58,600 nt of DNA from a bacterium (GCA_021372515.1 JAJFUG010000113.1:1-58600), one strand, 5' to 3'. Positions 1 to 58,600 are shown, counted from the first letter of the stretch. Notes: a model not told the origin generated them from the letters alone. Numbers and translations are program-made.

Positions 1-1014
1 GACAATATCCCCCAGGCCCATTTCCGCGCCATCCAGGCGGTCTGGGAGCACGGCGCCCGTATCCAAACCCAGTACGACCGCAAGGGTCCGTCCGGAGAAT
101 TCCTCGACCCGCCCAGCCGGGACGCCCGCGTGCTGATCGAGATCGCCGACCCGTTCGCCGAGCCGCGCTACCCGCCCATCCTTCACTCCGAGATCGGGGC
201 CTACATCGCCGAGATCATGGGGGCCAAGGACCACCTGGTGCTCTCCATGCGCGAGCTGGCCACAGCGGTTGCCCAGGGCGGCGTGCCGGATGAGAAACGC
301 TGGCCCTACACCTACTCCGGCCGTCTGCGCCGCTACCCCGACCTGATCGCGGCCGCGGCCTCGCTGGCGGCCGGCGTGTCCGGCAACCCGGCCGAGGCCC
401 TGTTCGAGGCGCTGGACAACCGCACGATGAACCAGATCGAGCTGGCTATAACCCGTATCGCCGAGACCCCGCACTCGCGCCGGGCGGTGATGACCACCGC
501 CATCCCGTTCATCGACAACTACCTGCGCGAGGACGTGCCCTGCCTGCGGGAGATACAGCTCCGGGCGCTGGAGGACGGCGACGGCGGGCTGGTGCTCAAC
601 ATGAACACGTTCTGGCGCTCGCGCGACCTCTACAAGGCCTGGCCCGACAACGTTATCGCCCTCACGTTCCTGCAGGACTGGATCGCCCGTGAGATTGGCC
701 GCCGCACCGGAGCGCCCTGCCGCACCGGCAGTTATGCCGATTACAGCGGCTCGCTGCACATCTACGGCAGCTATTTCAACGAGATCGAGGGCGACCCGTC
801 TCGCGGCCTGCGCAGCTTTTTCGAGCGTCACGACGAGGCCGCGTTCGTGGGGATGTCCATGACCGGCGAGATGGCCCGCGACCTCCTGGTGCTGCCCGAG
901 CTGAAAGACCTTCTGAGCGAGAACAAGATTGCGGAGTGGGGTTTCGGCCCGGAGCAGCAGCGGCTTATCGCCGCCCTGGCCGAGGACCTGGAGGCCGGGC
1001 GCAGCCGGGCCTGA
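1..1014 (+). CDS. Thymidylate synthase family protein (5' end outside window)
   Basis: The frame is open from base 1, so the start lies upstream and 337 residues are visible. The C-terminal half has the layout of the ThyA fold: an HSRR arginine pair (phosphate binding in ThyA), then VPC where ThyA has its catalytic PC, then RSRD, the DNVIAL stretch corresponding to the substrate-binding Asn region, and SLHIYGSYF corresponding to the ThyA D-x-HIY motif. The residue after the cysteine is Leu where ThyA usually has His, and overall similarity looks low. It may be a divergent dUMP/dCMP methylase or hydroxymethylase rather than the main ThyA. The family call is fairly safe; the substrate is not. 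Downstream lies a decayed insertion sequence. Confidence 0.7.
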   Translation, partial: DNIPQAHFRAIQAVWEHGARIQTQYDRKGPSGEFLDPPSRDARVLIEIADPFAEPRYPPILHSEIGAYIAEIMGAKDHLVLSMRELATAVAQGGVPDEKRWPYTYSGRLRRYPDLIAAAASLAAGVSGNPAEALFEALDNRTMNQIELAITRIAETPHSRRAVMTTAIPFIDNYLREDVPCLREIQLRALEDGDGGLVLNMNTFWRSRDLYKAWPDNVIALTFLQDWIAREIGRRTGAPCRTGSYADYSGSLHIYGSYFNEIEGDPSRGLRSFFERHDEAAFVGMSMTGEMARDLLVLPELKDLLSENKIAEWGFGPEQQRLIAALAEDLEAGRSRA

Positions 1015-1137
1015 GGCGGGTTTGCTTTCTCTGTCTGAAACAGCCAGACCCTTTGGGGTCGCGGCTGGAATGAGATTGCATCGTAATCCGGAAGAACAGG
1101 CGATGGGCAATTCATGAATCTGGCTATGCACATGTAT

Positions 1138-1163
1138 AAACCACATACGACATTTTGTGGTTT
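1138..1163. other. Inverted repeat at the edge of the IS remnant
   Basis: AAACCACA at 1138-1145 pairs perfectly with TGTGGTTT at 1156-1163 across a 10-base loop. It overlaps the transposase stop codon on the minus strand and follows the ThyA-like gene on the plus strand. It could be a weak terminator or part of the IS end; there is no strong T-run. Confidence 0.4.
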
Positions 1164-1815
1164 AGGAAACGGGTGAAGCACGCAGTATTCTTTCAGTTGT
1201 TATTGGTTCAATAGCAACAGCTTGTTGAACGAGCCGATAGAAAAGCACTCCTCTGGAACGGGATGTCCGTCGATTGAAACGAAAGGTGAACTCGTCCAGG
1301 CAGTATTCCAAATGAGAACTACGAACAGCGCCCTGATGAGTACCCAGGAGCCAGCGCTTAAGCAAAGATGACACCCGCTTTACCATAGGCAAGGGATTAT
1401 CTCCAATGCCAGACTCTTTACGGGCAACGGAATGGGTATATCCAAGGCTGCTCAGAAGCCCATAATGGCTAAAACCATCCGTTCGTACTACAGATCCAGG
1501 CTCAATGCGCGCTTGCACCGCTTGCGCCAAACTATTGCCGATGTATCAGACACGCGTAAAAGTCGGATTCGACCTATACGTCCAGCCTCTTCTTGGACCG
1601 CGATAACAACAGAAATTTTACCTGGCGTCCCACGGCCACGTTTTCCCAAGACCTTTTACCACCAATGTACGTCTCATCCACTTCAACTGCTCTCGAAAGA
1701 CGGTCTCGGCCTGGGTGCACCATTGCCACACGCATTTTGACATAGTCCATGCAGTACAATAACTGCCAAGCCCCGGCGCGCGTTGAAGCCCAAGAGCACT
1801 TAGCCCTGCATTTTT
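1162..1815 (-). pseudogene. IS1595-family (ISXO2-like) transposase, multiply frameshifted
   Basis: Reading the minus strand, consecutive pieces of one ISXO2-like DDE transposase appear in different frames. SALGLQRAPGLGSYCTAW is at about 1742-1812. VAMVHPGRDRLS and VEVDETYIGG (first catalytic Asp) are at about 1655-1742. GKRGRGTPGKISVVIAV and GRIGRIRL are at about 1540-1655. The C-terminal part with LKRWLLGTHQGAV and YLDEF-like FTFRFNRRTSRSRG is at 1162-1540. At least three frameshifts break it, and the N-terminal zinc-finger and helix region is missing, so it cannot make active enzyme. The remnant abuts the stop codon of the FG-GAP gene at 1816, which may mark the insertion boundary. No intact terminal repeats or target duplication were identified. 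Confidence 0.85.
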
Positions 1816-3942
1816 TCAATAAATTCTCACGCCCTTCTTCCCCGCCCTCTTCTCCCACCCCGGCAGGGAGACTATCGGCCGGTAGTTGCTCTCGTTGTAG
1901 AGCGGCGGCCGCTTCGGGGCGTAAACACTGTCCGCGCCGCATTCCCGGTCCTGGGTGTAGATATAGAGCCACTGAGGGTCCCAGGTGATTATCTCATCCC
2001 GCGGATCGCCGGTCAGATCATGGACCTCGTAGGCCAGGTCCGGGTGGCCATCGGAGGGGAACTGCACCACGCAGCGGCCCCAGCCGTCATACAGCCCCCC
2101 GTCGCCGTCCGGGCTGGTGGACAGGCAGATCAGCTCGCTGCCGTCCCCGCGCCAGTTGACCGGCAGAACCGGCGAGCCGCCGTGGAACGGCTCGAAATGT
2201 ATGATCTCGTCCCCGTTGCTGTCGTACAGGGTTATCATCCCCGGCTCGCCCCAGTAGTTGATGTTGCAGTATTCCAGCCCCGGGACATCCGGCCGGAAAT
2301 TCCCCACAGTGGGGGTCTGGGCGTGTCCCACCCGGTGGTGCTTGAGCAGTTTGCCGCTGGCCAGGTCCACCACCGCCACCCCGTCATCGCTGGCCGAAAT
2401 GAACACCCTGGGCGGCTTGCCGGCCAGGCTCAGGTCCGCGGCCAGGATACCGTCCGCGTGCTCCTGCAACTGGTCGTCCAGGGTCCAGAGCTGTTTGCCG
2501 TTGTCATCGAACAGCGAGTAGCCGATCAGCACCTCGTCCCTGCCGTCGTGGTCGTAATCGATGAACGACGGATAATGCGACAGGTTGGCCGTAGCGGTCC
2601 AGAGGGGCTTGAAATCGGTGGTGAAAGCCCAGAGGCGGGTGTGACGGTCCTTGATGATCACATCCTGGGGCTTGCCTGTGCCGCGCAGGTCGCAGAAAGC
2701 GAAGCAGTCGACATTCAGGAACGGCAGCAGGTCGCGGCGGTAGTAGTGGCTGTACTCGCGCCAGCTTGTCTCGTCCGGCAGGATTTTCGACTCCGGCACG
2801 CCGTAACGGGCCTTTTCCTTGCCGGTGCTTCCCTCCAGCACCTTGACCCACTCCCCGTCCGCGAAAATGACCTCACACTTCCCATCCCCATCCAGGTCGT
2901 GTATCTGCACGGCCGGATCGTAGCTCAGCCAGGCGTGGTCGGTGTCGGGCAGGCCCCACTGCCAGAGCAGATGGCCATCCAGGTCGATTGCGGTCAGGCA
3001 GCTCACCCGGTTGTAGTTGGCGTCGAAGAACGGGATGTTCTGGATGAGCAGGATATCCAGCCTCCCGTCCCCGTCCAGGTCGCCCAGGCGCAGGGCGCGG
3101 GCCGCCCCGAAATCCTCGATCTTGATCCGTTTCCAGACCACCGGTTGCGGGTTGGCGCGCCGCAGGCTGTCCAGAAGGATGTCGCGCCGCTGGACAAAGG
3201 CCTGATAGCGTTTGTCCTCGGCCTTTGTCGTGCCGACAGTGATGCCGTGGAAACGCGCCGGGCAGGTGGCGAACAGCCCCACCTTGCCGCTGTCGAAGCG
3301 TTTGTCGCGGGCCTGGAGCACCGGCCGGCCGTCGATAAAGCAGCTTATCCGGTCGCCGGAAGCCTCCACCCGCAGGCAGTAGCGCCGCATGGGGTCGGTG
3401 GCGAAATGCCCCGCGGCCAGCTCGTACCAGCCATCCTCGCGGAAACCCTTCTCCCCGTCCCGGGCGCGCAGGGTGAGCGTGTCCCCCGCTCCCAGGGCGA
3501 ACAGGTAGTAGTGACGGCCGTTCTGGTAGCGGAACACCACCCCGTTCAGGTCGGTCCGGGTGAACGGCGTGACAGTCACCTCCGCGGCGTAGTCGCTCCA
3601 GTCACGGTCGCCGCGCACCAACATCGGGTAGATATAGTCATGGGTCCAGACCGAGCTGTTGTAGCCCAGATATTCGAGCACCCGGGCGCTGTCTGCCAGG
3701 AATATTTTCCATTCCTCGGGACCGCGGTTGTTGACCACCTCCCAGCCGCCCATGTACTCGCGCGGCACGTGGTGGTACTCGGGGAAGCCCGGCTTGACAT
3801 ACTCGCCGAACCTGCCCGGCGCGTAGCGCGAGAAATCGTCCCGGTCCAGGAGCGCGGGCGTGGCCACGGGTCCTTGCGCCACGGCCCGGGCCGCGTAAAG
3901 GCAGAGGAACATTGCGAACCCAATCCATGACATCCTGTGCAT
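1816..3942 (-). CDS. Secreted FG-GAP/VCBS repeat protein with LamG-like N-terminal domain
   Basis: 708 residues. A signal peptide (about residues 1-23, ending ARAVAQ) is followed by a jelly-roll, concanavalin-like region (about 30-230) typical of laminin-G or DUF1080-type sugar-binding folds. Next come beta-propeller FG-GAP repeats with calcium-binding loops: DLDGDGRLDIL, DLDGDGKCEVIF, DYDHDGRDEVLIGY. The tail contains a YNESNYRP..SLPGW segment. Rhamnogalacturonan lyases and related secreted propellers share this build, but catalytic residues cannot be assigned, so carbohydrate binding or cleavage outside the cell is inferred. A GGAGG precedes the chosen ATG by four bases. The IS remnant begins at the stop codon, so the native C-terminus may have been altered. 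Confidence 0.7.
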   Translation of the reverse strand: MHRMSWIGFAMFLCLYAARAVAQGPVATPALLDRDDFSRYAPGRFGEYVKPGFPEYHHVPREYMGGWEVVNNRGPEEWKIFLADSARVLEYLGYNSSVWTHDYIYPMLVRGDRDWSDYAAEVTVTPFTRTDLNGVVFRYQNGRHYYLFALGAGDTLTLRARDGEKGFREDGWYELAAGHFATDPMRRYCLRVEASGDRISCFIDGRPVLQARDKRFDSGKVGLFATCPARFHGITVGTTKAEDKRYQAFVQRRDILLDSLRRANPQPVVWKRIKIEDFGAARALRLGDLDGDGRLDILLIQNIPFFDANYNRVSCLTAIDLDGHLLWQWGLPDTDHAWLSYDPAVQIHDLDGDGKCEVIFADGEWVKVLEGSTGKEKARYGVPESKILPDETSWREYSHYYRRDLLPFLNVDCFAFCDLRGTGKPQDVIIKDRHTRLWAFTTDFKPLWTATANLSHYPSFIDYDHDGRDEVLIGYSLFDDNGKQLWTLDDQLQEHADGILAADLSLAGKPPRVFISASDDGVAVVDLASGKLLKHHRVGHAQTPTVGNFRPDVPGLEYCNINYWGEPGMITLYDSNGDEIIHFEPFHGGSPVLPVNWRGDGSELICLSTSPDGDGGLYDGWGRCVVQFPSDGHPDLAYEVHDLTGDPRDEIITWDPQWLYIYTQDRECGADSVYAPKRPPLYNESNYRPIVSLPGWEKRAGKKGVRIY

Positions 3943-3976
3943 CCATCCTCCACGGCCCTGCCGGACCGGCTTCGAT

Positions 3977-5467
3977 TCAGAGGCTCTTCAGCGCCGCCTC
4001 AAGACGGTCGCAGAAAGTGCGAAGAACCTTAATGCGGGCGAAATACTTGTCGTTGGCCTCGACCAGGGTCCAGGGCGCGATCTCGGTGCTGGTGCGGTCG
4101 ATCATGTCGCAGACCGCGACCTCGTACTGCTCCCATTTGTCACGGTTGCGCCAGTCCTCCTCCGTGATCTTGAAATGCTTGAACGTGGTGTTCTCGCGCT
4201 CCTTGAACCGGGTGAGCTGCTCGTCCTTGCTGATCGCGAGCCAGAACTTGAGGATCACGGTGCGGTGACGGACAAGCTGCTCCTCGAAATCGTTCATCTC
4301 GCTGTAGGCGCGCATCCAGTCATGCTCGGAGCAGAACCCCTCGATCCGCTCGACCATTACCCGCCCGTACCAGGAGCGGTCGAAAACGGTGATCACGCCG
4401 CGGCGGGGAAGGTGGCGCCAGAAACGCCAGAGGTAGGGCTGGACACGTTCCTCCTCGGTGGGCGCGGCTATGGGGATCACCCGGTAGCAGCGGGCATCCA
4501 GAGCGCCGGTGACACGCCGGATCGCCCCGCCCTTACCCGCGGCGTCGTTGCCCTCGAACACGGCCACCATCGATATCTCATGGAACTTGGGGTGACGGGT
4601 GAGCAAGTTGAGCCGCCCCTGGTATTTCTCCAGCTCCCGGCGGTAGGCCTCCTTGTCCAGGCTCTGGCTCAGGTCCATGGCGCGCAGCACGTGCAGGTTG
4701 TCGATGGCCGGCATCAGGGGCGGAGTGGTGACCGCGGCCGCGGCCGGCTTGTCGTTTTTGGCCAGGCGGTGCTGAAGGGCCTGCAGAAGGCTTTTGCCCA
4801 CGGTCAGGTGGCGGAAGCGCGGGTCGGTGCCCTCGACTATGGTCCAGGGGGATTCGGCCGTGCTGGTCTGACGGATCGCGTGCTCCCAGACCCGGCGGAT
4901 AGTGTCGTACTGCTTGTGGTTCTTCCAGTCGTTATCGCTCACCCGCCAGCGGCTGTCCGGGTCTTTCTCCAGCTTGCGGAAACGCCGTTTCTGCTGCTCC
5001 TTGGACAGGTGCAGCCAGTATTTGAGTATCACCACCCCGTCATCCGAGAGCATCTTCTCCAGACGGTTGATACGCTCCATGGCCTGATCCAACTCGGAGT
5101 TGCCGGTCTGTTCCGAGACCCGGCGGCGGATCGGCTCGTTGTACCAGGACTCGACGAAAACGCCTATCTTGCCCTTGGGCGGCAGGGCGCGCCAGTAGCG
5201 CCACATCGGCGGGCGCTCCAGCTCCTCATCCGAGGGTGTGCCCATGGCGTTGGTCTGCACGTGGCGCGGATCGAGCCAGGCGTTGAGGACGCTCAAGGTT
5301 TCGCCCTTTCCGGCGCCATCCATGCCGGCCAGGATCAGGATCACCGCGAAACGGCCGCTCTTGACCGCTTCAAGCTGTGCATCGAGCAACTGCTCGCGCA
5401 GTACCGGCTCCTCCTGTTCGAAGGTTTTCTTGTCGATCTTGTGTCCCAGTTCCGCCGATTCGAACAT
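3977..5467 (-). CDS. pap: Polyphosphate:AMP phosphotransferase (tandem PPK2 domains)
   Basis: 496 residues, the usual length for Pap. Two PPK2 kinase domains are in tandem. The first has the Walker A-like GMDGAGKGE (residues 48-56). The second has GNDAAGKGG followed by FDRSWYGRV, the lid and Walker B region of active PPK2 enzymes. The known reaction is polyP(n) + AMP giving ADP + polyP(n-1) in the cytoplasm, allowing ADP/ATP recovery from polyphosphate. In tandem PPK2 enzymes the C-terminal domain generally holds the activity; here it looks complete, whereas the first domain has ESWYNE in place of DRSWY. GGAGGAGG lies 5 bases or so before the ATG. It is flanked by unrelated secreted-protein genes and is probably a single transcription unit. 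Confidence 0.9.
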   Translation of the reverse strand: MFESAELGHKIDKKTFEQEEPVLREQLLDAQLEAVKSGRFAVILILAGMDGAGKGETLSVLNAWLDPRHVQTNAMGTPSDEELERPPMWRYWRALPPKGKIGVFVESWYNEPIRRRVSEQTGNSELDQAMERINRLEKMLSDDGVVILKYWLHLSKEQQKRRFRKLEKDPDSRWRVSDNDWKNHKQYDTIRRVWEHAIRQTSTAESPWTIVEGTDPRFRHLTVGKSLLQALQHRLAKNDKPAAAAVTTPPLMPAIDNLHVLRAMDLSQSLDKEAYRRELEKYQGRLNLLTRHPKFHEISMVAVFEGNDAAGKGGAIRRVTGALDARCYRVIPIAAPTEEERVQPYLWRFWRHLPRRGVITVFDRSWYGRVMVERIEGFCSEHDWMRAYSEMNDFEEQLVRHRTVILKFWLAISKDEQLTRFKERENTTFKHFKITEEDWRNRDKWEQYEVAVCDMIDRTSTEIAPWTLVEANDKYFARIKVLRTFCDRLEAALKSL

Positions 5468-5599
5468 CTGCGCCTCCTCCGGGATTGCCGGATGATTCAG
5501 GCGTCATGCCTCCATCGGGAGGAGGGTTCCCGGCGTGGATCGGTCTTATCCCTTCCGTTCAACACGAAGAGGTGGGGCCCACGCCCGGCCCGTGACAAA

Positions 5600-7318
5600 T
5601 CAGGGATACGAGACAATCAGGCCGTCACAGCGCACGAGGCCCGGTGTTTCGATATGGTAGAGCGCCCGGTTGTCCTGGAAGAACATCTCGGGAGTCAGGC
5701 GCTTGCAGTCGGTCCTCTGCCCCAGGCTGTCGCTCCACAGGTAAGTTACCAGGATATCCCCCTTGACCTGGGCGGCGTCCTGCACCTTGAACTGCACCCG
5801 GTTGTCCCCCTCGAACAGTTGTGGCAGGGACATGATCCCGTTCTCGAAGAACGTGACTATGCGCAGGTCGCTCAGACCCACGGCCGAGGCCTGCCCGGCA
5901 GCGGCCAGCTTGAGGCGCAGACGGTAGCGGTAGGCGCCGTGGAAAGTGCTCCCGCCCTCGGCGGCATCCGTCCGGTCCAGCGTGACCAGGAACTCGCCCG
6001 GCTTGTCGGCCAGACTGCGCCAGGGCAGCCATTCGGCCTCCTGGACCGGCCCGCGGGGACTGGCAGCCTCGCTCTGCAACGACAGCTCCACTTTATCATC
6101 CTTGCCCCCCACCAGCGTACCGGCCACGAAACCGTCCACCAGGATATAGGGGCTGTAGAACTGGAGCACCCACTCGCCCGTGCCGCCATCGGCCGCAGGA
6201 CGGATGAACGGAGCGGAGGCATAGGTTGCCAGACCCTCACCAGAGGCCTTGACCTCGTCCAGGTCGCCGCGCCACAGTTGCGGGCGATAGGTGATCTTAC
6301 CCCAGGCCTGGCCCAGGGAGAGGTCGCCCTCCAGGTAGGAGGGGTAGCCCAGGCCGGACGGCACGCGTGTCATATAGGGGCGCATGAGCTTGTAATTCGG
6401 GTCGTTCTTCTCGCCATCCGCCCCGGTCATGCTGGCCCCGATCCGGTAGAAACGGCCCTCTGGCAGGAACATGTCCTTGTCGGCCTTGGGCACGTACCAT
6501 TTTTTCATCCGGTTGTCCCACCAGCGCTCAATAGTGGCGCCGCGCGGCAGGCTGAAATTCATGTCGTGGCGCGGGGCGCCCAGGCGGTACTGACGGTCGC
6601 GGAACACCACCTCCGGCTCACCCCCGGCGGCGCGCCAGGCGTCCTCGGACTGGAACATCGGCTTGGGCTTCAGCCAGAGCAGGCGCTCGAACTCGTGCTG
6701 CGGGAACTCGACGAACGGACGGCAGCGGTTCCTGTAGCCGAGGTTCGCCCGCACGTTGCGGTCATCCCCCACGCCCTCCCAGTCCAGGATCCGGGCCTCC
6801 GGGGCGTCCCGCTCCAGCAGGTAATAGCCGTAGCGCGCGTCGAACGCCCCGAAGCGTCCCTCCATGCGGATACGGTACATAGTGTGGAAACCGCCGTTTT
6901 CGTGCATCACCACCACCCGGTCGGCTGCCAGGCTGTCGCCGGTGTACTCCTGCCAGAGGCCCTCGGCCACCAGACTGTGAGTGCTGCAATAGCCCCAGCC
7001 GTAGACGAACAGGTGCTTGTTGAGGTCGAAGACGAACTGCTCGCGGCCCCAGGGGCCCTCATAGGCGTGGGCCATGCCGCCCACGCCCTCGCACAGACGG
7101 TTGAACAGGCGCACCCACTTGAACAGGCTCACCGCCTTGTCCCGCTCGGAGCCGCCCTCCACCCCATCCAGCCGGAACGCATCCCGCAGCCAGACCAGGG
7201 CATCCGAGGTCTCGGGCCAGCGGTCCGCCACCACCAGCGGCCCCCGCACCTCGGCTTTGAGCGGCCCTGCCAGGGACAGACAGATACTCAATAGAAGCAC
7301 CGCGATATAACCCGGCAT
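5600..7318 (-). CDS. Secreted transglutaminase-like protein
   Basis: 572 residues from the ATG at 7318, chosen because GGAGGAAGGT sits just upstream and the protein then begins with a clean signal peptide ending around LKA-EV. The N-terminal half has the order of a transglutaminase-like cysteine-protease fold: Cys in WGYCSTHS, His in NGGFHTMY, Asp in GAFDARYG. The C-terminal half is beta-rich and unassigned. Many secreted proteins of this kind in environmental bacteria act on cell-wall or matrix peptides, but no substrate can be read here. The gene stands alone, with a sigma-70-like promoter upstream and a 132-base gap before pap. Confidence 0.6.
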   Translation of the reverse strand: MPGYIAVLLLSICLSLAGPLKAEVRGPLVVADRWPETSDALVWLRDAFRLDGVEGGSERDKAVSLFKWVRLFNRLCEGVGGMAHAYEGPWGREQFVFDLNKHLFVYGWGYCSTHSLVAEGLWQEYTGDSLAADRVVVMHENGGFHTMYRIRMEGRFGAFDARYGYYLLERDAPEARILDWEGVGDDRNVRANLGYRNRCRPFVEFPQHEFERLLWLKPKPMFQSEDAWRAAGGEPEVVFRDRQYRLGAPRHDMNFSLPRGATIERWWDNRMKKWYVPKADKDMFLPEGRFYRIGASMTGADGEKNDPNYKLMRPYMTRVPSGLGYPSYLEGDLSLGQAWGKITYRPQLWRGDLDEVKASGEGLATYASAPFIRPAADGGTGEWVLQFYSPYILVDGFVAGTLVGGKDDKVELSLQSEAASPRGPVQEAEWLPWRSLADKPGEFLVTLDRTDAAEGGSTFHGAYRYRLRLKLAAAGQASAVGLSDLRIVTFFENGIMSLPQLFEGDNRVQFKVQDAAQVKGDILVTYLWSDSLGQRTDCKRLTPEMFFQDNRALYHIETPGLVRCDGLIVSYP

Positions 7319-7374
7319 CGACCTTCCTCCAGGTTTTTTGTCATAAAAAGTTGTAATAACAGGCATGGGAACAG

Positions 7375-7403
7375 TATACACACACCGACAGCCTGTCTGT
7401 CAA
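7375..7403 (-). promoter_or_regulatory. Sigma-70-type promoter for the transglutaminase-like gene
   Basis: On the minus strand a perfect -35 TTGACA (7403-7398) is followed, after 17 bases, by TGTATA (7380-7375); an overlapping TATACT lies at 19 bases. Transcription would start near 7367, giving a leader of about 50 bases before the ATG at 7318. Confidence 0.6.
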
Positions 7404-7438
7404 GTCCGAAATAAAACAGGCGCCGCCGGTCGGTGGGC

Positions 7439-7903
7439 TCAGTCGCGCGATTGAAGAGAAAACACGATGAAGTCGGTGCGTGGCGGCTCCAGGCCGGCCT
7501 GGCGCAGCGCCCGGGCGATCTGGCCGCGATGGTAGGTGCCGTGGTTGGCCACGTGGGCCATGATATCCGCCACCGGTGCGCTGAACTCCTCGCCTTTCGT
7601 GTTGCGGTAGTTCAGGATACGGAAGTACTCATCCTCCGGGTGGATCTGGATGAACTCGGTCCAGGCGCGCACGTTATCGGCCAGCAGGGGACGGCAGCCC
7701 TCCACCGGCAGCTCGGGGAACACGGCCAGGGAGTCGTTGTTGATGTGGCGCAGACGGTTGAGCCAGATTTTTTCGGCGGCCAGGACGTGGGCGAACAGCT
7801 TGAGCGGCGTCGGGTCGGACGGCGTATCGTGCTCCAGCACACCCAGCACGCGGCGGTTGGCCCAGGAATTGTACTGGAAAAGGCGCAGGAAATACTTTCT
7901 CAT
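7439..7903 (-). CDS. DinB-fold metalloprotein
   Basis: 154 residues, the usual size of DinB/YfiT-type four-helix bundle proteins. It opens with FQYNSWANRRVL, a common N-terminal signature. The metal ligands are probably His in KLFAHVLAAE and the pair in HVANHGTYHRGQ, a motif strongly typical of the family. Members include thiol-dependent S-transferases and many uncharacterised stress proteins, so the reaction is unknown. GAGGAG precedes the ATG and lies inside the end of the upstream KduD-like gene, only 16 bases away, so the two are probably cotranscribed. Confidence 0.8.
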   Translation of the reverse strand: MRKYFLRLFQYNSWANRRVLGVLEHDTPSDPTPLKLFAHVLAAEKIWLNRLRHINNDSLAVFPELPVEGCRPLLADNVRAWTEFIQIHPEDEYFRILNYRNTKGEEFSAPVADIMAHVANHGTYHRGQIARALRQAGLEPPRTDFIVFSLQSRD

Positions 7904-7919
7904 CCTTTTATCTCCTCTT

Positions 7920-8684
7920 TCAACGGCTCATCCAGCCGCCATCCACCACCAGGACATGCCCCTGAACGTAGGACGCGGCATCCGAGGCCAGAAACAGCGC
8001 CGCACCGGCCATGTCCTCCGGCTCGGCCCAGCGTCCCTGCGGAATACGCTCCAGTATCTGACGGTTGCGCAGCGGGTCGGCCTGGAGCGCGGCGGTGACC
8101 TCGGTGCGCACGTAACCCGGGGCCAGGGCGTTGACTGTAAGCCCCCGTCCAGCCCACTCGTTGGCCAGGGCGCGGGTGAGCCCCGCCACGGCGTGCTTGG
8201 CCGCGGCGTAGGCCGGCACGGTGATCCCGCCCTGGAAACTGAGCAGCGAGGCCACGTTGATTATCCGTCCATAGCCGCGCTCCAGCATCCGCCCACCCGC
8301 GGCGCGGCACAGACGGAACACGGCCTGGAGGTTCAGCTCCAGCACGAAATTCCAGTCCTCGTCGCTGAAGAATTCGGCTTTTTCCCGCCGCGTGGTCCCG
8401 GCGTTGTTTAGCAGGATATCCAGCCCGCCCAACTCTTTTTCCGTGGCCTCCACCACCTGCACCGCAGTCTCGGGCCGGGCCAGGTCGGCCTCCAGCACCA
8501 GGGCGCGCCGCCCCAGGGCCTCGACCTGCACCGCCACCTTTCGTAAAGCCGCGCCCGAGCGGCTCACCAGGGCCACATCCGCCCCGGCCTCGGCATAGCC
8601 CAGGGCGCAGGCCCGGCCGATCCCACGGCTGGCCCCGGTCACCAGCGCCCGTCGCCCGGCCAGGCTGAACTTGTCCAGTATCAT
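7920..8684 (-). CDS. kduD: SDR oxidoreductase, probably 2-deoxy-D-gluconate 3-dehydrogenase (KduD-like)
   Basis: 254 residues from the ATG at 8684, preceded by GGAGGGATGG. This is a classical short-chain dehydrogenase: TGASRGIG cofactor loop, NNAG, catalytic Ser in NVASLLS, YAAAK with the Tyr and Lys, and a C-terminal VDGGW. The MILDKFSL opening, the ALANEWAGRGLTVNALAPGY block, and the RIPQGRWAEPED stretch match KduD better than FabG. KduD reduces or oxidises 2,5-diketo-3-deoxygluconate or deoxygluconate at the end of pectin and uronate breakdown. That would fit the secreted FG-GAP and beta-galactosidase proteins nearby, but other SDR substrates remain possible. Confidence 0.7.
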   Translation of the reverse strand: MILDKFSLAGRRALVTGASRGIGRACALGYAEAGADVALVSRSGAALRKVAVQVEALGRRALVLEADLARPETAVQVVEATEKELGGLDILLNNAGTTRREKAEFFSDEDWNFVLELNLQAVFRLCRAAGGRMLERGYGRIINVASLLSFQGGITVPAYAAAKHAVAGLTRALANEWAGRGLTVNALAPGYVRTEVTAALQADPLRNRQILERIPQGRWAEPEDMAGAALFLASDAASYVQGHVLVVDGGWMSR

Positions 8685-8853
8685 CCATCCCTCCATTACA
8701 GTAATCGGAATTTTCCCGTGCAAACCGCAATCTAATAAAAGCCAGGGGCGGATTCAAGCCGCGGGCGCACCCCCAGGCCGAATCCGGAAATACAATCTTA
8801 ACGGAAACCAGCCCCTTTACGTATAACCTGTGAGAACGTCAAACAGACAAATG

Positions 8854-8883
8854 TTCACCCGACGACAGGACAAGTGATATAAT
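8854..8883 (+). promoter_or_regulatory. Extended -10 promoter for the ECF sigma operon
   Basis: A perfect TATAAT at 8878-8883 is preceded by TG one base upstream (8875-8876), an extended -10. A weak -35 TTCACC lies at 8854-8859, 18 bases away. The sigma factor GTG start is at 8956, so the leader would be about 65 bases. Confidence 0.55.
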
Positions 8884-8955
8884 CAGGAAGCTTCTTAGCC
8901 GCGCTTGAATTCCTGAGAACAGAGCACCGGACCCACACGCGAAACGACCGGACCA

Positions 8956-9546
8956 GTGAACGACGAAAACGATCTGTTGATAAAGGATTTCCTTAACGGC
9001 GATCTGACGGCGTTCCGTGAGCTGATAGACTCGTACGCGCCGCGGGTCCAGGCCATCGCGTACCAGATGACCGGCGATTCCGAGGATTCCCAGGACATTG
9101 CGCAGGAGGTTTTCCTGCGGCTGTTCCGCACGCTGGACAGGTTCGATCCGAAATACAGTTTCAGCACCTGGCTGTACAGAATCACGGTCAATGTCTCGAT
9201 CGATTATCTGCGGAAGCACCGCCGTCCGCAGGAGCGATCCCTGGAGGAAGTGGAAAAGGATTCCTCCCTGATCGATTGCGCCGACCCTCCCGGCAGCGAG
9301 CTGGAACGGAACGAGCTTAAGGGGGCTATCGAACGTCTGGCCGGAAACCTGAGCCTTAAGCAGAGAAAAGTGTTTGTCCTGCGGGGCCTTCAGGACTTCT
9401 CGACTTCGGAAACGGCTCAAATCCTGGGTTGCAGCCAAATTGCGGTAAGAGTTCACCTGGCTGCGGCCAGAGCGAGGGTGCGCGACGCGCTGCTGAGACA
9501 CTACCCGGAGCTTGTCGAGTCAATCCCCACGGGGAGGAGGAAATAG
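8956..9546 (+). CDS. RNA polymerase sigma factor, ECF subfamily
   Basis: 196 residues. Region 2 is clear: LIDSYAPRVQAIAYQMTG, DSQDIAQEVFLRLF, then FSTWLYRITVNVSIDYLRK. Region 4 has LKQRKVFVLRGLQDFSTSETAQILG with its helix-turn-helix and VRVHLAAARARVRDAL. There is no extra domain. The GTG at 8956 gives a normal N-terminus (NDENDLLIKDFLNGD). Such factors direct transcription of stress or envelope regulons and are held by a membrane anti-sigma factor. Here the candidate anti-sigma gene starts 2 bases after the stop, so regulation by that partner is a strong inference. Confidence 0.93.
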   Translation: MNDENDLLIKDFLNGDLTAFRELIDSYAPRVQAIAYQMTGDSEDSQDIAQEVFLRLFRTLDRFDPKYSFSTWLYRITVNVSIDYLRKHRRPQERSLEEVEKDSSLIDCADPPGSELERNELKGAIERLAGNLSLKQRKVFVLRGLQDFSTSETAQILGCSQIAVRVHLAAARARVRDALLRHYPELVESIPTGRRK

Positions 9547-9548
9547 AG

Positions 9549-10331
9549 ATGCGCTGCCGTGAAGCTGAAAAACGGCTGGTCCTGTATGCCGCGGGCGATC
9601 TGCCCGCAAACGAGACCGCACTGTTGCTGTCCCACCTGGAGCACTGTGACTCGTGCCGGGCAGTTCTGGCGCGTCTGCAAGATACGCAGGCGGCGCTTGG
9701 GCGGATAGTCGCGGCCGACACGCCGGAGCCGCTGCCTGCGGATTTCTCCAGCCGAATCCTGCTGAAAGTGCTGGAGGAGAAAGCCGCGCGGCGCGGCAGG
9801 GCGTCCAGGACACGAAAGCTTTTCGGCTGGAGGCCGGCCCTGGCTCTGGGCGCGGCGGCAGTGGCGGTCTTTCTGGCCTGGGGGCCGGTGCACGAGATGA
9901 TCCAGGCCCGGACCGGGTTCGCTGGCCTGATAGGCAGGACCGCAAGGCCGACCCGGACACTCAATCCCGGCGAAATCCTCTGGGGTGCGCAGATTCAACT
10001 GATCGGCAAGATACAGGGCCCCTGCCGCCTGAGCGACAAGCCCGAGCCTCCGGATGCTCCGGGAATCTATGCAATCCTGCACCGCCCGGACCCGGTGAAC
10101 CGTCCGAACGTCTTTGCGGTGGACTATATCGGTCAGTGTCAACGGCTTGCCGCGTACACAGAATATCTGGCTGGACAGAAAGACACTCTGCTCACCCGGG
10201 CCGGGTCGGCGGACAGCCTGTTCGTGGTGTTCTACCCGATGCCTGAATCGAGCGAGCAGGAGCGGCTTGAGCTGAAAAACAGCCTGGCTGCCCGGTTCGA
10301 ACCTTATCTCACTGACAAAGGAGGAGTGTAA
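9549..10331 (+). CDS. Membrane anti-sigma factor with zinc-finger N-terminus and GIY-YIG-like outer domain
   Basis: 260 residues from the ATG at 9549, which follows a GGAGGAGG ribosome site. Residues 1-55 form a zinc-binding anti-sigma domain with H29-x3-C33-x2-C36. Residues 94-112 are one membrane segment. The C-terminal region (about 140-260) contains GIY at 172-174 and YIG at 193-195, then a helix carrying ERLELKNSLAARFEPY, the arrangement of a GIY-YIG nuclease fold. The loop between the motifs is longer than usual (18 residues). The catalytic Arg expected about eight residues after YIG is absent, so nuclease activity is unlikely. Topology would place this domain outside the cytoplasm, perhaps as a sensor. 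It is translationally linked to the sigma gene and the lipoprotein gene. Confidence 0.75.
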   Translation: MRCREAEKRLVLYAAGDLPANETALLLSHLEHCDSCRAVLARLQDTQAALGRIVAADTPEPLPADFSSRILLKVLEEKAARRGRASRTRKLFGWRPALALGAAAVAVFLAWGPVHEMIQARTGFAGLIGRTARPTRTLNPGEILWGAQIQLIGKIQGPCRLSDKPEPPDAPGIYAILHRPDPVNRPNVFAVDYIGQCQRLAAYTEYLAGQKDTLLTRAGSADSLFVVFYPMPESSEQERLELKNSLAARFEPYLTDKGGV

Positions 10332-10333
10332 CG

Positions 10334-10903
10334 ATGCGTAAGACAACTTTTTCAACACTGGCGCTGGTCACGGTGTTGCTTTTGGGCTGCGGCCCGGCCC
10401 TGTCTCTGCATTCTCTTTTCACCGATGAGGACGTGTCTTTTGACTCGGGGATAGTTGGAGTCTGGGGAGAAAAGAGAAGCGAATGCTGGACTATCCGCAA
10501 ATCACCGAAAGGCAATACTTACGACTTTATCTATACTTCAGGTAAAGGTGGAACAATTATTGGTGAAGCGGACTCGCTGTCTTTCGTCGGCCGTCTGGTG
10601 AAAATCGGCGGCTATACGTTCATGGATATAACAACAAATGATTCCAATCTCGAATCTTTCTTGGCCATACCTGTGCATGCGTTTCTGCGCCTGTCCCTGG
10701 AGGGCGACAGCCTGGGGATCGCATATCTGGATGACGACTGGCTTAAGGATAATATCGAAAAGAATAAAATCCGGATCAAACACGAGCTGGTGGACGACGG
10801 CATTCTGTTGACCGCCTCCCCGAAAGAGCTTCAGGAACTGGTCAGAAGCTGCGCGGAGGACAAGAAGGCTTTCGACATGGAATACTCGCACCGTCTGAAA
10901 TGA
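10334..10903 (+). CDS. Predicted lipoprotein, third gene of the ECF operon
   Basis: 189 residues. The first 20 form a lipoprotein signal with lipobox LLLGC. The rest is a small soluble domain with no motif I recognise; aspartate-rich loops (DDDW, TTNDSN) and a basic-acidic C-terminal helix are visible. It starts 2 bases after the anti-sigma stop with GAGGAG upstream, so it belongs to the same transcript. It is less GC-rich than its neighbours. The position suggests a periplasmic or outer-membrane partner of the sensor, but that is inference. Confidence 0.75.
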   Translation: MRKTTFSTLALVTVLLLGCGPALSLHSLFTDEDVSFDSGIVGVWGEKRSECWTIRKSPKGNTYDFIYTSGKGGTIIGEADSLSFVGRLVKIGGYTFMDITTNDSNLESFLAIPVHAFLRLSLEGDSLGIAYLDDDWLKDNIEKNKIRIKHELVDDGILLTASPKELQELVRSCAEDKKAFDMEYSHRLK

Positions 10904-10936
10904 CGGCCCGGAATGGAAGTCAAGATCGATAAACAA

Positions 10937-10973
10937 AACCGGCTCAGGCGGAACAACCCCTGAGCCGGTTTTT
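10937..10973. terminator. Bidirectional terminator
   Basis: A 12-bp stem, AACCGGCTCAGG at 10937-10948 with CCTGAGCCGGTT at 10959-10970, is followed by a T-run on the plus strand and by GGTTTTGTTT on the minus strand. It ends the ECF operon and also the converging HD-domain gene. Confidence 0.85.
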
Positions 10974-11001
10974 CAGCGGGTTCGATTCGACGGAGCGTTT
11001 C

Positions 11002-12240
11002 TCAGCTCTCCTGTCCCTCGTTCAGGCGCTGCAGACGGGGGCCCAGCTCGGCGCATTTGAAATAGTCAAGCAATGTGCCGTCCGGCTGCTGCACCTCGAT
11101 GCGGGTAAAGACCATGTACCGGCAGGAGAAACCATCCTCGCGGCTGCGTCGGCAGTACACGGCCCGCGGAAGGCTGTTGCCCTCGCTGTCCGGCCAGAGC
11201 GCCGCCGAATCGTAAGGGCACCAGTCGACAATCGCGCGCAGGCTGCTGGCATAATCGGTGTTCATCAACTCAGGCATCCCGAACAACTCGGTCAGGGCCG
11301 CGATCACCTGGCGGACCTGGCCGCCGTGACGGTGCGCGATCACGGCCAGGGCGCCCAGGACTGGCACCAGCCCGCTGCGCCGGCTGAAACGCCGTCCGGG
11401 CCCCGCCTCCTGGTCGGCCCGGAACCCATAGCGCACGCTGTGCGGCAGGTCCGAGATCAGCTCATCCACCAGGTCGGCGAAATGAAAGACCAGGGTGTTG
11501 CGGTGGGTGCGCTCCTCAAGCAGCGGACGGTGATGGCTGGCCAGGATGTGCAGGATTTCGCCTTTCTGGTAGGGCGAGAGCCGGATATCGCTTTCCGTGA
11601 ACAAGAGGGCGCTCTGTATCTGGTGGCGGGTGACAAAGCTCTCCAGCTCCTCGTGGCTCAACTCGTCCAGCGAGCGCTCACCCGAAAAGAACGGGGTGGA
11701 CAGCAGGCTCAGGTCGTGCAGAAGGGCGGCCATGCCCAGGCTGGTCAAAGAGAAAGTGGTGCTTCCCAGCCGGATCGCCAGGGCCAGGGACAGAAGGGCG
11801 GCGCGGAAACTGTGTTCCAGGACCAGGGCGGTCGGGCTCTGCCCGGCCGGAGAGTTGAAGCGGTTGTCGTACAGGACCCGGATGATGTCCGGGTTGGAGA
11901 CGATCGTCTCCATCACCCGCAACACCTTCTCCTCAAGCTCGTCCTGCAGAAGGTAATTGGGGGTTTCCTTCGCCTCGGTCACCTGCTTGAGGACCCGGTC
12001 GAGGTCGTGCTGCAACACGGTGCGCAGGGAACGCAGGGTGTCGAGGTCCTCTTTCACCCCGATCCGGTGGCTTACCGGCACGATCTGATCGGAGAACTTG
12101 CGGATCGACTGGATCAGGCGCTCATCCAGACCCTTGCCAGCCAGCTCGCGCTGAGTGATCAGGTAGCTGCCGGCCCGCAGCTCAATGTCCTTATTCAGGC
12201 GCATGCCCGGGACGAGGTGATCGGTATGGACGAACAACAC
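11002..12240 (-). CDS. HD-domain protein, HD-GYP-like without the GYP motif
   Basis: 412 residues from a GTG preceded by GGGAG. The N-terminus (DHLVPGMRLNKDIE..G..LITQ) matches the leader region of many HD-GYP proteins. The middle has an HD core: HSFRAALLSLALAIRLG then AALLHDLSLL, giving the His and HD metal ligands, and a later HH in LASHHRPL. The HD-GYP signature sequence of cyclic-di-GMP phosphodiesterases (HxxxxxGxGYP) is not present. The C-terminal 130 residues carry two CxY or WC-type motifs (VDWCPYDSAALWP) in an unknown small domain. It could be a degenerate signalling phosphodiesterase or a phosphohydrolase; no partner gene sits beside it. Confidence 0.65.
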   Translation of the reverse strand: MLFVHTDHLVPGMRLNKDIELRAGSYLITQRELAGKGLDERLIQSIRKFSDQIVPVSHRIGVKEDLDTLRSLRTVLQHDLDRVLKQVTEAKETPNYLLQDELEEKVLRVMETIVSNPDIIRVLYDNRFNSPAGQSPTALVLEHSFRAALLSLALAIRLGSTTFSLTSLGMAALLHDLSLLSTPFFSGERSLDELSHEELESFVTRHQIQSALLFTESDIRLSPYQKGEILHILASHHRPLLEERTHRNTLVFHFADLVDELISDLPHSVRYGFRADQEAGPGRRFSRRSGLVPVLGALAVIAHRHGGQVRQVIAALTELFGMPELMNTDYASSLRAIVDWCPYDSAALWPDSEGNSLPRAVYCRRSREDGFSCRYMVFTRIEVQQPDGTLLDYFKCAELGPRLQRLNEGQES

Positions 12241-12405
12241 ATTCTCCCTGGGAGAGGACGACTTTGCACACGCAAAGCTATCATTCTATAACACTGAATC
12301 TAATAAATCCTTTTCGCAAGTCCCAATTCATTTTTTTCTCAAGTGTCTATTGCCTCACCCGCGCTGAGCCGACAATGACGCGCCGGCAAATCCGTCCCTA
12401 AAGCA

Positions 12406-12438
12406 GAAAAGGACAGGCCGGCAGTGCCGGCCTGTCCT
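12406..12438 (-). terminator. Terminator of the beta-galactosidase gene
   Basis: AGGACAGGCCGGC at 12410-12422 pairs with GCCGGCCTGTCCT at 12426-12438 (13 bp, 3-base loop). On the minus strand it is followed by TTTT. It lies just past the stop codon at 12462. The remaining bases up to 12240 are AT-rich and hold the HD gene promoter, which I could not place. Confidence 0.85.
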
Positions 12439-12461
12439 CGACTCTTCAACCCGTGCTGCGC

Positions 12462-15617
<3,156 letters not shown>

Positions 15618-15687
15618 CTAAGTTAAAGCCGTTGCCATAAATAGGCTGGAATGGCCGGGACAGTTGTCTGTACGCAACCTGCCAAAC

Positions 15688-15722
15688 AAAAAACCCCCCG
15701 GAAATATAATTTCCGGGGGGTT
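15688..15722 (-). terminator. Terminator of the cold-shock gene
   Basis: A perfect 14-bp stem (15692-15705 with 15709-15722, CCCCCCGG/CCGGGGGG core, 3-base loop) is followed on the minus strand by TTTTTTGTTT. It lies 22 bases past the csp stop codon. Confidence 0.95.
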
Positions 15723-15743
15723 GAAGTCAATGCCGAGTGATCG

Positions 15744-15950
15744 TCAGTCGTTGACCGGCACAACATTCGTAGACTGGAGTCCCTTCGGCCCTTGTACGAT
15801 ATCGAAAGTGACTTTCTGATTTTCGCTAAGAGTCTTGAAACCGTCCGCGTTGATGGCGGAATAATGGACGAACACATCCGCACCATTTTCCTGTTCGATA
15901 AATCCGAAGCCCTTGGATTCATTGAACCATTTCACTTTTCCGGTGGCCAT
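15744..15950 (-). CDS. Cold-shock domain protein, CspA family
   Basis: 68 residues, the full length of a single cold-shock OB fold. RNP1 (KGFGFI) and RNP2 (VFVHY) nucleic-acid binding motifs are intact, with the usual GKVKWFN opening. It binds single-stranded RNA and DNA and melts RNA structure. The gene has its own promoter about 110 bases upstream, leaving a leader of about 100 bases, and its own strong terminator. A long structured leader is typical of cold-induced csp genes, though temperature control is not proven here. Confidence 0.95.
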
Positions 15951-16062
15951 CTAATAAAACTCCTTACTGCAAAATGGTATACAATGGCTGCTACATCGAA
16001 TGGGTATTACGGCAGCCACAAAAAAGCAGGGCCAGGTAAAGATTTCCCTGCCGACAAAAGTA

Positions 16063-16091
16063 GTATAACACTATTTCTGTTTATTTACAAG
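16063..16091 (-). promoter_or_regulatory. Sigma-70 promoter of the cold-shock gene
   Basis: On the minus strand TTGTAA (16091-16086) and TATACT (16068-16063) are separated by exactly 17 bases. The start point would be near 16056. The leader between it and the ATG at 15950 contains a GCAGGG/CCCTGC hairpin at 16027-16052. Confidence 0.7.
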
Positions 16092-16386
16092 GGTTTTCTA
16101 TTTGTTCGATAAATATATTTGGGCCGGCTGGCTGAATACATAGATTATATCGTCCAGGCATTACAGCCCACCTCTGAGGCAGGGGCATCCATTTCAGGTC
16201 AATCGGGCCGGTGCTCCCCGGTCTGAGGGCTCCATCCGGCGGGATGAATTCCATGAGACATGTTCCGCCACTGGGCGCGAAAACAACGCGGTTTCACCTG
16301 AGTCTCAGGCGGAAAGCCGCGCCCTGCCTGGCTGGATAGGAGGTGTTCGCGCCCTCGGGGGCGGCGCCGTCCCCCCGGCTTGCGGC
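16092..16386. other. Intergenic stretch, no gene seen
   Basis: The stretch between the csp promoter and the stop codon of the sigma-54 activator holds no open frame with coding character, no T-run terminator and no recognised RNA. It shifts from AT-rich near 16100 to GC-rich near 16350. Confidence 0.5.
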
Positions 16387-18027
<1,641 letters not shown>

Positions 18028-18048
18028 CCTCACACTCCTTCAATGTGC

Positions 18049-18060
18049 AATAGTGCTATT
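18049..18060. promoter_or_regulatory. Candidate activator site upstream of the sigma-54 promoter
   Basis: AATAG-TG-CTATT is a 12-base dyad located about 100 bases before the -24 element at 18151, the usual distance for enhancer sites of sigma-54 activators. A second dyad with the same arms-around-TG layout precedes the histidine kinase gene. Binding is inferred only from position and symmetry. Confidence 0.35.
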
Positions 18061-18149
18061 TCAATTTAAAATAATCATTCGGATTTGTCAAAGCAACCCT
18101 GTATCGCTAAAATGTTCATTCATAACGCAATACTTCGCAGCCTCCCGTA

Positions 18150-18164
18150 TGGCACGCTCATTGC
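18150..18164 (+). promoter_or_regulatory. Sigma-54 promoter of the M20 hydrolase-acetate kinase operon
   Basis: TGGCACG-CTCA-TTGC matches the -24/-12 consensus at every conserved base, with GG at 18151-18152 and GC at 18163-18164 spaced correctly. Transcription would begin near 18176, 36 bases before the ATG at 18212. Confidence 0.85.
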
Positions 18165-18211
18165 CCTCCTCTCAGGCGTCCCATCACTGCCAACCCAAAC
18201 AGGAGACTACG

Positions 18212-19453
18212 ATGTACAGCATACTCAGGGACCAGATGGAAAGTGTGAAGAAGGATGTGGTCGATTTCACCCGTGAACTCGTACGCACCCCCAGCGAAAG
18301 CCTGGAGGAGGGCGATGCCGCGGCCTTGGTGGAAAAACGGATGCTCGAGCTGGGCTACCACAAAGTGCTGCGGGATGATTTCGGCAACGTGATCGGGGTG
18401 CTCTACGGCCGCGAGGCCGAGCCCACGCTGCTGCTGGCCAGCCACCTGGACACGGTGACAGCCGGAGACACCGGGCGCTGGGAGCACGGTCCGTTCAGCG
18501 GCGAGCTGCACGACGGGCGCATCTACGGCCTCGGCGCGGCAGACTGCAAGGGCGGCCTGGCCGCCCAGGTCTACGCCGGGGCGCTTCTGGAGCGCAGCCT
18601 TCTGCCCCTCAAGGGCAATCTCGTGGTGGCGGCCACCGTGGCCGAGGAAAACGGAGTGAGTGTGGGTCTGCAGGTGCTGCTGGAGCGGACCCTGCCCGAG
18701 CTGGGGCTCAAGCCCGGCATGGCTGTCCTGGGTGAGCCTACCGGACTGGGGCTCTACTACGGCCATGACGGCTGGCTGGAGCTGGAGATAAGGGTCGAGG
18801 GCGCCAACCCGTTCCACGTGGATGACGCGGTGCGCGCCATTTACAACGACCTGACTGTCAACCTCGCCTCCAGGAATGCGGTTTCCGACGCGCCGGAGGA
18901 AATGAACGTGGCTTTCCCGCGTTTCGACAGTCCGGCCGACTACCGCGGCGTGCGCCGCGGCAGCATCCAGCTCCAGCGCCGGGTGACCCCGGTGGAGAAT
19001 GCCCAGGTCGTGATCGGCCAGATCAAGCACCAGGTGTCGGTTCTGACCCAGCCGGTGCGTGAGGTCGCGGTCGAGGTGGCGGTGCGTCAGGAGGTGCAGC
19101 GCCTGTACAACGGTAAGAACGCCCTGGTGCAGCGCTCGCAGCATGCCTGGTCCACCGACCCGTTCCATCCGCTGGTCGAGCGCTCCCGTCAGGCCCTGGC
19201 CGCCGCAGGCTGCAAGTCCGAGCCTGGCAAGTGGAAAATGCAGCGCCTGGGTATGGGCACGGCCGGCGGGACCCTGGTCACCCGCTACGGTATCCCCACG
19301 GTGGGTTACGGTCCCGGTCTCGAGGAAGCCGCGCACAGCAGCGACGAATACGTCGAGGTCAACGCCGTGATGGAAGCGGTCATGGGCACCGCCACGCTCG
19401 CCCACGGCCTGATCGGCATCCCGGTCTATGGCTGGACCTCGGATGAGATTTAA
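18212..19453 (+). CDS. M20-family metallohydrolase, YgeY-like
   Basis: 413 residues from the ATG at 18212 with AGGAG six bases upstream; longer frames would run into the promoter. Metal and catalytic residues of the M20 family are all present: H78 and D80 in ASHLDTV, D111 in GAADCKGG, E145-E146 in VAEENG, E175 in LGEPTG and H375 in AAHSSDEY. The TPSES start and the LGYHKVLRDDFGNVIG stretch resemble E. coli YgeY. The small lid domain lacks the usual HGS motif. M20 enzymes hydrolyse amide bonds of dipeptides, N-acyl amino acids and similar compounds. The genes following encode acetate kinases, so an acetylated or acyl-yielding substrate is plausible but unproven. Confidence 0.85.
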   Translation: MYSILRDQMESVKKDVVDFTRELVRTPSESLEEGDAAALVEKRMLELGYHKVLRDDFGNVIGVLYGREAEPTLLLASHLDTVTAGDTGRWEHGPFSGELHDGRIYGLGAADCKGGLAAQVYAGALLERSLLPLKGNLVVAATVAEENGVSVGLQVLLERTLPELGLKPGMAVLGEPTGLGLYYGHDGWLELEIRVEGANPFHVDDAVRAIYNDLTVNLASRNAVSDAPEEMNVAFPRFDSPADYRGVRRGSIQLQRRVTPVENAQVVIGQIKHQVSVLTQPVREVAVEVAVRQEVQRLYNGKNALVQRSQHAWSTDPFHPLVERSRQALAAAGCKSEPGKWKMQRLGMGTAGGTLVTRYGIPTVGYGPGLEEAAHSSDEYVEVNAVMEAVMGTATLAHGLIGIPVYGWTSDEI

Positions 19454-19474
19454 GGCCGACAAGAGAGGCTTGAA

Positions 19475-20683
19475 ATGAAAATTCTCGTGCTTAACTGCGG
19501 CAGTTCCTCGCTGAAATACCGCCTGATCGATATGCCCTCGGAGCAGGAGCTGGCCGGGGGCGAGGCCCAGCGGGTCGGGCCCCTGACCGCCGAGCCGTCG
19601 CGGATCTATCACCACAACGGCCGGCAGAAAAAAGAAGTGGTCGTGCCGATGCCCGATCATGCCGAGGCGTTCCGCCAGGTGATCCGGCTGCTGGACTCTA
19701 CCGGCATGGGGCTTCCGGACGCCCTGGGGCACCGTCTGGTGCACGGCGGTACGCTTTTTGACCGTGACAGCCTGCTCACCCATGAATTGGCCACACATCT
19801 GGATGAGCTGGCCCCCCTGGCGCCGATCCACAACCCGCCGACTATCGCCCTGATCCAGGCCTGCGCCGCCCTATACCCCGACCTGCCGCAGGTCCTGGTC
19901 CCGGATACGGCTTTCCACACGTGTATCCCGGACTATGCCGCCGACTACGCCCTGCCGCGCGAGCTGACCGGTCCAATGGGCCTGCGCAAGTTCGGGTTCC
20001 ACGGGATCAGCCACGGCTATGTCACCGCCGAGGCGGCCCGGATACTGGACGTGCCCCCCGAGCGGTTCAATGCGGTGAGCTGCCACCTGGGCAGCGGCGG
20101 GGCCAGCCTCTGCGCGGTGCGGGGCGGGCATTCGGTGGACAACAGCATGGGCTGGTCTCCGCTCCAGGGCCTGGTGATGAGCACCCGCTGCGGCGACCTC
20201 GACCCGGCCGTGACATTGCGCCTGATCGAGCGCGCGGGCGGTAACTGCGAGGCGGTGGAGAAAATCCTCAACCGCTCGAGCGGCCTGCTCGGACTGAGCC
20301 AGGTCAGCGCCGACATCCGCGACATCCTGCGGGCCCTGGAAAAGGACACCCCCGCCGACCCGGAAATGGCCCTGGCGGCGCAGGTATACCTCTGGCGGCT
20401 GCGCAAATACCTTGGCGCCTACCTTCTTGCCGCCGGCCCCTGCCAGGCGGTCATCTTTACCGACACCATCGGCGAAACCGTGCCCCTTGTGCGCTGGGCG
20501 GTCTGCAGCGACATGCGCTGTTTCGGTTTGGAGCTCGACCCGCAGAAGAACCTGAGACCCGGCCCCCTGCCGTCCGACATCTCCACACCGGAAAGCCCGG
20601 TGCGCATCCTGGTGGTCGCGACCAACGAGGAACTGGCCATCGCCCGCCAGAGCTGGAACACACTGTGCCTCCGGGCGGCGTGA
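19475..20683 (+). CDS. ackA: Acetate kinase
   Basis: 402 residues, the normal length. The acetokinase motifs are in place: NCGSSSLK with N7, S10, S12 and K14, R87 in GHRLVHGG, H119 in PIHNP, D144 in PDTAFH, H176 in FGFHGISH, R238 in STRCGD, FTDTIGET for the usual GIGEN, and TNEELAIAR near the end. The phosphate loop reads HLGSGGAS instead of HLGNGAS, a one-residue change. It interconverts acetate + ATP with acetyl phosphate + ADP in the cytoplasm. It starts 21 bases after the hydrolase stop and precedes a degenerate paralog by 13 bases. No phosphotransacetylase gene is in the window. Confidence 0.93.
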   Translation: MKILVLNCGSSSLKYRLIDMPSEQELAGGEAQRVGPLTAEPSRIYHHNGRQKKEVVVPMPDHAEAFRQVIRLLDSTGMGLPDALGHRLVHGGTLFDRDSLLTHELATHLDELAPLAPIHNPPTIALIQACAALYPDLPQVLVPDTAFHTCIPDYAADYALPRELTGPMGLRKFGFHGISHGYVTAEAARILDVPPERFNAVSCHLGSGGASLCAVRGGHSVDNSMGWSPLQGLVMSTRCGDLDPAVTLRLIERAGGNCEAVEKILNRSSGLLGLSQVSADIRDILRALEKDTPADPEMALAAQVYLWRLRKYLGAYLLAAGPCQAVIFTDTIGETVPLVRWAVCSDMRCFGLELDPQKNLRPGPLPSDISTPESPVRILVVATNEELAIARQSWNTLCLRAA

Positions 20684-20696
20684 AAGGAACGGACAG

Positions 20697-21794
20697 ATGA
20701 ACATTCTGGTTTTGAACCTCCACCGGCTGAAACTGTCGTTCAGCCTGTTCCGCGGCCGGGAGGAGCAGCCGTTCTGGTGCGGTGACACGGCCGCGGCCGG
20801 CTCCATGATCGACAGCGGCGCGCTGCGCGCCAGCCTGGGACGGGTGTACGAGGGGGCGCTCTGCATGCTGAAAGGCGAAAGCCTGCACGGGGTCTCGCTG
20901 ATAGTCAAATACGGCGGGAGCATGTTCAAAAGCGCCGAGGAGGTCTGCCCGGACAGCCTGGCCCGCCTGGAGTCCCTGGCCTCCCAGGCCCCGCTTCACG
21001 CACCCTCGGCCGCCCGCCTGGCCCGCGCCGCGGCTGAGGTGTTCCAGCGCATCCCGGTGGTGCTGGTGTTCGAGACCGCATTCTTCACCGCGCTTCCGGC
21101 CCGCGAATACTCCTACGCCCTGGACACCGGGATGGCGAAATCAATGGAACTCAGACGGTTCGGCTACCACGGGCTGTTCCACGAGGCGGCCTGCCTCGAT
21201 GCCCGGCACCACCGTCTGGCCAGCGGGGTGGCCGCGCCGGGGCGCTACCTGTCGCTCTGCCTGGAGCCGAGACCCGAGTTGGCCGCAGTGCTCGACCATG
21301 TGCCGCTGATGGTCACCGGGGGGGCCACTCCCCTCGAGGGCCTGCCCGGCCGAACCTCCTGCGGCGAGATCGACCCCAGTATCGTCATCTCCCTGGCCAG
21401 CGGCCTGGGCTGGGGCCCGGAACAGATCAACGAGACCCTGACCCGGCGCAGCGGAATCCTGGGACTGACCGGAAAATCGGTGGACCTGGGTGAAATTATC
21501 CGGGGCGGCGAGCAGCACCGCCAGGCCCGGGAACTGGTCCGCTACCGCATCCTGCTGGCCTGCGGCATGGGGATCGCGGCCCTGGGCGGTCTGGACACGA
21601 TAGTGATCTCCGGACGGTTCAGCGCGGCGGGTGAAACTCTGGGACTCTGGCTCAGGGACTCGATCCACCTGAACGGGTGCGACAAGGAAAAGGCCCCCCG
21701 GTTCGAAATATTCCGCAAGAGCCTGGCGCGTGTGGCCGCAGACCGGGCCGCCGGCCTCATGATCGGCTCGAGCCGCCCCTCGCTCGCCGCCTGA
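20697..21794 (+). CDS. Degenerate acetate kinase paralog, probable pseudo-kinase
   Basis: 365 residues. It aligns by eye along the whole acetate kinase: MNILVLN for MKILVLN, PLHAPSAA for PIHNPPT, RRFGYHGLFHEA for RKFGFHGISHGY, TPLEGLPGRTSCGEIDP for SPLQGLVMSTRCGDLDP. However S10, S12 and K14 are replaced (R, K and S), the substrate Arg is Lys (VKYGG), the catalytic Asp is Glu (FETAFF), R238 is Ser, the HLGxG loop is gone, and the IGEN and TNEE motifs are missing. The frame is intact and codon use is normal, so it is kept by selection rather than decaying. A regulatory or structural partner of the adjacent AckA is the likeliest reading. Confidence 0.75.
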   Translation: MNILVLNLHRLKLSFSLFRGREEQPFWCGDTAAAGSMIDSGALRASLGRVYEGALCMLKGESLHGVSLIVKYGGSMFKSAEEVCPDSLARLESLASQAPLHAPSAARLARAAAEVFQRIPVVLVFETAFFTALPAREYSYALDTGMAKSMELRRFGYHGLFHEAACLDARHHRLASGVAAPGRYLSLCLEPRPELAAVLDHVPLMVTGGATPLEGLPGRTSCGEIDPSIVISLASGLGWGPEQINETLTRRSGILGLTGKSVDLGEIIRGGEQHRQARELVRYRILLACGMGIAALGGLDTIVISGRFSAAGETLGLWLRDSIHLNGCDKEKAPRFEIFRKSLARVAADRAAGLMIGSSRPSLAA

Positions 21795-21827
21795 GGCTGC
21801 GGCCTGACTTCAATTCAATATATATTA

Positions 21828-21866
21828 AAACGGCCAAGCCTGTTGATTCAGGCTTGGCCGTTTCTC
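21828..21866 (+). terminator. Terminator of the hydrolase-acetate kinase operon
   Basis: AAACGGCCAAGCCTG at 21828-21842 pairs with CAGGCTTGGCCGTTT at 21849-21863, followed by TTTCTC. An almost identical hairpin occurs at 33241-33278 beside tRNA-Ser. Confidence 0.85.
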
Positions 21867-22316
21867 TATTGAGGTGAGGTGTCCAGACGAGTCGATGATC
21901 TATCTTATCCCAAGGGAACGAGGAATAGCCTGGTTTCCCCAGGGTAAAACAGCTCAGGACTCACAACAGGAGTGGAGCACCCGGGGAAACCTTCCCCATG
22001 GAAGCGCGAAAAGAGTCGCCACTTCAGGAGGGAGAGCGACCTGTACGGTGCTGATGCAGATGCGAGCTATCCCCGCCTGCGCTGGGGAACACACGCCAAG
22101 CGGCTGGAGAGTAAGCCCCGGTCCGGCATCGCCTCCGGAATTTAACTGCATGTTCAGGCTTCAGCGGGTATATCATCCCCAGGCCCGGACCCCTTGCTTC
22201 GGGAACCGTTGCGGATTCTCCCGGATTAGTGTATTTCTTATCTTCAAGCAATTCTCGACGACTCCCTATTTAGAGAATTGATTCGAATAAGACTATCATA
22301 CGGAACGATTCAACCG
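21867..22316. other. Long intergenic stretch with one CRISPR-repeat-like sequence
   Basis: No convincing gene is present. A 135-codon open frame covers 21874-22281 but has no ribosome site and ordinary noncoding character. At about 22056-22085 the sequence GCTATCCCCGCC-TGCG-CTGGGGAACAC resembles the type I-E CRISPR repeat; it is a single copy with no array or cas genes. The end of the region must carry the promoter of the response-regulator gene, which I could not place. Confidence 0.45.
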
Positions 22317-23687
22317 ATGGGCATCAACAGCGGAAAACCGTACTCAGCACTGCTCAGGCTCAACGTCCTGGTGGTGGATGACGAGTCCTCCATCCGGAAG
22401 ACACTGGCCTATTGCCTGGAAAGCCTCGGGCACACTGTCACGGCTGTGTCTGGCGCAGAGGAGGGACTGGCAGAGGCCAGAGACAAGGCTTTCGACCTGG
22501 CGTTTGTCGACATGCGCCTGGACAGCGACAACGGCCTGGACCTGGTCCCCGCCCTGCTGGAGGCCTCGCCCTGGATCAAGTGTGTCGTGATAACCGCCTA
22601 TGCCTCGGTCGACACCGCGGTCGAGGCGATGCGGCGCGGGGCGTTCGACTATTTGCCCAAGCCGTTCGAGCCGGACCAGGTGCGGCTGGAGTGCGAGAAA
22701 GTGCTCCGGATCCGGAGCCTGGAGCTGAAACTGGAGGAGTTCAAGTCCGCCCTGGCGGCTCTCAGCCCGGGGATCAACCTGATGACCGGTAACAGTGCGA
22801 TGAAACACGCCCTGGAGACCGCCCGTCAGGTGGCTCCCACGGAGTCGATTGTTCTGCTGCGGGGTGAAACCGGGACCGGGAAATCCGTTCTGGCGCGGGC
22901 CATTCACGGCTGGAGCCGCCGGGCCGGCAAGCCGATGACGATCATCTCCTGCCCCACTCTGCCCTCCGAGCTGCTGGAAAGCGAGCTGTTCGGCCATGCC
23001 CGTGGAGCGTTCACCGGCGCGTTCAAGGACCACGCCGGCCGGATAGCGGCCTGCCACGGCGGGACCCTGTTCCTGGATGAGATCGGCGACCTGCCCCCGC
23101 CGATCCAGCCCAAACTGCTGCGTTTCATCCAGGACCGGGAGTACGAGAGAATCGGTGAAAACATTACCCGCACCGAGGATGTGCGGATCATCGCCGCGAC
23201 CAACACAGACTTGGAGCAGGCCATGCGCGAAGGCCGCTTCCGCGAGGACCTCTTCTACCGTCTGAATGTGATCCAGATAGAGATACCGCCCCTGCGTGAG
23301 CGGCCCGAGGACATCGAGCCGCTGGCTTTGGATTTCCTGAGTTTCTGCGGACGGGTCAACCACAAGCGGTTCACTGGGTTCGACAGCGAGGCCCTGGCGG
23401 CCCTGAGACACTACCCCTGGCCCGGTAACATCCGCGAGCTGAGCAACATCATCGAAAGAGCCGCGATACTCTGCAAACACGAGCTGGTCCGTCTCGAGGA
23501 CCTCCCTGGTTCTTTCCGTCCCCAGAGCCCGAAGCTTCGGATCGGGGACCGCGTGCCCCTGGAACAGATCGAGGAGGCCCATATCCGCAGTGTTCTGGCC
23601 CGTACACGCAAGATTCAGGACGCCGCCGAAATCCTGGGGATCGACCAGGCCACCCTGTACCGCTTTCGCAAGACCCACGGCCTGTAG
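22317..23687 (+). CDS. NtrC-family response regulator, AlgB-like
   Basis: 456 residues from the ATG at 22317; an in-frame TTG at 22278 would add 13 residues. The receiver domain (about 15-135) has VVDDES and the phospho-acceptor D65 in VDMRLDS, and closes with KPF. The AAA+ domain has GETGTGKS, a perfect GAFTGA at 230-235 and FLDEIGD. The C-terminal Fis-type helix-turn-helix ends AAEILGIDQATLYRFRK. The receiver sequence resembles AlgB of Pseudomonas. Phosphorylation by the kinase encoded next would allow it to activate sigma-54 promoters; the nearest lies between the two genes, with dyads suited as its binding sites. Confidence 0.92.
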   Translation: MGINSGKPYSALLRLNVLVVDDESSIRKTLAYCLESLGHTVTAVSGAEEGLAEARDKAFDLAFVDMRLDSDNGLDLVPALLEASPWIKCVVITAYASVDTAVEAMRRGAFDYLPKPFEPDQVRLECEKVLRIRSLELKLEEFKSALAALSPGINLMTGNSAMKHALETARQVAPTESIVLLRGETGTGKSVLARAIHGWSRRAGKPMTIISCPTLPSELLESELFGHARGAFTGAFKDHAGRIAACHGGTLFLDEIGDLPPPIQPKLLRFIQDREYERIGENITRTEDVRIIAATNTDLEQAMREGRFREDLFYRLNVIQIEIPPLRERPEDIEPLALDFLSFCGRVNHKRFTGFDSEALAALRHYPWPGNIRELSNIIERAAILCKHELVRLEDLPGSFRPQSPKLRIGDRVPLEQIEEAHIRSVLARTRKIQDAAEILGIDQATLYRFRKTHGL

Positions 23688-23717
23688 CCCCATGCCATCC
23701 GATTCCGCTTGCCCGTT

Positions 23718-23757
23718 CGTGCAATTTGCACGGACCGGGAAAGCGATTTGTGCAAAT
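23718..23757. promoter_or_regulatory. Paired dyads, candidate enhancer sites
   Basis: CGTGCAATTTGCACG (23718-23732) is a perfect palindrome, and ATTTG-TG-CAAAT (23746-23757) is a second dyad sharing the TTTGCAC/GTGCAAA core. They lie 70-110 bases upstream of the sigma-54 promoter at 23826, a normal enhancer position for the regulator encoded immediately upstream. Confidence 0.6.
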
Positions 23758-23825
23758 ATCACATCCGCAACGTTAGCCGTATCCATCAAACCCTTGCACA
23801 GAGCCATTCCGGGCGTTCAGCGCCC

Positions 23826-23840
23826 TGGCATGACGGTTGC
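23826..23840 (+). promoter_or_regulatory. Sigma-54 promoter of the histidine kinase and TonB-module genes
   Basis: TGGCATG-ACGG-TTGC has the GG and GC pairs in correct spacing and differs from consensus only at the T in TGGCATG. Transcription would start near 23852, before the ATG at 23889. Confidence 0.75.
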
Positions 23841-23888
23841 CTTATATACCTCCCGATTCCCAAATCACACTCTCAGCCGGGAAATAAA

Positions 23889-25721
23889 ATGAGCCTCAGA
23901 AAGAAAGTCCTCCTGGAGAACGGCCTGGGACTGGGCCTGGTGGTCCTGATCGTCGCCTGGTCGGTCTACAACCTGCTCTCTCTCGGCCAGACCAGCGAAT
24001 CGATCCTGCGGGAAAACTACCAGAGCATCCTGGCCGCCTACGACATGCATATCGCGTTGGACAACCAGGACATGATCATCCGGGACGACCTGCGCAACCT
24101 GAGGCCCAAAGGTCAGCTCGAGTTCAAGAAAAGCGAGGACATATTCCGCCGCGCCCTGGGCAAAGCCCGGGACCATGTTTATGTCAGGGGCGAGGCTGAG
24201 ATAGTCGATTCGATTGAAACCCAGTACGGACGGTATGTCGCCGAGTTTTTCGACCGGTTCATCCTGGAACCCTCGCTCAGCGACAGCCTGGCCACGTCCT
24301 ACCAGGGCTCTTTCCTCACACTCTCGGACAGGATACACGGCTCTTTCATCAAACTGAGCGACCTGAACCAGAGCAGCATGTACGAATCGAGCCTGCGCTC
24401 CAGGCTGGTGGCCACCCGGGCGGCCTGGTCCATGATCGCGATCGGGGCGGTGGTGCTGGTGATCGGCCTGCTGTTCAGCCTCCTGCTCTCCAACTACCTG
24501 GTCAGTCCGCTGAAACGTCTGATGGAGGCCTCCCGGCTGATCGCGCTTGGAGACTACAGCGTAAGGATGCCCCTGGAGAGCCGGGATGAATTCGGGCAAC
24601 TCTCCCAGGAATTCAACCGCATGGCCGGCGAGCTGGCCGCGTTCCACGAGATGCACGTGGACAGGATACTGGCCGAGAAACACAAGACCGAGGCGATCCT
24701 GCAGGGCATCGAGGAGGGCGTGATGGTGCTGGAGCCAGACCTGCGGCTTTCCACGATCAACTCCGCTGCGATCCGCCTCCTGGAGCTGAAAAAATATACA
24801 CCGGGGACATCCGCCGCTTTCACGGAGCTGATCGAGCACGAGGGCTTGATCCACGCGGTCCGCTCTCTGGCCGAAACCGGTAAAATACCTGCGATGGAAG
24901 ACTCTCAGCGCCTGATTGCCATACCACTCAAGCAGTCGGTGCGCTACCTGCTGTTCTCCGTGACCCCGGCCTGGAACAAGGAGGGCGGGCTGGCGGCGAT
25001 CCTGATCCTGCTGATCGACGTGACCCGGCTGGGCGAACTGGATCGTCTGAAAAACGAGTTCATCATGGCCGCCTCGCACGAGCTGCGCACCCCGCTGACC
25101 AGTATCGGCATGAGCATCGAGCTGCTGATGGAGCATGTTTCCGAGCAGTTGAAGCCCAGGGAAAGGGAGCTTCTCACCTCGGCCAGCAGCGAGATAAAAC
25201 GTTTAAAGACCCTCGTTTCGGACCTGCTGGACCTGTCCAAGATCGAGTCCGGGGTGATCGAGCTCGATTTCCAGCGTCTTCAGCCCGCAGTGGTGGTCGA
25301 GCGTGCCGTTTCCCTTCTCGCCGATCAGATGGAAACCAAAAAGATAATTTTCCGGCAGGACATCCCGGCCTCTCTTCCCGAGGTCCGGGCCGATGCCGAC
25401 AAGACAGTCTGGGTGCTGACCAACTTGATCGGTAACGCCACCCGGTATGTGGACGCCGGAGGAGAGATCAAGCTTTCCGCCCAGGCCCGCGGCCAGTTCA
25501 TGCACTTTTCCGTCTCAGACAACGGACCGGGAATAGCCAAGGAGCATCAGAGCAAGATTTTCGAGAAATTCGTACAGATAAAGGACTACGGAAAAGTCGG
25601 CGGCGCGGGCCTGGGCCTGTCGATCTCTCGTGAAATTGTCCGCGCCCACGGCGGGACGATCTGGGTGGATTCAATACCCGGCAGCGGCAGCACTTTCACT
25701 TTTACCTTGCCCCTGGTGTAA
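23889..25721 (+). CDS. Membrane sensor histidine kinase with HAMP and PAS-like domains, KinB-like
   Basis: 610 residues from the ATG at 23889. Membrane segments at about 10-30 and 178-200 flank an outer sensor of about 150 residues that is mostly helical. A HAMP domain follows (SPLKRLMEASRLIALGDYSVRMP), then a PAS-like region, then HisKA with H397 in ASHELRTPL, and the ATPase domain with NLIGNATRYV, DNGPGI and GGAGLGLSIS. It should phosphorylate the AlgB-like regulator encoded 201 bases upstream and possibly the lone receiver encoded 20 bases downstream. The signal is unknown. A sigma-54 promoter precedes it, so the pair may be self-reinforcing. Confidence 0.93.
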   Translation: MSLRKKVLLENGLGLGLVVLIVAWSVYNLLSLGQTSESILRENYQSILAAYDMHIALDNQDMIIRDDLRNLRPKGQLEFKKSEDIFRRALGKARDHVYVRGEAEIVDSIETQYGRYVAEFFDRFILEPSLSDSLATSYQGSFLTLSDRIHGSFIKLSDLNQSSMYESSLRSRLVATRAAWSMIAIGAVVLVIGLLFSLLLSNYLVSPLKRLMEASRLIALGDYSVRMPLESRDEFGQLSQEFNRMAGELAAFHEMHVDRILAEKHKTEAILQGIEEGVMVLEPDLRLSTINSAAIRLLELKKYTPGTSAAFTELIEHEGLIHAVRSLAETGKIPAMEDSQRLIAIPLKQSVRYLLFSVTPAWNKEGGLAAILILLIDVTRLGELDRLKNEFIMAASHELRTPLTSIGMSIELLMEHVSEQLKPRERELLTSASSEIKRLKTLVSDLLDLSKIESGVIELDFQRLQPAVVVERAVSLLADQMETKKIIFRQDIPASLPEVRADADKTVWVLTNLIGNATRYVDAGGEIKLSAQARGQFMHFSVSDNGPGIAKEHQSKIFEKFVQIKDYGKVGGAGLGLSISREIVRAHGGTIWVDSIPGSGSTFTFTLPLV

Positions 25722-25741
25722 AGGCGACAAGGGGAGGCTGT

Positions 25742-26110
25742 GTGAGCGCCAGAAAAGTGTTGATAGTCGATGATGAGGAAAGCATCCGCCTGACCTTGAG
25801 TTGCACCCTCGAGGACCTGGGGCTGGAGGTGGAGGCGGTGGCCGACGGGGAGCGGGCCCTGGACAGGTTGCGGGCAGAGGACTTCGAACTGGTCTTCCTC
25901 GACCTTCGCCTTCCCGGGATCGACGGTATGGAGGTGCTGCGTCAAGCCCATACGCTGCGGCCGAACACTCAGGTGTTCGTGATGACCGCCTACGACACGC
26001 TCGAATCCAGGGTGGACTCCCTCAAGCTGGGGGCCCGGGGTTTTATCCAGAAACCGTTCACCGCCAACAATATCCGGCAGGTGTTCCTGAGGCGGGATAT
26101 GCCGGATTAA
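25742..26110 (+). CDS. Single-domain response regulator
   Basis: 122 residues from a GTG with GGGGAGG upstream. Only a receiver domain is present: IVDDEE acidic pocket, phospho-acceptor D54 in FLDLRLPG, Thr in MTAYDT and Lys in QKPF. There is no output domain, so it works either as a phosphate relay or sink or by protein contact, as CheY does. It follows the histidine kinase by 20 bases and is probably on its transcript. The TonB module starts 156 bases later. Confidence 0.9.
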   Translation: MSARKVLIVDDEESIRLTLSCTLEDLGLEVEAVADGERALDRLRAEDFELVFLDLRLPGIDGMEVLRQAHTLRPNTQVFVMTAYDTLESRVDSLKLGARGFIQKPFTANNIRQVFLRRDMPD

Positions 26111-26266
26111 AGGGCTGATCCGCAAAGAACATGAAAGCAAAGGTGGGATAGACATGCAGATTCGAGCTTAGCCGGGTTTATACAGTTGTCTGAATGAAAG
26201 CAGTCCTTTCGATTCCGTCAGTCAGGTCGGTCATGGTCAGAACAGTCAACGAGAGGGTTGTCTGAA

Positions 26267-26983
26267 ATGAAACAGGGGATCTTCATCACACTCATTCTGC
26301 TGCTCGCTTTCGGCATCGCGTACCTGATATTCACCTACATGCTGCCCGACTACATCCGGGCCGGCGGGCCGCTGGTGGTGCTGTTGATCACGCTGTCGAT
26401 CACCATAGTCACTTTCATCTTCGAGCGTCTTTTCATGCTGCACCTGGCACGGGGCAAGGGCTCTTTGCCCAAGTTCGTCCGCAGCCTGAAACATGATATC
26501 TCCGAGGGCCGGGTCGATTCGGCCATCGAGCTGTGCGACAAGCAGAAAGGCACCCTGGCCAATGTCATCCGCAGCGGCCTGGCCCGGTTTGTGGAGGTCA
26601 GCCGGAAGAACGACGGGATGAAGACCAAGGATATGCTGGATGCAGTCAAACGCTCGATCGATGACACGATGAGCCTCGAGATTCCGCTGCTGGAGAAGAA
26701 CCTGGTGGTCCTGTCCACCATCGCATCGATCGCCACGCTGGTCGGGCTGCTGGGCACGACTGTCGGCATGATCCGCGCGTTCAGGGCGCTGGCCCACGCG
26801 GGAGCGCCGGACGCCATCCAGCTCTCGGTCGGTATCTCCGAGGCCCTGATCAACACGGCGGGCGGCCTGTTCTGCGCGATCATGGGCATCGTGTTCTACA
26901 ACATCTTCGCCACCCGTATCGACAATTTCACCTATATGATCGACGAGACGAGCATCACGATCTTCGACAAGCTGCTTAAGTAG
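26267..26983 (+). CDS. exbB: MotA/TolQ/ExbB proton channel protein
   Basis: 238 residues from the ATG at 26267, with GAGAGGG ten bases upstream. Membrane segments are at about 5-25 and 30-55, and two more near 145-170 and 190-215 in the characteristic LSTIASIATLVGLLGTTVGMIRAF and GLFCAIMGIVFYNIF stretches of the family. It forms the inner-membrane proton channel that, with ExbD, energises TonB. It heads a closely spaced set of ExbB, two ExbD and TonB. The 156-base gap before it holds no recognised promoter, so read-through from the kinase operon is possible. Confidence 0.92.
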   Translation: MKQGIFITLILLLAFGIAYLIFTYMLPDYIRAGGPLVVLLITLSITIVTFIFERLFMLHLARGKGSLPKFVRSLKHDISEGRVDSAIELCDKQKGTLANVIRSGLARFVEVSRKNDGMKTKDMLDAVKRSIDDTMSLEIPLLEKNLVVLSTIASIATLVGLLGTTVGMIRAFRALAHAGAPDAIQLSVGISEALINTAGGLFCAIMGIVFYNIFATRIDNFTYMIDETSITIFDKLLK

Positions 26984-27003
26984 CTCGGAACCGAGGCGCG
27001 ATT

Positions 27004-27468
27004 ATGGCCAAGAAAAAAAACCTGCTGGGCATCTTCATCGATATGACCCCGATGGTGGATGTAGTCATGCTGCTGCTGACCTTTTTCATGCTGACTACCA
27101 CCTTCAAAGCCCCCTCGGAGGCCGAGGTCATCCTGCCCAGCTCGCATTCCGAGATCAAGCTGCCGCAGTCGGATGTGATGACTGTGACGGTGACGAAGGA
27201 CAACCGGATATTCCTGGGCCTGGATTCACAAACTCTGCGGGCCAAGGTGTTCGGCGAGGAGAACAAGCTCAAGGCCGGCATCGAGGTGGACAAGCAGAGC
27301 CTGGCCAACCTCCTGATCCAGGCCCGTATCGCCAACCCCAAGCTGCGCACCGTGCTCAAAGGCGACAAGGACTCTCCCTACGGGGTGGTGCAGGATGTGA
27401 TGGACATTTTCCAGCAAGTCAAGATCACCCGGTTCAATTTCGTCACCGAACTGGAAAACTCGATGTAA
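27004..27468 (+). CDS. exbD: ExbD/TolR family protein, first copy
   Basis: 154 residues. A single membrane segment follows the classic FIDMTPMVDVVMLLLTFFMLTT; the Asp in PMVDV is the proton-path residue of ExbD. The remainder is a periplasmic ExbD-type fold with a YGVVQDVMDIFQQVKI C-terminal helix. The first residues are basic (MAKKKN). The gene lies 20 bases after exbB and is followed by a second exbD 15 bases later. Confidence 0.93.
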   Translation: MAKKKNLLGIFIDMTPMVDVVMLLLTFFMLTTTFKAPSEAEVILPSSHSEIKLPQSDVMTVTVTKDNRIFLGLDSQTLRAKVFGEENKLKAGIEVDKQSLANLLIQARIANPKLRTVLKGDKDSPYGVVQDVMDIFQQVKITRFNFVTELENSM

Positions 27469-27483
27469 GAACGGAGTTTCACG

Positions 27484-27978
27484 ATGGCGAATGTCGATTT
27501 GGGTCCCAAGGGCAAGGCGAAAGGCCCGCGTGGACGCAGAACCAAGAAAAGGCTCAACGTGCGGATCGACATGACCCCGATGGTGGATGTGGTCATGCTG
27601 CTGATCACGTTTTTCATGCTGGCCACGGTGTTCACCACTCCCCAGACCATGGAGATCAACATCCCTCCCGATGAGTCGAAGGTGGAGGTGGCCGAGTCGA
27701 ACCTGATGACTCTACGGGTCGACGCCGGCGGGGATATTTTCTGGAACATGGGCATGGAGCCCCCCAAGCCGGTGGAGTTCAAGGACCTGCGGTCCATGCT
27801 GACCACGGGGCTGAAAAGCAACCCCAAGCTCATAATCCTGGTGAAAGTGCAGCGCGAGGGGACTTACGGCAAGATGATAGACATCATGGACGAACTGAAC
27901 CTGGCGCAGATCGACCGGTTCAGCCTGGCCCCGTTCACGGATTACGACAAAGAGGAAATCGCCAAGGTGAAAGGTTGA
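27484..27978 (+). CDS. exbD: ExbD/TolR family protein, second copy
   Basis: 164 residues. It repeats the membrane motif (RIDMTPMVDVVMLLITFFML) and the Asp of the proton path, and has a longer basic N-terminus rich in Gly, Lys and Arg. It is clearly diverged from the first copy in the periplasmic part (NIPPDESKVEVAESN), so the two are old paralogs, probably a heteromeric pair. Double ExbD modules are common in the Bacteroidota and related phyla. Confidence 0.93.
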   Translation: MANVDLGPKGKAKGPRGRRTKKRLNVRIDMTPMVDVVMLLITFFMLATVFTTPQTMEINIPPDESKVEVAESNLMTLRVDAGGDIFWNMGMEPPKPVEFKDLRSMLTTGLKSNPKLIILVKVQREGTYGKMIDIMDELNLAQIDRFSLAPFTDYDKEEIAKVKG

Positions 27979-28033
27979 GCCTGGGAAGTGAAGGCTTTTC
28001 CGCCCTCATCTTGAGCAGAGTGGGAGACACTTG

Positions 28034-28783
28034 ATGATGTCAACGCTGGTAACAGACGGTCGGCCCGCCTACGGAGCCGTGGTGCTGGCGCAGAAAGCGC
28101 ATCGCTACACCTCCTGGGCTCTGGTGGTCGCGGCCGCCGTCCACATGGCGGTCCTCGGGGTATACTGGCTCTCGGTATACATGAAAGAGGAAGAGCCGCC
28201 AGTCCATACGATCCGGATAATGAAGTACAGCGAACTGGGTCCACCGCCCTCGATCAGCGGGCTGAACGAGGCGATCGCCCCCTCGGTTTCGGTGGCGAGC
28301 CCGGCGGCCAAACCCCAGATCGGCATCCCGGTCCCGGTGCCGGATGCCGAGATTTCTCCGGAGCAGACTTTAATGACCCAGCAGGAAATGAGCTCCGTCG
28401 GCGACACCACCGGAGTGGGCAGCGGTGCGTCCGCGACCATCGAGGCGGATGTGAAGGTGGAGAACATCCAGGATGAGGATGGGCCACCGGCCGCTTTCGT
28501 ACCGGTGGAAATCATGCCCAAGTTCGTGAAGCAAGTCAAGCCGGAGTACCCGGAGATCGCCCGTAAGACCGGCATGAAAGCCACGGTCTGGGTCAAGCTG
28601 TGGATCACGAAAGAGGGTAAGGTCAAGCAGGTGGTGGTGGTGAAGAGCGACAATGACCTGTTCAACCAGGCAGCCATTGACGCGGCCAAGGAATGTCTGT
28701 TCACCCCAGCCGTGGGGGCGGCCGGGCCGGTGGCGATCTGGGTGACTTTCCCATACCAGTTCAGTCTGCGCGGCGGAAGATGA
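28034..28783 (+). CDS. TonB-family energy transducer
   Basis: 249 residues from the ATG at 28034 with GGGAG eight bases upstream. One membrane segment (about 33-55, WALVVAAAVHMAVLGVYWLS) is followed by a Pro-rich linker and the TonB C-terminal domain (about 160-245): VKQVKPEYPEIARKTGMKATVWVKLWITKEGKV and the closing FPYQFSL. The His in the membrane segment (AAAVHMA) is the conserved TonB SxxxH type position. It passes energy from ExbB/ExbD to outer-membrane receptors such as the one encoded at 33666. Confidence 0.9.
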   Translation: MMSTLVTDGRPAYGAVVLAQKAHRYTSWALVVAAAVHMAVLGVYWLSVYMKEEEPPVHTIRIMKYSELGPPPSISGLNEAIAPSVSVASPAAKPQIGIPVPVPDAEISPEQTLMTQQEMSSVGDTTGVGSGASATIEADVKVENIQDEDGPPAAFVPVEIMPKFVKQVKPEYPEIARKTGMKATVWVKLWITKEGKVKQVVVVKSDNDLFNQAAIDAAKECLFTPAVGAAGPVAIWVTFPYQFSLRGGR

Positions 28784-28796
28784 AAGTCGGTGCGGG

Positions 28797-29036
28797 ATGA
28801 GGAACAAGCCTGGATTTCCACTTGTCTTCGGCTATACAGTCGCTGTTGTCACTGTGGCGGGCGGGGTGGTGCTCCTGTTCAATCTGCTCGATCTGCAGAC
28901 AATCCCGTTGGTCCGCCTCACTTTCGGCAGCCTGCTGGTGCTGGTGGGGGTATACCGCGTCCTCATCACCAGGCTCAGGTACCATACGAGTCCTCTGGAT
29001 GCCGGGGAGGAGACGGAGGAGGAGCGAGATGTTTAA
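28797..29036 (+). CDS. Small two-segment membrane protein
   Basis: 79 residues with hydrophobic segments at about 8-28 (VFGYTVAVVTVAGGVVLLFNLL) and 38-57, and an acidic tail EETEEERD. The stop overlaps the next start by 8 bases, so translation is coupled. I do not recognise a family. Being conserved inside a TonB module would suggest an accessory of the channel or of the substrate-binding lipoprotein. Confidence 0.7.
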   Translation: MRNKPGFPLVFGYTVAVVTVAGGVVLLFNLLDLQTIPLVRLTFGSLLVLVGVYRVLITRLRYHTSPLDAGEETEEERDV

Positions 29037-29970
29037 GTATGTTTTCACTTTTGTGTCAGTTCTTCTTCTTACCGGATGTTACAACACGCCGGCGCAGACC
29101 GCGACCTCCGGACATCTGAATGTCTTTGTCAGCGAGGCCTTCTACCACTTTCTCAAAAAGGAGACGGATGAGTTCGTCAGGCTCTATCCGCAGGCGGAAA
29201 TCTCTCTGACCGCCGTCTCCACGCGCGAGGCGTTGGTGAGTTTCATCAACGACAGCCTGCAGATGGTGGTCGTGGACCGTCCTTTCAACCAGGAGGAACA
29301 GACCGCCGCGGATCAGGCACAAATCCCCTGCCAGAGATTCAAGCTGGCCGAGGATGCCCTGGCGGTGCTGGTGAACCGGAAAAACTCACTGCCCGAAATC
29401 GAGTTGGACACGCTCCAGGCCGTGCTGAACGGGCGTATCACGGAATGGGGGCAGGTCCCGGGCTCCAGAACGAAAGGACAGGTGAGCTTTGTCTGCACGG
29501 ACAGGAATTCGGGGATCGGGGAATTACTCGTCGCGCTGCTCCCGGATGTCCAGCAGCCCCCCGAGCCCCGAGTGACAGCCGGCTCGCAGAAAGCGGTCTA
29601 CGATTCCGTGGCCGCCGATACGAAGGCCTTGGGCCTGGTCTCGGTGGCCTGCCTGAAATCGATCAGCCGAGGGGACACGGTTTACGGCGGGATCGATTCG
29701 ACCGGCCCGGTGCGGGCTGTCCCGATCTCGACAGCCGATTACAGCGGGCACGCAAACTCTCACAGAATAAGCCAGGCCAGTATCTACGCCGGGACCTACC
29801 CGCTGCACTACCCGTTGTACATCTATCTCAACGGGACATACTCCGAGCTGGCTGCGGGGTTCTGTTCTTTCCTCACCGGAGTGGAGGGTCAGAAATTAGT
29901 TCAGAAATTCGGGCTCGTGCCCGCCGCCATGCCGGTGCGTCTTGTCCAGTTGAATTATCAAGCGAGATGA
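29029..29970 (+). CDS. PstS-like substrate-binding lipoprotein
   Basis: 313 residues from the ATG at 29029, preceded by GGAGGAGCG. Lipobox LLTGC at about residue 17. The fold is that of the PstS-like periplasmic binding proteins: FVSEAFYHFLKKETDEF, VSTREALVSFINDSLQMVVVDRP, ITEWGQVPG, CTDRNSGI, then the closing YPLYIYLNGTYSELAAGFCSFL. In PstS these form the phosphate pocket; the DRNSGI loop is close to the phosphate-binding RxxGSGT consensus but not identical. No ABC transporter genes follow, so it may be a sensor or delivery protein for the TonB machinery. Confidence 0.8.
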   Translation: MFKYVFTFVSVLLLTGCYNTPAQTATSGHLNVFVSEAFYHFLKKETDEFVRLYPQAEISLTAVSTREALVSFINDSLQMVVVDRPFNQEEQTAADQAQIPCQRFKLAEDALAVLVNRKNSLPEIELDTLQAVLNGRITEWGQVPGSRTKGQVSFVCTDRNSGIGELLVALLPDVQQPPEPRVTAGSQKAVYDSVAADTKALGLVSVACLKSISRGDTVYGGIDSTGPVRAVPISTADYSGHANSHRISQASIYAGTYPLHYPLYIYLNGTYSELAAGFCSFLTGVEGQKLVQKFGLVPAAMPVRLVQLNYQAR

Positions 29971-31748
29971 CTATGACACGCGGGCTGACATTACTGCTTT
30001 GTGCAGTCCTGACAATCACCGCCTCCCTGCCCGCCCAGGAAACCAGGCCGGCGGAAGAGCTGCTCAAGGCGGGCAAATACACGGAGGCCGCGGTCCTCCT
30101 CCAGAAAAGCCTGGCCGCGGACCCCAGGAACCTCCAGGACCTTACCCTGCTCGGGCGGGCGCAGATCGGCGCCGGCGATTTCACTGCGGCTGATTCTGTG
30201 GCCAGGAGCATCCTTGAGATCGACCGGAACAGCGTGGACGGGTGCATTCTCCTGTCCCAGGCGCAACTGGGCCAGAAAGATTCCAGGCAGGCCTACGCCA
30301 CGGTCCAGAAAGCCCTGAAAAAGGACCCGGGCAATCCCGCCCTTCTGCTGCAGCTCGGGATGATCCACATGGCCAGCGATTCGATGGGCCAGGCGATTGT
30401 CTGCCTGACCCAGGTCACGATGGCGGACTCTGTCAACATAACCGCCCTGGAAGCCCTGGGGGATGCCTATGTCAGCCTGGGGACAATCCCAGCCGCGATG
30501 CCGTATTATCTGAAAGCCATGGACATAGATTCCACGCGCTTCGATATCATGCAGAAAGCCGCCGAGCTGTACCGGAAAAACCATCAGTACGCCGAGGCCG
30601 GCCGGATGTACAACCGGATAATCAAGAGCGACTCGACCAGCGATGCGGCCGCCCTTCAATTGAGCCAGCTCTATCTTTCCGCCAAACAGTACGGTTCGGC
30701 CGCCAATGCCCTGGCGCCCTATTTCCAGCGTCACCCGGACGACCGTGACAGGCTTAAGGGAATCGTGAAAGATATGTTCCAGAACGAGCAGTACGCCAGC
30801 GCGCTGCTTATCCTCGATCCGTTCGTGAACTCCCACCCGGAGGACATAGAGACCGGCCTGCTGGATATGGAGGCCCTCTTAAGGAATAAGCAGTTCGAAC
30901 CGGCCCTGGCCGAGGCAGAGCATATCCTGAGCCTGGACCCCGCCTGCCGCCCGGCGCTCAAGACAGCGGCCAAGTCCGCGTTCTATCTGAGGAAGAATGA
31001 AAAGGCGGCCGGTTATTTCAACCGGAGCATCGCGGTCGACACCCTCTCGGCCGAGGAGAACAAGCTGCTGGGCAAGGCCTATTACGAGCTGAACAACGAC
31101 AAGCTGGCGGTCAAGTACCTGAACTTGTCGTTGGCGCAGGATTCGCTGCAGGAGGACATCTGCAACTACCTGGGCACCGCTTACATGCGGCTGAAGGATT
31201 TCGACCAGGCCGCACGGATGTACAAAAAGGATATCGACATTCATCCGGACAATATCTCGGGCTACGCCGACTATGCCCTGTGTAATATGGCAACAAACAA
31301 CTGGGAGACAGCGAAGAAATCGCTGCTCTACGTGACCGAACAGCGGCCCAATTATCCCGGGGGACATCTCAACCTGGCCCGTTGCCTGGCGCAGATGGAC
31401 CAGCTCGGCCAGTCCCGGAAAGAGTACGGGGTTTTCCTCAGCCTGACCGACTCCTTGAAAACAAGGTACAGGAAAGAGGATTTGGAGGCCCACAAGTATA
31501 TCGCCTTTACCTGGCTGTTCGAAAAGAACTACCCGCAGGCCCTGGGCGAGATAGACAAAGCCATGTCCTTCATGACCCCGGGATCGGACAAGAAGCAGGA
31601 GATCGAGCTGCGTCTGTGGCGCGCCCAGACTCTGCACACCCTTAAAAGAATCGACGAGGCCAAGGCGGAGTACGAGACTATTCTCAAGCTCGACCCGGAG
31701 AGCAAAGAGGCCAGGAAAGGACTGGATATCCTAAAGATGATGCACTGA
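29967..31748 (+). CDS. Secreted tetratricopeptide-repeat protein
   Basis: 593 residues; its ATG overlaps the stop of the binding-protein gene (ATGA), so the two are translationally coupled. A signal peptide (LTLLLCAVLTITASLPAQ) is followed by about 13-15 TPR-like 34-residue units with recurring GKAYYELNNDKLAVKYLNLS and GTAYMRLKDFDQAARMYKKD patterns. It should act as a periplasmic scaffold. In Bacteroidota, ExbB-ExbD-ExbD-PstS-TPR gene sets recur, so this is likely a functional unit. Confidence 0.85.
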   Translation: MTMTRGLTLLLCAVLTITASLPAQETRPAEELLKAGKYTEAAVLLQKSLAADPRNLQDLTLLGRAQIGAGDFTAADSVARSILEIDRNSVDGCILLSQAQLGQKDSRQAYATVQKALKKDPGNPALLLQLGMIHMASDSMGQAIVCLTQVTMADSVNITALEALGDAYVSLGTIPAAMPYYLKAMDIDSTRFDIMQKAAELYRKNHQYAEAGRMYNRIIKSDSTSDAAALQLSQLYLSAKQYGSAANALAPYFQRHPDDRDRLKGIVKDMFQNEQYASALLILDPFVNSHPEDIETGLLDMEALLRNKQFEPALAEAEHILSLDPACRPALKTAAKSAFYLRKNEKAAGYFNRSIAVDTLSAEENKLLGKAYYELNNDKLAVKYLNLSLAQDSLQEDICNYLGTAYMRLKDFDQAARMYKKDIDIHPDNISGYADYALCNMATNNWETAKKSLLYVTEQRPNYPGGHLNLARCLAQMDQLGQSRKEYGVFLSLTDSLKTRYRKEDLEAHKYIAFTWLFEKNYPQALGEIDKAMSFMTPGSDKKQEIELRLWRAQTLHTLKRIDEAKAEYETILKLDPESKEARKGLDILKMMH

Positions 31749-31819
31749 GCGGCCGGACAAGCGGCTTTCCGTGTCCGGATTGACACTATTCCATGGACTT
31801 CCTAAGGCGGGTTGTCAAC

Positions 31820-32827
31820 ATGACCAAGCACTTTTTCATCATCGTTCTCGCTGCGGCGTTTCTGTGCGGTTGCCAGAAAAAGCCCGCGCCGATAACCATC
31901 AGCGGCTGGGAGCGCTACCAGGACCAGTACTCGAGCCTCAGTTTCACCCATCCGCAGGGCTGGGTCACCGAGCAGGAGGGCGGCACGGTCTCCTGTTATT
32001 CCTCTCCGGCGGCAGTGAATGGGTTTGTCGACCTGACAGGCTCCGGGCCCAAGAGCGGGGCCCGGCTTTCGGTCAGCACCCAGAGAATGGACAGCCTGAT
32101 TACGCTGGATGACTATGTCAACCGGCGTAAGGTCGACCTGACCGGCTCCGGGTTCGAGATCATCTCCGCGGAGCCGGGCAAGATCAACAACCTCCCCGGC
32201 CAGATCCTCCACTACCAGGGCAATGTGACTGACCGGGTCAAGCTGAGTGTGGCCGAGGTCAGCACCGTGCAGGACTCTTTCGTGTATACGGTCAAATTCG
32301 AGGCTTTCAATGAGGCTTACGAACCGCTGGCGCAGGCTTTCGATTCAGCCGTGGTCTCCCTCGTGCTGCCCGAGAAAAAAGCCGTCGAGGCTCCGGCCGA
32401 CCCCTCGCTTCCCTCGAAAAAGTTCAAGGAGTACGAGAACAAGTACGCCGCTCTGTCCATCCCGGACAATTTCGACGGCAGCGTGCTCAAGCCCAAGCCG
32501 CCGATCGAGTTCGCCTTCGAGATCAAGGGCTACCGCCAGGACTGCTATATTCGTCTGGATGTCATCCCGTCCCAGAACCTGACCGCCGAGAAGATCATCG
32601 AGCAGAACTCGAAGCACTTCAAGGCCACCTCGAAAGGCGAGACCACCCTGGACGGGGTGAAAACCGTCTATCTCAACTATTCGCCCATGAAAGACATCGA
32701 CAGCCGGGTCTATTTCCTGGTGAAGAAGGACAAGTTCTACCGGATCATAATCAACTATTACGCACCGCTGAAAGAGGCTTTCCTGCCGGCTTTCGAAAGC
32801 AGCCTGGCCTCCCTGCGAGTCAAATGA
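31820..32827 (+). CDS. Lipoprotein with two PsbP-like repeats
   Basis: 335 residues from the ATG at 31820 with AAGGCGGG upstream. Lipobox FLCGC at about residue 18. The mature part has two halves of about 140-150 residues that both begin with a YSSLSFTHPQGW or YAALSIPDNFDG strand and contain a long amphipathic helix, suggesting a duplicated PsbP/DUF1795-like fold. No enzyme motif. It is the last gene before a terminator, 71 bases after the TPR gene, and presumably part of the same transcript. Confidence 0.75.
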   Translation: MTKHFFIIVLAAAFLCGCQKKPAPITISGWERYQDQYSSLSFTHPQGWVTEQEGGTVSCYSSPAAVNGFVDLTGSGPKSGARLSVSTQRMDSLITLDDYVNRRKVDLTGSGFEIISAEPGKINNLPGQILHYQGNVTDRVKLSVAEVSTVQDSFVYTVKFEAFNEAYEPLAQAFDSAVVSLVLPEKKAVEAPADPSLPSKKFKEYENKYAALSIPDNFDGSVLKPKPPIEFAFEIKGYRQDCYIRLDVIPSQNLTAEKIIEQNSKHFKATSKGETTLDGVKTVYLNYSPMKDIDSRVYFLVKKDKFYRIIINYYAPLKEAFLPAFESSLASLRVK

Positions 32828-32860
32828 AGAGAAGCCGCCCTTATGGGGCGGCTTCTCTCA
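32828..32860 (+). terminator. Terminator closing the TonB-module transcript
   Basis: AGAGAAGCCGCCC at 32828-32840 pairs with GGGCGGCTTCTCT at 32846-32858 (13 bp, 5-base loop). There is only a short T-rich tail. Confidence 0.75.
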
Positions 32861-32877
32861 TTCCAGCCAGTGAAGGC

Positions 32878-33009
32878 TTAGAGCACTGAACAGGCGGACT
32901 GCAGGGAGAGAAAAACGCAGAAAGCGGCGGGCAGAACGAACAGCGTTATATAAGCTCCGCCCTCCAAAAGCGTCTCCAGCGCCCATTTGAACATCTCTTT
33001 CGCAGTCAT
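32878..33009 (-). CDS. Small membrane protein, 43 residues
   Basis: The ATG at 33009 has CGGAGG five bases upstream, the best ribosome site here; longer frames to 33078 lack one. The product is MTAKEMFKWALETLLEGG followed by one hydrophobic segment ending in FLSLQSACSVL. It is a single-pass small protein of unknown function, converging on the TonB-module terminator. Its 5' leader contains a long hairpin at 33135-33174. Confidence 0.55.
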   Translation of the reverse strand: MTAKEMFKWALETLLEGGAYITLFVLPAAFCVFLSLQSACSVL

Positions 33010-33134
33010 CGGAACCTCCGGGTTATTGTTTGGGGAGTTCTTTTCCATCTTTCTCAGTAAGACTACCCTATTCTGCACCCGGTTTCATTAAAAACGAACT
33101 GGAGACTATTGTCCATTGCATCTGAATCAGCCCC

Positions 33135-33174
33135 TGGAGTGCACCCTGTCATTTGGACAGGAGGGTGCATTCCA
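33135..33174. other. Long imperfect hairpin in the leader of the small protein gene
   Basis: TGGAGTGCAC (33135-33144) pairs with GTGCATTCCA (33165-33174), with one G-T pair, and CCTGTC pairs with GACAGG inside, with a 3-base bulge. It could be a leader control element or a small RNA; it is not a simple terminator. Confidence 0.4.
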
Positions 33175-33240
33175 ACGGGATAATATGTGACAGGACATGA
33201 TTGTTTCTCATAATGCTTTTGCTGCAACACCGTACAACAC

Positions 33241-33278
33241 AAAACGGCCAAGCCTGCTGATTCAGGCTTGGCCGTCTC
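33241..33278 (-). repeat. Repeated terminator-like hairpin (second copy)
   Basis: AACGGCCAAGCCTG, a CTGATT-type loop, and CAGGCTTGGCCGT form a hairpin nearly identical to the terminator at 21828-21866. Here it lies just downstream of tRNA-Ser on the minus strand and is followed there by GTTTTGTGTTG, so it can end the tRNA transcript. Confidence 0.8.
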
Positions 33279-33283
33279 TATCA

Positions 33284-33372
33284 TGGCGGAGAGGAAGGGA
33301 TTCGAACCCTTGGACGTTTTGGCGTCACACGATTTCCAATCGTGCTCCTTCGACCAGCTCGGACACCTCTCC
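33284..33372 (-). tRNA. tRNA-Ser (GGA)
   Basis: 89 bases with a GGAGAGG/CCTCTCC acceptor stem, discriminator G and encoded CCA. The anticodon loop TTGGAAA gives GGA, reading UCC/UCU. The variable arm is long, as in serine tRNAs, and the T arm has GGTTCGAATCC. Confidence 0.97.
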
Positions 33373-33478
33373 AGTTTTAACTGATTGTGGCCTGCAATTT
33401 AATCCGCCCGGCGCGGACTGTCAAGCCTGCGGAAAACCCCTCTGCGGCTTGGCGCCGGAACAAGTTGTCGCGTGGGTC

Positions 33479-33494
33479 TGGCACGAGTGTTGCA
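33479..33494 (+). promoter_or_regulatory. Sigma-54 promoter of the TonB-dependent receptor operon
   Basis: TGGCACG-AGTG-TTGCA matches the full -24/-12 consensus, with GG at 33480-33481 and GC at 33492-33493. The start would be near 33505, giving a leader of about 160 bases. The rest of the 33373-33665 gap holds a weak TGCAATTT half-site near 33401 but no gene. Confidence 0.8.
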
Positions 33495-33665
33495 CACTGT
33501 GCCGCTGTCCGCCTGATTTATCTCTGGCGCGACGCCTACGAATGCTTTAACTTATCGCACCGATCATCGCATTTCCAACGTTCATACAGCCTCGGGACAA
33601 GCAGCATCTTGCACAGCGCGAACCACAGACCAGTGTTACCCGGCCGGAGTCAGCGACGCTCCCGC

Positions 33666-36600
33666 ATGGTAACACCCCTGCTCCTTCTGCTGACCGCTCT
33701 GGCCCTCGTGCCGGGCCGCGAGCTTTTCGCCCAGACCGGGGCCAAGATCGAGGGCATGGTGCGCGACTCGGCCAGCGGCGAGCCGCTGGAGGGTGTGCAG
33801 GTCTCGGTCGAGGGCACCCGCCTGGGCAATGTCTCGGCCGGGGACGGCTACTATTTCATATTGAATGTCCCGCCGGGTGCGCAGAACGTCTCTTTCCACC
33901 GCACCGGATACCGTGCCCGCACGGTCAGCGCGGTGCAGCTTTCGGCCGGCCACACCGCCACGCTGAACGTGACCCTGGAGCCCGGCGTGTTCGAGATGGA
34001 GGCAATCACAGTCTCGGCCGGCGAATCGCCCCTCATCCCCAGGGACAATGTCCAGACCGCCCAGCGCTTCGATGCCAAGACCGCGGGCGAGATTCCGGCC
34101 GAATCCGTGGAACAGATACTCTCCCTGCAGGCCGGAGTGACCACCGACCCCTACGGCCAGTTCCGCATCCGCGGCGGCCGTCAGGGCCAGCAGGCGGTTT
34201 ACATCGACGGTGTGCTGGTGCGGAGTTTCAACGAGCGGCCCTACGAGGCCGACAACACCCCGCTCTACGTGGCCACCAACGCGGTCGAGGAAGTGAGCGT
34301 GATCACCGGCGGGTTCAGCTCCGAGTTCGGCCAGGCTGGCTCGGCCGTAATCAATGAAGTTACCCGTGAGGGTGGAAGCCAGCTTTCGGGCAGCGTGCAG
34401 CTTGAGAGCGACGGGTTCATGCCGCGGGGCATGGACTACGGCTACAACCGCTTGCAGGCCGAGGCCGGCGGGCCGCTGGGGCTGTCGGGGGCCTCGTTCT
34501 TCGTGAGCGCCGAGCTTCTGGGCCGCGCCGACCGCAACCCTACCAGCGGCGGTTTCCGCGGGGTGGATGACGCTTTCGTGAATAAGCTCAACAACGTGCT
34601 CACCACCCTGGGACTCTACGACCCGAACTCGGCCGCCTCGCGCGAGGGCGGTGGGGCGCTGGACGCGGACGCTTTCCGCGAGGGTATCCAGGCCCTGGAC
34701 AAGTTCTCGTTCAGCAATGTCTGGTTCCAGGACACGGACGGTGACGGGATCGGGGACCAGCGGCAGTTCACGCTGGGGGATGATTTCACCGGCGCGGACG
34801 GCGTGCTGGGCACCTACGACGACAAGCGCACGGTCAACGGCGCCGGAGTCTACGCCAACCCCAACCCGGCCCGTCTGCCCGGCAACGGCGATGACCAGTA
34901 CAGCCTCTCGGGCAAGCTCACCTGGTACCAGAACGCCAACCTCAAGTGGCTGGCTTCGGTGCAGGGCAGCCGCAAGCAGCGCCGGGCCTACAGCCACTCC
35001 GACCTGTTCAACAACCCGCTGCGCTCCAACCTGGCCGCCCGGATCACCACCGCCAACGCCACCGCCGGTTTCGACTGGATCATCGACCAGTCCGCCCGGC
35101 GCAACACAAATGTCAAGCTGCGCGCCAACCTCTACCGCAACGACCTGATCCTGGGCACCCCGACCCTCGAATCGCTGAGCCGCGACACCTGGGGCGGGTT
35201 CGGGCCGTCGAGCCTGGACATTATAAGCCAGGACCGCACCCGCGCGGATGATATTTACCGCAATACCACCAACAGCGGCCTGGAGGGCGACCTCCACGAG
35301 CCCTCCGGCTCCAGCGCGACCGTGGACAACGAGCGCGGCCTCTGGCCCAGCGCGGTGCCGGGCAACAACATCCCCTTCGCCACCTCGATAACCCAGCTCC
35401 CCGGCGGACGGGGCGGATTTTCGGCCCAGTTCATCAACGCCGGCCTGATCTCACAGCTCCAGAACAGCCGCGAGGACCGTTTCTCGCTCAAGACCGACCT
35501 TGAAAGCCAGCTCAACCGCTATTTCCGGGTCAAGACCGGGGTGGACCTCAAACTGTTCCACATCCGCGAGGGCGATTTCGACCAGACCGGAGGCGTGTTC
35601 CAGGACTTCTACGACACCCGGCCGCTGATCGCCGCGGGCTATATCCAGAACATCGCCGATTTCGGCGACCTGGTGCTGGACTACGGCCTGCGGGTGGACT
35701 ACATGAACACGCGCGCCGATTTCCCGCTGGTGCTCGGCGAGGCCCGCCCCGAGGACCCGCGCTACCGTCCCGAGGCCCAGGTTTTCTACAGCCCGCGCCT
35801 GAGCGTGGCCCTGCCGGTCACCGACCGCTCGCAGGTGCGCCTGTCCTACGGTCACTTTTTCCAGACCCCGGCCTTCAAGGACATCTACGGCCACATGAAC
35901 CAGGATTTCCGGTTCGACCTGGGGGGCAACACCAACAACATCTACGGCAACGGCAACCTGCAGATGGCCCAGACCGTGATGTTCGAGGCCGGGTTCAGCA
36001 CCATCCTGGACGAGAACACGCGCCTGGACTTCGTGGGCTACCACAGCGAGGTGCGCGGCGACATCGCGGTGCGCCAGATGACCCCCGAGCAGATACTGGA
36101 GCTGGCCGGTGTGACCGACCGGACCTCCACCCGCTCCAACGCGATCCTGAGCGTCTACACCAACCGCGACAAGACCACGGCCCGCGGGCTGGAGATCACG
36201 TTCAACCGTAGGATGAGTTCCTGGTGGGGGCTGGACGCCACCTACACCCTGTCGTTCCCGCGCGCCACGGCCAGCGACCCGCAGGAGTACATCCTCACCT
36301 ACGGCCGCCAGACCTATTTCGACCCGATCACCGGCAAGCGCGGGGTGCAGCCGCCGCCGCGCAGCCTGACCCCGGTGGACTACGACCAGACCCACCAGCT
36401 CAACATCCAGTACAGTTTCCGCCTGCCGGAGTTCTGGCCCCAGGGCGGCCGCGCCGACAAGATACTGAGCGACATCAGCGGCTTCGCCACATTCCAGTTC
36501 GCCAGCGGCCAGCCCTATACCCAGCTCAACCAGAGCGGCTACCCGGCCGGGTCCAACAACAACGAGCGCGGGCCCTCGTACAAGAACGTGAACCTGCGCC

Positions 36601-37007
36601 TCAACAAGGAGCTCCCCTATTTCGGGCCGAAGCTCAAGGTGCGGGCGTTCGGCGAGTTCTACAACCTTTTCGGATTCACCAATTACAACATAGATTATAT
36701 CAACCCCACCACGGGCAGCCCGGATGTGGACGCCTACATACTCAAAGAGGCGTTCAACGACCGCCCGGATTTCCGGGACGCCGCGGGCCATAAAGTGGAC
36801 CGTCTGACCCGCACCGACCAGATCGAAAAACTGACCGGGGATGACGCACAGACCCTGGTGCGCGTGCAGGACCTGGATGGGGACGGCTATATCTCGAAGA
36901 ACGAGATCGTGGCCCTCAAGCTGGCCAACCTCCTGGCCAGCCTGGACAACCCCATGGCCTACCTTCGCCCGCTGGAGGTCCGGCTGGGCGTGAGCGTGGA
37001 TTTCTGA
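33666..37007 (+). CDS. TonB-dependent receptor with carboxypeptidase-regulatory-like domain and EF-hand loop
   Basis: 1113 residues from the ATG at 33666; an in-frame GTG at 33633 would add a basic stretch (GRSQRRSR) that suits a signal peptide better, so the start is uncertain. After the signal come a CarboxypepD_reg-like Ig domain (about 25-110), a plug domain (AESVEQILSLQAGV, FRIRGGRQGQQAVYIDGV, INEVTREGGSQLSG) and a 22-strand-type barrel ending in EVRLGVSVDF. Two calcium-loop sequences stand out: DTDGDGIGD at 356 and a complete EF-hand loop DLDGDGYISKNE at 1069-1080, just before the last strand. It imports a bulky substrate, probably a glycan or peptide. It is followed 10 bases later by the sorting-domain protein gene. 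Confidence 0.9.
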   Translation: MVTPLLLLLTALALVPGRELFAQTGAKIEGMVRDSASGEPLEGVQVSVEGTRLGNVSAGDGYYFILNVPPGAQNVSFHRTGYRARTVSAVQLSAGHTATLNVTLEPGVFEMEAITVSAGESPLIPRDNVQTAQRFDAKTAGEIPAESVEQILSLQAGVTTDPYGQFRIRGGRQGQQAVYIDGVLVRSFNERPYEADNTPLYVATNAVEEVSVITGGFSSEFGQAGSAVINEVTREGGSQLSGSVQLESDGFMPRGMDYGYNRLQAEAGGPLGLSGASFFVSAELLGRADRNPTSGGFRGVDDAFVNKLNNVLTTLGLYDPNSAASREGGGALDADAFREGIQALDKFSFSNVWFQDTDGDGIGDQRQFTLGDDFTGADGVLGTYDDKRTVNGAGVYANPNPARLPGNGDDQYSLSGKLTWYQNANLKWLASVQGSRKQRRAYSHSDLFNNPLRSNLAARITTANATAGFDWIIDQSARRNTNVKLRANLYRNDLILGTPTLESLSRDTWGGFGPSSLDIISQDRTRADDIYRNTTNSGLEGDLHEPSGSSATVDNERGLWPSAVPGNNIPFATSITQLPGGRGGFSAQFINAGLISQLQNSREDRFSLKTDLESQLNRYFRVKTGVDLKLFHIREGDFDQTGGVFQDFYDTRPLIAAGYIQNIADFGDLVLDYGLRVDYMNTRADFPLVLGEARPEDPRYRPEAQVFYSPRLSVALPVTDRSQVRLSYGHFFQTPAFKDIYGHMNQDFRFDLGGNTNNIYGNGNLQMAQTVMFEAGFSTILDENTRLDFVGYHSEVRGDIAVRQMTPEQILELAGVTDRTSTRSNAILSVYTNRDKTTARGLEITFNRRMSSWWGLDATYTLSFPRATASDPQEYILTYGRQTYFDPITGKRGVQPPPRSLTPVDYDQTHQLNIQYSFRLPEFWPQGGRADKILSDISGFATFQFASGQPYTQLNQSGYPAGSNNNERGPSYKNVNLRLNKELPYFGPKLKVRAFGEFYNLFGFTNYNIDYINPTTGSPDVDAYILKEAFNDRPDFRDAAGHKVDRLTRTDQIEKLTGDDAQTLVRVQDLDGDGYISKNEIVALKLANLLASLDNPMAYLRPLEVRLGVSVDF

Positions 37008-37017
37008 AGGCAGAGCG

Positions 37018-40000
37018 ATGCGAGCTGAAACGAAAATGATGCGTCATGCCTGTCTGGCCCTGACCCTGGGAGCGCTTCTGCTTTCCGCCGCCGGCACGGC
37101 CGAGGCCAGTCGCCCGGGAGCGACCGGCAAGCGCAAGGCCGCGCCCGCCGGACCGGCCCTGGCCGCGTTCCTGACCCGTATCTCCACCGGCAACCGGGTG
37201 GAGTTCAACCTCTCGAACAACGGTTACCTGGCCGTGGACCCCAGCCGCGGGGCGGTCACCCCGGGCGGGTTCTGGCCCTCCGGCTCGGAGGACGCCTACA
37301 TCTACCAGAGCGGCCTCAACGTGATGGGCATCATCGACGCGGACGGCGATGGGATCGCCTCGGACGTGGTGGAGACGAACCTCGTGTTCGACAGCGAGTG
37401 GCGCGAGGGCTGCCCGCAGGATGACGCGGACGACGCGAAGAGCCGCCTCTATTTCTCCACCAGCCAGACCGACCTGGAGGAATGGCCCGAGGAGTTCTAT
37501 GTCCAGGACTCCAACCCCCTGAGCCCCACCTACGGCCAGAGCGTGCCGGATGTGCGCTCCGAGCAGGACATCGTGGGTATCTACACGGATGTGGACGGTC
37601 CGCTGAACAGCGCCGCCGGCAGCCTGCACCTGGGGGTGGAGGTGCGCCAGCACGTGCTCCAGTACTCGCTGAGCAACATCCAGGACGTGATGTTCGTGGT
37701 CTGGGACCTCTACAACGCCAGCCGCTACATCAACGAGCCGGACGTGCGCGTGCCCTACGACATCCGCGAGGCCTTCGTCAACATCCGCACCGATTTCGAC
37801 ATCGGCGCGAACGCCCTGGACGACCGCTGCGCGGTCAGCCCGGTGCGCAACATGTCCATCGCCTTCGACTCCGATTTCAAGGAGCCGAATTTCGACGGCA
37901 CCCCGGCGTTCCTGGGGATAAGTTTCCTGGAAGGCCCCACGGACCACGACGGGCTGGACAATCCCAACTCGCTGTTCCCGGCCGGCAACGGCCTGACCGA
38001 CGAGACTTTCGGCGATATCAGCCAGGCCGGGATCAAGGACCCGCGCACCGGGCTGTTCTTCGAGTTCGATTCGGACGTGCTGGATGAAAGCGCCGAGCGG
38101 ATGAGCCTTTTCACCCTGACCACCAACGGCGGCGAGCGCCCCGATCCGGTGGATGACGCCGAGGCGTACCGCATCTACTCCGGCGACCCGCGCGAGGTGC
38201 TGGTGCCGCAGTACGATCCTTACGCCAACCTGATCCTGGCCGATGTGGTGGGCGACATCCGCCAGAACATAATCTCCGGGCCGTTCGAGATGCCGGAGAA
38301 CGACCTGCGCGACTCGCAACGCGTGGTGGCGGCCTTTTTCTTCGCCCGGCCGCAACACGCCGAGGTGAACCTGAACAACCTGACCACCGCGGGCGAGTTC
38401 AAGCCGGTGGTCCAGCTCTGGAAAGCGGCCAGCACCGTGTTCCGCGACAGTTTCGTGGTGCCCTCGCCGCCCGTGAACCCGCGCATGCGCCTTCTGCCCG
38501 GCGACCGCGAGGTGACTGTCACCTGGGACGACCTTCCGGTGGAGTCCAGCGACCCCTACGCCCTGACCGCCGAGGCCGCGGCCCTTCCGCCCTCGACCGA
38601 TTTCCCGGGCCTGGGCTACCGTGCCAAGGATTTCGAGGGCTTCCGGGTCTATCGCTCCACCACAGGCAACGCCTCGGACGCCAAGATGATCGCCCAGTTC
38701 GACCTGGACGACGAGTTCCGCACCTATTCGATCACCCGGGCCAGGGCCACCGCGCAGGGCCTGGAGGACGTGGTCGAGGAAATACCACTGGGAACCAACA
38801 CCGGCCTGGCGTTCAGTTTCACCGACCGCGGGGATGACATCGGCGGTCTGGTCAACGGCGTGCCGCTGTTCTACACCGTGACCGCCTACGATTTCAACCC
38901 GGTGCTGGTGGGCAACGAGTCCCTGGAGTCGAGCGTCAATTTCCGCCGCCAGGACAGCAAGGGCAAGTTCTACCAGTTGGCGATCCCGCGCAGCAACAGT
39001 ACGAGCATAATCTCGGGCAGCGGCACCTGGCAGCAGGTGGACTATTTCGGCAACCCGGTCACGGCCGGGCTGCCCACCTACTCCGAGACCCTGGGCTACG
39101 TGAACGAGGAGTTTACCACGGACAGCAAGGTGGTGGATTTCTCCGAGCCGGTGGCCCCGGTCACCACGGCTTTCGCCTCCGACCTTAGCAGCGTGAGCGT
39201 GGTCGACCCGGAGAACGTGACCAGCCTGGGCGGCTACCTGGTGATCGACTCGATCGTCCACACCAAGCCCGATACGCGCAACCAAGTGCACTATATCCAT
39301 TTCGAGGGACCGGACGGCAAGCCGACCACCAACGGCACATTCACCATCCCCTACCACGATGTCGAGGGCCTCTACCCCGAGGACGAGATTGCAGAGCAGG
39401 TGACCCCGTTCACGTTCAGCGGGCCGCTGGTCAGTGATGGCCCGGCGTTCAACGGTACGGTCTATTTCCGCCAGGGCGCGCTCAAGCTGGCCAAGGTCTC
39501 TCCGCTCAAGGTGAAGCCCGCGGGCGCGTCCGACTACCTGCCGCGTCCCGAGTGGTCCGCCGGCGATTTCGAGCAGCCGGGCGAGGTGCGCTTCGCCAAT
39601 TTCTACGTGCGCCAGCCGTTCATCAGCACCCAGCTCAACGGCCTCTTGAGTCGCACGCTCTGCGTGGCCGGGCAGTTCGTCCCCGGCTCGCTGCGTATCC
39701 GCTGGCTGGAGGACGGGAGCCTGGATGTCTGGGACGAGGCCAACAACGTGCCGGTGCGGTTCAACGAGCGCGTGGCGGATGGCTGGGGTTTCCTGCCTCT
39801 GGACACGTATAGCCATGATGAGATCTTCGAGGACCAGGTCCTGCACCGCAACAGCCAGTGGCTGACCACACTGCAGAGCCGCCCGGTGTTCGCCCCAGAC
39901 CCGGAATTCGCCGGAGCCGAACGGCTGAGCCTGTACGTGCGCGGGGTGGAGCTCCAGTTGCGTAACATCACGGTGCGGCCCGCGGCCGGGGACCAGTGGC

Positions 40001-40449
40001 GCCTGAACATGGATTTCCTCAACTCCCTGGCGGTGGCCAGCCGTTACACCGCTCCGTTCACCGGGATGCGCGTGGCGCTGAACCTGACCCCGGCGCAGAA
40101 AGCCACGGCCCCGCGCCGTCTGGAAAACATCCGGGTGGTGCCCAACCCCTACCTGGCCAGCAGCCTGTTCGACTCCGGGCCGAACAAACGCGCGATCATG
40201 TTCACCAACCTGCCGCTCAGGGCCACGATCCGTATCTACACGATCAGCGGCAACCTGGTCAATGTCCTGCACCACGGCCCCGGCGCCGAGGGCTCGGTGG
40301 GCGGCGCCAGCGACCGCAACAGCGGACAGTTCTCTTTCGACCTGACCACCCGTTTCGGCGACCAGATGGCGAGCGGGATATACTATTTCCACGTGCGGGA
40401 TGATGAAACCGGCGAGGAATTCCTGGGCAAGTTCAGTATCATTCAGTGA
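37018..40449 (+). CDS. Large secreted protein with type IX-like C-terminal sorting domain
   Basis: 1143 residues. A signal peptide (about 1-30) precedes a mostly beta-sheet body with no enzyme motif I recognise; it has a calcium-loop-like DADGDGIASD near the N-terminus and fibronectin-III-like segments (VNPRMRLLPGDREVTVTWDD, GFRVYRSTTG). The last 110 residues form an Ig-like domain of the kind used for type IX export: IRVVPNPYL, IRIYTISGNLV, and MASGIYYFHV..LGKFSI. That suggests transport across the outer membrane and anchoring. It lies between the receptor and a PorV-like barrel, 10 bases from each, so the three likely act together. Confidence 0.75.
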   Translation: MRAETKMMRHACLALTLGALLLSAAGTAEASRPGATGKRKAAPAGPALAAFLTRISTGNRVEFNLSNNGYLAVDPSRGAVTPGGFWPSGSEDAYIYQSGLNVMGIIDADGDGIASDVVETNLVFDSEWREGCPQDDADDAKSRLYFSTSQTDLEEWPEEFYVQDSNPLSPTYGQSVPDVRSEQDIVGIYTDVDGPLNSAAGSLHLGVEVRQHVLQYSLSNIQDVMFVVWDLYNASRYINEPDVRVPYDIREAFVNIRTDFDIGANALDDRCAVSPVRNMSIAFDSDFKEPNFDGTPAFLGISFLEGPTDHDGLDNPNSLFPAGNGLTDETFGDISQAGIKDPRTGLFFEFDSDVLDESAERMSLFTLTTNGGERPDPVDDAEAYRIYSGDPREVLVPQYDPYANLILADVVGDIRQNIISGPFEMPENDLRDSQRVVAAFFFARPQHAEVNLNNLTTAGEFKPVVQLWKAASTVFRDSFVVPSPPVNPRMRLLPGDREVTVTWDDLPVESSDPYALTAEAAALPPSTDFPGLGYRAKDFEGFRVYRSTTGNASDAKMIAQFDLDDEFRTYSITRARATAQGLEDVVEEIPLGTNTGLAFSFTDRGDDIGGLVNGVPLFYTVTAYDFNPVLVGNESLESSVNFRRQDSKGKFYQLAIPRSNSTSIISGSGTWQQVDYFGNPVTAGLPTYSETLGYVNEEFTTDSKVVDFSEPVAPVTTAFASDLSSVSVVDPENVTSLGGYLVIDSIVHTKPDTRNQVHYIHFEGPDGKPTTNGTFTIPYHDVEGLYPEDEIAEQVTPFTFSGPLVSDGPAFNGTVYFRQGALKLAKVSPLKVKPAGASDYLPRPEWSAGDFEQPGEVRFANFYVRQPFISTQLNGLLSRTLCVAGQFVPGSLRIRWLEDGSLDVWDEANNVPVRFNERVADGWGFLPLDTYSHDEIFEDQVLHRNSQWLTTLQSRPVFAPDPEFAGAERLSLYVRGVELQLRNITVRPAAGDQWRLNMDFLNSLAVASRYTAPFTGMRVALNLTPAQKATAPRRLENIRVVPNPYLASSLFDSGPNKRAIMFTNLPLRATIRIYTISGNLVNVLHHGPGAEGSVGGASDRNSGQFSFDLTTRFGDQMASGIYYFHVRDDETGEEFLGKFSIIQ

Positions 40450-40459
40450 CAGGCGACAT

Positions 40460-41578
40460 ATGAGAGACTTTCTGAAAATATGCGTGCTGACCATGGCCCT
40501 GGCCCTCTGGAGCCTGGGGGCCACCGTCGCCCTGGCCGCCGGTGGGGATGTCTCCAACCCGGGCAGCGGACGGGTGGAGGGCCTGAGCGGGGTGGGCACA
40601 CGCGCGGCCGAGTTCCTCACTATCCCGGTGGGACCACGCGGCGTGGCGATGGGCGGTGCCTACAGCGCCGTGGCGGATGACATTTCGGCGATCTGGTGGA
40701 ACCCGGCCGGGCTGGGCTTCCTGGAGAAAAAAGAGGTCTTCCTCACCGTGATCGAGCGGCCGCTGGATGTGCGCTATACCTACGGCGCGGTGGCGGTCCC
40801 CCTCTGGGACAACCGCCTGGTGCTGGGCACATTCCTCTCCGTGCTCAACAGCGGGGACCAGGAGATCACCACCGAGACCCAGCCCGAGGGCACCGGGGCC
40901 TATTACAGCGCCTACAGCCTGAGCGCCGGCGGAGTGATCACCTACAATTTCTCCGACCGTTTCAGCGCCGGGCTCACGGTGAAAAACGTGCACGAGGACA
41001 TTTTCGGTCTCACCCAGGACGCGGTGGCGTTCGACATGGGAACCAACTACCACGAGGATGTTCTGGGCGTGCCGGTGCGCCTGGCTTTCACCCTGACCAA
41101 CCTGGGCACCAACCTGCGTTTCGGCGGGGACCGCCTGAGCGCGGACATCGACCCGGAGGACGTCTACCCGGGCAACGATGTCGGCCGTCTGCCGCGCCAG
41201 GGCCTGCGCCGCACCAGCGCGTTCGGCCTGCCCACCGCGTTCCGTATCGCCGCCAGCGCCGAGCCTATCTCCGGCCAGAACAACCGTCTGATCACCGCAG
41301 TCGAGGTGGCCGAGAACTCGAACCAGCCGATGAGCGTGGCCCTGGGCGCCGAGCTGACCCGCAAGGTCAACGCCAAGGGCACGGCCAGCCTGCGTTTCGG
41401 CTGGGGCATCCAGCAGGATGAGACGGACTTAAGCGGCTCCGAGCGCCTGCGCGGACTTTCCGCCGGCGGCGGCTACTCCTACCGTCTCTACAACCTCACC
41501 ATCCGCGCCGACTACGCCTACCGCAACATGGGCATCCTGAGCGGCAACCACACCTATTCGCTCAGCTTCCAGTTCTAA
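40460..41578 (+). CDS. PorV/PorQ-family outer-membrane barrel
   Basis: 372 residues from the ATG at 40460. After a signal peptide comes the family opening: AAEFLTIPVGPRGVAMGGAYSAVADDISAIWWNPAGL, followed by repeated amphipathic beta strands and a terminal aromatic FQF typical of barrels. In Bacteroidota, PorV serves as the shuttle that delivers type IX cargo for anchoring, and PorQ and related proteins form barrels of the FadL type. Here the neighbour carries a sorting domain, which supports the same role. The operon is expressed from the sigma-54 promoter at 33479 by inference. Confidence 0.85.
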   Translation: MRDFLKICVLTMALALWSLGATVALAAGGDVSNPGSGRVEGLSGVGTRAAEFLTIPVGPRGVAMGGAYSAVADDISAIWWNPAGLGFLEKKEVFLTVIERPLDVRYTYGAVAVPLWDNRLVLGTFLSVLNSGDQEITTETQPEGTGAYYSAYSLSAGGVITYNFSDRFSAGLTVKNVHEDIFGLTQDAVAFDMGTNYHEDVLGVPVRLAFTLTNLGTNLRFGGDRLSADIDPEDVYPGNDVGRLPRQGLRRTSAFGLPTAFRIAASAEPISGQNNRLITAVEVAENSNQPMSVALGAELTRKVNAKGTASLRFGWGIQQDETDLSGSERLRGLSAGGGYSYRLYNLTIRADYAYRNMGILSGNHTYSLSFQF

Positions 41579-41616
41579 TAACGGCATTGACATTATCCGG
41601 CTTGGCCGCTGCCGGT

Positions 41617-41643
41617 CCTGTCCCTTGTTTTCACAGGGACAGG
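41617..41643. other. Hairpin after the PorV-like gene
   Basis: CCTGTCCCT (41617-41625) pairs with AGGGACAGG (41635-41643). There is no T-run behind it on the plus strand, so it is at best a weak terminator or a messenger-stabilising structure. Confidence 0.4.
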
Positions 41644-41783
41644 GCGCGCCGTGCCCGTGTCTCACGCCAGTTGAAGGGGTGTGCACCCATGTGTGCGCCC
41701 GATCGGCCCCCGTGGCCGCACGGACAGAGGACAGGCACAGGGGCCTGCCCCCTGCGCCAGAACGCAGCATTCTGCATAAAACA

Positions 41784-41814
41784 AGGGGCTGTTACCTCTG
41801 TGGTAACAGCCCCT
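41784..41814 (-). terminator. Terminator of the small secreted protein gene
   Basis: AGGGGCTGTTACC (41784-41796) pairs with GGTAACAGCCCCT (41802-41814), and the minus strand continues with TTGTTTTATGC. It ends the gene at 41843. Confidence 0.85.
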
Positions 41815-41842
41815 GTGCATATTCACACTAATTTGTATACAA

Positions 41843-42298
41843 TCAGAAATTCAGGTAGAAGCCTGTTTTGACCGAGCTACCCGCCGTGTTCTTGAAATTG
41901 TAGCCCGTTCGGATGAAACGGTTGCCGTAGGTGGTTATGGCCTGCGAGAAAGCGTAGAATTCCATGCCAGTCATCGCGGCGTCGCAGATGAATGTCCCGC
42001 CGGGATAGGCGCGCAGTGGGTTGAGGGTGTCGAACAGCTTCTCATCCAGCGGGCGCGGGGCCAGACGGGCCAGGCCCACGCCTCGTGCATAATCGGCCGG
42101 GGTCAGATGGGTGACGCAGTTGTAGTCCACTCGCCCCTTCTGCAGGCAATCCAAATACACGTTGTTGAATACTCTCTGAATGGAAAGCTTTTCCTGCAGG
42201 AACGGATTCAAAATTTCCGGGCGGGCTTTGTCCGCGGCGCGGCAGGGGCAGAATGCCAGGAACAGGGCGCACAGGCAGAGCATCAGGCTTGCGATCAT
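41843..42298 (-). CDS. Small secreted protein, unknown
   Basis: 151 residues from the ATG at 42298, preceded by GGGGAC. A signal peptide (MLCLCALFLAFCPCRA) is followed by a soluble domain with a helical first half (FLQEKLSIQRVFNNVYLDCLQKGRVDYNCV) and a beta-rich end with GNRFIRTGYNF. I do not recognise a family. It is alone, with its own terminator, next to the tetrapyrrole operon on the same strand. Confidence 0.6.
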   Translation of the reverse strand: MIASLMLCLCALFLAFCPCRAADKARPEILNPFLQEKLSIQRVFNNVYLDCLQKGRVDYNCVTHLTPADYARGVGLARLAPRPLDEKLFDTLNPLRAYPGGTFICDAAMTGMEFYAFSQAITTYGNRFIRTGYNFKNTAGSSVKTGFYLNF

Positions 42299-42443
42299 GT
42301 CGTCCCCTGTCTGGATGCGGTTGATTGGCCGGGGCTTTCTATCTTGTATTATTCTGCTATGCAAACCTTGTTCCAGTTTTTTCGCGGGGGGGAAGGCGAG
42401 TCGAGCGCTCACTCAATAAGTATTCTATCGGTTATAAGAAAAA

Positions 42444-44000
42444 TCAATACCGCACGCTGTCTTTTGCAAAATAATTTTCGATCAGCGCGGTCAGTCCCTC
42501 GATGGTATGTGTCCCGGCGCTGATCAGCGGGGCCAGGCCGTACCCGGCTGCGGTGGCCTCGGTCACCGGCCCGATCGCCGCGTAGACCGGCTTGCCGCCC
42601 AGGCCTTTCAGGGAGTCCAGTCCCACCAACTCGACAAAGTTATCCACCGTGGAGCTGCTGGTGAACGTGACCAGGTCCACCTGTCCCGCGGCCAGCTCGG
42701 TCAGCACCTGCGGCAGGTTCTCCGGGCGAGTGATCCGGGTGGAATAGACCGGGACCTCCATTACTTCCGCCCCCAGAGCGGCCAGGGCCTCGGGCAGCAC
42801 CTTGCGGGCGATCTCGGCCCGCGGCAGGAGTATCCGCTTACCCTCCAGGCTTTCGCCCAGCTTGGCGAAACTATCGGCCACCGACTCGGCGACAAATTTC
42901 TCGGGCAGCATATCCACGCTCAGGCCCGCACTCTCCAGGGCCGCAGCGGTGGAGGGACCGATGGCCGCCAGGCGCGCCCCGGCCAATGCGCGTACATCCT
43001 TGCCCGCCCGGCGCAGGGACCGGAAGAACCGCTCCACCCCGTTCACGCTGGTGAACACCACCCAGTCGAACCCGCCGGGGAGCCTGTCCACCGCGCGGCG
43101 GACAATGTCCGGGTCCGGGCTGTCGCCGATTTCTATCGCGGGCAGCTCGATCACCGCCGCCCCCAGCTCGGCCAGACGGCCGGTGAAAACAGAAGCCTGC
43201 TCGCGCGAGCGGGTGACTATCACCGTGCGGCCGAACAGGGGCCTTCGCTCGAACCAGTCGAGCTTTTCCCGCAAGGCCACCACCTCCCCCACCACGATTA
43301 TGGCCGGGGCGGCGAGCGCGGCCTCGCGCACCCGCGCGGCGATATCGGCCAGTGTCCCGCAGACCGTGCGCTGGTGGGCCGTGGCGCCGCGATGGATCAC
43401 CGCGGCCGGGGTGGAACCGGGCAGGCCGTGGGCCACAAGCTGCGCGGCGATACTCTCCAGACGCGACACCCCCATGTAGAACACCAGCGTGCTGCGCAAG
43501 GCGGCCAGAGCGGCCCAGTCGATATCGCTTTCCTCTTTGCGCGGGTCCTCGTGGCCGGTGATGAAAGTCACGCTGGAGGCGACCCCGCGCTGAGTCACCG
43601 GAATGCCGGCGTAGGCCGGGACCGCCACACCGGCAGTCACCCCGGGGATCACCTCGAACTCGACTCCGGCCTCCACCGCCTCCAGGGCTTCCTCGCCCCC
43701 GCGGCCGAACACGAACGGGTCGCCGCCCTTGAGCCGGGTCACGATTTTACCCTGGGAGGCGAGTTTCACCAGCAGGGCGTTGATCTCCTCCTGGCGCAGG
43801 GTGTGGGCCCCGGCTTTCTTGCCCACGTAGATACGCTCCGCCTCCGGCCGGGCATGCTCCAGCAGGGCCGGGTTGACCAGATAGTCGTAGACTATCACCT
43901 CGGCCGCGGCGATTGCCCGCACGGCCTTGAATGTTATCAGCTCCGGGTCGCCGGGACCGGCGCCCACCAGATAGATTTTCCCTTTCCCCGCCTGGCTCAT
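42444..44000 (-). CDS. cobA-hemD: Uroporphyrinogen-III C-methyltransferase/uroporphyrinogen-III synthase fusion
   Basis: 518 residues. Residues 1-245 are a CobA-type SAM methyltransferase (VGAGPGDPELITFKA, GDPFVFGRGGEE, VIPGVTAG, PVTQRG, SLTLVFYMG). Residues 255-510 are HemD (VIVTRSREQASVFTGRLAELGA, FDWVVFTSVNGVERFF, VDLVTFTSSSTVDNF). The fusion makes uroporphyrinogen III and then methylates it to precorrin-2, serving both heme and siroheme or B12. Its ATG overlaps the hemC stop by four bases, so it is translationally coupled. No hemB lies in the window. Confidence 0.95.
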   Translation of the reverse strand: MSQAGKGKIYLVGAGPGDPELITFKAVRAIAAAEVIVYDYLVNPALLEHARPEAERIYVGKKAGAHTLRQEEINALLVKLASQGKIVTRLKGGDPFVFGRGGEEALEAVEAGVEFEVIPGVTAGVAVPAYAGIPVTQRGVASSVTFITGHEDPRKEESDIDWAALAALRSTLVFYMGVSRLESIAAQLVAHGLPGSTPAAVIHRGATAHQRTVCGTLADIAARVREAALAAPAIIVVGEVVALREKLDWFERRPLFGRTVIVTRSREQASVFTGRLAELGAAVIELPAIEIGDSPDPDIVRRAVDRLPGGFDWVVFTSVNGVERFFRSLRRAGKDVRALAGARLAAIGPSTAAALESAGLSVDMLPEKFVAESVADSFAKLGESLEGKRILLPRAEIARKVLPEALAALGAEVMEVPVYSTRITRPENLPQVLTELAAGQVDLVTFTSSSTVDNFVELVGLDSLKGLGGKPVYAAIGPVTEATAAGYGLAPLISAGTHTIEGLTALIENYFAKDSVRY

Positions 44001-44950
44001 GCTTTCTCCTCAGGTTCCACCCCGCCCGCGGCGAGGATTTCATCCACAATCGCCTGTCCGCCCAAGCTCAGCAGGCGGCGGGCCAGGCTGAGTCCAGGGT
44101 CGCTCCCGGCCGGGGCGGTGATAGTATCCCGCATAAGCCGCTTCCCACCCAGGTCCGACAGCAGCCCCACCAGGGTGATCTGTCCATCCGCCGTCAGGCT
44201 GGCCTTGGCCCCGATGGGCACCTGGCAGCCGCCGCCCAGGGCGTGCAGGAACCGTCGCTCCGCGCTGACCTCGGCCGTGGTGGACCAGTCGGCCAGGAAT
44301 GATAGCAGCCCCCAGGTACGGCTGTCCCCAGCTCGCCACTGGAGCGCCAGCGCGCCCTGGCCCGCAGCCGGGACCATCCGGTCCAGGCCCAGCACCTGGG
44401 TGATCCGCCCGGCCAGGCCCAGACGGGTGAGGCCCGCGCGCGCCAGCACGATGGCGTCGTAGTCGCCGCGGTCAAGACGGGCCAGACGGGTGTCCACATT
44501 GCCGCGCAGGTCGGCAAATTCGAGGTCCGGGCGCAGGCGCTCCAGCTGCACGCGCCGCCTGAGGCTGCTCGTGCCCAGACGCGCCCCGGCGGGCAGCGCC
44601 TCCAGGGCCAGCCCCGCGCGGCTCACCAGGGCGTCCTCCCAGCACTCGCGCTCTGTGATCGCCCCCAGGATCAGGCCCTCCGGGATAACGGTGGGCATGT
44701 CCTTGAGGCTGTGCACGGCGCAATCGACCGTGCCCTCCAGGATCGCGCTCTCCAGCTCCTTGGTGAACAGCCCCTTGCCTCCCACCTTGGACAGGGCCAC
44801 ATCCAGCACCTTGTCACCCAGGGTCTTGATTATCCGTATCTCCACCGACACCCCGGGGTGCCGCGCCTCCACCCGCGCCTTGACATGCCCGGCCTGCCAG
44901 AGAGCCAGCTTGCTGCCCCGCGAGCCGATAATCAGCCTGCTCTCACTCAT
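43997..44950 (-). CDS. hemC: Porphobilinogen deaminase (hydroxymethylbilane synthase)
   Basis: 317 residues from the ATG at 44950, with GGGGGA nine bases upstream; an ATG at 44962 would add four residues. The SDRLII-like start, GGKGLFTKELE, SLKDMP, GTSSLRRR and the cofactor cysteine C242 in LGGGCQVPIGA (same number as in E. coli) are all present. It joins four porphobilinogens into hydroxymethylbilane for uroporphyrinogen III. It overlaps hemA by eight bases and cobA-hemD by four. Confidence 0.96.
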   Translation of the reverse strand: MSESRLIIGSRGSKLALWQAGHVKARVEARHPGVSVEIRIIKTLGDKVLDVALSKVGGKGLFTKELESAILEGTVDCAVHSLKDMPTVIPEGLILGAITERECWEDALVSRAGLALEALPAGARLGTSSLRRRVQLERLRPDLEFADLRGNVDTRLARLDRGDYDAIVLARAGLTRLGLAGRITQVLGLDRMVPAAGQGALALQWRAGDSRTWGLLSFLADWSTTAEVSAERRFLHALGGGCQVPIGAKASLTADGQITLVGLLSDLGGKRLMRDTITAPAGSDPGLSLARRLLSLGGQAIVDEILAAGGVEPEEKA

Positions 44951-46220
44951 CCGGTCCCCCATTGTCCAGCCCGAACAGGAACCGCATCAGCTGGGTCGGG
45001 TCCATCCGTGAAAGCGCCCCGGGGTCGGCCTTGATCCGGCTGGTCGGAGCGTGAAGGAACTTGTTCAGCATCTGCACGCTGAAAGACTCGACTGTCTGAC
45101 GGTCGGCCTCGGACAGGTGGGCGAGCTTACCCAGCACCTTTTCCACCTCCTGACGGCGCAGGCTGTCCATCTGGGCGTGGAGCGAGCGGATGAGCGGCAC
45201 CACGGCCAGCGCCTCGTACCAGGACATGAACTCGGCGCACTCGGCCTCGACTATCTCCTCGACCGGCCCCACCTGCGCCTGCCGCTCCTGGACATTCGCC
45301 TGCACCACGCCCTGAAGGTCATCGATGTTGTAGAGGAAACAGTTCTCCAGCTCGGCCAACTGCGGGTCGATATCGCGCGGAACGGCCAGATCGATCAGGA
45401 ACACCGGACGGTGGCGCAACGACAGGTAGGGGCCGGAATTCTCGCGGGTGAGGATGAAATGAGGCGCGCTGGTGGAACTGAGGACAATATCCGCCTGGGC
45501 CAGGTACTTGTGCAGCTCGTCATAGTTGACCGCTGTGCCGTGGTACTTGAGCGCCAGCTCCACGGCCCGGCGGTAGGTGCGGTTGGCCACCAGGACAGAC
45601 TCCACCCCCTGGTCCACCAGCAGCGAGAGGGTCAGCTCGCCGGTCTCGCCCGCCCCCAGCACCAGAGCCTGCCGTCCGCTCAGGTCGCCGAAGATCTTAC
45701 GCGCCAGGTCCAGGGCCACCGAGCTTACACTCACCGCGCCGGCCGAGATGGCGGTCTCGCTGCGGGCGCGCTTGCCCACGCGCACCGCCTGCTGGAACAG
45801 GCGCGACAGCACCCGCCCCGAGGTCCGTCCCTCCTGGGCCAGACGGTAGGCCTCGCGCACCTGGCCCAGGATCTGCGACTCACCCAGGATCATCGAATCC
45901 AGGCTCGCCGCCACCCGGAACAGGTGCCGCACCGCCATCTCGCCGCCCCAGCCGTAGAACTGGCTGTCGGTCAGCGACACCTCCGCCCCACGCTTGGCCG
46001 ATAGGATACCCTCCAGCCCCGAGCGCAGGGCGGACTCATCCTCGCCGCAGGCGTAGACCTCGGTGCGGTTGCAGGTGGAGAGCACCACCAGCTCATCCAC
46101 TCCGGCGGGAAGGCTCCCGGCCTGGAAACGGTTCTTGAGCTCCGCCGCCGAGAACGCCAGGCGCTCACGCAGCTCCAGCGGTGCAACCCGATGGTTCAGT
46201 CCGCCAACCTGGACAGGCAT
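44943..46220 (-). CDS. hemA: Glutamyl-tRNA reductase
   Basis: 425 residues. The N-terminal GGLNHRVAPLELRE, catalytic C50 in STCNRTEVYA, GESQILGQV, the NADPH fold GAGETGEL and the C-terminal dimerisation helix are intact. It reduces charged Glu-tRNA to glutamate-1-semialdehyde, the first step of tetrapyrrole synthesis by the C5 route. It overlaps the siroheme-type gene by 25 bases. HemL is not in the window. Confidence 0.96.
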   Translation of the reverse strand: MPVQVGGLNHRVAPLELRERLAFSAAELKNRFQAGSLPAGVDELVVLSTCNRTEVYACGEDESALRSGLEGILSAKRGAEVSLTDSQFYGWGGEMAVRHLFRVAASLDSMILGESQILGQVREAYRLAQEGRTSGRVLSRLFQQAVRVGKRARSETAISAGAVSVSSVALDLARKIFGDLSGRQALVLGAGETGELTLSLLVDQGVESVLVANRTYRRAVELALKYHGTAVNYDELHKYLAQADIVLSSTSAPHFILTRENSGPYLSLRHRPVFLIDLAVPRDIDPQLAELENCFLYNIDDLQGVVQANVQERQAQVGPVEEIVEAECAEFMSWYEALAVVPLIRSLHAQMDSLRRQEVEKVLGKLAHLSEADRQTVESFSVQMLNKFLHAPTSRIKADPGALSRMDPTQLMRFLFGLDNGGPDE

Positions 46221-46855
46221 TGCTCGATCCTTCTGTCTAATGCAGCCTCGAGGTCGGCCTCATCCAGCGAGGCGAAGAAATCGAGGTCGATGAAACTCTC
46301 CCAGAACCGCCGCCGCTGCGATTCCTCGGGCAGCTCGGTTTTGACCCGCTCGCGCAGGGCCGATAGGACCGCAGTCACGCGGGTGTAATGCTCCGGGAAC
46401 AGGCTCTCCAGGCGCTCGCGCACCTTGCGGGAGAGCACCGGGCTCGCCCCGCCGGTCGAGACAGCCAGTTGGAAATCCCCGCGCCTCAGCACCGAGGCGA
46501 GGATGAAATTGCAGTACTGTGGGTCATCCACGACATTGACCAGAATATGGCGCGATTCCGCCTCCCGGAACACCGCGGCGTTGACCGCGCGGTCCGGCGT
46601 GGCCCCGATCACCAGAAACGCCCCCTCCAGGTCGCCATCGTGGTACGCCCGGCGGACCCAGGCAATTTTCCCCTGCGCGGCCAGGCTTTCCACCTCCGGC
46701 ACGGCCGCGGGGCTTATCACCTCCAGGCGCGCCCCGGCCTCCAGCAGACCCTCGATCTTGCGCCGGGCTACTTTCCCGGCCCCCACCACCTTGCAGAGCC
46801 GCCCGTTGAGGTCCAGGAACAACGGATAGTAGCCGGCCCGGGTCGTGTCGCTCAT
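46196..46855 (-). CDS. Precorrin-2 dehydrogenase/siroheme ferrochelatase type protein
   Basis: 219 residues. It has the CysG N-terminal or SirC/Met8 layout: YYPLFLDLNGRLCKVVGAGKVARRKIEGLLEAGA nucleotide-binding start, NVVDDPQYCNFILASVLRRGDFQLAVSTGGASPVLSR core with the Asp used in oxidation. It turns precorrin-2 into sirohydrochlorin and perhaps inserts iron. With CobA-HemD in the same operon, the route to siroheme is covered. Confidence 0.92.
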   Translation of the reverse strand: MSDTTRAGYYPLFLDLNGRLCKVVGAGKVARRKIEGLLEAGARLEVISPAAVPEVESLAAQGKIAWVRRAYHDGDLEGAFLVIGATPDRAVNAAVFREAESRHILVNVVDDPQYCNFILASVLRRGDFQLAVSTGGASPVLSRKVRERLESLFPEHYTRVTAVLSALRERVKTELPEESQRRRFWESFIDLDFFASLDEADLEAALDRRIEQCLSRLAD

Positions 46856-46870
46856 CCGCCCTCCCCCGGC

Positions 46871-47698
46871 TCACATGTAGGCGTGGGTCCTGGAAAGCAC
46901 CAGGCTGACCACGAGCAGGTTGAAAATCAGCAGCGCGAACCCGGCCACCGCCAGCCAGGCCGCCCTCTTGCCGCGCCAGCCCCGGCTGAACCGGCTGTGC
47001 AGGTAGAAAGCGTAGAGCACCCAGTTGGCCAGGGTGAATATCTCCTTGGGATCCATCTGCAAAAGACGGCCGGTGCGGAAATAGGACCAGATCATCCCCA
47101 AGGCGATCGAGGCGGTCAGAGTGCTGAAACCCACCGCCACGCCACGCCAGGTGAGGTGGTCCAGTTCGCCCAGCGAGGGCAGCCGCTCGAAGAACCGTCC
47201 CAGCTGCTTGGACTTGATCTCACGGTGCAGAAGGATATAGAGCACCGCGGTGGCGAACGCCACGCTGAAAGCGGCGCAGGCGAAAAGGCCCAGAGCGGCG
47301 TGCAGGATGAACCAGGGGTTGGGCGCGAGCGAGGGATCGCTGAGCGGCACGAGCGGGGTGAACACTCCCAGCAACTGGAATAGGGCCGCCAGGGGGATGA
47401 TAATCATCCCGGCCGAGCGGTCATCCTCAACGCTGCGGAACATCAGCACGAACTGTGCGGCCAGGATGAACGAGGCGAAAGTCAGGCCCTGGTATATCCC
47501 CGAGAAAGGGGCCTGGCGCAGGAAAATCGTGTAGGTTACGATGCCGACCAGTTGGACCAGCATCGCCAGGTGCAGAAGAACCAGGCGGCGGCGACGGGGG
47601 GCGGCCCCGCGCGGGCTGAAAGAGCGGATGTACTGCACCGCCGCCGCGGCGTACAGCCCGAAGGCCAGAGCATAGAATATTCTGAGCGCGATCAGCAT
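46871..47698 (-). CDS. CcsA/HemX-type cytochrome c assembly membrane protein
   Basis: 275 residues from the ATG at 47698; a GTG at 47716 is possible. About eight membrane segments. The conserved DPKEIFTLANWVLYAFYLHSR stretch of the heme-handling CcsA family is present, together with His residues in the membrane (HLAML, HAALGLFAC, HSRF). HemX-type proteins at the start of hem operons influence HemA levels; CcsA proteins export heme for cytochrome c. Position at the head of this operon favours the HemX reading, but either is possible. Confidence 0.85.
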   Translation of the reverse strand: MLIALRIFYALAFGLYAAAAVQYIRSFSPRGAAPRRRRLVLLHLAMLVQLVGIVTYTIFLRQAPFSGIYQGLTFASFILAAQFVLMFRSVEDDRSAGMIIIPLAALFQLLGVFTPLVPLSDPSLAPNPWFILHAALGLFACAAFSVAFATAVLYILLHREIKSKQLGRFFERLPSLGELDHLTWRGVAVGFSTLTASIALGMIWSYFRTGRLLQMDPKEIFTLANWVLYAFYLHSRFSRGWRGKRAAWLAVAGFALLIFNLLVVSLVLSRTHAYM

Positions 47699-47765
47699 GC
47701 TGTTTAAACGCTCCACGGGCGGCTGATTGTTTCACTGGCGGACGAATTTCCCTCCGGCGCGCGGC

Positions 47766-49127
47766 TCAGCCTGCGGAAATGTCGTTCCGGCCGGTGGCGA
47801 TCCGCCCCACCACCGCGCTCAGGGCGATCAGCCCGATCAGGTTGGGCAGGGCCATGCAGGCGTTGGCCGTGGTGCCGATGCTCCATACGAGATCAAGGTG
47901 GATCACCGCGCCGGTGAACACGAACAGGATGAAAACAAAACGGTAAAGCGGCGCGATCCGCACCCCGGCGAAATACTTCACGCACTGCTCGCCGTAGTAC
48001 GACCAGCCCAGGAGCGTGGTGAACCCGAACAGCAGCGCGCTAACCAGCACGATCAGGTAGCCGTGCGGTATCTCGCTGGCGAAAGCCGCGGCGGTAAGCT
48101 CGGTGGAGGTCTTGCCGCTGGTCCATTCGCCGCTCACCAGGATCACCAGGGCAGTCATGGTGCAGACAACGATGGTATCGACAAACACGCCGTTCATGGC
48201 CAGGATGCCCTGACGGTCGGGGTTCTCCTCCTTGGCCGCGGCGTGCGCGATGGGGCTGGAGCCCAGGCCGGCCTCGTTGGAAAGGGCCCCGCGGCTCACC
48301 CCGAACTGCATCGCCGCTATCACCGAGGCCCCGGCGAACCCGCCCACCGCCGCCAGCGGGGTGAACGCGCTGCGCACGATCAGCCAGAGCATGGCGGGTA
48401 TCTGGGTGACATTCGCCCCGAGGATATAGAGCGAGGCGCCGACATACAGGAAGATCATGAACGGGACGAGCTTTTCCACTACCACGCCGATACGCTTGAT
48501 CCCGCCCAGGGTGACCATCCCGGTGAATACGGCCAGCACCAGGCCGGTAACCCAGTTGGGCACTCCGCCGTGCGAGCGCAGGATCAGGGCGATGGAGTTC
48601 GACTGCATCATCGTGCCGGTGGAGAAAAAGCAGGAGATGCTGCCGGTCAGGGCGAACACCCCTCCGAGGAACCGTCCAAGTTTCTTGTTTTTCAAACCTT
48701 TCGAGATGTAGTACATCGGACCGCCGCCCATGCTGCCGTCCGGCATGACCGAGCGGTACTTGATCGCCAGCATGGCCTCGCCGTAGATCGTGGCCATACC
48801 CAGCAGCGCGGTCAGCCACATCCAGAATATCGCGCCCGGGCCTCCCAGCACTATCGCCGTGGCCACCCCGGCGATATTGCCCAGACCCACCGTGGCGGCC
48901 AGGGCAGTGTTCAGGGCCTGGAACGGGGTGATATCGCCCGGGAGCAGTGTCTTGTCCTTGGTGAACGCGCTCTTGGCCACCAGCACGAGCGAGGCTATCA
49001 AACGGCGAAACTGGATGAAACGGGTGCGGAATGTCAGCAGAAGCCCCGTGCCCAGCAGAAGACACACGAACCAGGGACCGTACATGAAGGTTTCAACCTT
49101 TTGCGCCAGCTCGATTAGCCTGTCCAT
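47766..49127 (-). CDS. Sodium:alanine/glycine symporter, AGCS family
   Basis: 453 residues with about eleven membrane segments. Family motifs: GPWFVCLLLGTGLLLTFRTRFIQ, GDITPFQALNTALAATVGLGNIAGVATAI, GGGPMYYISKGL, NEAGLGSSPIAHAAAK, and the long GWSYYGEQC near the C-terminus. It imports alanine or glycine with sodium across the inner membrane. It lies 44 bases from the other sodium symporter and is probably in the same transcript. Confidence 0.93.
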   Translation of the reverse strand: MDRLIELAQKVETFMYGPWFVCLLLGTGLLLTFRTRFIQFRRLIASLVLVAKSAFTKDKTLLPGDITPFQALNTALAATVGLGNIAGVATAIVLGGPGAIFWMWLTALLGMATIYGEAMLAIKYRSVMPDGSMGGGPMYYISKGLKNKKLGRFLGGVFALTGSISCFFSTGTMMQSNSIALILRSHGGVPNWVTGLVLAVFTGMVTLGGIKRIGVVVEKLVPFMIFLYVGASLYILGANVTQIPAMLWLIVRSAFTPLAAVGGFAGASVIAAMQFGVSRGALSNEAGLGSSPIAHAAAKEENPDRQGILAMNGVFVDTIVVCTMTALVILVSGEWTSGKTSTELTAAAFASEIPHGYLIVLVSALLFGFTTLLGWSYYGEQCVKYFAGVRIAPLYRFVFILFVFTGAVIHLDLVWSIGTTANACMALPNLIGLIALSAVVGRIATGRNDISAG

Positions 49128-49170
49128 TCTCTCCCTCGCCTTGATTATGGCCGAACCCGTCCCCGCGTGC

Positions 49171-50553
49171 TCAGGAGAATGCGCCGGGGTTGAGGATTAT
49201 GTACGCGATGAGCCCGATGATGACCAGCGGGCAGACATAGCGGATCTGGAAAGCGATGATGCGACGGATCAGGGCGCTTGACTCCGTGTGGGTGATCTCG
49301 CTACGCAGGGCGTTCACTCCCCAGCGCCAGCCGGTGAACAGGGCGATCATCAGCGCCCCGAAAGTCATCATGTACTGGCCGGAGCAGAGGTCCATCAGGT
49401 CGAGGAAGCCGAAAGTGCGCGAGCCGACCGTGAGCAGGTTGGACAGGGCGCCCACCGCGCCGACGCTCAGCGCGCTGGGCACGCCGACCAGGAACGCCGC
49501 CACCCCGCAGAACAGGGTGGCCTTGTTGCGGTTCCAGCCCCGCTCATCCACGAAATAGGCCACCGGGACCTCGAGCAGCGAAATGCTGCTGGTCACCGCC
49601 GCCACCAGCAGCAGGACAAAGAAGCCGGTTCCGAACAGTGTGCCGAACGGTATCTCGGCGAACAGGCGCGGCAGGACGAAAAAGATCAGCTTGGCTCCCA
49701 CCTCGGGCTGGATGCCCTGCATCAGGAACAGCACCGGGAAAATCGCCAGGCCGGCCATGAAAGCGATCAGGGTGTCGAGAAAACAGACCCATGCCGCCGA
49801 GTTTACGATATTCTCATCGCGCGAGGCGTAGCTGCCGTAGGTGAGCATTGTCCCGGCGCCCAGGCTGAGCGAGAAAAAGGCCTGCCCCATCGCGGCGATG
49901 AAAGTTCCGGCGTGCACCTTGCTCCAGTCGGCACGCAGGTACTCGCCCAGTCCGCGGGCGGCGCCGTTCAGGGTGACCGCACGGATCACCAGCATGAGGA
50001 TGATCAGGAACAGGGCCGGCATCAGGATTTTCGACCAGCGCTCGATCCCCTGGCGCACCCCGCCCATCACCACGGCCACGGTGAGGACCATGAACAGAAG
50101 GTGCCAGAAAATCGACTGCCAGGGGCTGGTGACCATCCGGCTGAAAATGTCGGCGATCTGTTCCTGGCTGAGCGGATGGCTGAAAGTGCCGCTGACGGTG
50201 GTGAAAATGTAGCGCAGGGTCCAACCGGCCACTACGCTGTAGTAGGAGACCACGGCCCAACTGGCGGTCACGGCCAGGAACCCGGCCACGGCCCAGGGAG
50301 AGCGTGGTGAGGCCAGCTTGCGGTAAGCTCCGACCGGATTGAGCTGTGTGTTGCGTCCCAGGGCGATCTCAGCCACCATCACCACGAAACCGATAAAGAA
50401 GACGAACAGAATGTAAATCTGTACGAATGCCGCGCCGCCGTTCTGGTAGGCCACGGTCGGGAAGCGCCAGATGTTGCCCAGACCGATGGCAGAGCCGGAG
50501 GCCGCCAGGATGAATGCCAGTCTCGAACCCCAGTTGTCCCGTGTCTTTATCAT
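49171..50553 (-). CDS. Sodium-dependent neurotransmitter-type symporter (NSS family)
   Basis: 460 residues from the ATG at 50553, preceded by CGGAGA. Segment 1 has the signature NWGSRLAFILAASGSAIGLGNIWRFP with the unwound sodium-binding part, and segment 6 has AFFSLSLGAGTMLTYGSY. Like LeuT and TnaT it should import an amino acid with sodium. About twelve segments are seen. The leader of the ORF before the chosen ATG is charged and lacks coding features. Confidence 0.93.
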   Translation of the reverse strand: MIKTRDNWGSRLAFILAASGSAIGLGNIWRFPTVAYQNGGAAFVQIYILFVFFIGFVVMVAEIALGRNTQLNPVGAYRKLASPRSPWAVAGFLAVTASWAVVSYYSVVAGWTLRYIFTTVSGTFSHPLSQEQIADIFSRMVTSPWQSIFWHLLFMVLTVAVVMGGVRQGIERWSKILMPALFLIILMLVIRAVTLNGAARGLGEYLRADWSKVHAGTFIAAMGQAFFSLSLGAGTMLTYGSYASRDENIVNSAAWVCFLDTLIAFMAGLAIFPVLFLMQGIQPEVGAKLIFFVLPRLFAEIPFGTLFGTGFFVLLLVAAVTSSISLLEVPVAYFVDERGWNRNKATLFCGVAAFLVGVPSALSVGAVGALSNLLTVGSRTFGFLDLMDLCSGQYMMTFGALMIALFTGWRWGVNALRSEITHTESSALIRRIIAFQIRYVCPLVIIGLIAYIILNPGAFS

Positions 50554-50694
50554 CAGCAGTCTCCGTAAAATGGAAAGGAGCAAAAACAATCCTCGTCGGC
50601 GTTCTCGCTCCTTCGCGGAATTTACGGCATCCGAAAGTCGTGTCCGTGCGGCCACGGACTATTACCGCGGCTACGGCCCAATGTCGAATATGCC

Positions 50695-51156
50695 TCAGAA
50701 CGGCAGATCATCCTCTCCCTTGCCCGCGGGCGGCTGGAAATCCTCGAACGAGTCCCCGCCGTAAGGGCCGTCATCGCTGAACGCTTTCCCGCTCATCTGG
50801 CCCTCGCCGGAGCCACCGCCCCGTCCGCCCAGGATAACCATCTCATCGGCCACGATCTCGGTCATGTAGCGTTTCTGGCCGCTCTGGTCCTCCCAGGTGC
50901 GGGTCTGCAGCCGGCCCTCGATGTAGACCTGGGTGCCCTTGCGCAGGTACTCGTTGCAGATTTCGGCCAGCTTGCGCCAGGCCACCACGCGGTGCCATTC
51001 CGTGCGTTCCTCCCGGGCCCCGTCGCGGTTAACCCAGCTCTCGTTGGTCGCCACGGTGAAATTGACCACCGGCACGTTGCCCGGGGTGTGGCGCAGCTCG
51101 GGGTCGGCCCCGAGGTTGCCGATCAGGATCACTTTGTTTACGCTTCTGCTGGCCAT
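50695..51156 (-). CDS. ssb: Single-stranded DNA-binding protein
   Basis: 153 residues. OB-fold start [23 protein letters not shown] and [42 protein letters not shown]. The acidic tail GEDDLPF is the docking peptide for replication and repair partners. It covers single-stranded DNA in replication. The coding part is standard; the glycine-rich linker is short. Confidence 0.97.
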
Positions 51157-51235
51157 TTACCCTCCGTCTGATTTTATCTTTTCCGCAGCCGGCCACTGCC
51201 TGGGCGGGCCGCTTTCGGTTCCGCGCGCATACTTG

Positions 51236-51469
51236 TTATTTCTTATCGCCGTTGCCGGGCTTTATCTCCTCGTACTGGGCGTCCTCCACATCGAAAGCCC
51301 GCAGGTTCAGGTTCTCGGTGGGCGGCCGCACCGGCCTGGCATTCCGTTTCTGCTGTACCTGCCGCCAGGCCTGATAGTACATGCGGCCTTTCCGCAGCAG
51401 AGTCGTGACAAGGCGCAAAAGAAGGTAAAAAACTATGTACAGCAGGATTATCCGGATGATAATAACCAC
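51236..51469 (-). CDS. Small membrane-anchored protein, DUF4834-like
   Basis: 77 residues from a GTG. One N-terminal hydrophobic segment (VIIIRIILLYIVFYLLLRLV) is followed by a basic stretch and an acidic tail DAQYEEIKPGN, reminiscent of small Bacteroidota proteins of the DUF4834 kind. Function unknown. A sigma-70 promoter lies upstream, and ssb follows 79 bases downstream, so they may share a transcript. Confidence 0.6.
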   Translation of the reverse strand: MVIIIRIILLYIVFYLLLRLVTTLLRKGRMYYQAWRQVQQKRNARPVRPPTENLNLRAFDVEDAQYEEIKPGNGDKK

Positions 51470-51562
51470 GGCGGCTCGCTTTCAATTCCAGGCAGGCAGC
51501 GCCGCAAAACGGCGTCCTGTCGATTAATGCGCGCACAGAGGACCCCTCTGCGGGAATAGTAT

Positions 51563-51591
51563 ATTTTATACGCTTGCCCAACCAAAGTCAA
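51563..51591 (-). promoter_or_regulatory. Sigma-70 promoter of the small membrane protein and ssb
   Basis: On the minus strand TTGACT (51591-51586) and TAAAAT (51568-51563) are exactly 17 bases apart; start near 51556, about 87 bases before the GTG. The rest of the 51470-51776 gap shows no gene. Confidence 0.65.
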
Positions 51592-51776
51592 ATCTAATTC
51601 TCTCGACGTTCCGCAGACAACGTAACCTTTGACATCCGGGCCGCAGGCGACTAATTTAATTGCTTGCATTGACCGATTTACGGTATTCACGAGTGTTGCT
51701 CTGCGCCGCACTTTTTGTGTCGCTCCCGCGGTGACACTCACCGGCGCCCTCTCCAGCCAAACCAACGGTAAAGCTT

Positions 51777-53357
51777 ATGTATCGCCGGTTCAGACTGTCG
51801 CTTCTGGTCACCTTGCTCGCGCTCCCGTGGGGCCTTTTGACAGCCGCCGGGTCCGACCCGGCCGACCACAGCCGCTACTTTCCGCTCGACCACCCGGTCT
51901 ACGACTGGCTGGACCGCGCCCAGGAGCGTGGCCTTCTGCTGAGCCTGGACCGGGCCCTGCGCCCTTACACCCGCGCCCAGGTGCGGCGCGCGGTGGCGGC
52001 CCAGCCCAGGGAGGCTCTGCACGGCTTCGAGCTGGACTGGCTCGAACATATCGAGCGCGAGTGCGCCGCGGAGCTCGACCTGCCCGCGGGCGCCGACTCG
52101 GCCGCCCTGCGTCTGACCGTGCGCTCTGAGGCCTCTTTGGAGCTGCGCTCCCTGCGCCCGGACCGTCACGATGAGACCGTGGGCCTGGGGTTCGGCGGAC
52201 GGTTCGGGCCACTGGTCTGCGATGCCCGGTTCCTGCGCGCCCCGCAGCTGCTGCGCTCGCCGGATTCCACCTGGCAGCGCGACCCGGATGTGCTCCCCGC
52301 GCGTGAGGAGGGCCTGATCCGCCCGATGGAGGGCTACCTCAAGGCCGATTTCGTCAGCCGAGGTGGGGCGTTCGGCCTGGAGCTGTTTTTCGGCCGCCTG
52401 GCGCGCAACTGGTCGCCGGAGCTGGACCAGAGCCTGATCCTGTCGGGAGAGGCGCTCAGTTTCGACCATTTCGGCCTGGCCCTGCGCAGCCGTCACTTCA
52501 CATTCAGCCACCTGCTGGCCCGTCTGGACGGCATGGACTACCGCACAAGCGCCGACCCGGTCTACCGTCGCGCCAACCGCTTTTTCACCGCCCACCGCCT
52601 GGACATCCGGGTGCGGGACAACCTGCGTTTCGGGTTCACCGAGAGCACGGTCTACGGCGGCGTGGGGGCCTCGTTCGACCCGGCGCTGATGAACCCGTTC
52701 ACCAGCTACCGCCTGACCGCGATCCAGGACAAGGACGACCATGCCAACAACACGTTAGTTGCGCTGGACGGGTTCTGGAACGCCGCTGGGCGGGTGAGCC
52801 TTTTCGGACAGTTCCTGTTCGACGATTTCCTGCGCCGCTCCGACATCCAGGACCGCTGGGCGGCGAGCCTGGGCCTCGACCTGCGCGACCCGCCGCTCGC
52901 CGGGCCCTCCACGGCCGGACTTCGCGCCACCGTGGCCTCGAGCTATGTCTACGACACGTTCAAGCCCTGGGAGCGCTACACCCTGGAGGGCCGTTCGCTG
53001 GGCGCGCCGCTGGGCGATGACTACTGGAGCGCTGGGGCCTACCTGCGGCGCTTCCTCGGGCCGGAGCTGGATGTAACCGCCCGGCTGGACCTCACCACGC
53101 GGGGGGCGCGGCGGATCGCCTCGCCGGCGGCGGACCTGGTCGGCTCGGCCGGGCTGCCGTTCCCCACGCCCACGGCGGAGCGCTCGCTCGGCGCCGGCCT
53201 CGGCCTGCGCTGGCAGGCCCTGGACTGGGCGTTTCTCAAGGCGGAATGTGGATTCAGCCGGGTGCACAACCGTGACAACCATCCGGGTGAGGGACGGCGC
53301 TGCGGCTGGGGCAGCCTGTCGGTCTCCCTCTACCACGATACTGTTGTAAGTTTCTGA
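51777..53357 (+). CDS. Capsule-assembly Wzi-like outer-membrane barrel
   Basis: 526 residues from the ATG at 51777. A signal peptide (ending TAAG) is followed by a helical front part with YDWLDRAQERGLLLSLDRALRPYTRAQVRRAV, typical of the Wzi/capsule-assembly family, then a long beta barrel with paired strands and a C-terminal VSLYHDTVVSF, an aromatic end. In Klebsiella, Wzi holds capsule polysaccharide on the surface. No capsule biosynthesis genes are in the window, so the substrate is unknown. It is followed by a sigma-54 activator gene after 26 bases. Confidence 0.7.
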   Translation: MYRRFRLSLLVTLLALPWGLLTAAGSDPADHSRYFPLDHPVYDWLDRAQERGLLLSLDRALRPYTRAQVRRAVAAQPREALHGFELDWLEHIERECAAELDLPAGADSAALRLTVRSEASLELRSLRPDRHDETVGLGFGGRFGPLVCDARFLRAPQLLRSPDSTWQRDPDVLPAREEGLIRPMEGYLKADFVSRGGAFGLELFFGRLARNWSPELDQSLILSGEALSFDHFGLALRSRHFTFSHLLARLDGMDYRTSADPVYRRANRFFTAHRLDIRVRDNLRFGFTESTVYGGVGASFDPALMNPFTSYRLTAIQDKDDHANNTLVALDGFWNAAGRVSLFGQFLFDDFLRRSDIQDRWAASLGLDLRDPPLAGPSTAGLRATVASSYVYDTFKPWERYTLEGRSLGAPLGDDYWSAGAYLRRFLGPELDVTARLDLTTRGARRIASPAADLVGSAGLPFPTPTAERSLGAGLGLRWQALDWAFLKAECGFSRVHNRDNHPGEGRRCGWGSLSVSLYHDTVVSF

Positions 53358-53383
53358 AACCGGATCAATGCGGGGACAATGTG

Positions 53384-55042
53384 ATGAGCCAGACTCAGGA
53401 CACACCGGAACAGGGGCCGGCCGGACAGGACAGCATGCACCGTGAACTGAACCTGATGCGCAACCATTGCCGGGACCTGGAACTCAAGTACGAGATCAGC
53501 CGCCTTCTGTACAACGAGCTGGACTACTCGCGCCTGCTCAACCTGATCCTCGACCGTCTGATGGATATCCTGCGCGCCGAGCGCGGGTTCATAGTCACCG
53601 GGCGGCCGGACAGTTTCCAGATCAAGGTGGCGCGCAACCTGGACGGGGAACTGGAGGGCCAGGACAACCGGATCGTCAGCCGCACTATCGTGCGCCAGGT
53701 GCTGGAAACCGGCCAGCCCTTGTTCGTGAACAACGCCCAGGAGGAGGACCAATACAGCTCCAGCCGCAGCATCGTGGACCTGGGCCTGCGCTCGATCCTC
53801 TGCGTGCCGCTCATCATCGGCGAGCGGCCCTACGGCGCGATCTACGTGGAGAACCGCTCGGTCAGCGCCTGTTTCATGCAGAAAGACCTCCAGTTGCTGC
53901 TCGAGCTGTCCGAGCTGAGCGCCAACAGCATCAAGAACGCCTTGAATTTCCTGGAGCTGAGCCGTGGCCACGCCGAGCGCAGCAGCACCCGGATCGGCGA
54001 GAGCCTGCGCCAGGAATACGATTTCAGCATGATCGTGGGCAAGAGCAAGAAAATGGTGGAGGTGATGGAGCTGGCCGCGCGCGTGGCCCCCACGGACGCC
54101 ACGGTGCTGATCACCGGCGACAGCGGCACCGGCAAGGAGCTTATCGCCCGCTCCATCTTCCTGAATTCCAAGCGCAAGGACAAGCCGTTCCTTACAATCA
54201 ACTGCGGCGCCCTGCCCACCGGGCTGCTGGAGTCCGAGCTGTTCGGACACGTCAAGGGCTCGTTCACCGGGGCGGTGGCCACCAAGATCGGACGTTTCGA
54301 GGCCGCGGACGAGGGGACAATCTTTCTGGACGAGGTGGCCGAGATGCCGCCCGAGCTGCAGGTGAAACTGCTGCGCGTGCTCCAGTTCGGCGAGTTCGAA
54401 AAAGTGGGCAGCTACAAGTTGCAGCGGGTGGATGTGCGGATCATCGCGGCCACGAACAAGCGGCTGCCGGATTTGGTGGCCCAGGGCACTTTCCGCGAGG
54501 ACCTCTATTACCGGCTTAAAATCGTGGAGATACATTTCCCGCCCCTGCGCGAGCGGCCGGATGACATTCCGCTTCTGATCGACCATTTCATTCTCAAGCA
54601 CTCCGAGGCCCTGGGCAAGACCATCGCCGGGGCCGACCCGCAGTTCGTGCGCACCATCCAGCACTACCAGTTCCCGGGCAACATCCGCGAGCTGGAGGGC
54701 ATCATCCAGCGGGCGATCATCCTGTCGCGCGACAATTACATTTCCGAGACCGAGCTTCCCCCCGACATCCTGGAAAGCAGCCGTCCGGCCCAGGCTGCGG
54801 CCGTGCCCGGGCACAGCGTGCCGGTGGCCCGCAACAACGACGAGCTCAAGCTGGCGCGTGAGGAGGCCACAGCCCGTGCGGTGACCGAGGTGGAACGGGC
54901 TTTCCTGGAGGCGGTGCTGGAGGAGTCGGGCGGCAACATCTCGCGCGCCTCCAAGCTGACCGGGATGAACCGCAGCCTGTTCCAGCGGCTGGTAAAAAAG
55001 CACGGTTTCCAGTCCGAACGCGACAAGCACCGTCAGGCCTGA
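53384..55042 (+). CDS. Sigma-54-dependent activator with GAF sensor domain
   Basis: 552 residues from the ATG at 53384; a GTG three bases upstream is also possible, with GGGGAC as ribosome site. A GAF domain (about 30-190, ISRLLYNELDYSRLLNLIL, SILCVPLIIGERPYGAIYVENR) leads to an AAA+ domain with GDSGTGKE, GSFTGA and FLDEVAE, and a Fis-type helix-turn-helix (GGNISRASKLTGMNRSLFQ). The GAF domain would bind a small ligand; no receiver domain is present. The next gene carries a sigma-54-like promoter 207 bases after the stop, so it is the likely local target. Confidence 0.92.
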   Translation: MSQTQDTPEQGPAGQDSMHRELNLMRNHCRDLELKYEISRLLYNELDYSRLLNLILDRLMDILRAERGFIVTGRPDSFQIKVARNLDGELEGQDNRIVSRTIVRQVLETGQPLFVNNAQEEDQYSSSRSIVDLGLRSILCVPLIIGERPYGAIYVENRSVSACFMQKDLQLLLELSELSANSIKNALNFLELSRGHAERSSTRIGESLRQEYDFSMIVGKSKKMVEVMELAARVAPTDATVLITGDSGTGKELIARSIFLNSKRKDKPFLTINCGALPTGLLESELFGHVKGSFTGAVATKIGRFEAADEGTIFLDEVAEMPPELQVKLLRVLQFGEFEKVGSYKLQRVDVRIIAATNKRLPDLVAQGTFREDLYYRLKIVEIHFPPLRERPDDIPLLIDHFILKHSEALGKTIAGADPQFVRTIQHYQFPGNIRELEGIIQRAIILSRDNYISETELPPDILESSRPAQAAAVPGHSVPVARNNDELKLAREEATARAVTEVERAFLEAVLEESGGNISRASKLTGMNRSLFQRLVKKHGFQSERDKHRQA

Positions 55043-55073
55043 AAGTGACGCTCATCAAGTAACAAGTGGAACC

Positions 55074-55090
55074 CAAGAAGTAACTTCTTG
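55074..55090. promoter_or_regulatory. Dyad between the activator and its probable target
   Basis: CAAGAAGT-A-ACTTCTTG is a perfect 17-base palindrome about 160 bases upstream of the sigma-54-like promoter. It could be an enhancer site for the activator just encoded or, as a hairpin without T-run, a weak terminator. Confidence 0.45.
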
Positions 55091-55248
55091 CCTGCTAAAC
55101 GGTTTGAAGAATTTTCCTGACACGGTTATCGCGTTTCGCAGTTCGGCCTTCACAGGCCTTTCCTTCTCAAACCCTTAAGACAAGCCAAGTTGGGCAGCCA
55201 GGGGCCTTTCGGACCCTTTTCCTGCGCTTTGCGCGCTCCCGCAACAAT

Positions 55249-55263
55249 TGGCATGGAAATTGT
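55249..55263 (+). promoter_or_regulatory. Sigma-54-like promoter of the dockerin protein gene
   Basis: TGGCATG-GAAA-TTGT has the -24 GG in place and the correct spacing, but the -12 pair is GT rather than GC. Start would be near 55275, 30 bases before the ATG. A weaker match than the other three promoters. Confidence 0.5.
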
Positions 55264-55304
55264 TAGTATCTTTTTAACTCTAATAATATCTATGTCAGGC
55301 GGAA

Positions 55305-58300
55305 ATGAAAAACGACCTTAAAATAACCCTCGCGGCAGCGCTTATGGTTCTCGTGGCGCCGCTGGCGGCCGTGGCGGCTATCCCCAACTACCTGCGCAAC
55401 GCGATCTCTGTGCCGCGTGGTGTCACGGGGGGCTGGGCGTTTTCGCCCACCGAGACCCCCACCTCCTACCGTCAGGCCGCCCTGCTGGTCAGGGACCCGA
55501 AAAACACCACGGACAGCCGGAGCGGTCTGTTCTATGTGGACAACCGCGGCTCCTCGATCAACCTGAGCGCCTACGAGAAGTATTCCGAGGCCGTGGGTGC
55601 GGTCAAGGGCGACCTGGACGGGGACGGGCTCGCGGACGCGCTGGTCTGGTTCCGCAGCCGGCCCTATTTCAAGGTCTATTTCGGCGACAAGCCCCTGCGC
55701 AACCAGGTGGTCCGGGTCTACGAGGACACGCTGCGCCTGGGCAGCCCCGACACCCTGGCCCTGGCCGACCTCAACGGGGACAACCTGCCCGAGATAATCG
55801 CCTGGTACGGCTCGCTGAACTATATCCAGATCCAGTGGCAGGATAGCGTACCCCCCGGAGCCGACCGTTTCCGCCGCTTCGACCTCTACCTTCTGCCTGG
55901 GGCCAATTCCGCCGCCCTGTCCGCTTACAGCCCCCGTCTGATTTTCGGCGATTTCAATGCCGACGGCAAGACGGATTTCGTGTTCCACAATTGCCTTTTC
56001 AAGGCCGAGGGGCAGGGACGTTTCACCATACTGCCCTACCAGACCCAGGCCGGGATCGGTTTCACCCTGGGCTCGTTCGACCTGGACGGCGACGGGCTGG
56101 ACGAGCTTATCGCCGCGTCCAACAACGCGACCTACACGCCGGACGTGGCCCACGTGATGAACCTCGACGCGAAAAACATTTTCCAGGACAAGACCACTTT
56201 CTCCATCAATTTCCAGGGTGCGACCTACGCGGACTGTTTCGACTACAACGCCGACGGCAACCCGGACCTGCTGTTCGGCGGCGGGCCCACGGTGACCATG
56301 CTGCGGGGCATCGCTCCGGGTAAGTACGCCTCTGGCGCTGCCGACACGGTGGTCGCCGGCAGCCGCGGGCTGCAGCTGATCGGCGCCACGGACTGGGGCA
56401 ACGACGGCATCCTGGACTGGCTGTTCCTCAGCGCCAAATCCGACTCGCTCGTGATCTACTCCCCCGCGGATGCCCGTTACGTGGACAATACGGCCAATGT
56501 CGGCCTGGACCGCACCCTGGCCGGCAACGCCGTGGCCGTGGGCGATTACAACAATGACGGCCTGCTGGACATTTACGTGCTGAATTACAAGAGTTACAGC
56601 GCCCTGTTCCAGGGCCAGCCCGGCGGCAGGTTCGTGGATGTGGCCGAGCAGGCGGGCGTGGCCCAGGTGAACGACGGGATAAGCTGCGCCTGGGGCGACT
56701 ACGACAACGACGGTTACAAGGACCTGGTGATCGCCGGGATCAGTCTGCCCAGCAAGCTGTTCCACAACAACGGCAATGGCACTTTTTCCGACAGCACCCG
56801 AATCCTTGGCCTCGACCAGTCCGGCCGCCAGCGGGCCACCTCGGTCTGCTGGGGGGATGTCAACCGGGACGGCTGGCTCGACCTGCTGGTGGGCAACTAC
56901 GACGGGGCCAACTGGCTGCTGGTCAGCCAGAGCGGGCGCAAGTTCCTCGACCGTTCCAGGGATTTCGGACTCACCGAGTCGAACAAGACCGAGAGCGCCA
57001 CCCTGGTGGATGTGGATGCCGATGGTTGGCTGGACATGGTGACGCTCAACGACGAGGGCCCGATCCGCCTGCTGATGGGCGGCGACAAGGGGTTCACCGA
57101 CGCCACCGCCAACAGCGGCCTCAATGTGGGCTCCACCTACGCCAAGTTCGGCCAGAGCCAGAGCTGGGGCGATTTCAACGGTGACGGTTACCCGGACCTG
57201 TACATCACGCGCGCGCAGGATGTGGACGCGCTGTACATGAATGTCGGCAAGGGCTCCGGCGCGCGTTTCGACCGCAAGTTCTCGGACTATGTGGACGGCC
57301 GCTACGGCCGCCTGGCCAGCGCCATCGCCGACCTGGACGAGGACTGCCGTCCCGACCTGCTGATCGCACGCACCTCCGTGTTCGGCTTTTTCAGCGGCAG
57401 CTACGGCGACCTGTTTTTCTCCAACCCGGGCCAGTACCCCAACCCCGGCGCGGGGACCAAGAGCACCGATGACGCGGGCCTTCGCCGCGCCGCCGACTCC
57501 AGCCTGCCCGTGCCCGCGGACTACGACGGGGACGGCGACCTGGACGTGCTGTATGTCAACTACCTGCCCGACAACCCCTCCGACCTGTTCCACGGCAGCC
57601 AGCTCCCGCTGGGCTATTCCGAGAACAAGGGGCTGTTCCAGCGCAACCTGGTGCTGAGGCTCAAGCGGGACAAGCGCAGCCTGATCGGCACGCGCGCCGT
57701 GCTGTTCGTGGGCGGCAAAGGCTGGCTCCAGACAGTCCCGGGCGGCGGCGGGCGCATCCAGAACAACGGCACCCTGCTCTGGTCCATCTCCCAGAACGGC
57801 TACGCCGACAGCCTGGTGGTCTACTGGCCGCAGAAAGGCCGTCAGACCCTGGCCGGTCCCCTGCTGCCCGGCACGGTCGAGATCAGCGAGGACACACAGA
57901 GCGGCCCCACGCTCAAGTTGTTGCCCTCCGCGGATGGGACACCGGTAACCGGTACAATTACCTCGACATCCAGGACCGTGGATGTTACTTTGGAGGCGCG
58001 CGACCCCAGCGGCGTGAAATGGGTTCGCGTGGTTTTCGGCGATTCGAGCGCAACGCGGCAGGACACGGTCTACGGCCAGCCGCTCGGGAACGACCAGTGG
58101 AAGATCACACGGCGCACCCCGCTGCCCGGCAACTCGCAGCGTTTCTTTTTCGAGGCGGCGGACACATTCGGCAACCAGTCGCGCGACCCGGCCGGTGGGA
58201 CGTATTCCCTGTACAACACGGCCACAGGGTTCCGTGGAGACATCAACCGCGACAATAAGGTCGATATTAATGATCTTGTATTGCTGCTCGATTGGTTGAA

Positions 58301-58412
58301 AGCCTCCAGTCCCCCTCTATCCGAGGCCGAAAAAGCTCTCGCCGATCTTAACCAGGATGGCAAAGTAGATTTTATTGATGTGATTATCCTGGGCCAGTTG
58401 GCCTCCCGTTGA
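55305..58412 (+). CDS. Secreted FG-GAP/UnbV protein with C-terminal dockerin
   Basis: 1035 residues. After a signal peptide (about 1-24) there are seven or more FG-GAP/VCBS repeats with calcium loops (DLDGDGLADALV, DFNADGKTDFVF, DYDNDGYKDLVI, DVNRDGWLDLLV, DFNGDGYPDLYI). A region near 780-860 resembles the UnbV/ASPIC segment (RAVLFVGGKGWLQTVPGGGG, SLVVYWPQKGRQ). The last 58 residues (978-1035) are a type I dockerin with two calcium loops, DINRDNKVDINDL and DLNQDGKVDFIDV. Dockerins bind cohesin modules; none is seen in the window. Surface carbohydrate binding or attachment is inferred. Confidence 0.85.
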   Translation: MKNDLKITLAAALMVLVAPLAAVAAIPNYLRNAISVPRGVTGGWAFSPTETPTSYRQAALLVRDPKNTTDSRSGLFYVDNRGSSINLSAYEKYSEAVGAVKGDLDGDGLADALVWFRSRPYFKVYFGDKPLRNQVVRVYEDTLRLGSPDTLALADLNGDNLPEIIAWYGSLNYIQIQWQDSVPPGADRFRRFDLYLLPGANSAALSAYSPRLIFGDFNADGKTDFVFHNCLFKAEGQGRFTILPYQTQAGIGFTLGSFDLDGDGLDELIAASNNATYTPDVAHVMNLDAKNIFQDKTTFSINFQGATYADCFDYNADGNPDLLFGGGPTVTMLRGIAPGKYASGAADTVVAGSRGLQLIGATDWGNDGILDWLFLSAKSDSLVIYSPADARYVDNTANVGLDRTLAGNAVAVGDYNNDGLLDIYVLNYKSYSALFQGQPGGRFVDVAEQAGVAQVNDGISCAWGDYDNDGYKDLVIAGISLPSKLFHNNGNGTFSDSTRILGLDQSGRQRATSVCWGDVNRDGWLDLLVGNYDGANWLLVSQSGRKFLDRSRDFGLTESNKTESATLVDVDADGWLDMVTLNDEGPIRLLMGGDKGFTDATANSGLNVGSTYAKFGQSQSWGDFNGDGYPDLYITRAQDVDALYMNVGKGSGARFDRKFSDYVDGRYGRLASAIADLDEDCRPDLLIARTSVFGFFSGSYGDLFFSNPGQYPNPGAGTKSTDDAGLRRAADSSLPVPADYDGDGDLDVLYVNYLPDNPSDLFHGSQLPLGYSENKGLFQRNLVLRLKRDKRSLIGTRAVLFVGGKGWLQTVPGGGGRIQNNGTLLWSISQNGYADSLVVYWPQKGRQTLAGPLLPGTVEISEDTQSGPTLKLLPSADGTPVTGTITSTSRTVDVTLEARDPSGVKWVRVVFGDSSATRQDTVYGQPLGNDQWKITRRTPLPGNSQRFFFEAADTFGNQSRDPAGGTYSLYNTATGFRGDINRDNKVDINDLVLLLDWLKASSPPLSEAEKALADLNQDGKVDFIDVIILGQLASR

Positions 58413-58541
58413 GGCTTTCGGAGTTGAGCGGCCCGTATCGACAGCCGATGGAACTGCTTCGGCCGGGCGGTGGTATTATTCCGTTGTGCCGCACCCACAG
58501 AGAACACTACTGGATGAACAAGCGGTTCCCGGACCCTGCGC

Positions 58542-58600
58542 GTGCATAAATTCAAGCTCTGCATCATTCTGACTCTTCTTGCACTTTCCCTTTCCGCCTG
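58542..58600 (+). CDS. Start of an exported protein (3' end outside window)
   Basis: From a GTG at 58542 the frame reads MHKFKLCIILTLLALSLSA, a textbook signal peptide with basic start and hydrophobic core; the window ends on TG, which would be Cys or Trp next, so a lipobox is possible. No in-frame ATG exists after the upstream stop at 58515. The 129 bases between this and the dockerin gene hold nothing clear. Confidence 0.5.
   Translation, partial: MHKFKLCIILTLLALSLSA

Follow-up and report, generated by a model that had tools for sequence, protein, structure and literature searches.

A sigma-54 operon encoding an M20 hydrolase, an acetate kinase with an unusual donor site and a conserved degenerate paralog

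PPi-dependent acetate kinase activity has been shown in Entamoeba alone (PMC5517563, PMC5931981). The enzyme of Entamoeba histolytica uses PPi/Pi in place of ATP/ADP (PMC5517563) and has been described as running towards acid and PPi (PMC5931981). A second Gly in the PHOSPHATE2 loop and an Asp in the ADENOSINE motif were reported solely from the Entamoeba enzymes and four Anaerolineaceae sequences, ATP-dependent enzymes having neither; single-residue swaps failed to convert donor use (PMC5517563). Bacterial PPi-type candidates are so far few and come from Anaerolineaceae and metagenomes (PMC5517563, PMC5931981). Two neighbouring ackA-type genes are known from Lactococcus lactis, where both products, AckA1 and AckA2, are active homodimers (PMC3956926), and in the ASKHA superfamily TsaB, a paralog with a shortened C-lobe, works beside its active kinase-fold partner TsaD (PMC9654439). 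In Escherichia coli, the sigma-54 regulator gene ygeV is divergent from the ygeW-ygeX-ygeY-hyuA-yqeA cluster, which holds an M20 enzyme and an acid-anhydride kinase, and YgeY removes the ureido group in reductive uric acid breakdown, acting on the 3-ureido group of albizziin (PMC12507026). A literature search found no paper joining an acetate kinase with a pseudokinase paralog.

The locus described here lies in the window, a stretch of 58,600 nucleotides (GCA_021372515.1 JAJFUG010000113.1:1-58600) from a bacterial genome of 4.87 Mb that is 99.5% complete. It was compared above all with G002, a genome of Candidatus Glassbacteria from another genus of the same family, a group that GTDB places in the Gemmatimonadota. 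The original prediction of an activator divergent from a three-gene operon was borne out in gene order, domains and sigma-54 site: genes for an M20 hydrolase, an acetate kinase (Ack1) and a degenerate AckA paralog run in one direction, opposite to the gene of the activator, and 13 bases separate Ack1 from the paralog. The features of the locus are as follows.

16387–18027, minus strand: sigma-54-dependent activator with XylR_N sensor, AAA+ domain with GSFTGA loop and Fis-type HTH (Pfam; 60% identical ortholog in G002).
18046–18063, unstranded: imperfect palindrome TGCAATAGTGCTATTTCA, a candidate activator site (suggestive); the half-site TGAAATAG is also found in G002.
18085–18091, unstranded: TTGTCAA block, with the same offset from the regulator start in the window and G002.
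18150–18165, plus strand: sigma-54 −24/−12 site TGGCACGCTCATTGCC (pattern match; equal offset of 122 bp in G002).
18212–19453, plus strand: M20 metallohydrolase resembling YgeY/ArgE/DapE, whose metal ligands are present in the window copy (profiles and motifs).
19475–20683, plus strand: Ack1, acetate kinase family protein with catalytic residues kept (TIGR00016, 349 bits, and residue mapping).
20084–20101, plus strand: HLGSGG, the PHOSPHATE2 loop of Ack1, extended by one Gly (alignment).
20456–20479, plus strand: Ack1 ADENOSINE motif FTDTIGET, with the Asp and lacking the invariant Gly (alignment).
20697–21794, plus strand: degenerate paralog of AckA that has lost its catalytic residues; the reading frame is open and the gene is conserved in G002 (profiles and residue mapping).
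21828–21863, unstranded: strong hairpin at the end of the transcription unit, terminator-like, with a T-rich tail on the minus side (folding).

The hairpin had a folding energy of −31.3 kcal/mol and a z value of −6.2. Operon neighbours within the window include a beta-galactosidase gene and a two-component pair; the latter, directly downstream at 22338–25718, encodes an NtrC-type response regulator and a HAMP histidine kinase and is probably a separate unit.

The regulator shares XylR_N, AAA+ and Fis HTH domains with activators of the XylR/DmpR/MobR type. Its XylR_N match scored 73.7 bits against a cut-off of 23, Sigma54_activat reached 235.8 bits and HTH_8 was present (Pfam), so that of the XylR/V4R-type sensor first proposed the XylR_N part stood, whereas V4R, with 24 bits, fell under the Pfam cut-off of 31. 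MobR was the best NCBIfam model (381 bits), but the MobR exception cut-off of 999 was not reached. A GxFTGA loop, the HTH and a −24/−12 site before the operon are all present. The site at 18150–18165, first described as full-consensus, differs by one base from TGGCACN5TTGCW and recurs in G002, where the regulator and M20 genes diverge around the sigma-54 site TGGCACGGCGGTTGCC. The distance from site to regulator start is 122 bp in both genomes, the TTGTCAA block keeps its offset of 57 from that start in G002, and half-sites of the palindrome type occur in both. The pattern TGGCACN5TTGCC has one match in the 58.6-kb window, with 0.05 expected. On these sequence grounds, the predicted control of the operon by sigma-54 is supported. 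Elsewhere in the window, a perfect sigma-54 consensus, TGGCACGAGTGTTGCA, was observed at 33479–33494; it lies either shortly before a large TonB-receptor-like gene (ORF 33387–37007) or at its 5' end. Relatives of the regulator were searched with its C-terminal part, a search with little bearing on sensor-domain relatives; the next-closest activators, matching it at 46–49% over that part, were L079 28–1593 (G000:C22) and L078 9264–10994 (G001:C157), and neither neighbourhood held M20 or AckA genes.

For the M20 hydrolase of the window, the metal ligands and catalytic Glu were assigned by motif position as H78, D111, E145, E146, E175 and H375, and D80 is kept as well; in the G002 protein the probable metal ligand E146 is replaced by Gln. 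The enzyme is closest to the YgeY family, but its 211.9 bits lie below the NCBIfam equivalog cut-off of 321, and identity to E. coli YgeY is 27%. The original prediction had pointed to E. coli, where ygeY was said to stand beside the sigma-54 regulator gene ygeV: the two do share a cluster, but ygeV adjoins ygeW and is two genes away from ygeY. In both loci a sigma-54 regulator gene diverges from an operon that encodes an M20 enzyme and an acid-anhydride kinase; they differ in that the carbamate kinase of E. coli has another fold and that the uric acid pathway genes ygeW, ygeX, hyuA and ssnA are absent beside the operon described here. With the low identity, the score below cut-off and the missing pathway genes, the E. 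coli locus is a weak analogy for this operon. Since the hydrolase is YgeY-like and YgeY acts on ureido compounds, the product could be a carboxylic acid, a carbamate-type product or an amino acid, and among these the carboxylic acid alone feeds directly into an acetate kinase. The pathway first suggested, in which a hydrolase releases an acid that AckA then recovers, with the paralog as a putative regulator, may be regarded as possible.

That the second gene encodes an AckA was confirmed, as Ack1 passed the family cut-offs (TIGR00016, 349 bits against 293.4; PF00871, 363 against 22) and retains N10, K17, R91, H123, D150, H182, R243, R287 and E387 in E. coli numbering, to which residue roles were mapped from the Salmonella enzyme (PMC3475010). 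The PPi-type marks had no place in the earlier description. In both the window and G002, the PHOSPHATE2 loop of Ack1 reads HLGSGG, which exceeds the usual HLGNG by one Gly; its ADENOSINE motif reads FTDTIGET or FTDSIGEN against the usual F[TA][GA]G[IV]GEN, with an Asp at E. coli position 332 and replacement of G333, which is invariant in ATP enzymes. Among 76 distinct AckA-type proteins, neither HLGSGG nor FTD was found outside the two Ack1, and five others had no readable motif; from these sequences, the motifs are real and rare. The Gly-extended loop and the Asp are those of the E. histolytica enzyme (PDB 4h0o) and the Anaerolineaceae sequences (PMC5517563), as is seen on comparing FTDQMG of Entamoeba with FTDTIG of Ack1, and the Gly at MtACK position 331 is replaced in both. 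In contrast, of the Entamoeba pocket residues T201, D322, Q323, M324 and E327, which occlude the site, only one of five, the Asp, is identical in Ack1. At the other pocket positions, N213S and G333T/S are altered differently from Entamoeba, I334 is kept and N337 is T or N. Ack1, known here from its sequence, also stands apart from the Entamoeba enzyme in its setting, being encoded beside an M20 hydrolase and a dead paralog in a sigma-54 operon.

When the nucleotide-binding half of the window Ack1 was matched to PDB sequences, 4h0o, the PPi-dependent enzyme of Entamoeba, came first of 19. With the equivalent half of the ordinary AckA of the same genome it came 18th of 21, and with the N-terminal half of Ack1 17th of 19; the C-terminal half of the G002 Ack1 ranked 4h0o eighth. 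In a tree of C-terminal halves, in which long branches meet, Ack1 and Entamoeba grouped with support of 96/95, which fell to 67/62 when the motif columns were removed. Use of PPi/Pi by Ack1 is accordingly a prediction from sequence, since single-residue swaps did not convert donor use (PMC5517563) and the motifs by themselves are no proof of it. Ack1 could instead be a kinase of short-chain acids that depends on ATP and whose nucleotide site has drifted, its loop and Asp being quirks of the lineage, in an operon that recovers the acid released by the M20 enzyme; the paralog might still be its partner. This is a realistic possibility, consistent with the full catalytic set, with the ATP-type I334 and, in G002, N337, with the weak Entamoeba grouping outside the motif columns and with the outcome of the swaps. 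It leaves unexplained, however, why the extended loop and Asp occur in no other readable AckA collected, nor in the ATP-dependent enzymes (PMC5517563), and why G333, invariant in ATP enzymes, is altered in both Ack1. The window genome also carries a second, canonical AckA and one Pta elsewhere, so that Ack1 is not the housekeeping enzyme, and its two membrane pyrophosphatases and PPDK-type genes make a PPi metabolism plausible.

Further acetate kinase variants were noted during the survey. A third, very divergent AckA-like protein (FETSFH, HLGGSSS, Arg91 replaced by Lys) is encoded in G002 at L034 4668–5936 (G002:C348), adjoining genes for a likely sugar isomerase and a Gfo/Idh-type oxidoreductase; another member of the phylum has an AckA gene with one in-frame TGA (L021, G026:C2:77996–78661); and on an IMG/VR contig an acetate kinase is apparently fused to a PduL-like phosphotransacylase domain (L082 2501–4270).

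The third gene is derived from AckA, with 119.7 bits for PF00871 against a cut-off of 22, while TIGR00016 scores of 120.6 (window) and 109.8 (G002) were both under the cut-off of 293.4. It had been described as full-length; the frame is indeed open and AckA-derived, but the product has 365 aa, the profile match leaves out residues 1–60, and the 354–400 end, including TNEE, is shortened or missing. Likewise, the proposed loss of most catalytic residues holds for K17, G212, N213, G214, R243, R287 and E387, all gone in both genomes, and for R91 in the window, but the Asp counted as lost, D150, is Glu in both genomes, and of the two His said to be kept, H123 persists (as does D285), whereas H182 is His in the window and Asn in G002. 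With these catalytic residues lost, an AckA-type kinase mechanism is very unlikely to operate in the paralog. Ordinary AckAs share 71 conserved positions; at 30 of these both copies have lost the residue, many having changed to the identical new one in both genera (e.g., H94Y, D150E, H154F, H210C, G212E, G214R, D227M and E387R).

Conservation between the two copies is uneven, with 24% identity over residues 1–100 and 54% over 101–330 (Fisher p 2e-5), compared with 60% and 59% for the corresponding regions of the Ack1 pair. The better-kept part covers the 150–180 insertion and the 227–300 segment, which have been tied to the AckA dimer interface (PMC3475010), a pattern that would be expected if selection acted on dimer contacts and not on catalysis. 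A paralog model from a five-row alignment was of low confidence (pLDDT 52), and its best PDB matches were all acetate kinases. The intact frame described at the outset was found open in both the window and G002, with no stops and with GC3 like that of the neighbouring genes; dN was 0.53 and dS 0.96, the latter being rough at such distance, and the paralog evolves faster than its neighbours. Catalytic residues have thus been lost under continued selection, and the sequences support a paralog that is probably non-catalytic yet selected beside an intact AckA.

That the gene is what remains of a tandem duplication and is now being lost would agree with its missing catalytic residues and faster evolution, and has a precedent in the tandem AckA with a degenerating second copy of the Gemmatimonadota genome G286, but it is highly improbable: in two genera the frame is open and similarly long, derived residues are shared, identity reaches 54% over 101–330 and GC3 is of the coding type. 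A decaying gene was rejected on the open frames, the shared new residues and the constraint over 101–330, and a scattered relic because the paralog directly follows Ack1 in both genomes that carry it. In the G286 case, two ordinary AckA genes stand in tandem (L069 7218–8546 and 8563–9804, G286:C203), the second having lost the catalytic His (YGYPGTTSRYE) and, in its first phosphate loop (NAGAAS), two Ser, as an independent degenerating copy.

Orthologs of all four genes were found in G002, the regulator being 60%, M20 55%, Ack1 59–60% and the paralog 46–50% identical. Ack1 and the paralog are adjacent there with reading frames overlapping by 4 bp, which favours coupled synthesis. The regulator/M20 pair and the Ack1/paralog pair lie on separate contigs, one ending inside M20 and the other beginning in a dispersed repeat of about 40 copies, so that linkage of the two halves is not visible in G002. 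The repeat itself (L033 1–180) is about 180 bp long, has an internal inverted repeat and lies directly upstream of the G002 Ack1. A neighbourhood search for the trio thus gave co-occurrence of all four genes in two genomes, with regulator/M20 and Ack1/paralog adjacency kept, but the full trio is contiguous solely in the window. The degenerate gene was found neither alone nor apart from an AckA. It is present in two of 395 phylum genomes; the scans of these 395 detected no further paralog or Ack1 ortholog, and the other four genomes of the family had no paralog, no Ack1 and no close M20. When 84,980 GTDB species were scanned with the paralog pair, the sole match was the second Glassbacteria genome; IMG/VR scans gave two ordinary AckAs and nothing else, and plasmid and phage searches gave generic AckAs alone, at about 40%. 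Conserved co-occurrence of the four genes between two genera is supported.

The adjacency to Ack1 and the overlapping frames suggest a joint product, and so speak against a paralog with a function of its own, as a sensor of acid or acyl phosphate or with a new reaction in the old cleft, and no pairing with Ack1. Such a role is rather unlikely, also because the N-terminal part lining the cleft is the least conserved, but it would account for the new residues shared by both genera around the old active site (C210, E212, R214, E216 and E150) and for the retention of H123 and D285. A partner role is better supported than that of a relic. TsaD–TsaB illustrates by analogy how such a partner could work, a paralog with a shortened C-lobe beside an active kinase-fold protein, with no family relation between the systems.

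Starting from the gene order, the sigma-54 site, their conservation, the loss of catalytic residues under selection and the PPi-type motifs, all directly observed, we tentatively favour an inducible catabolic or salvage operon in which the acid released by the M20 hydrolase is handled by a PPi-type Ack1 with the dead paralog as partner. The XylR_N-type activator would sense a small effector and drive the one sigma-54 promoter, and the hydrolase would cleave an N-acyl-, ureido- or peptide-like compound. Ack1, an intact acid kinase with a PPi-type donor site, would turn the short-chain acid set free by the hydrolase into its acyl phosphate and back, in connection with the Pta of the genome; if it is PPi/Pi-linked, as its motifs suggest, it might run towards acid and PPi as the Entamoeba enzyme does, or activate the acid with PPi. 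The paralog, lacking kinase activity, would most likely pair with Ack1 through the conserved AckA dimer half, and the putative hetero-oligomer could stabilise or tune Ack1 as TsaB does for TsaD. In its boldest form, a bacterial PPi/Pi-dependent acid kinase, joined in a hetero-oligomer with a dead AckA paralog and sigma-54-induced together with an M20 hydrolase, would link the liberated acid to the PPi pool; taken as a whole, this is doubtful.

As read from the sequences, the operon holds a pair of acetate kinase genes, the first with an unusual donor site and the second a dead but conserved copy. If the partner role is true, a bacterial AckA would here have a dead yet conserved paralog as its companion, unlike the tandem copies of Lactococcus, both of which are active. 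Ack1 is also a PPi-type candidate from another phylum, with an inducible operon, a likely upstream enzyme and membrane pyrophosphatases in the genome, and through it one can test directly which other organisms use PPi to activate acids.
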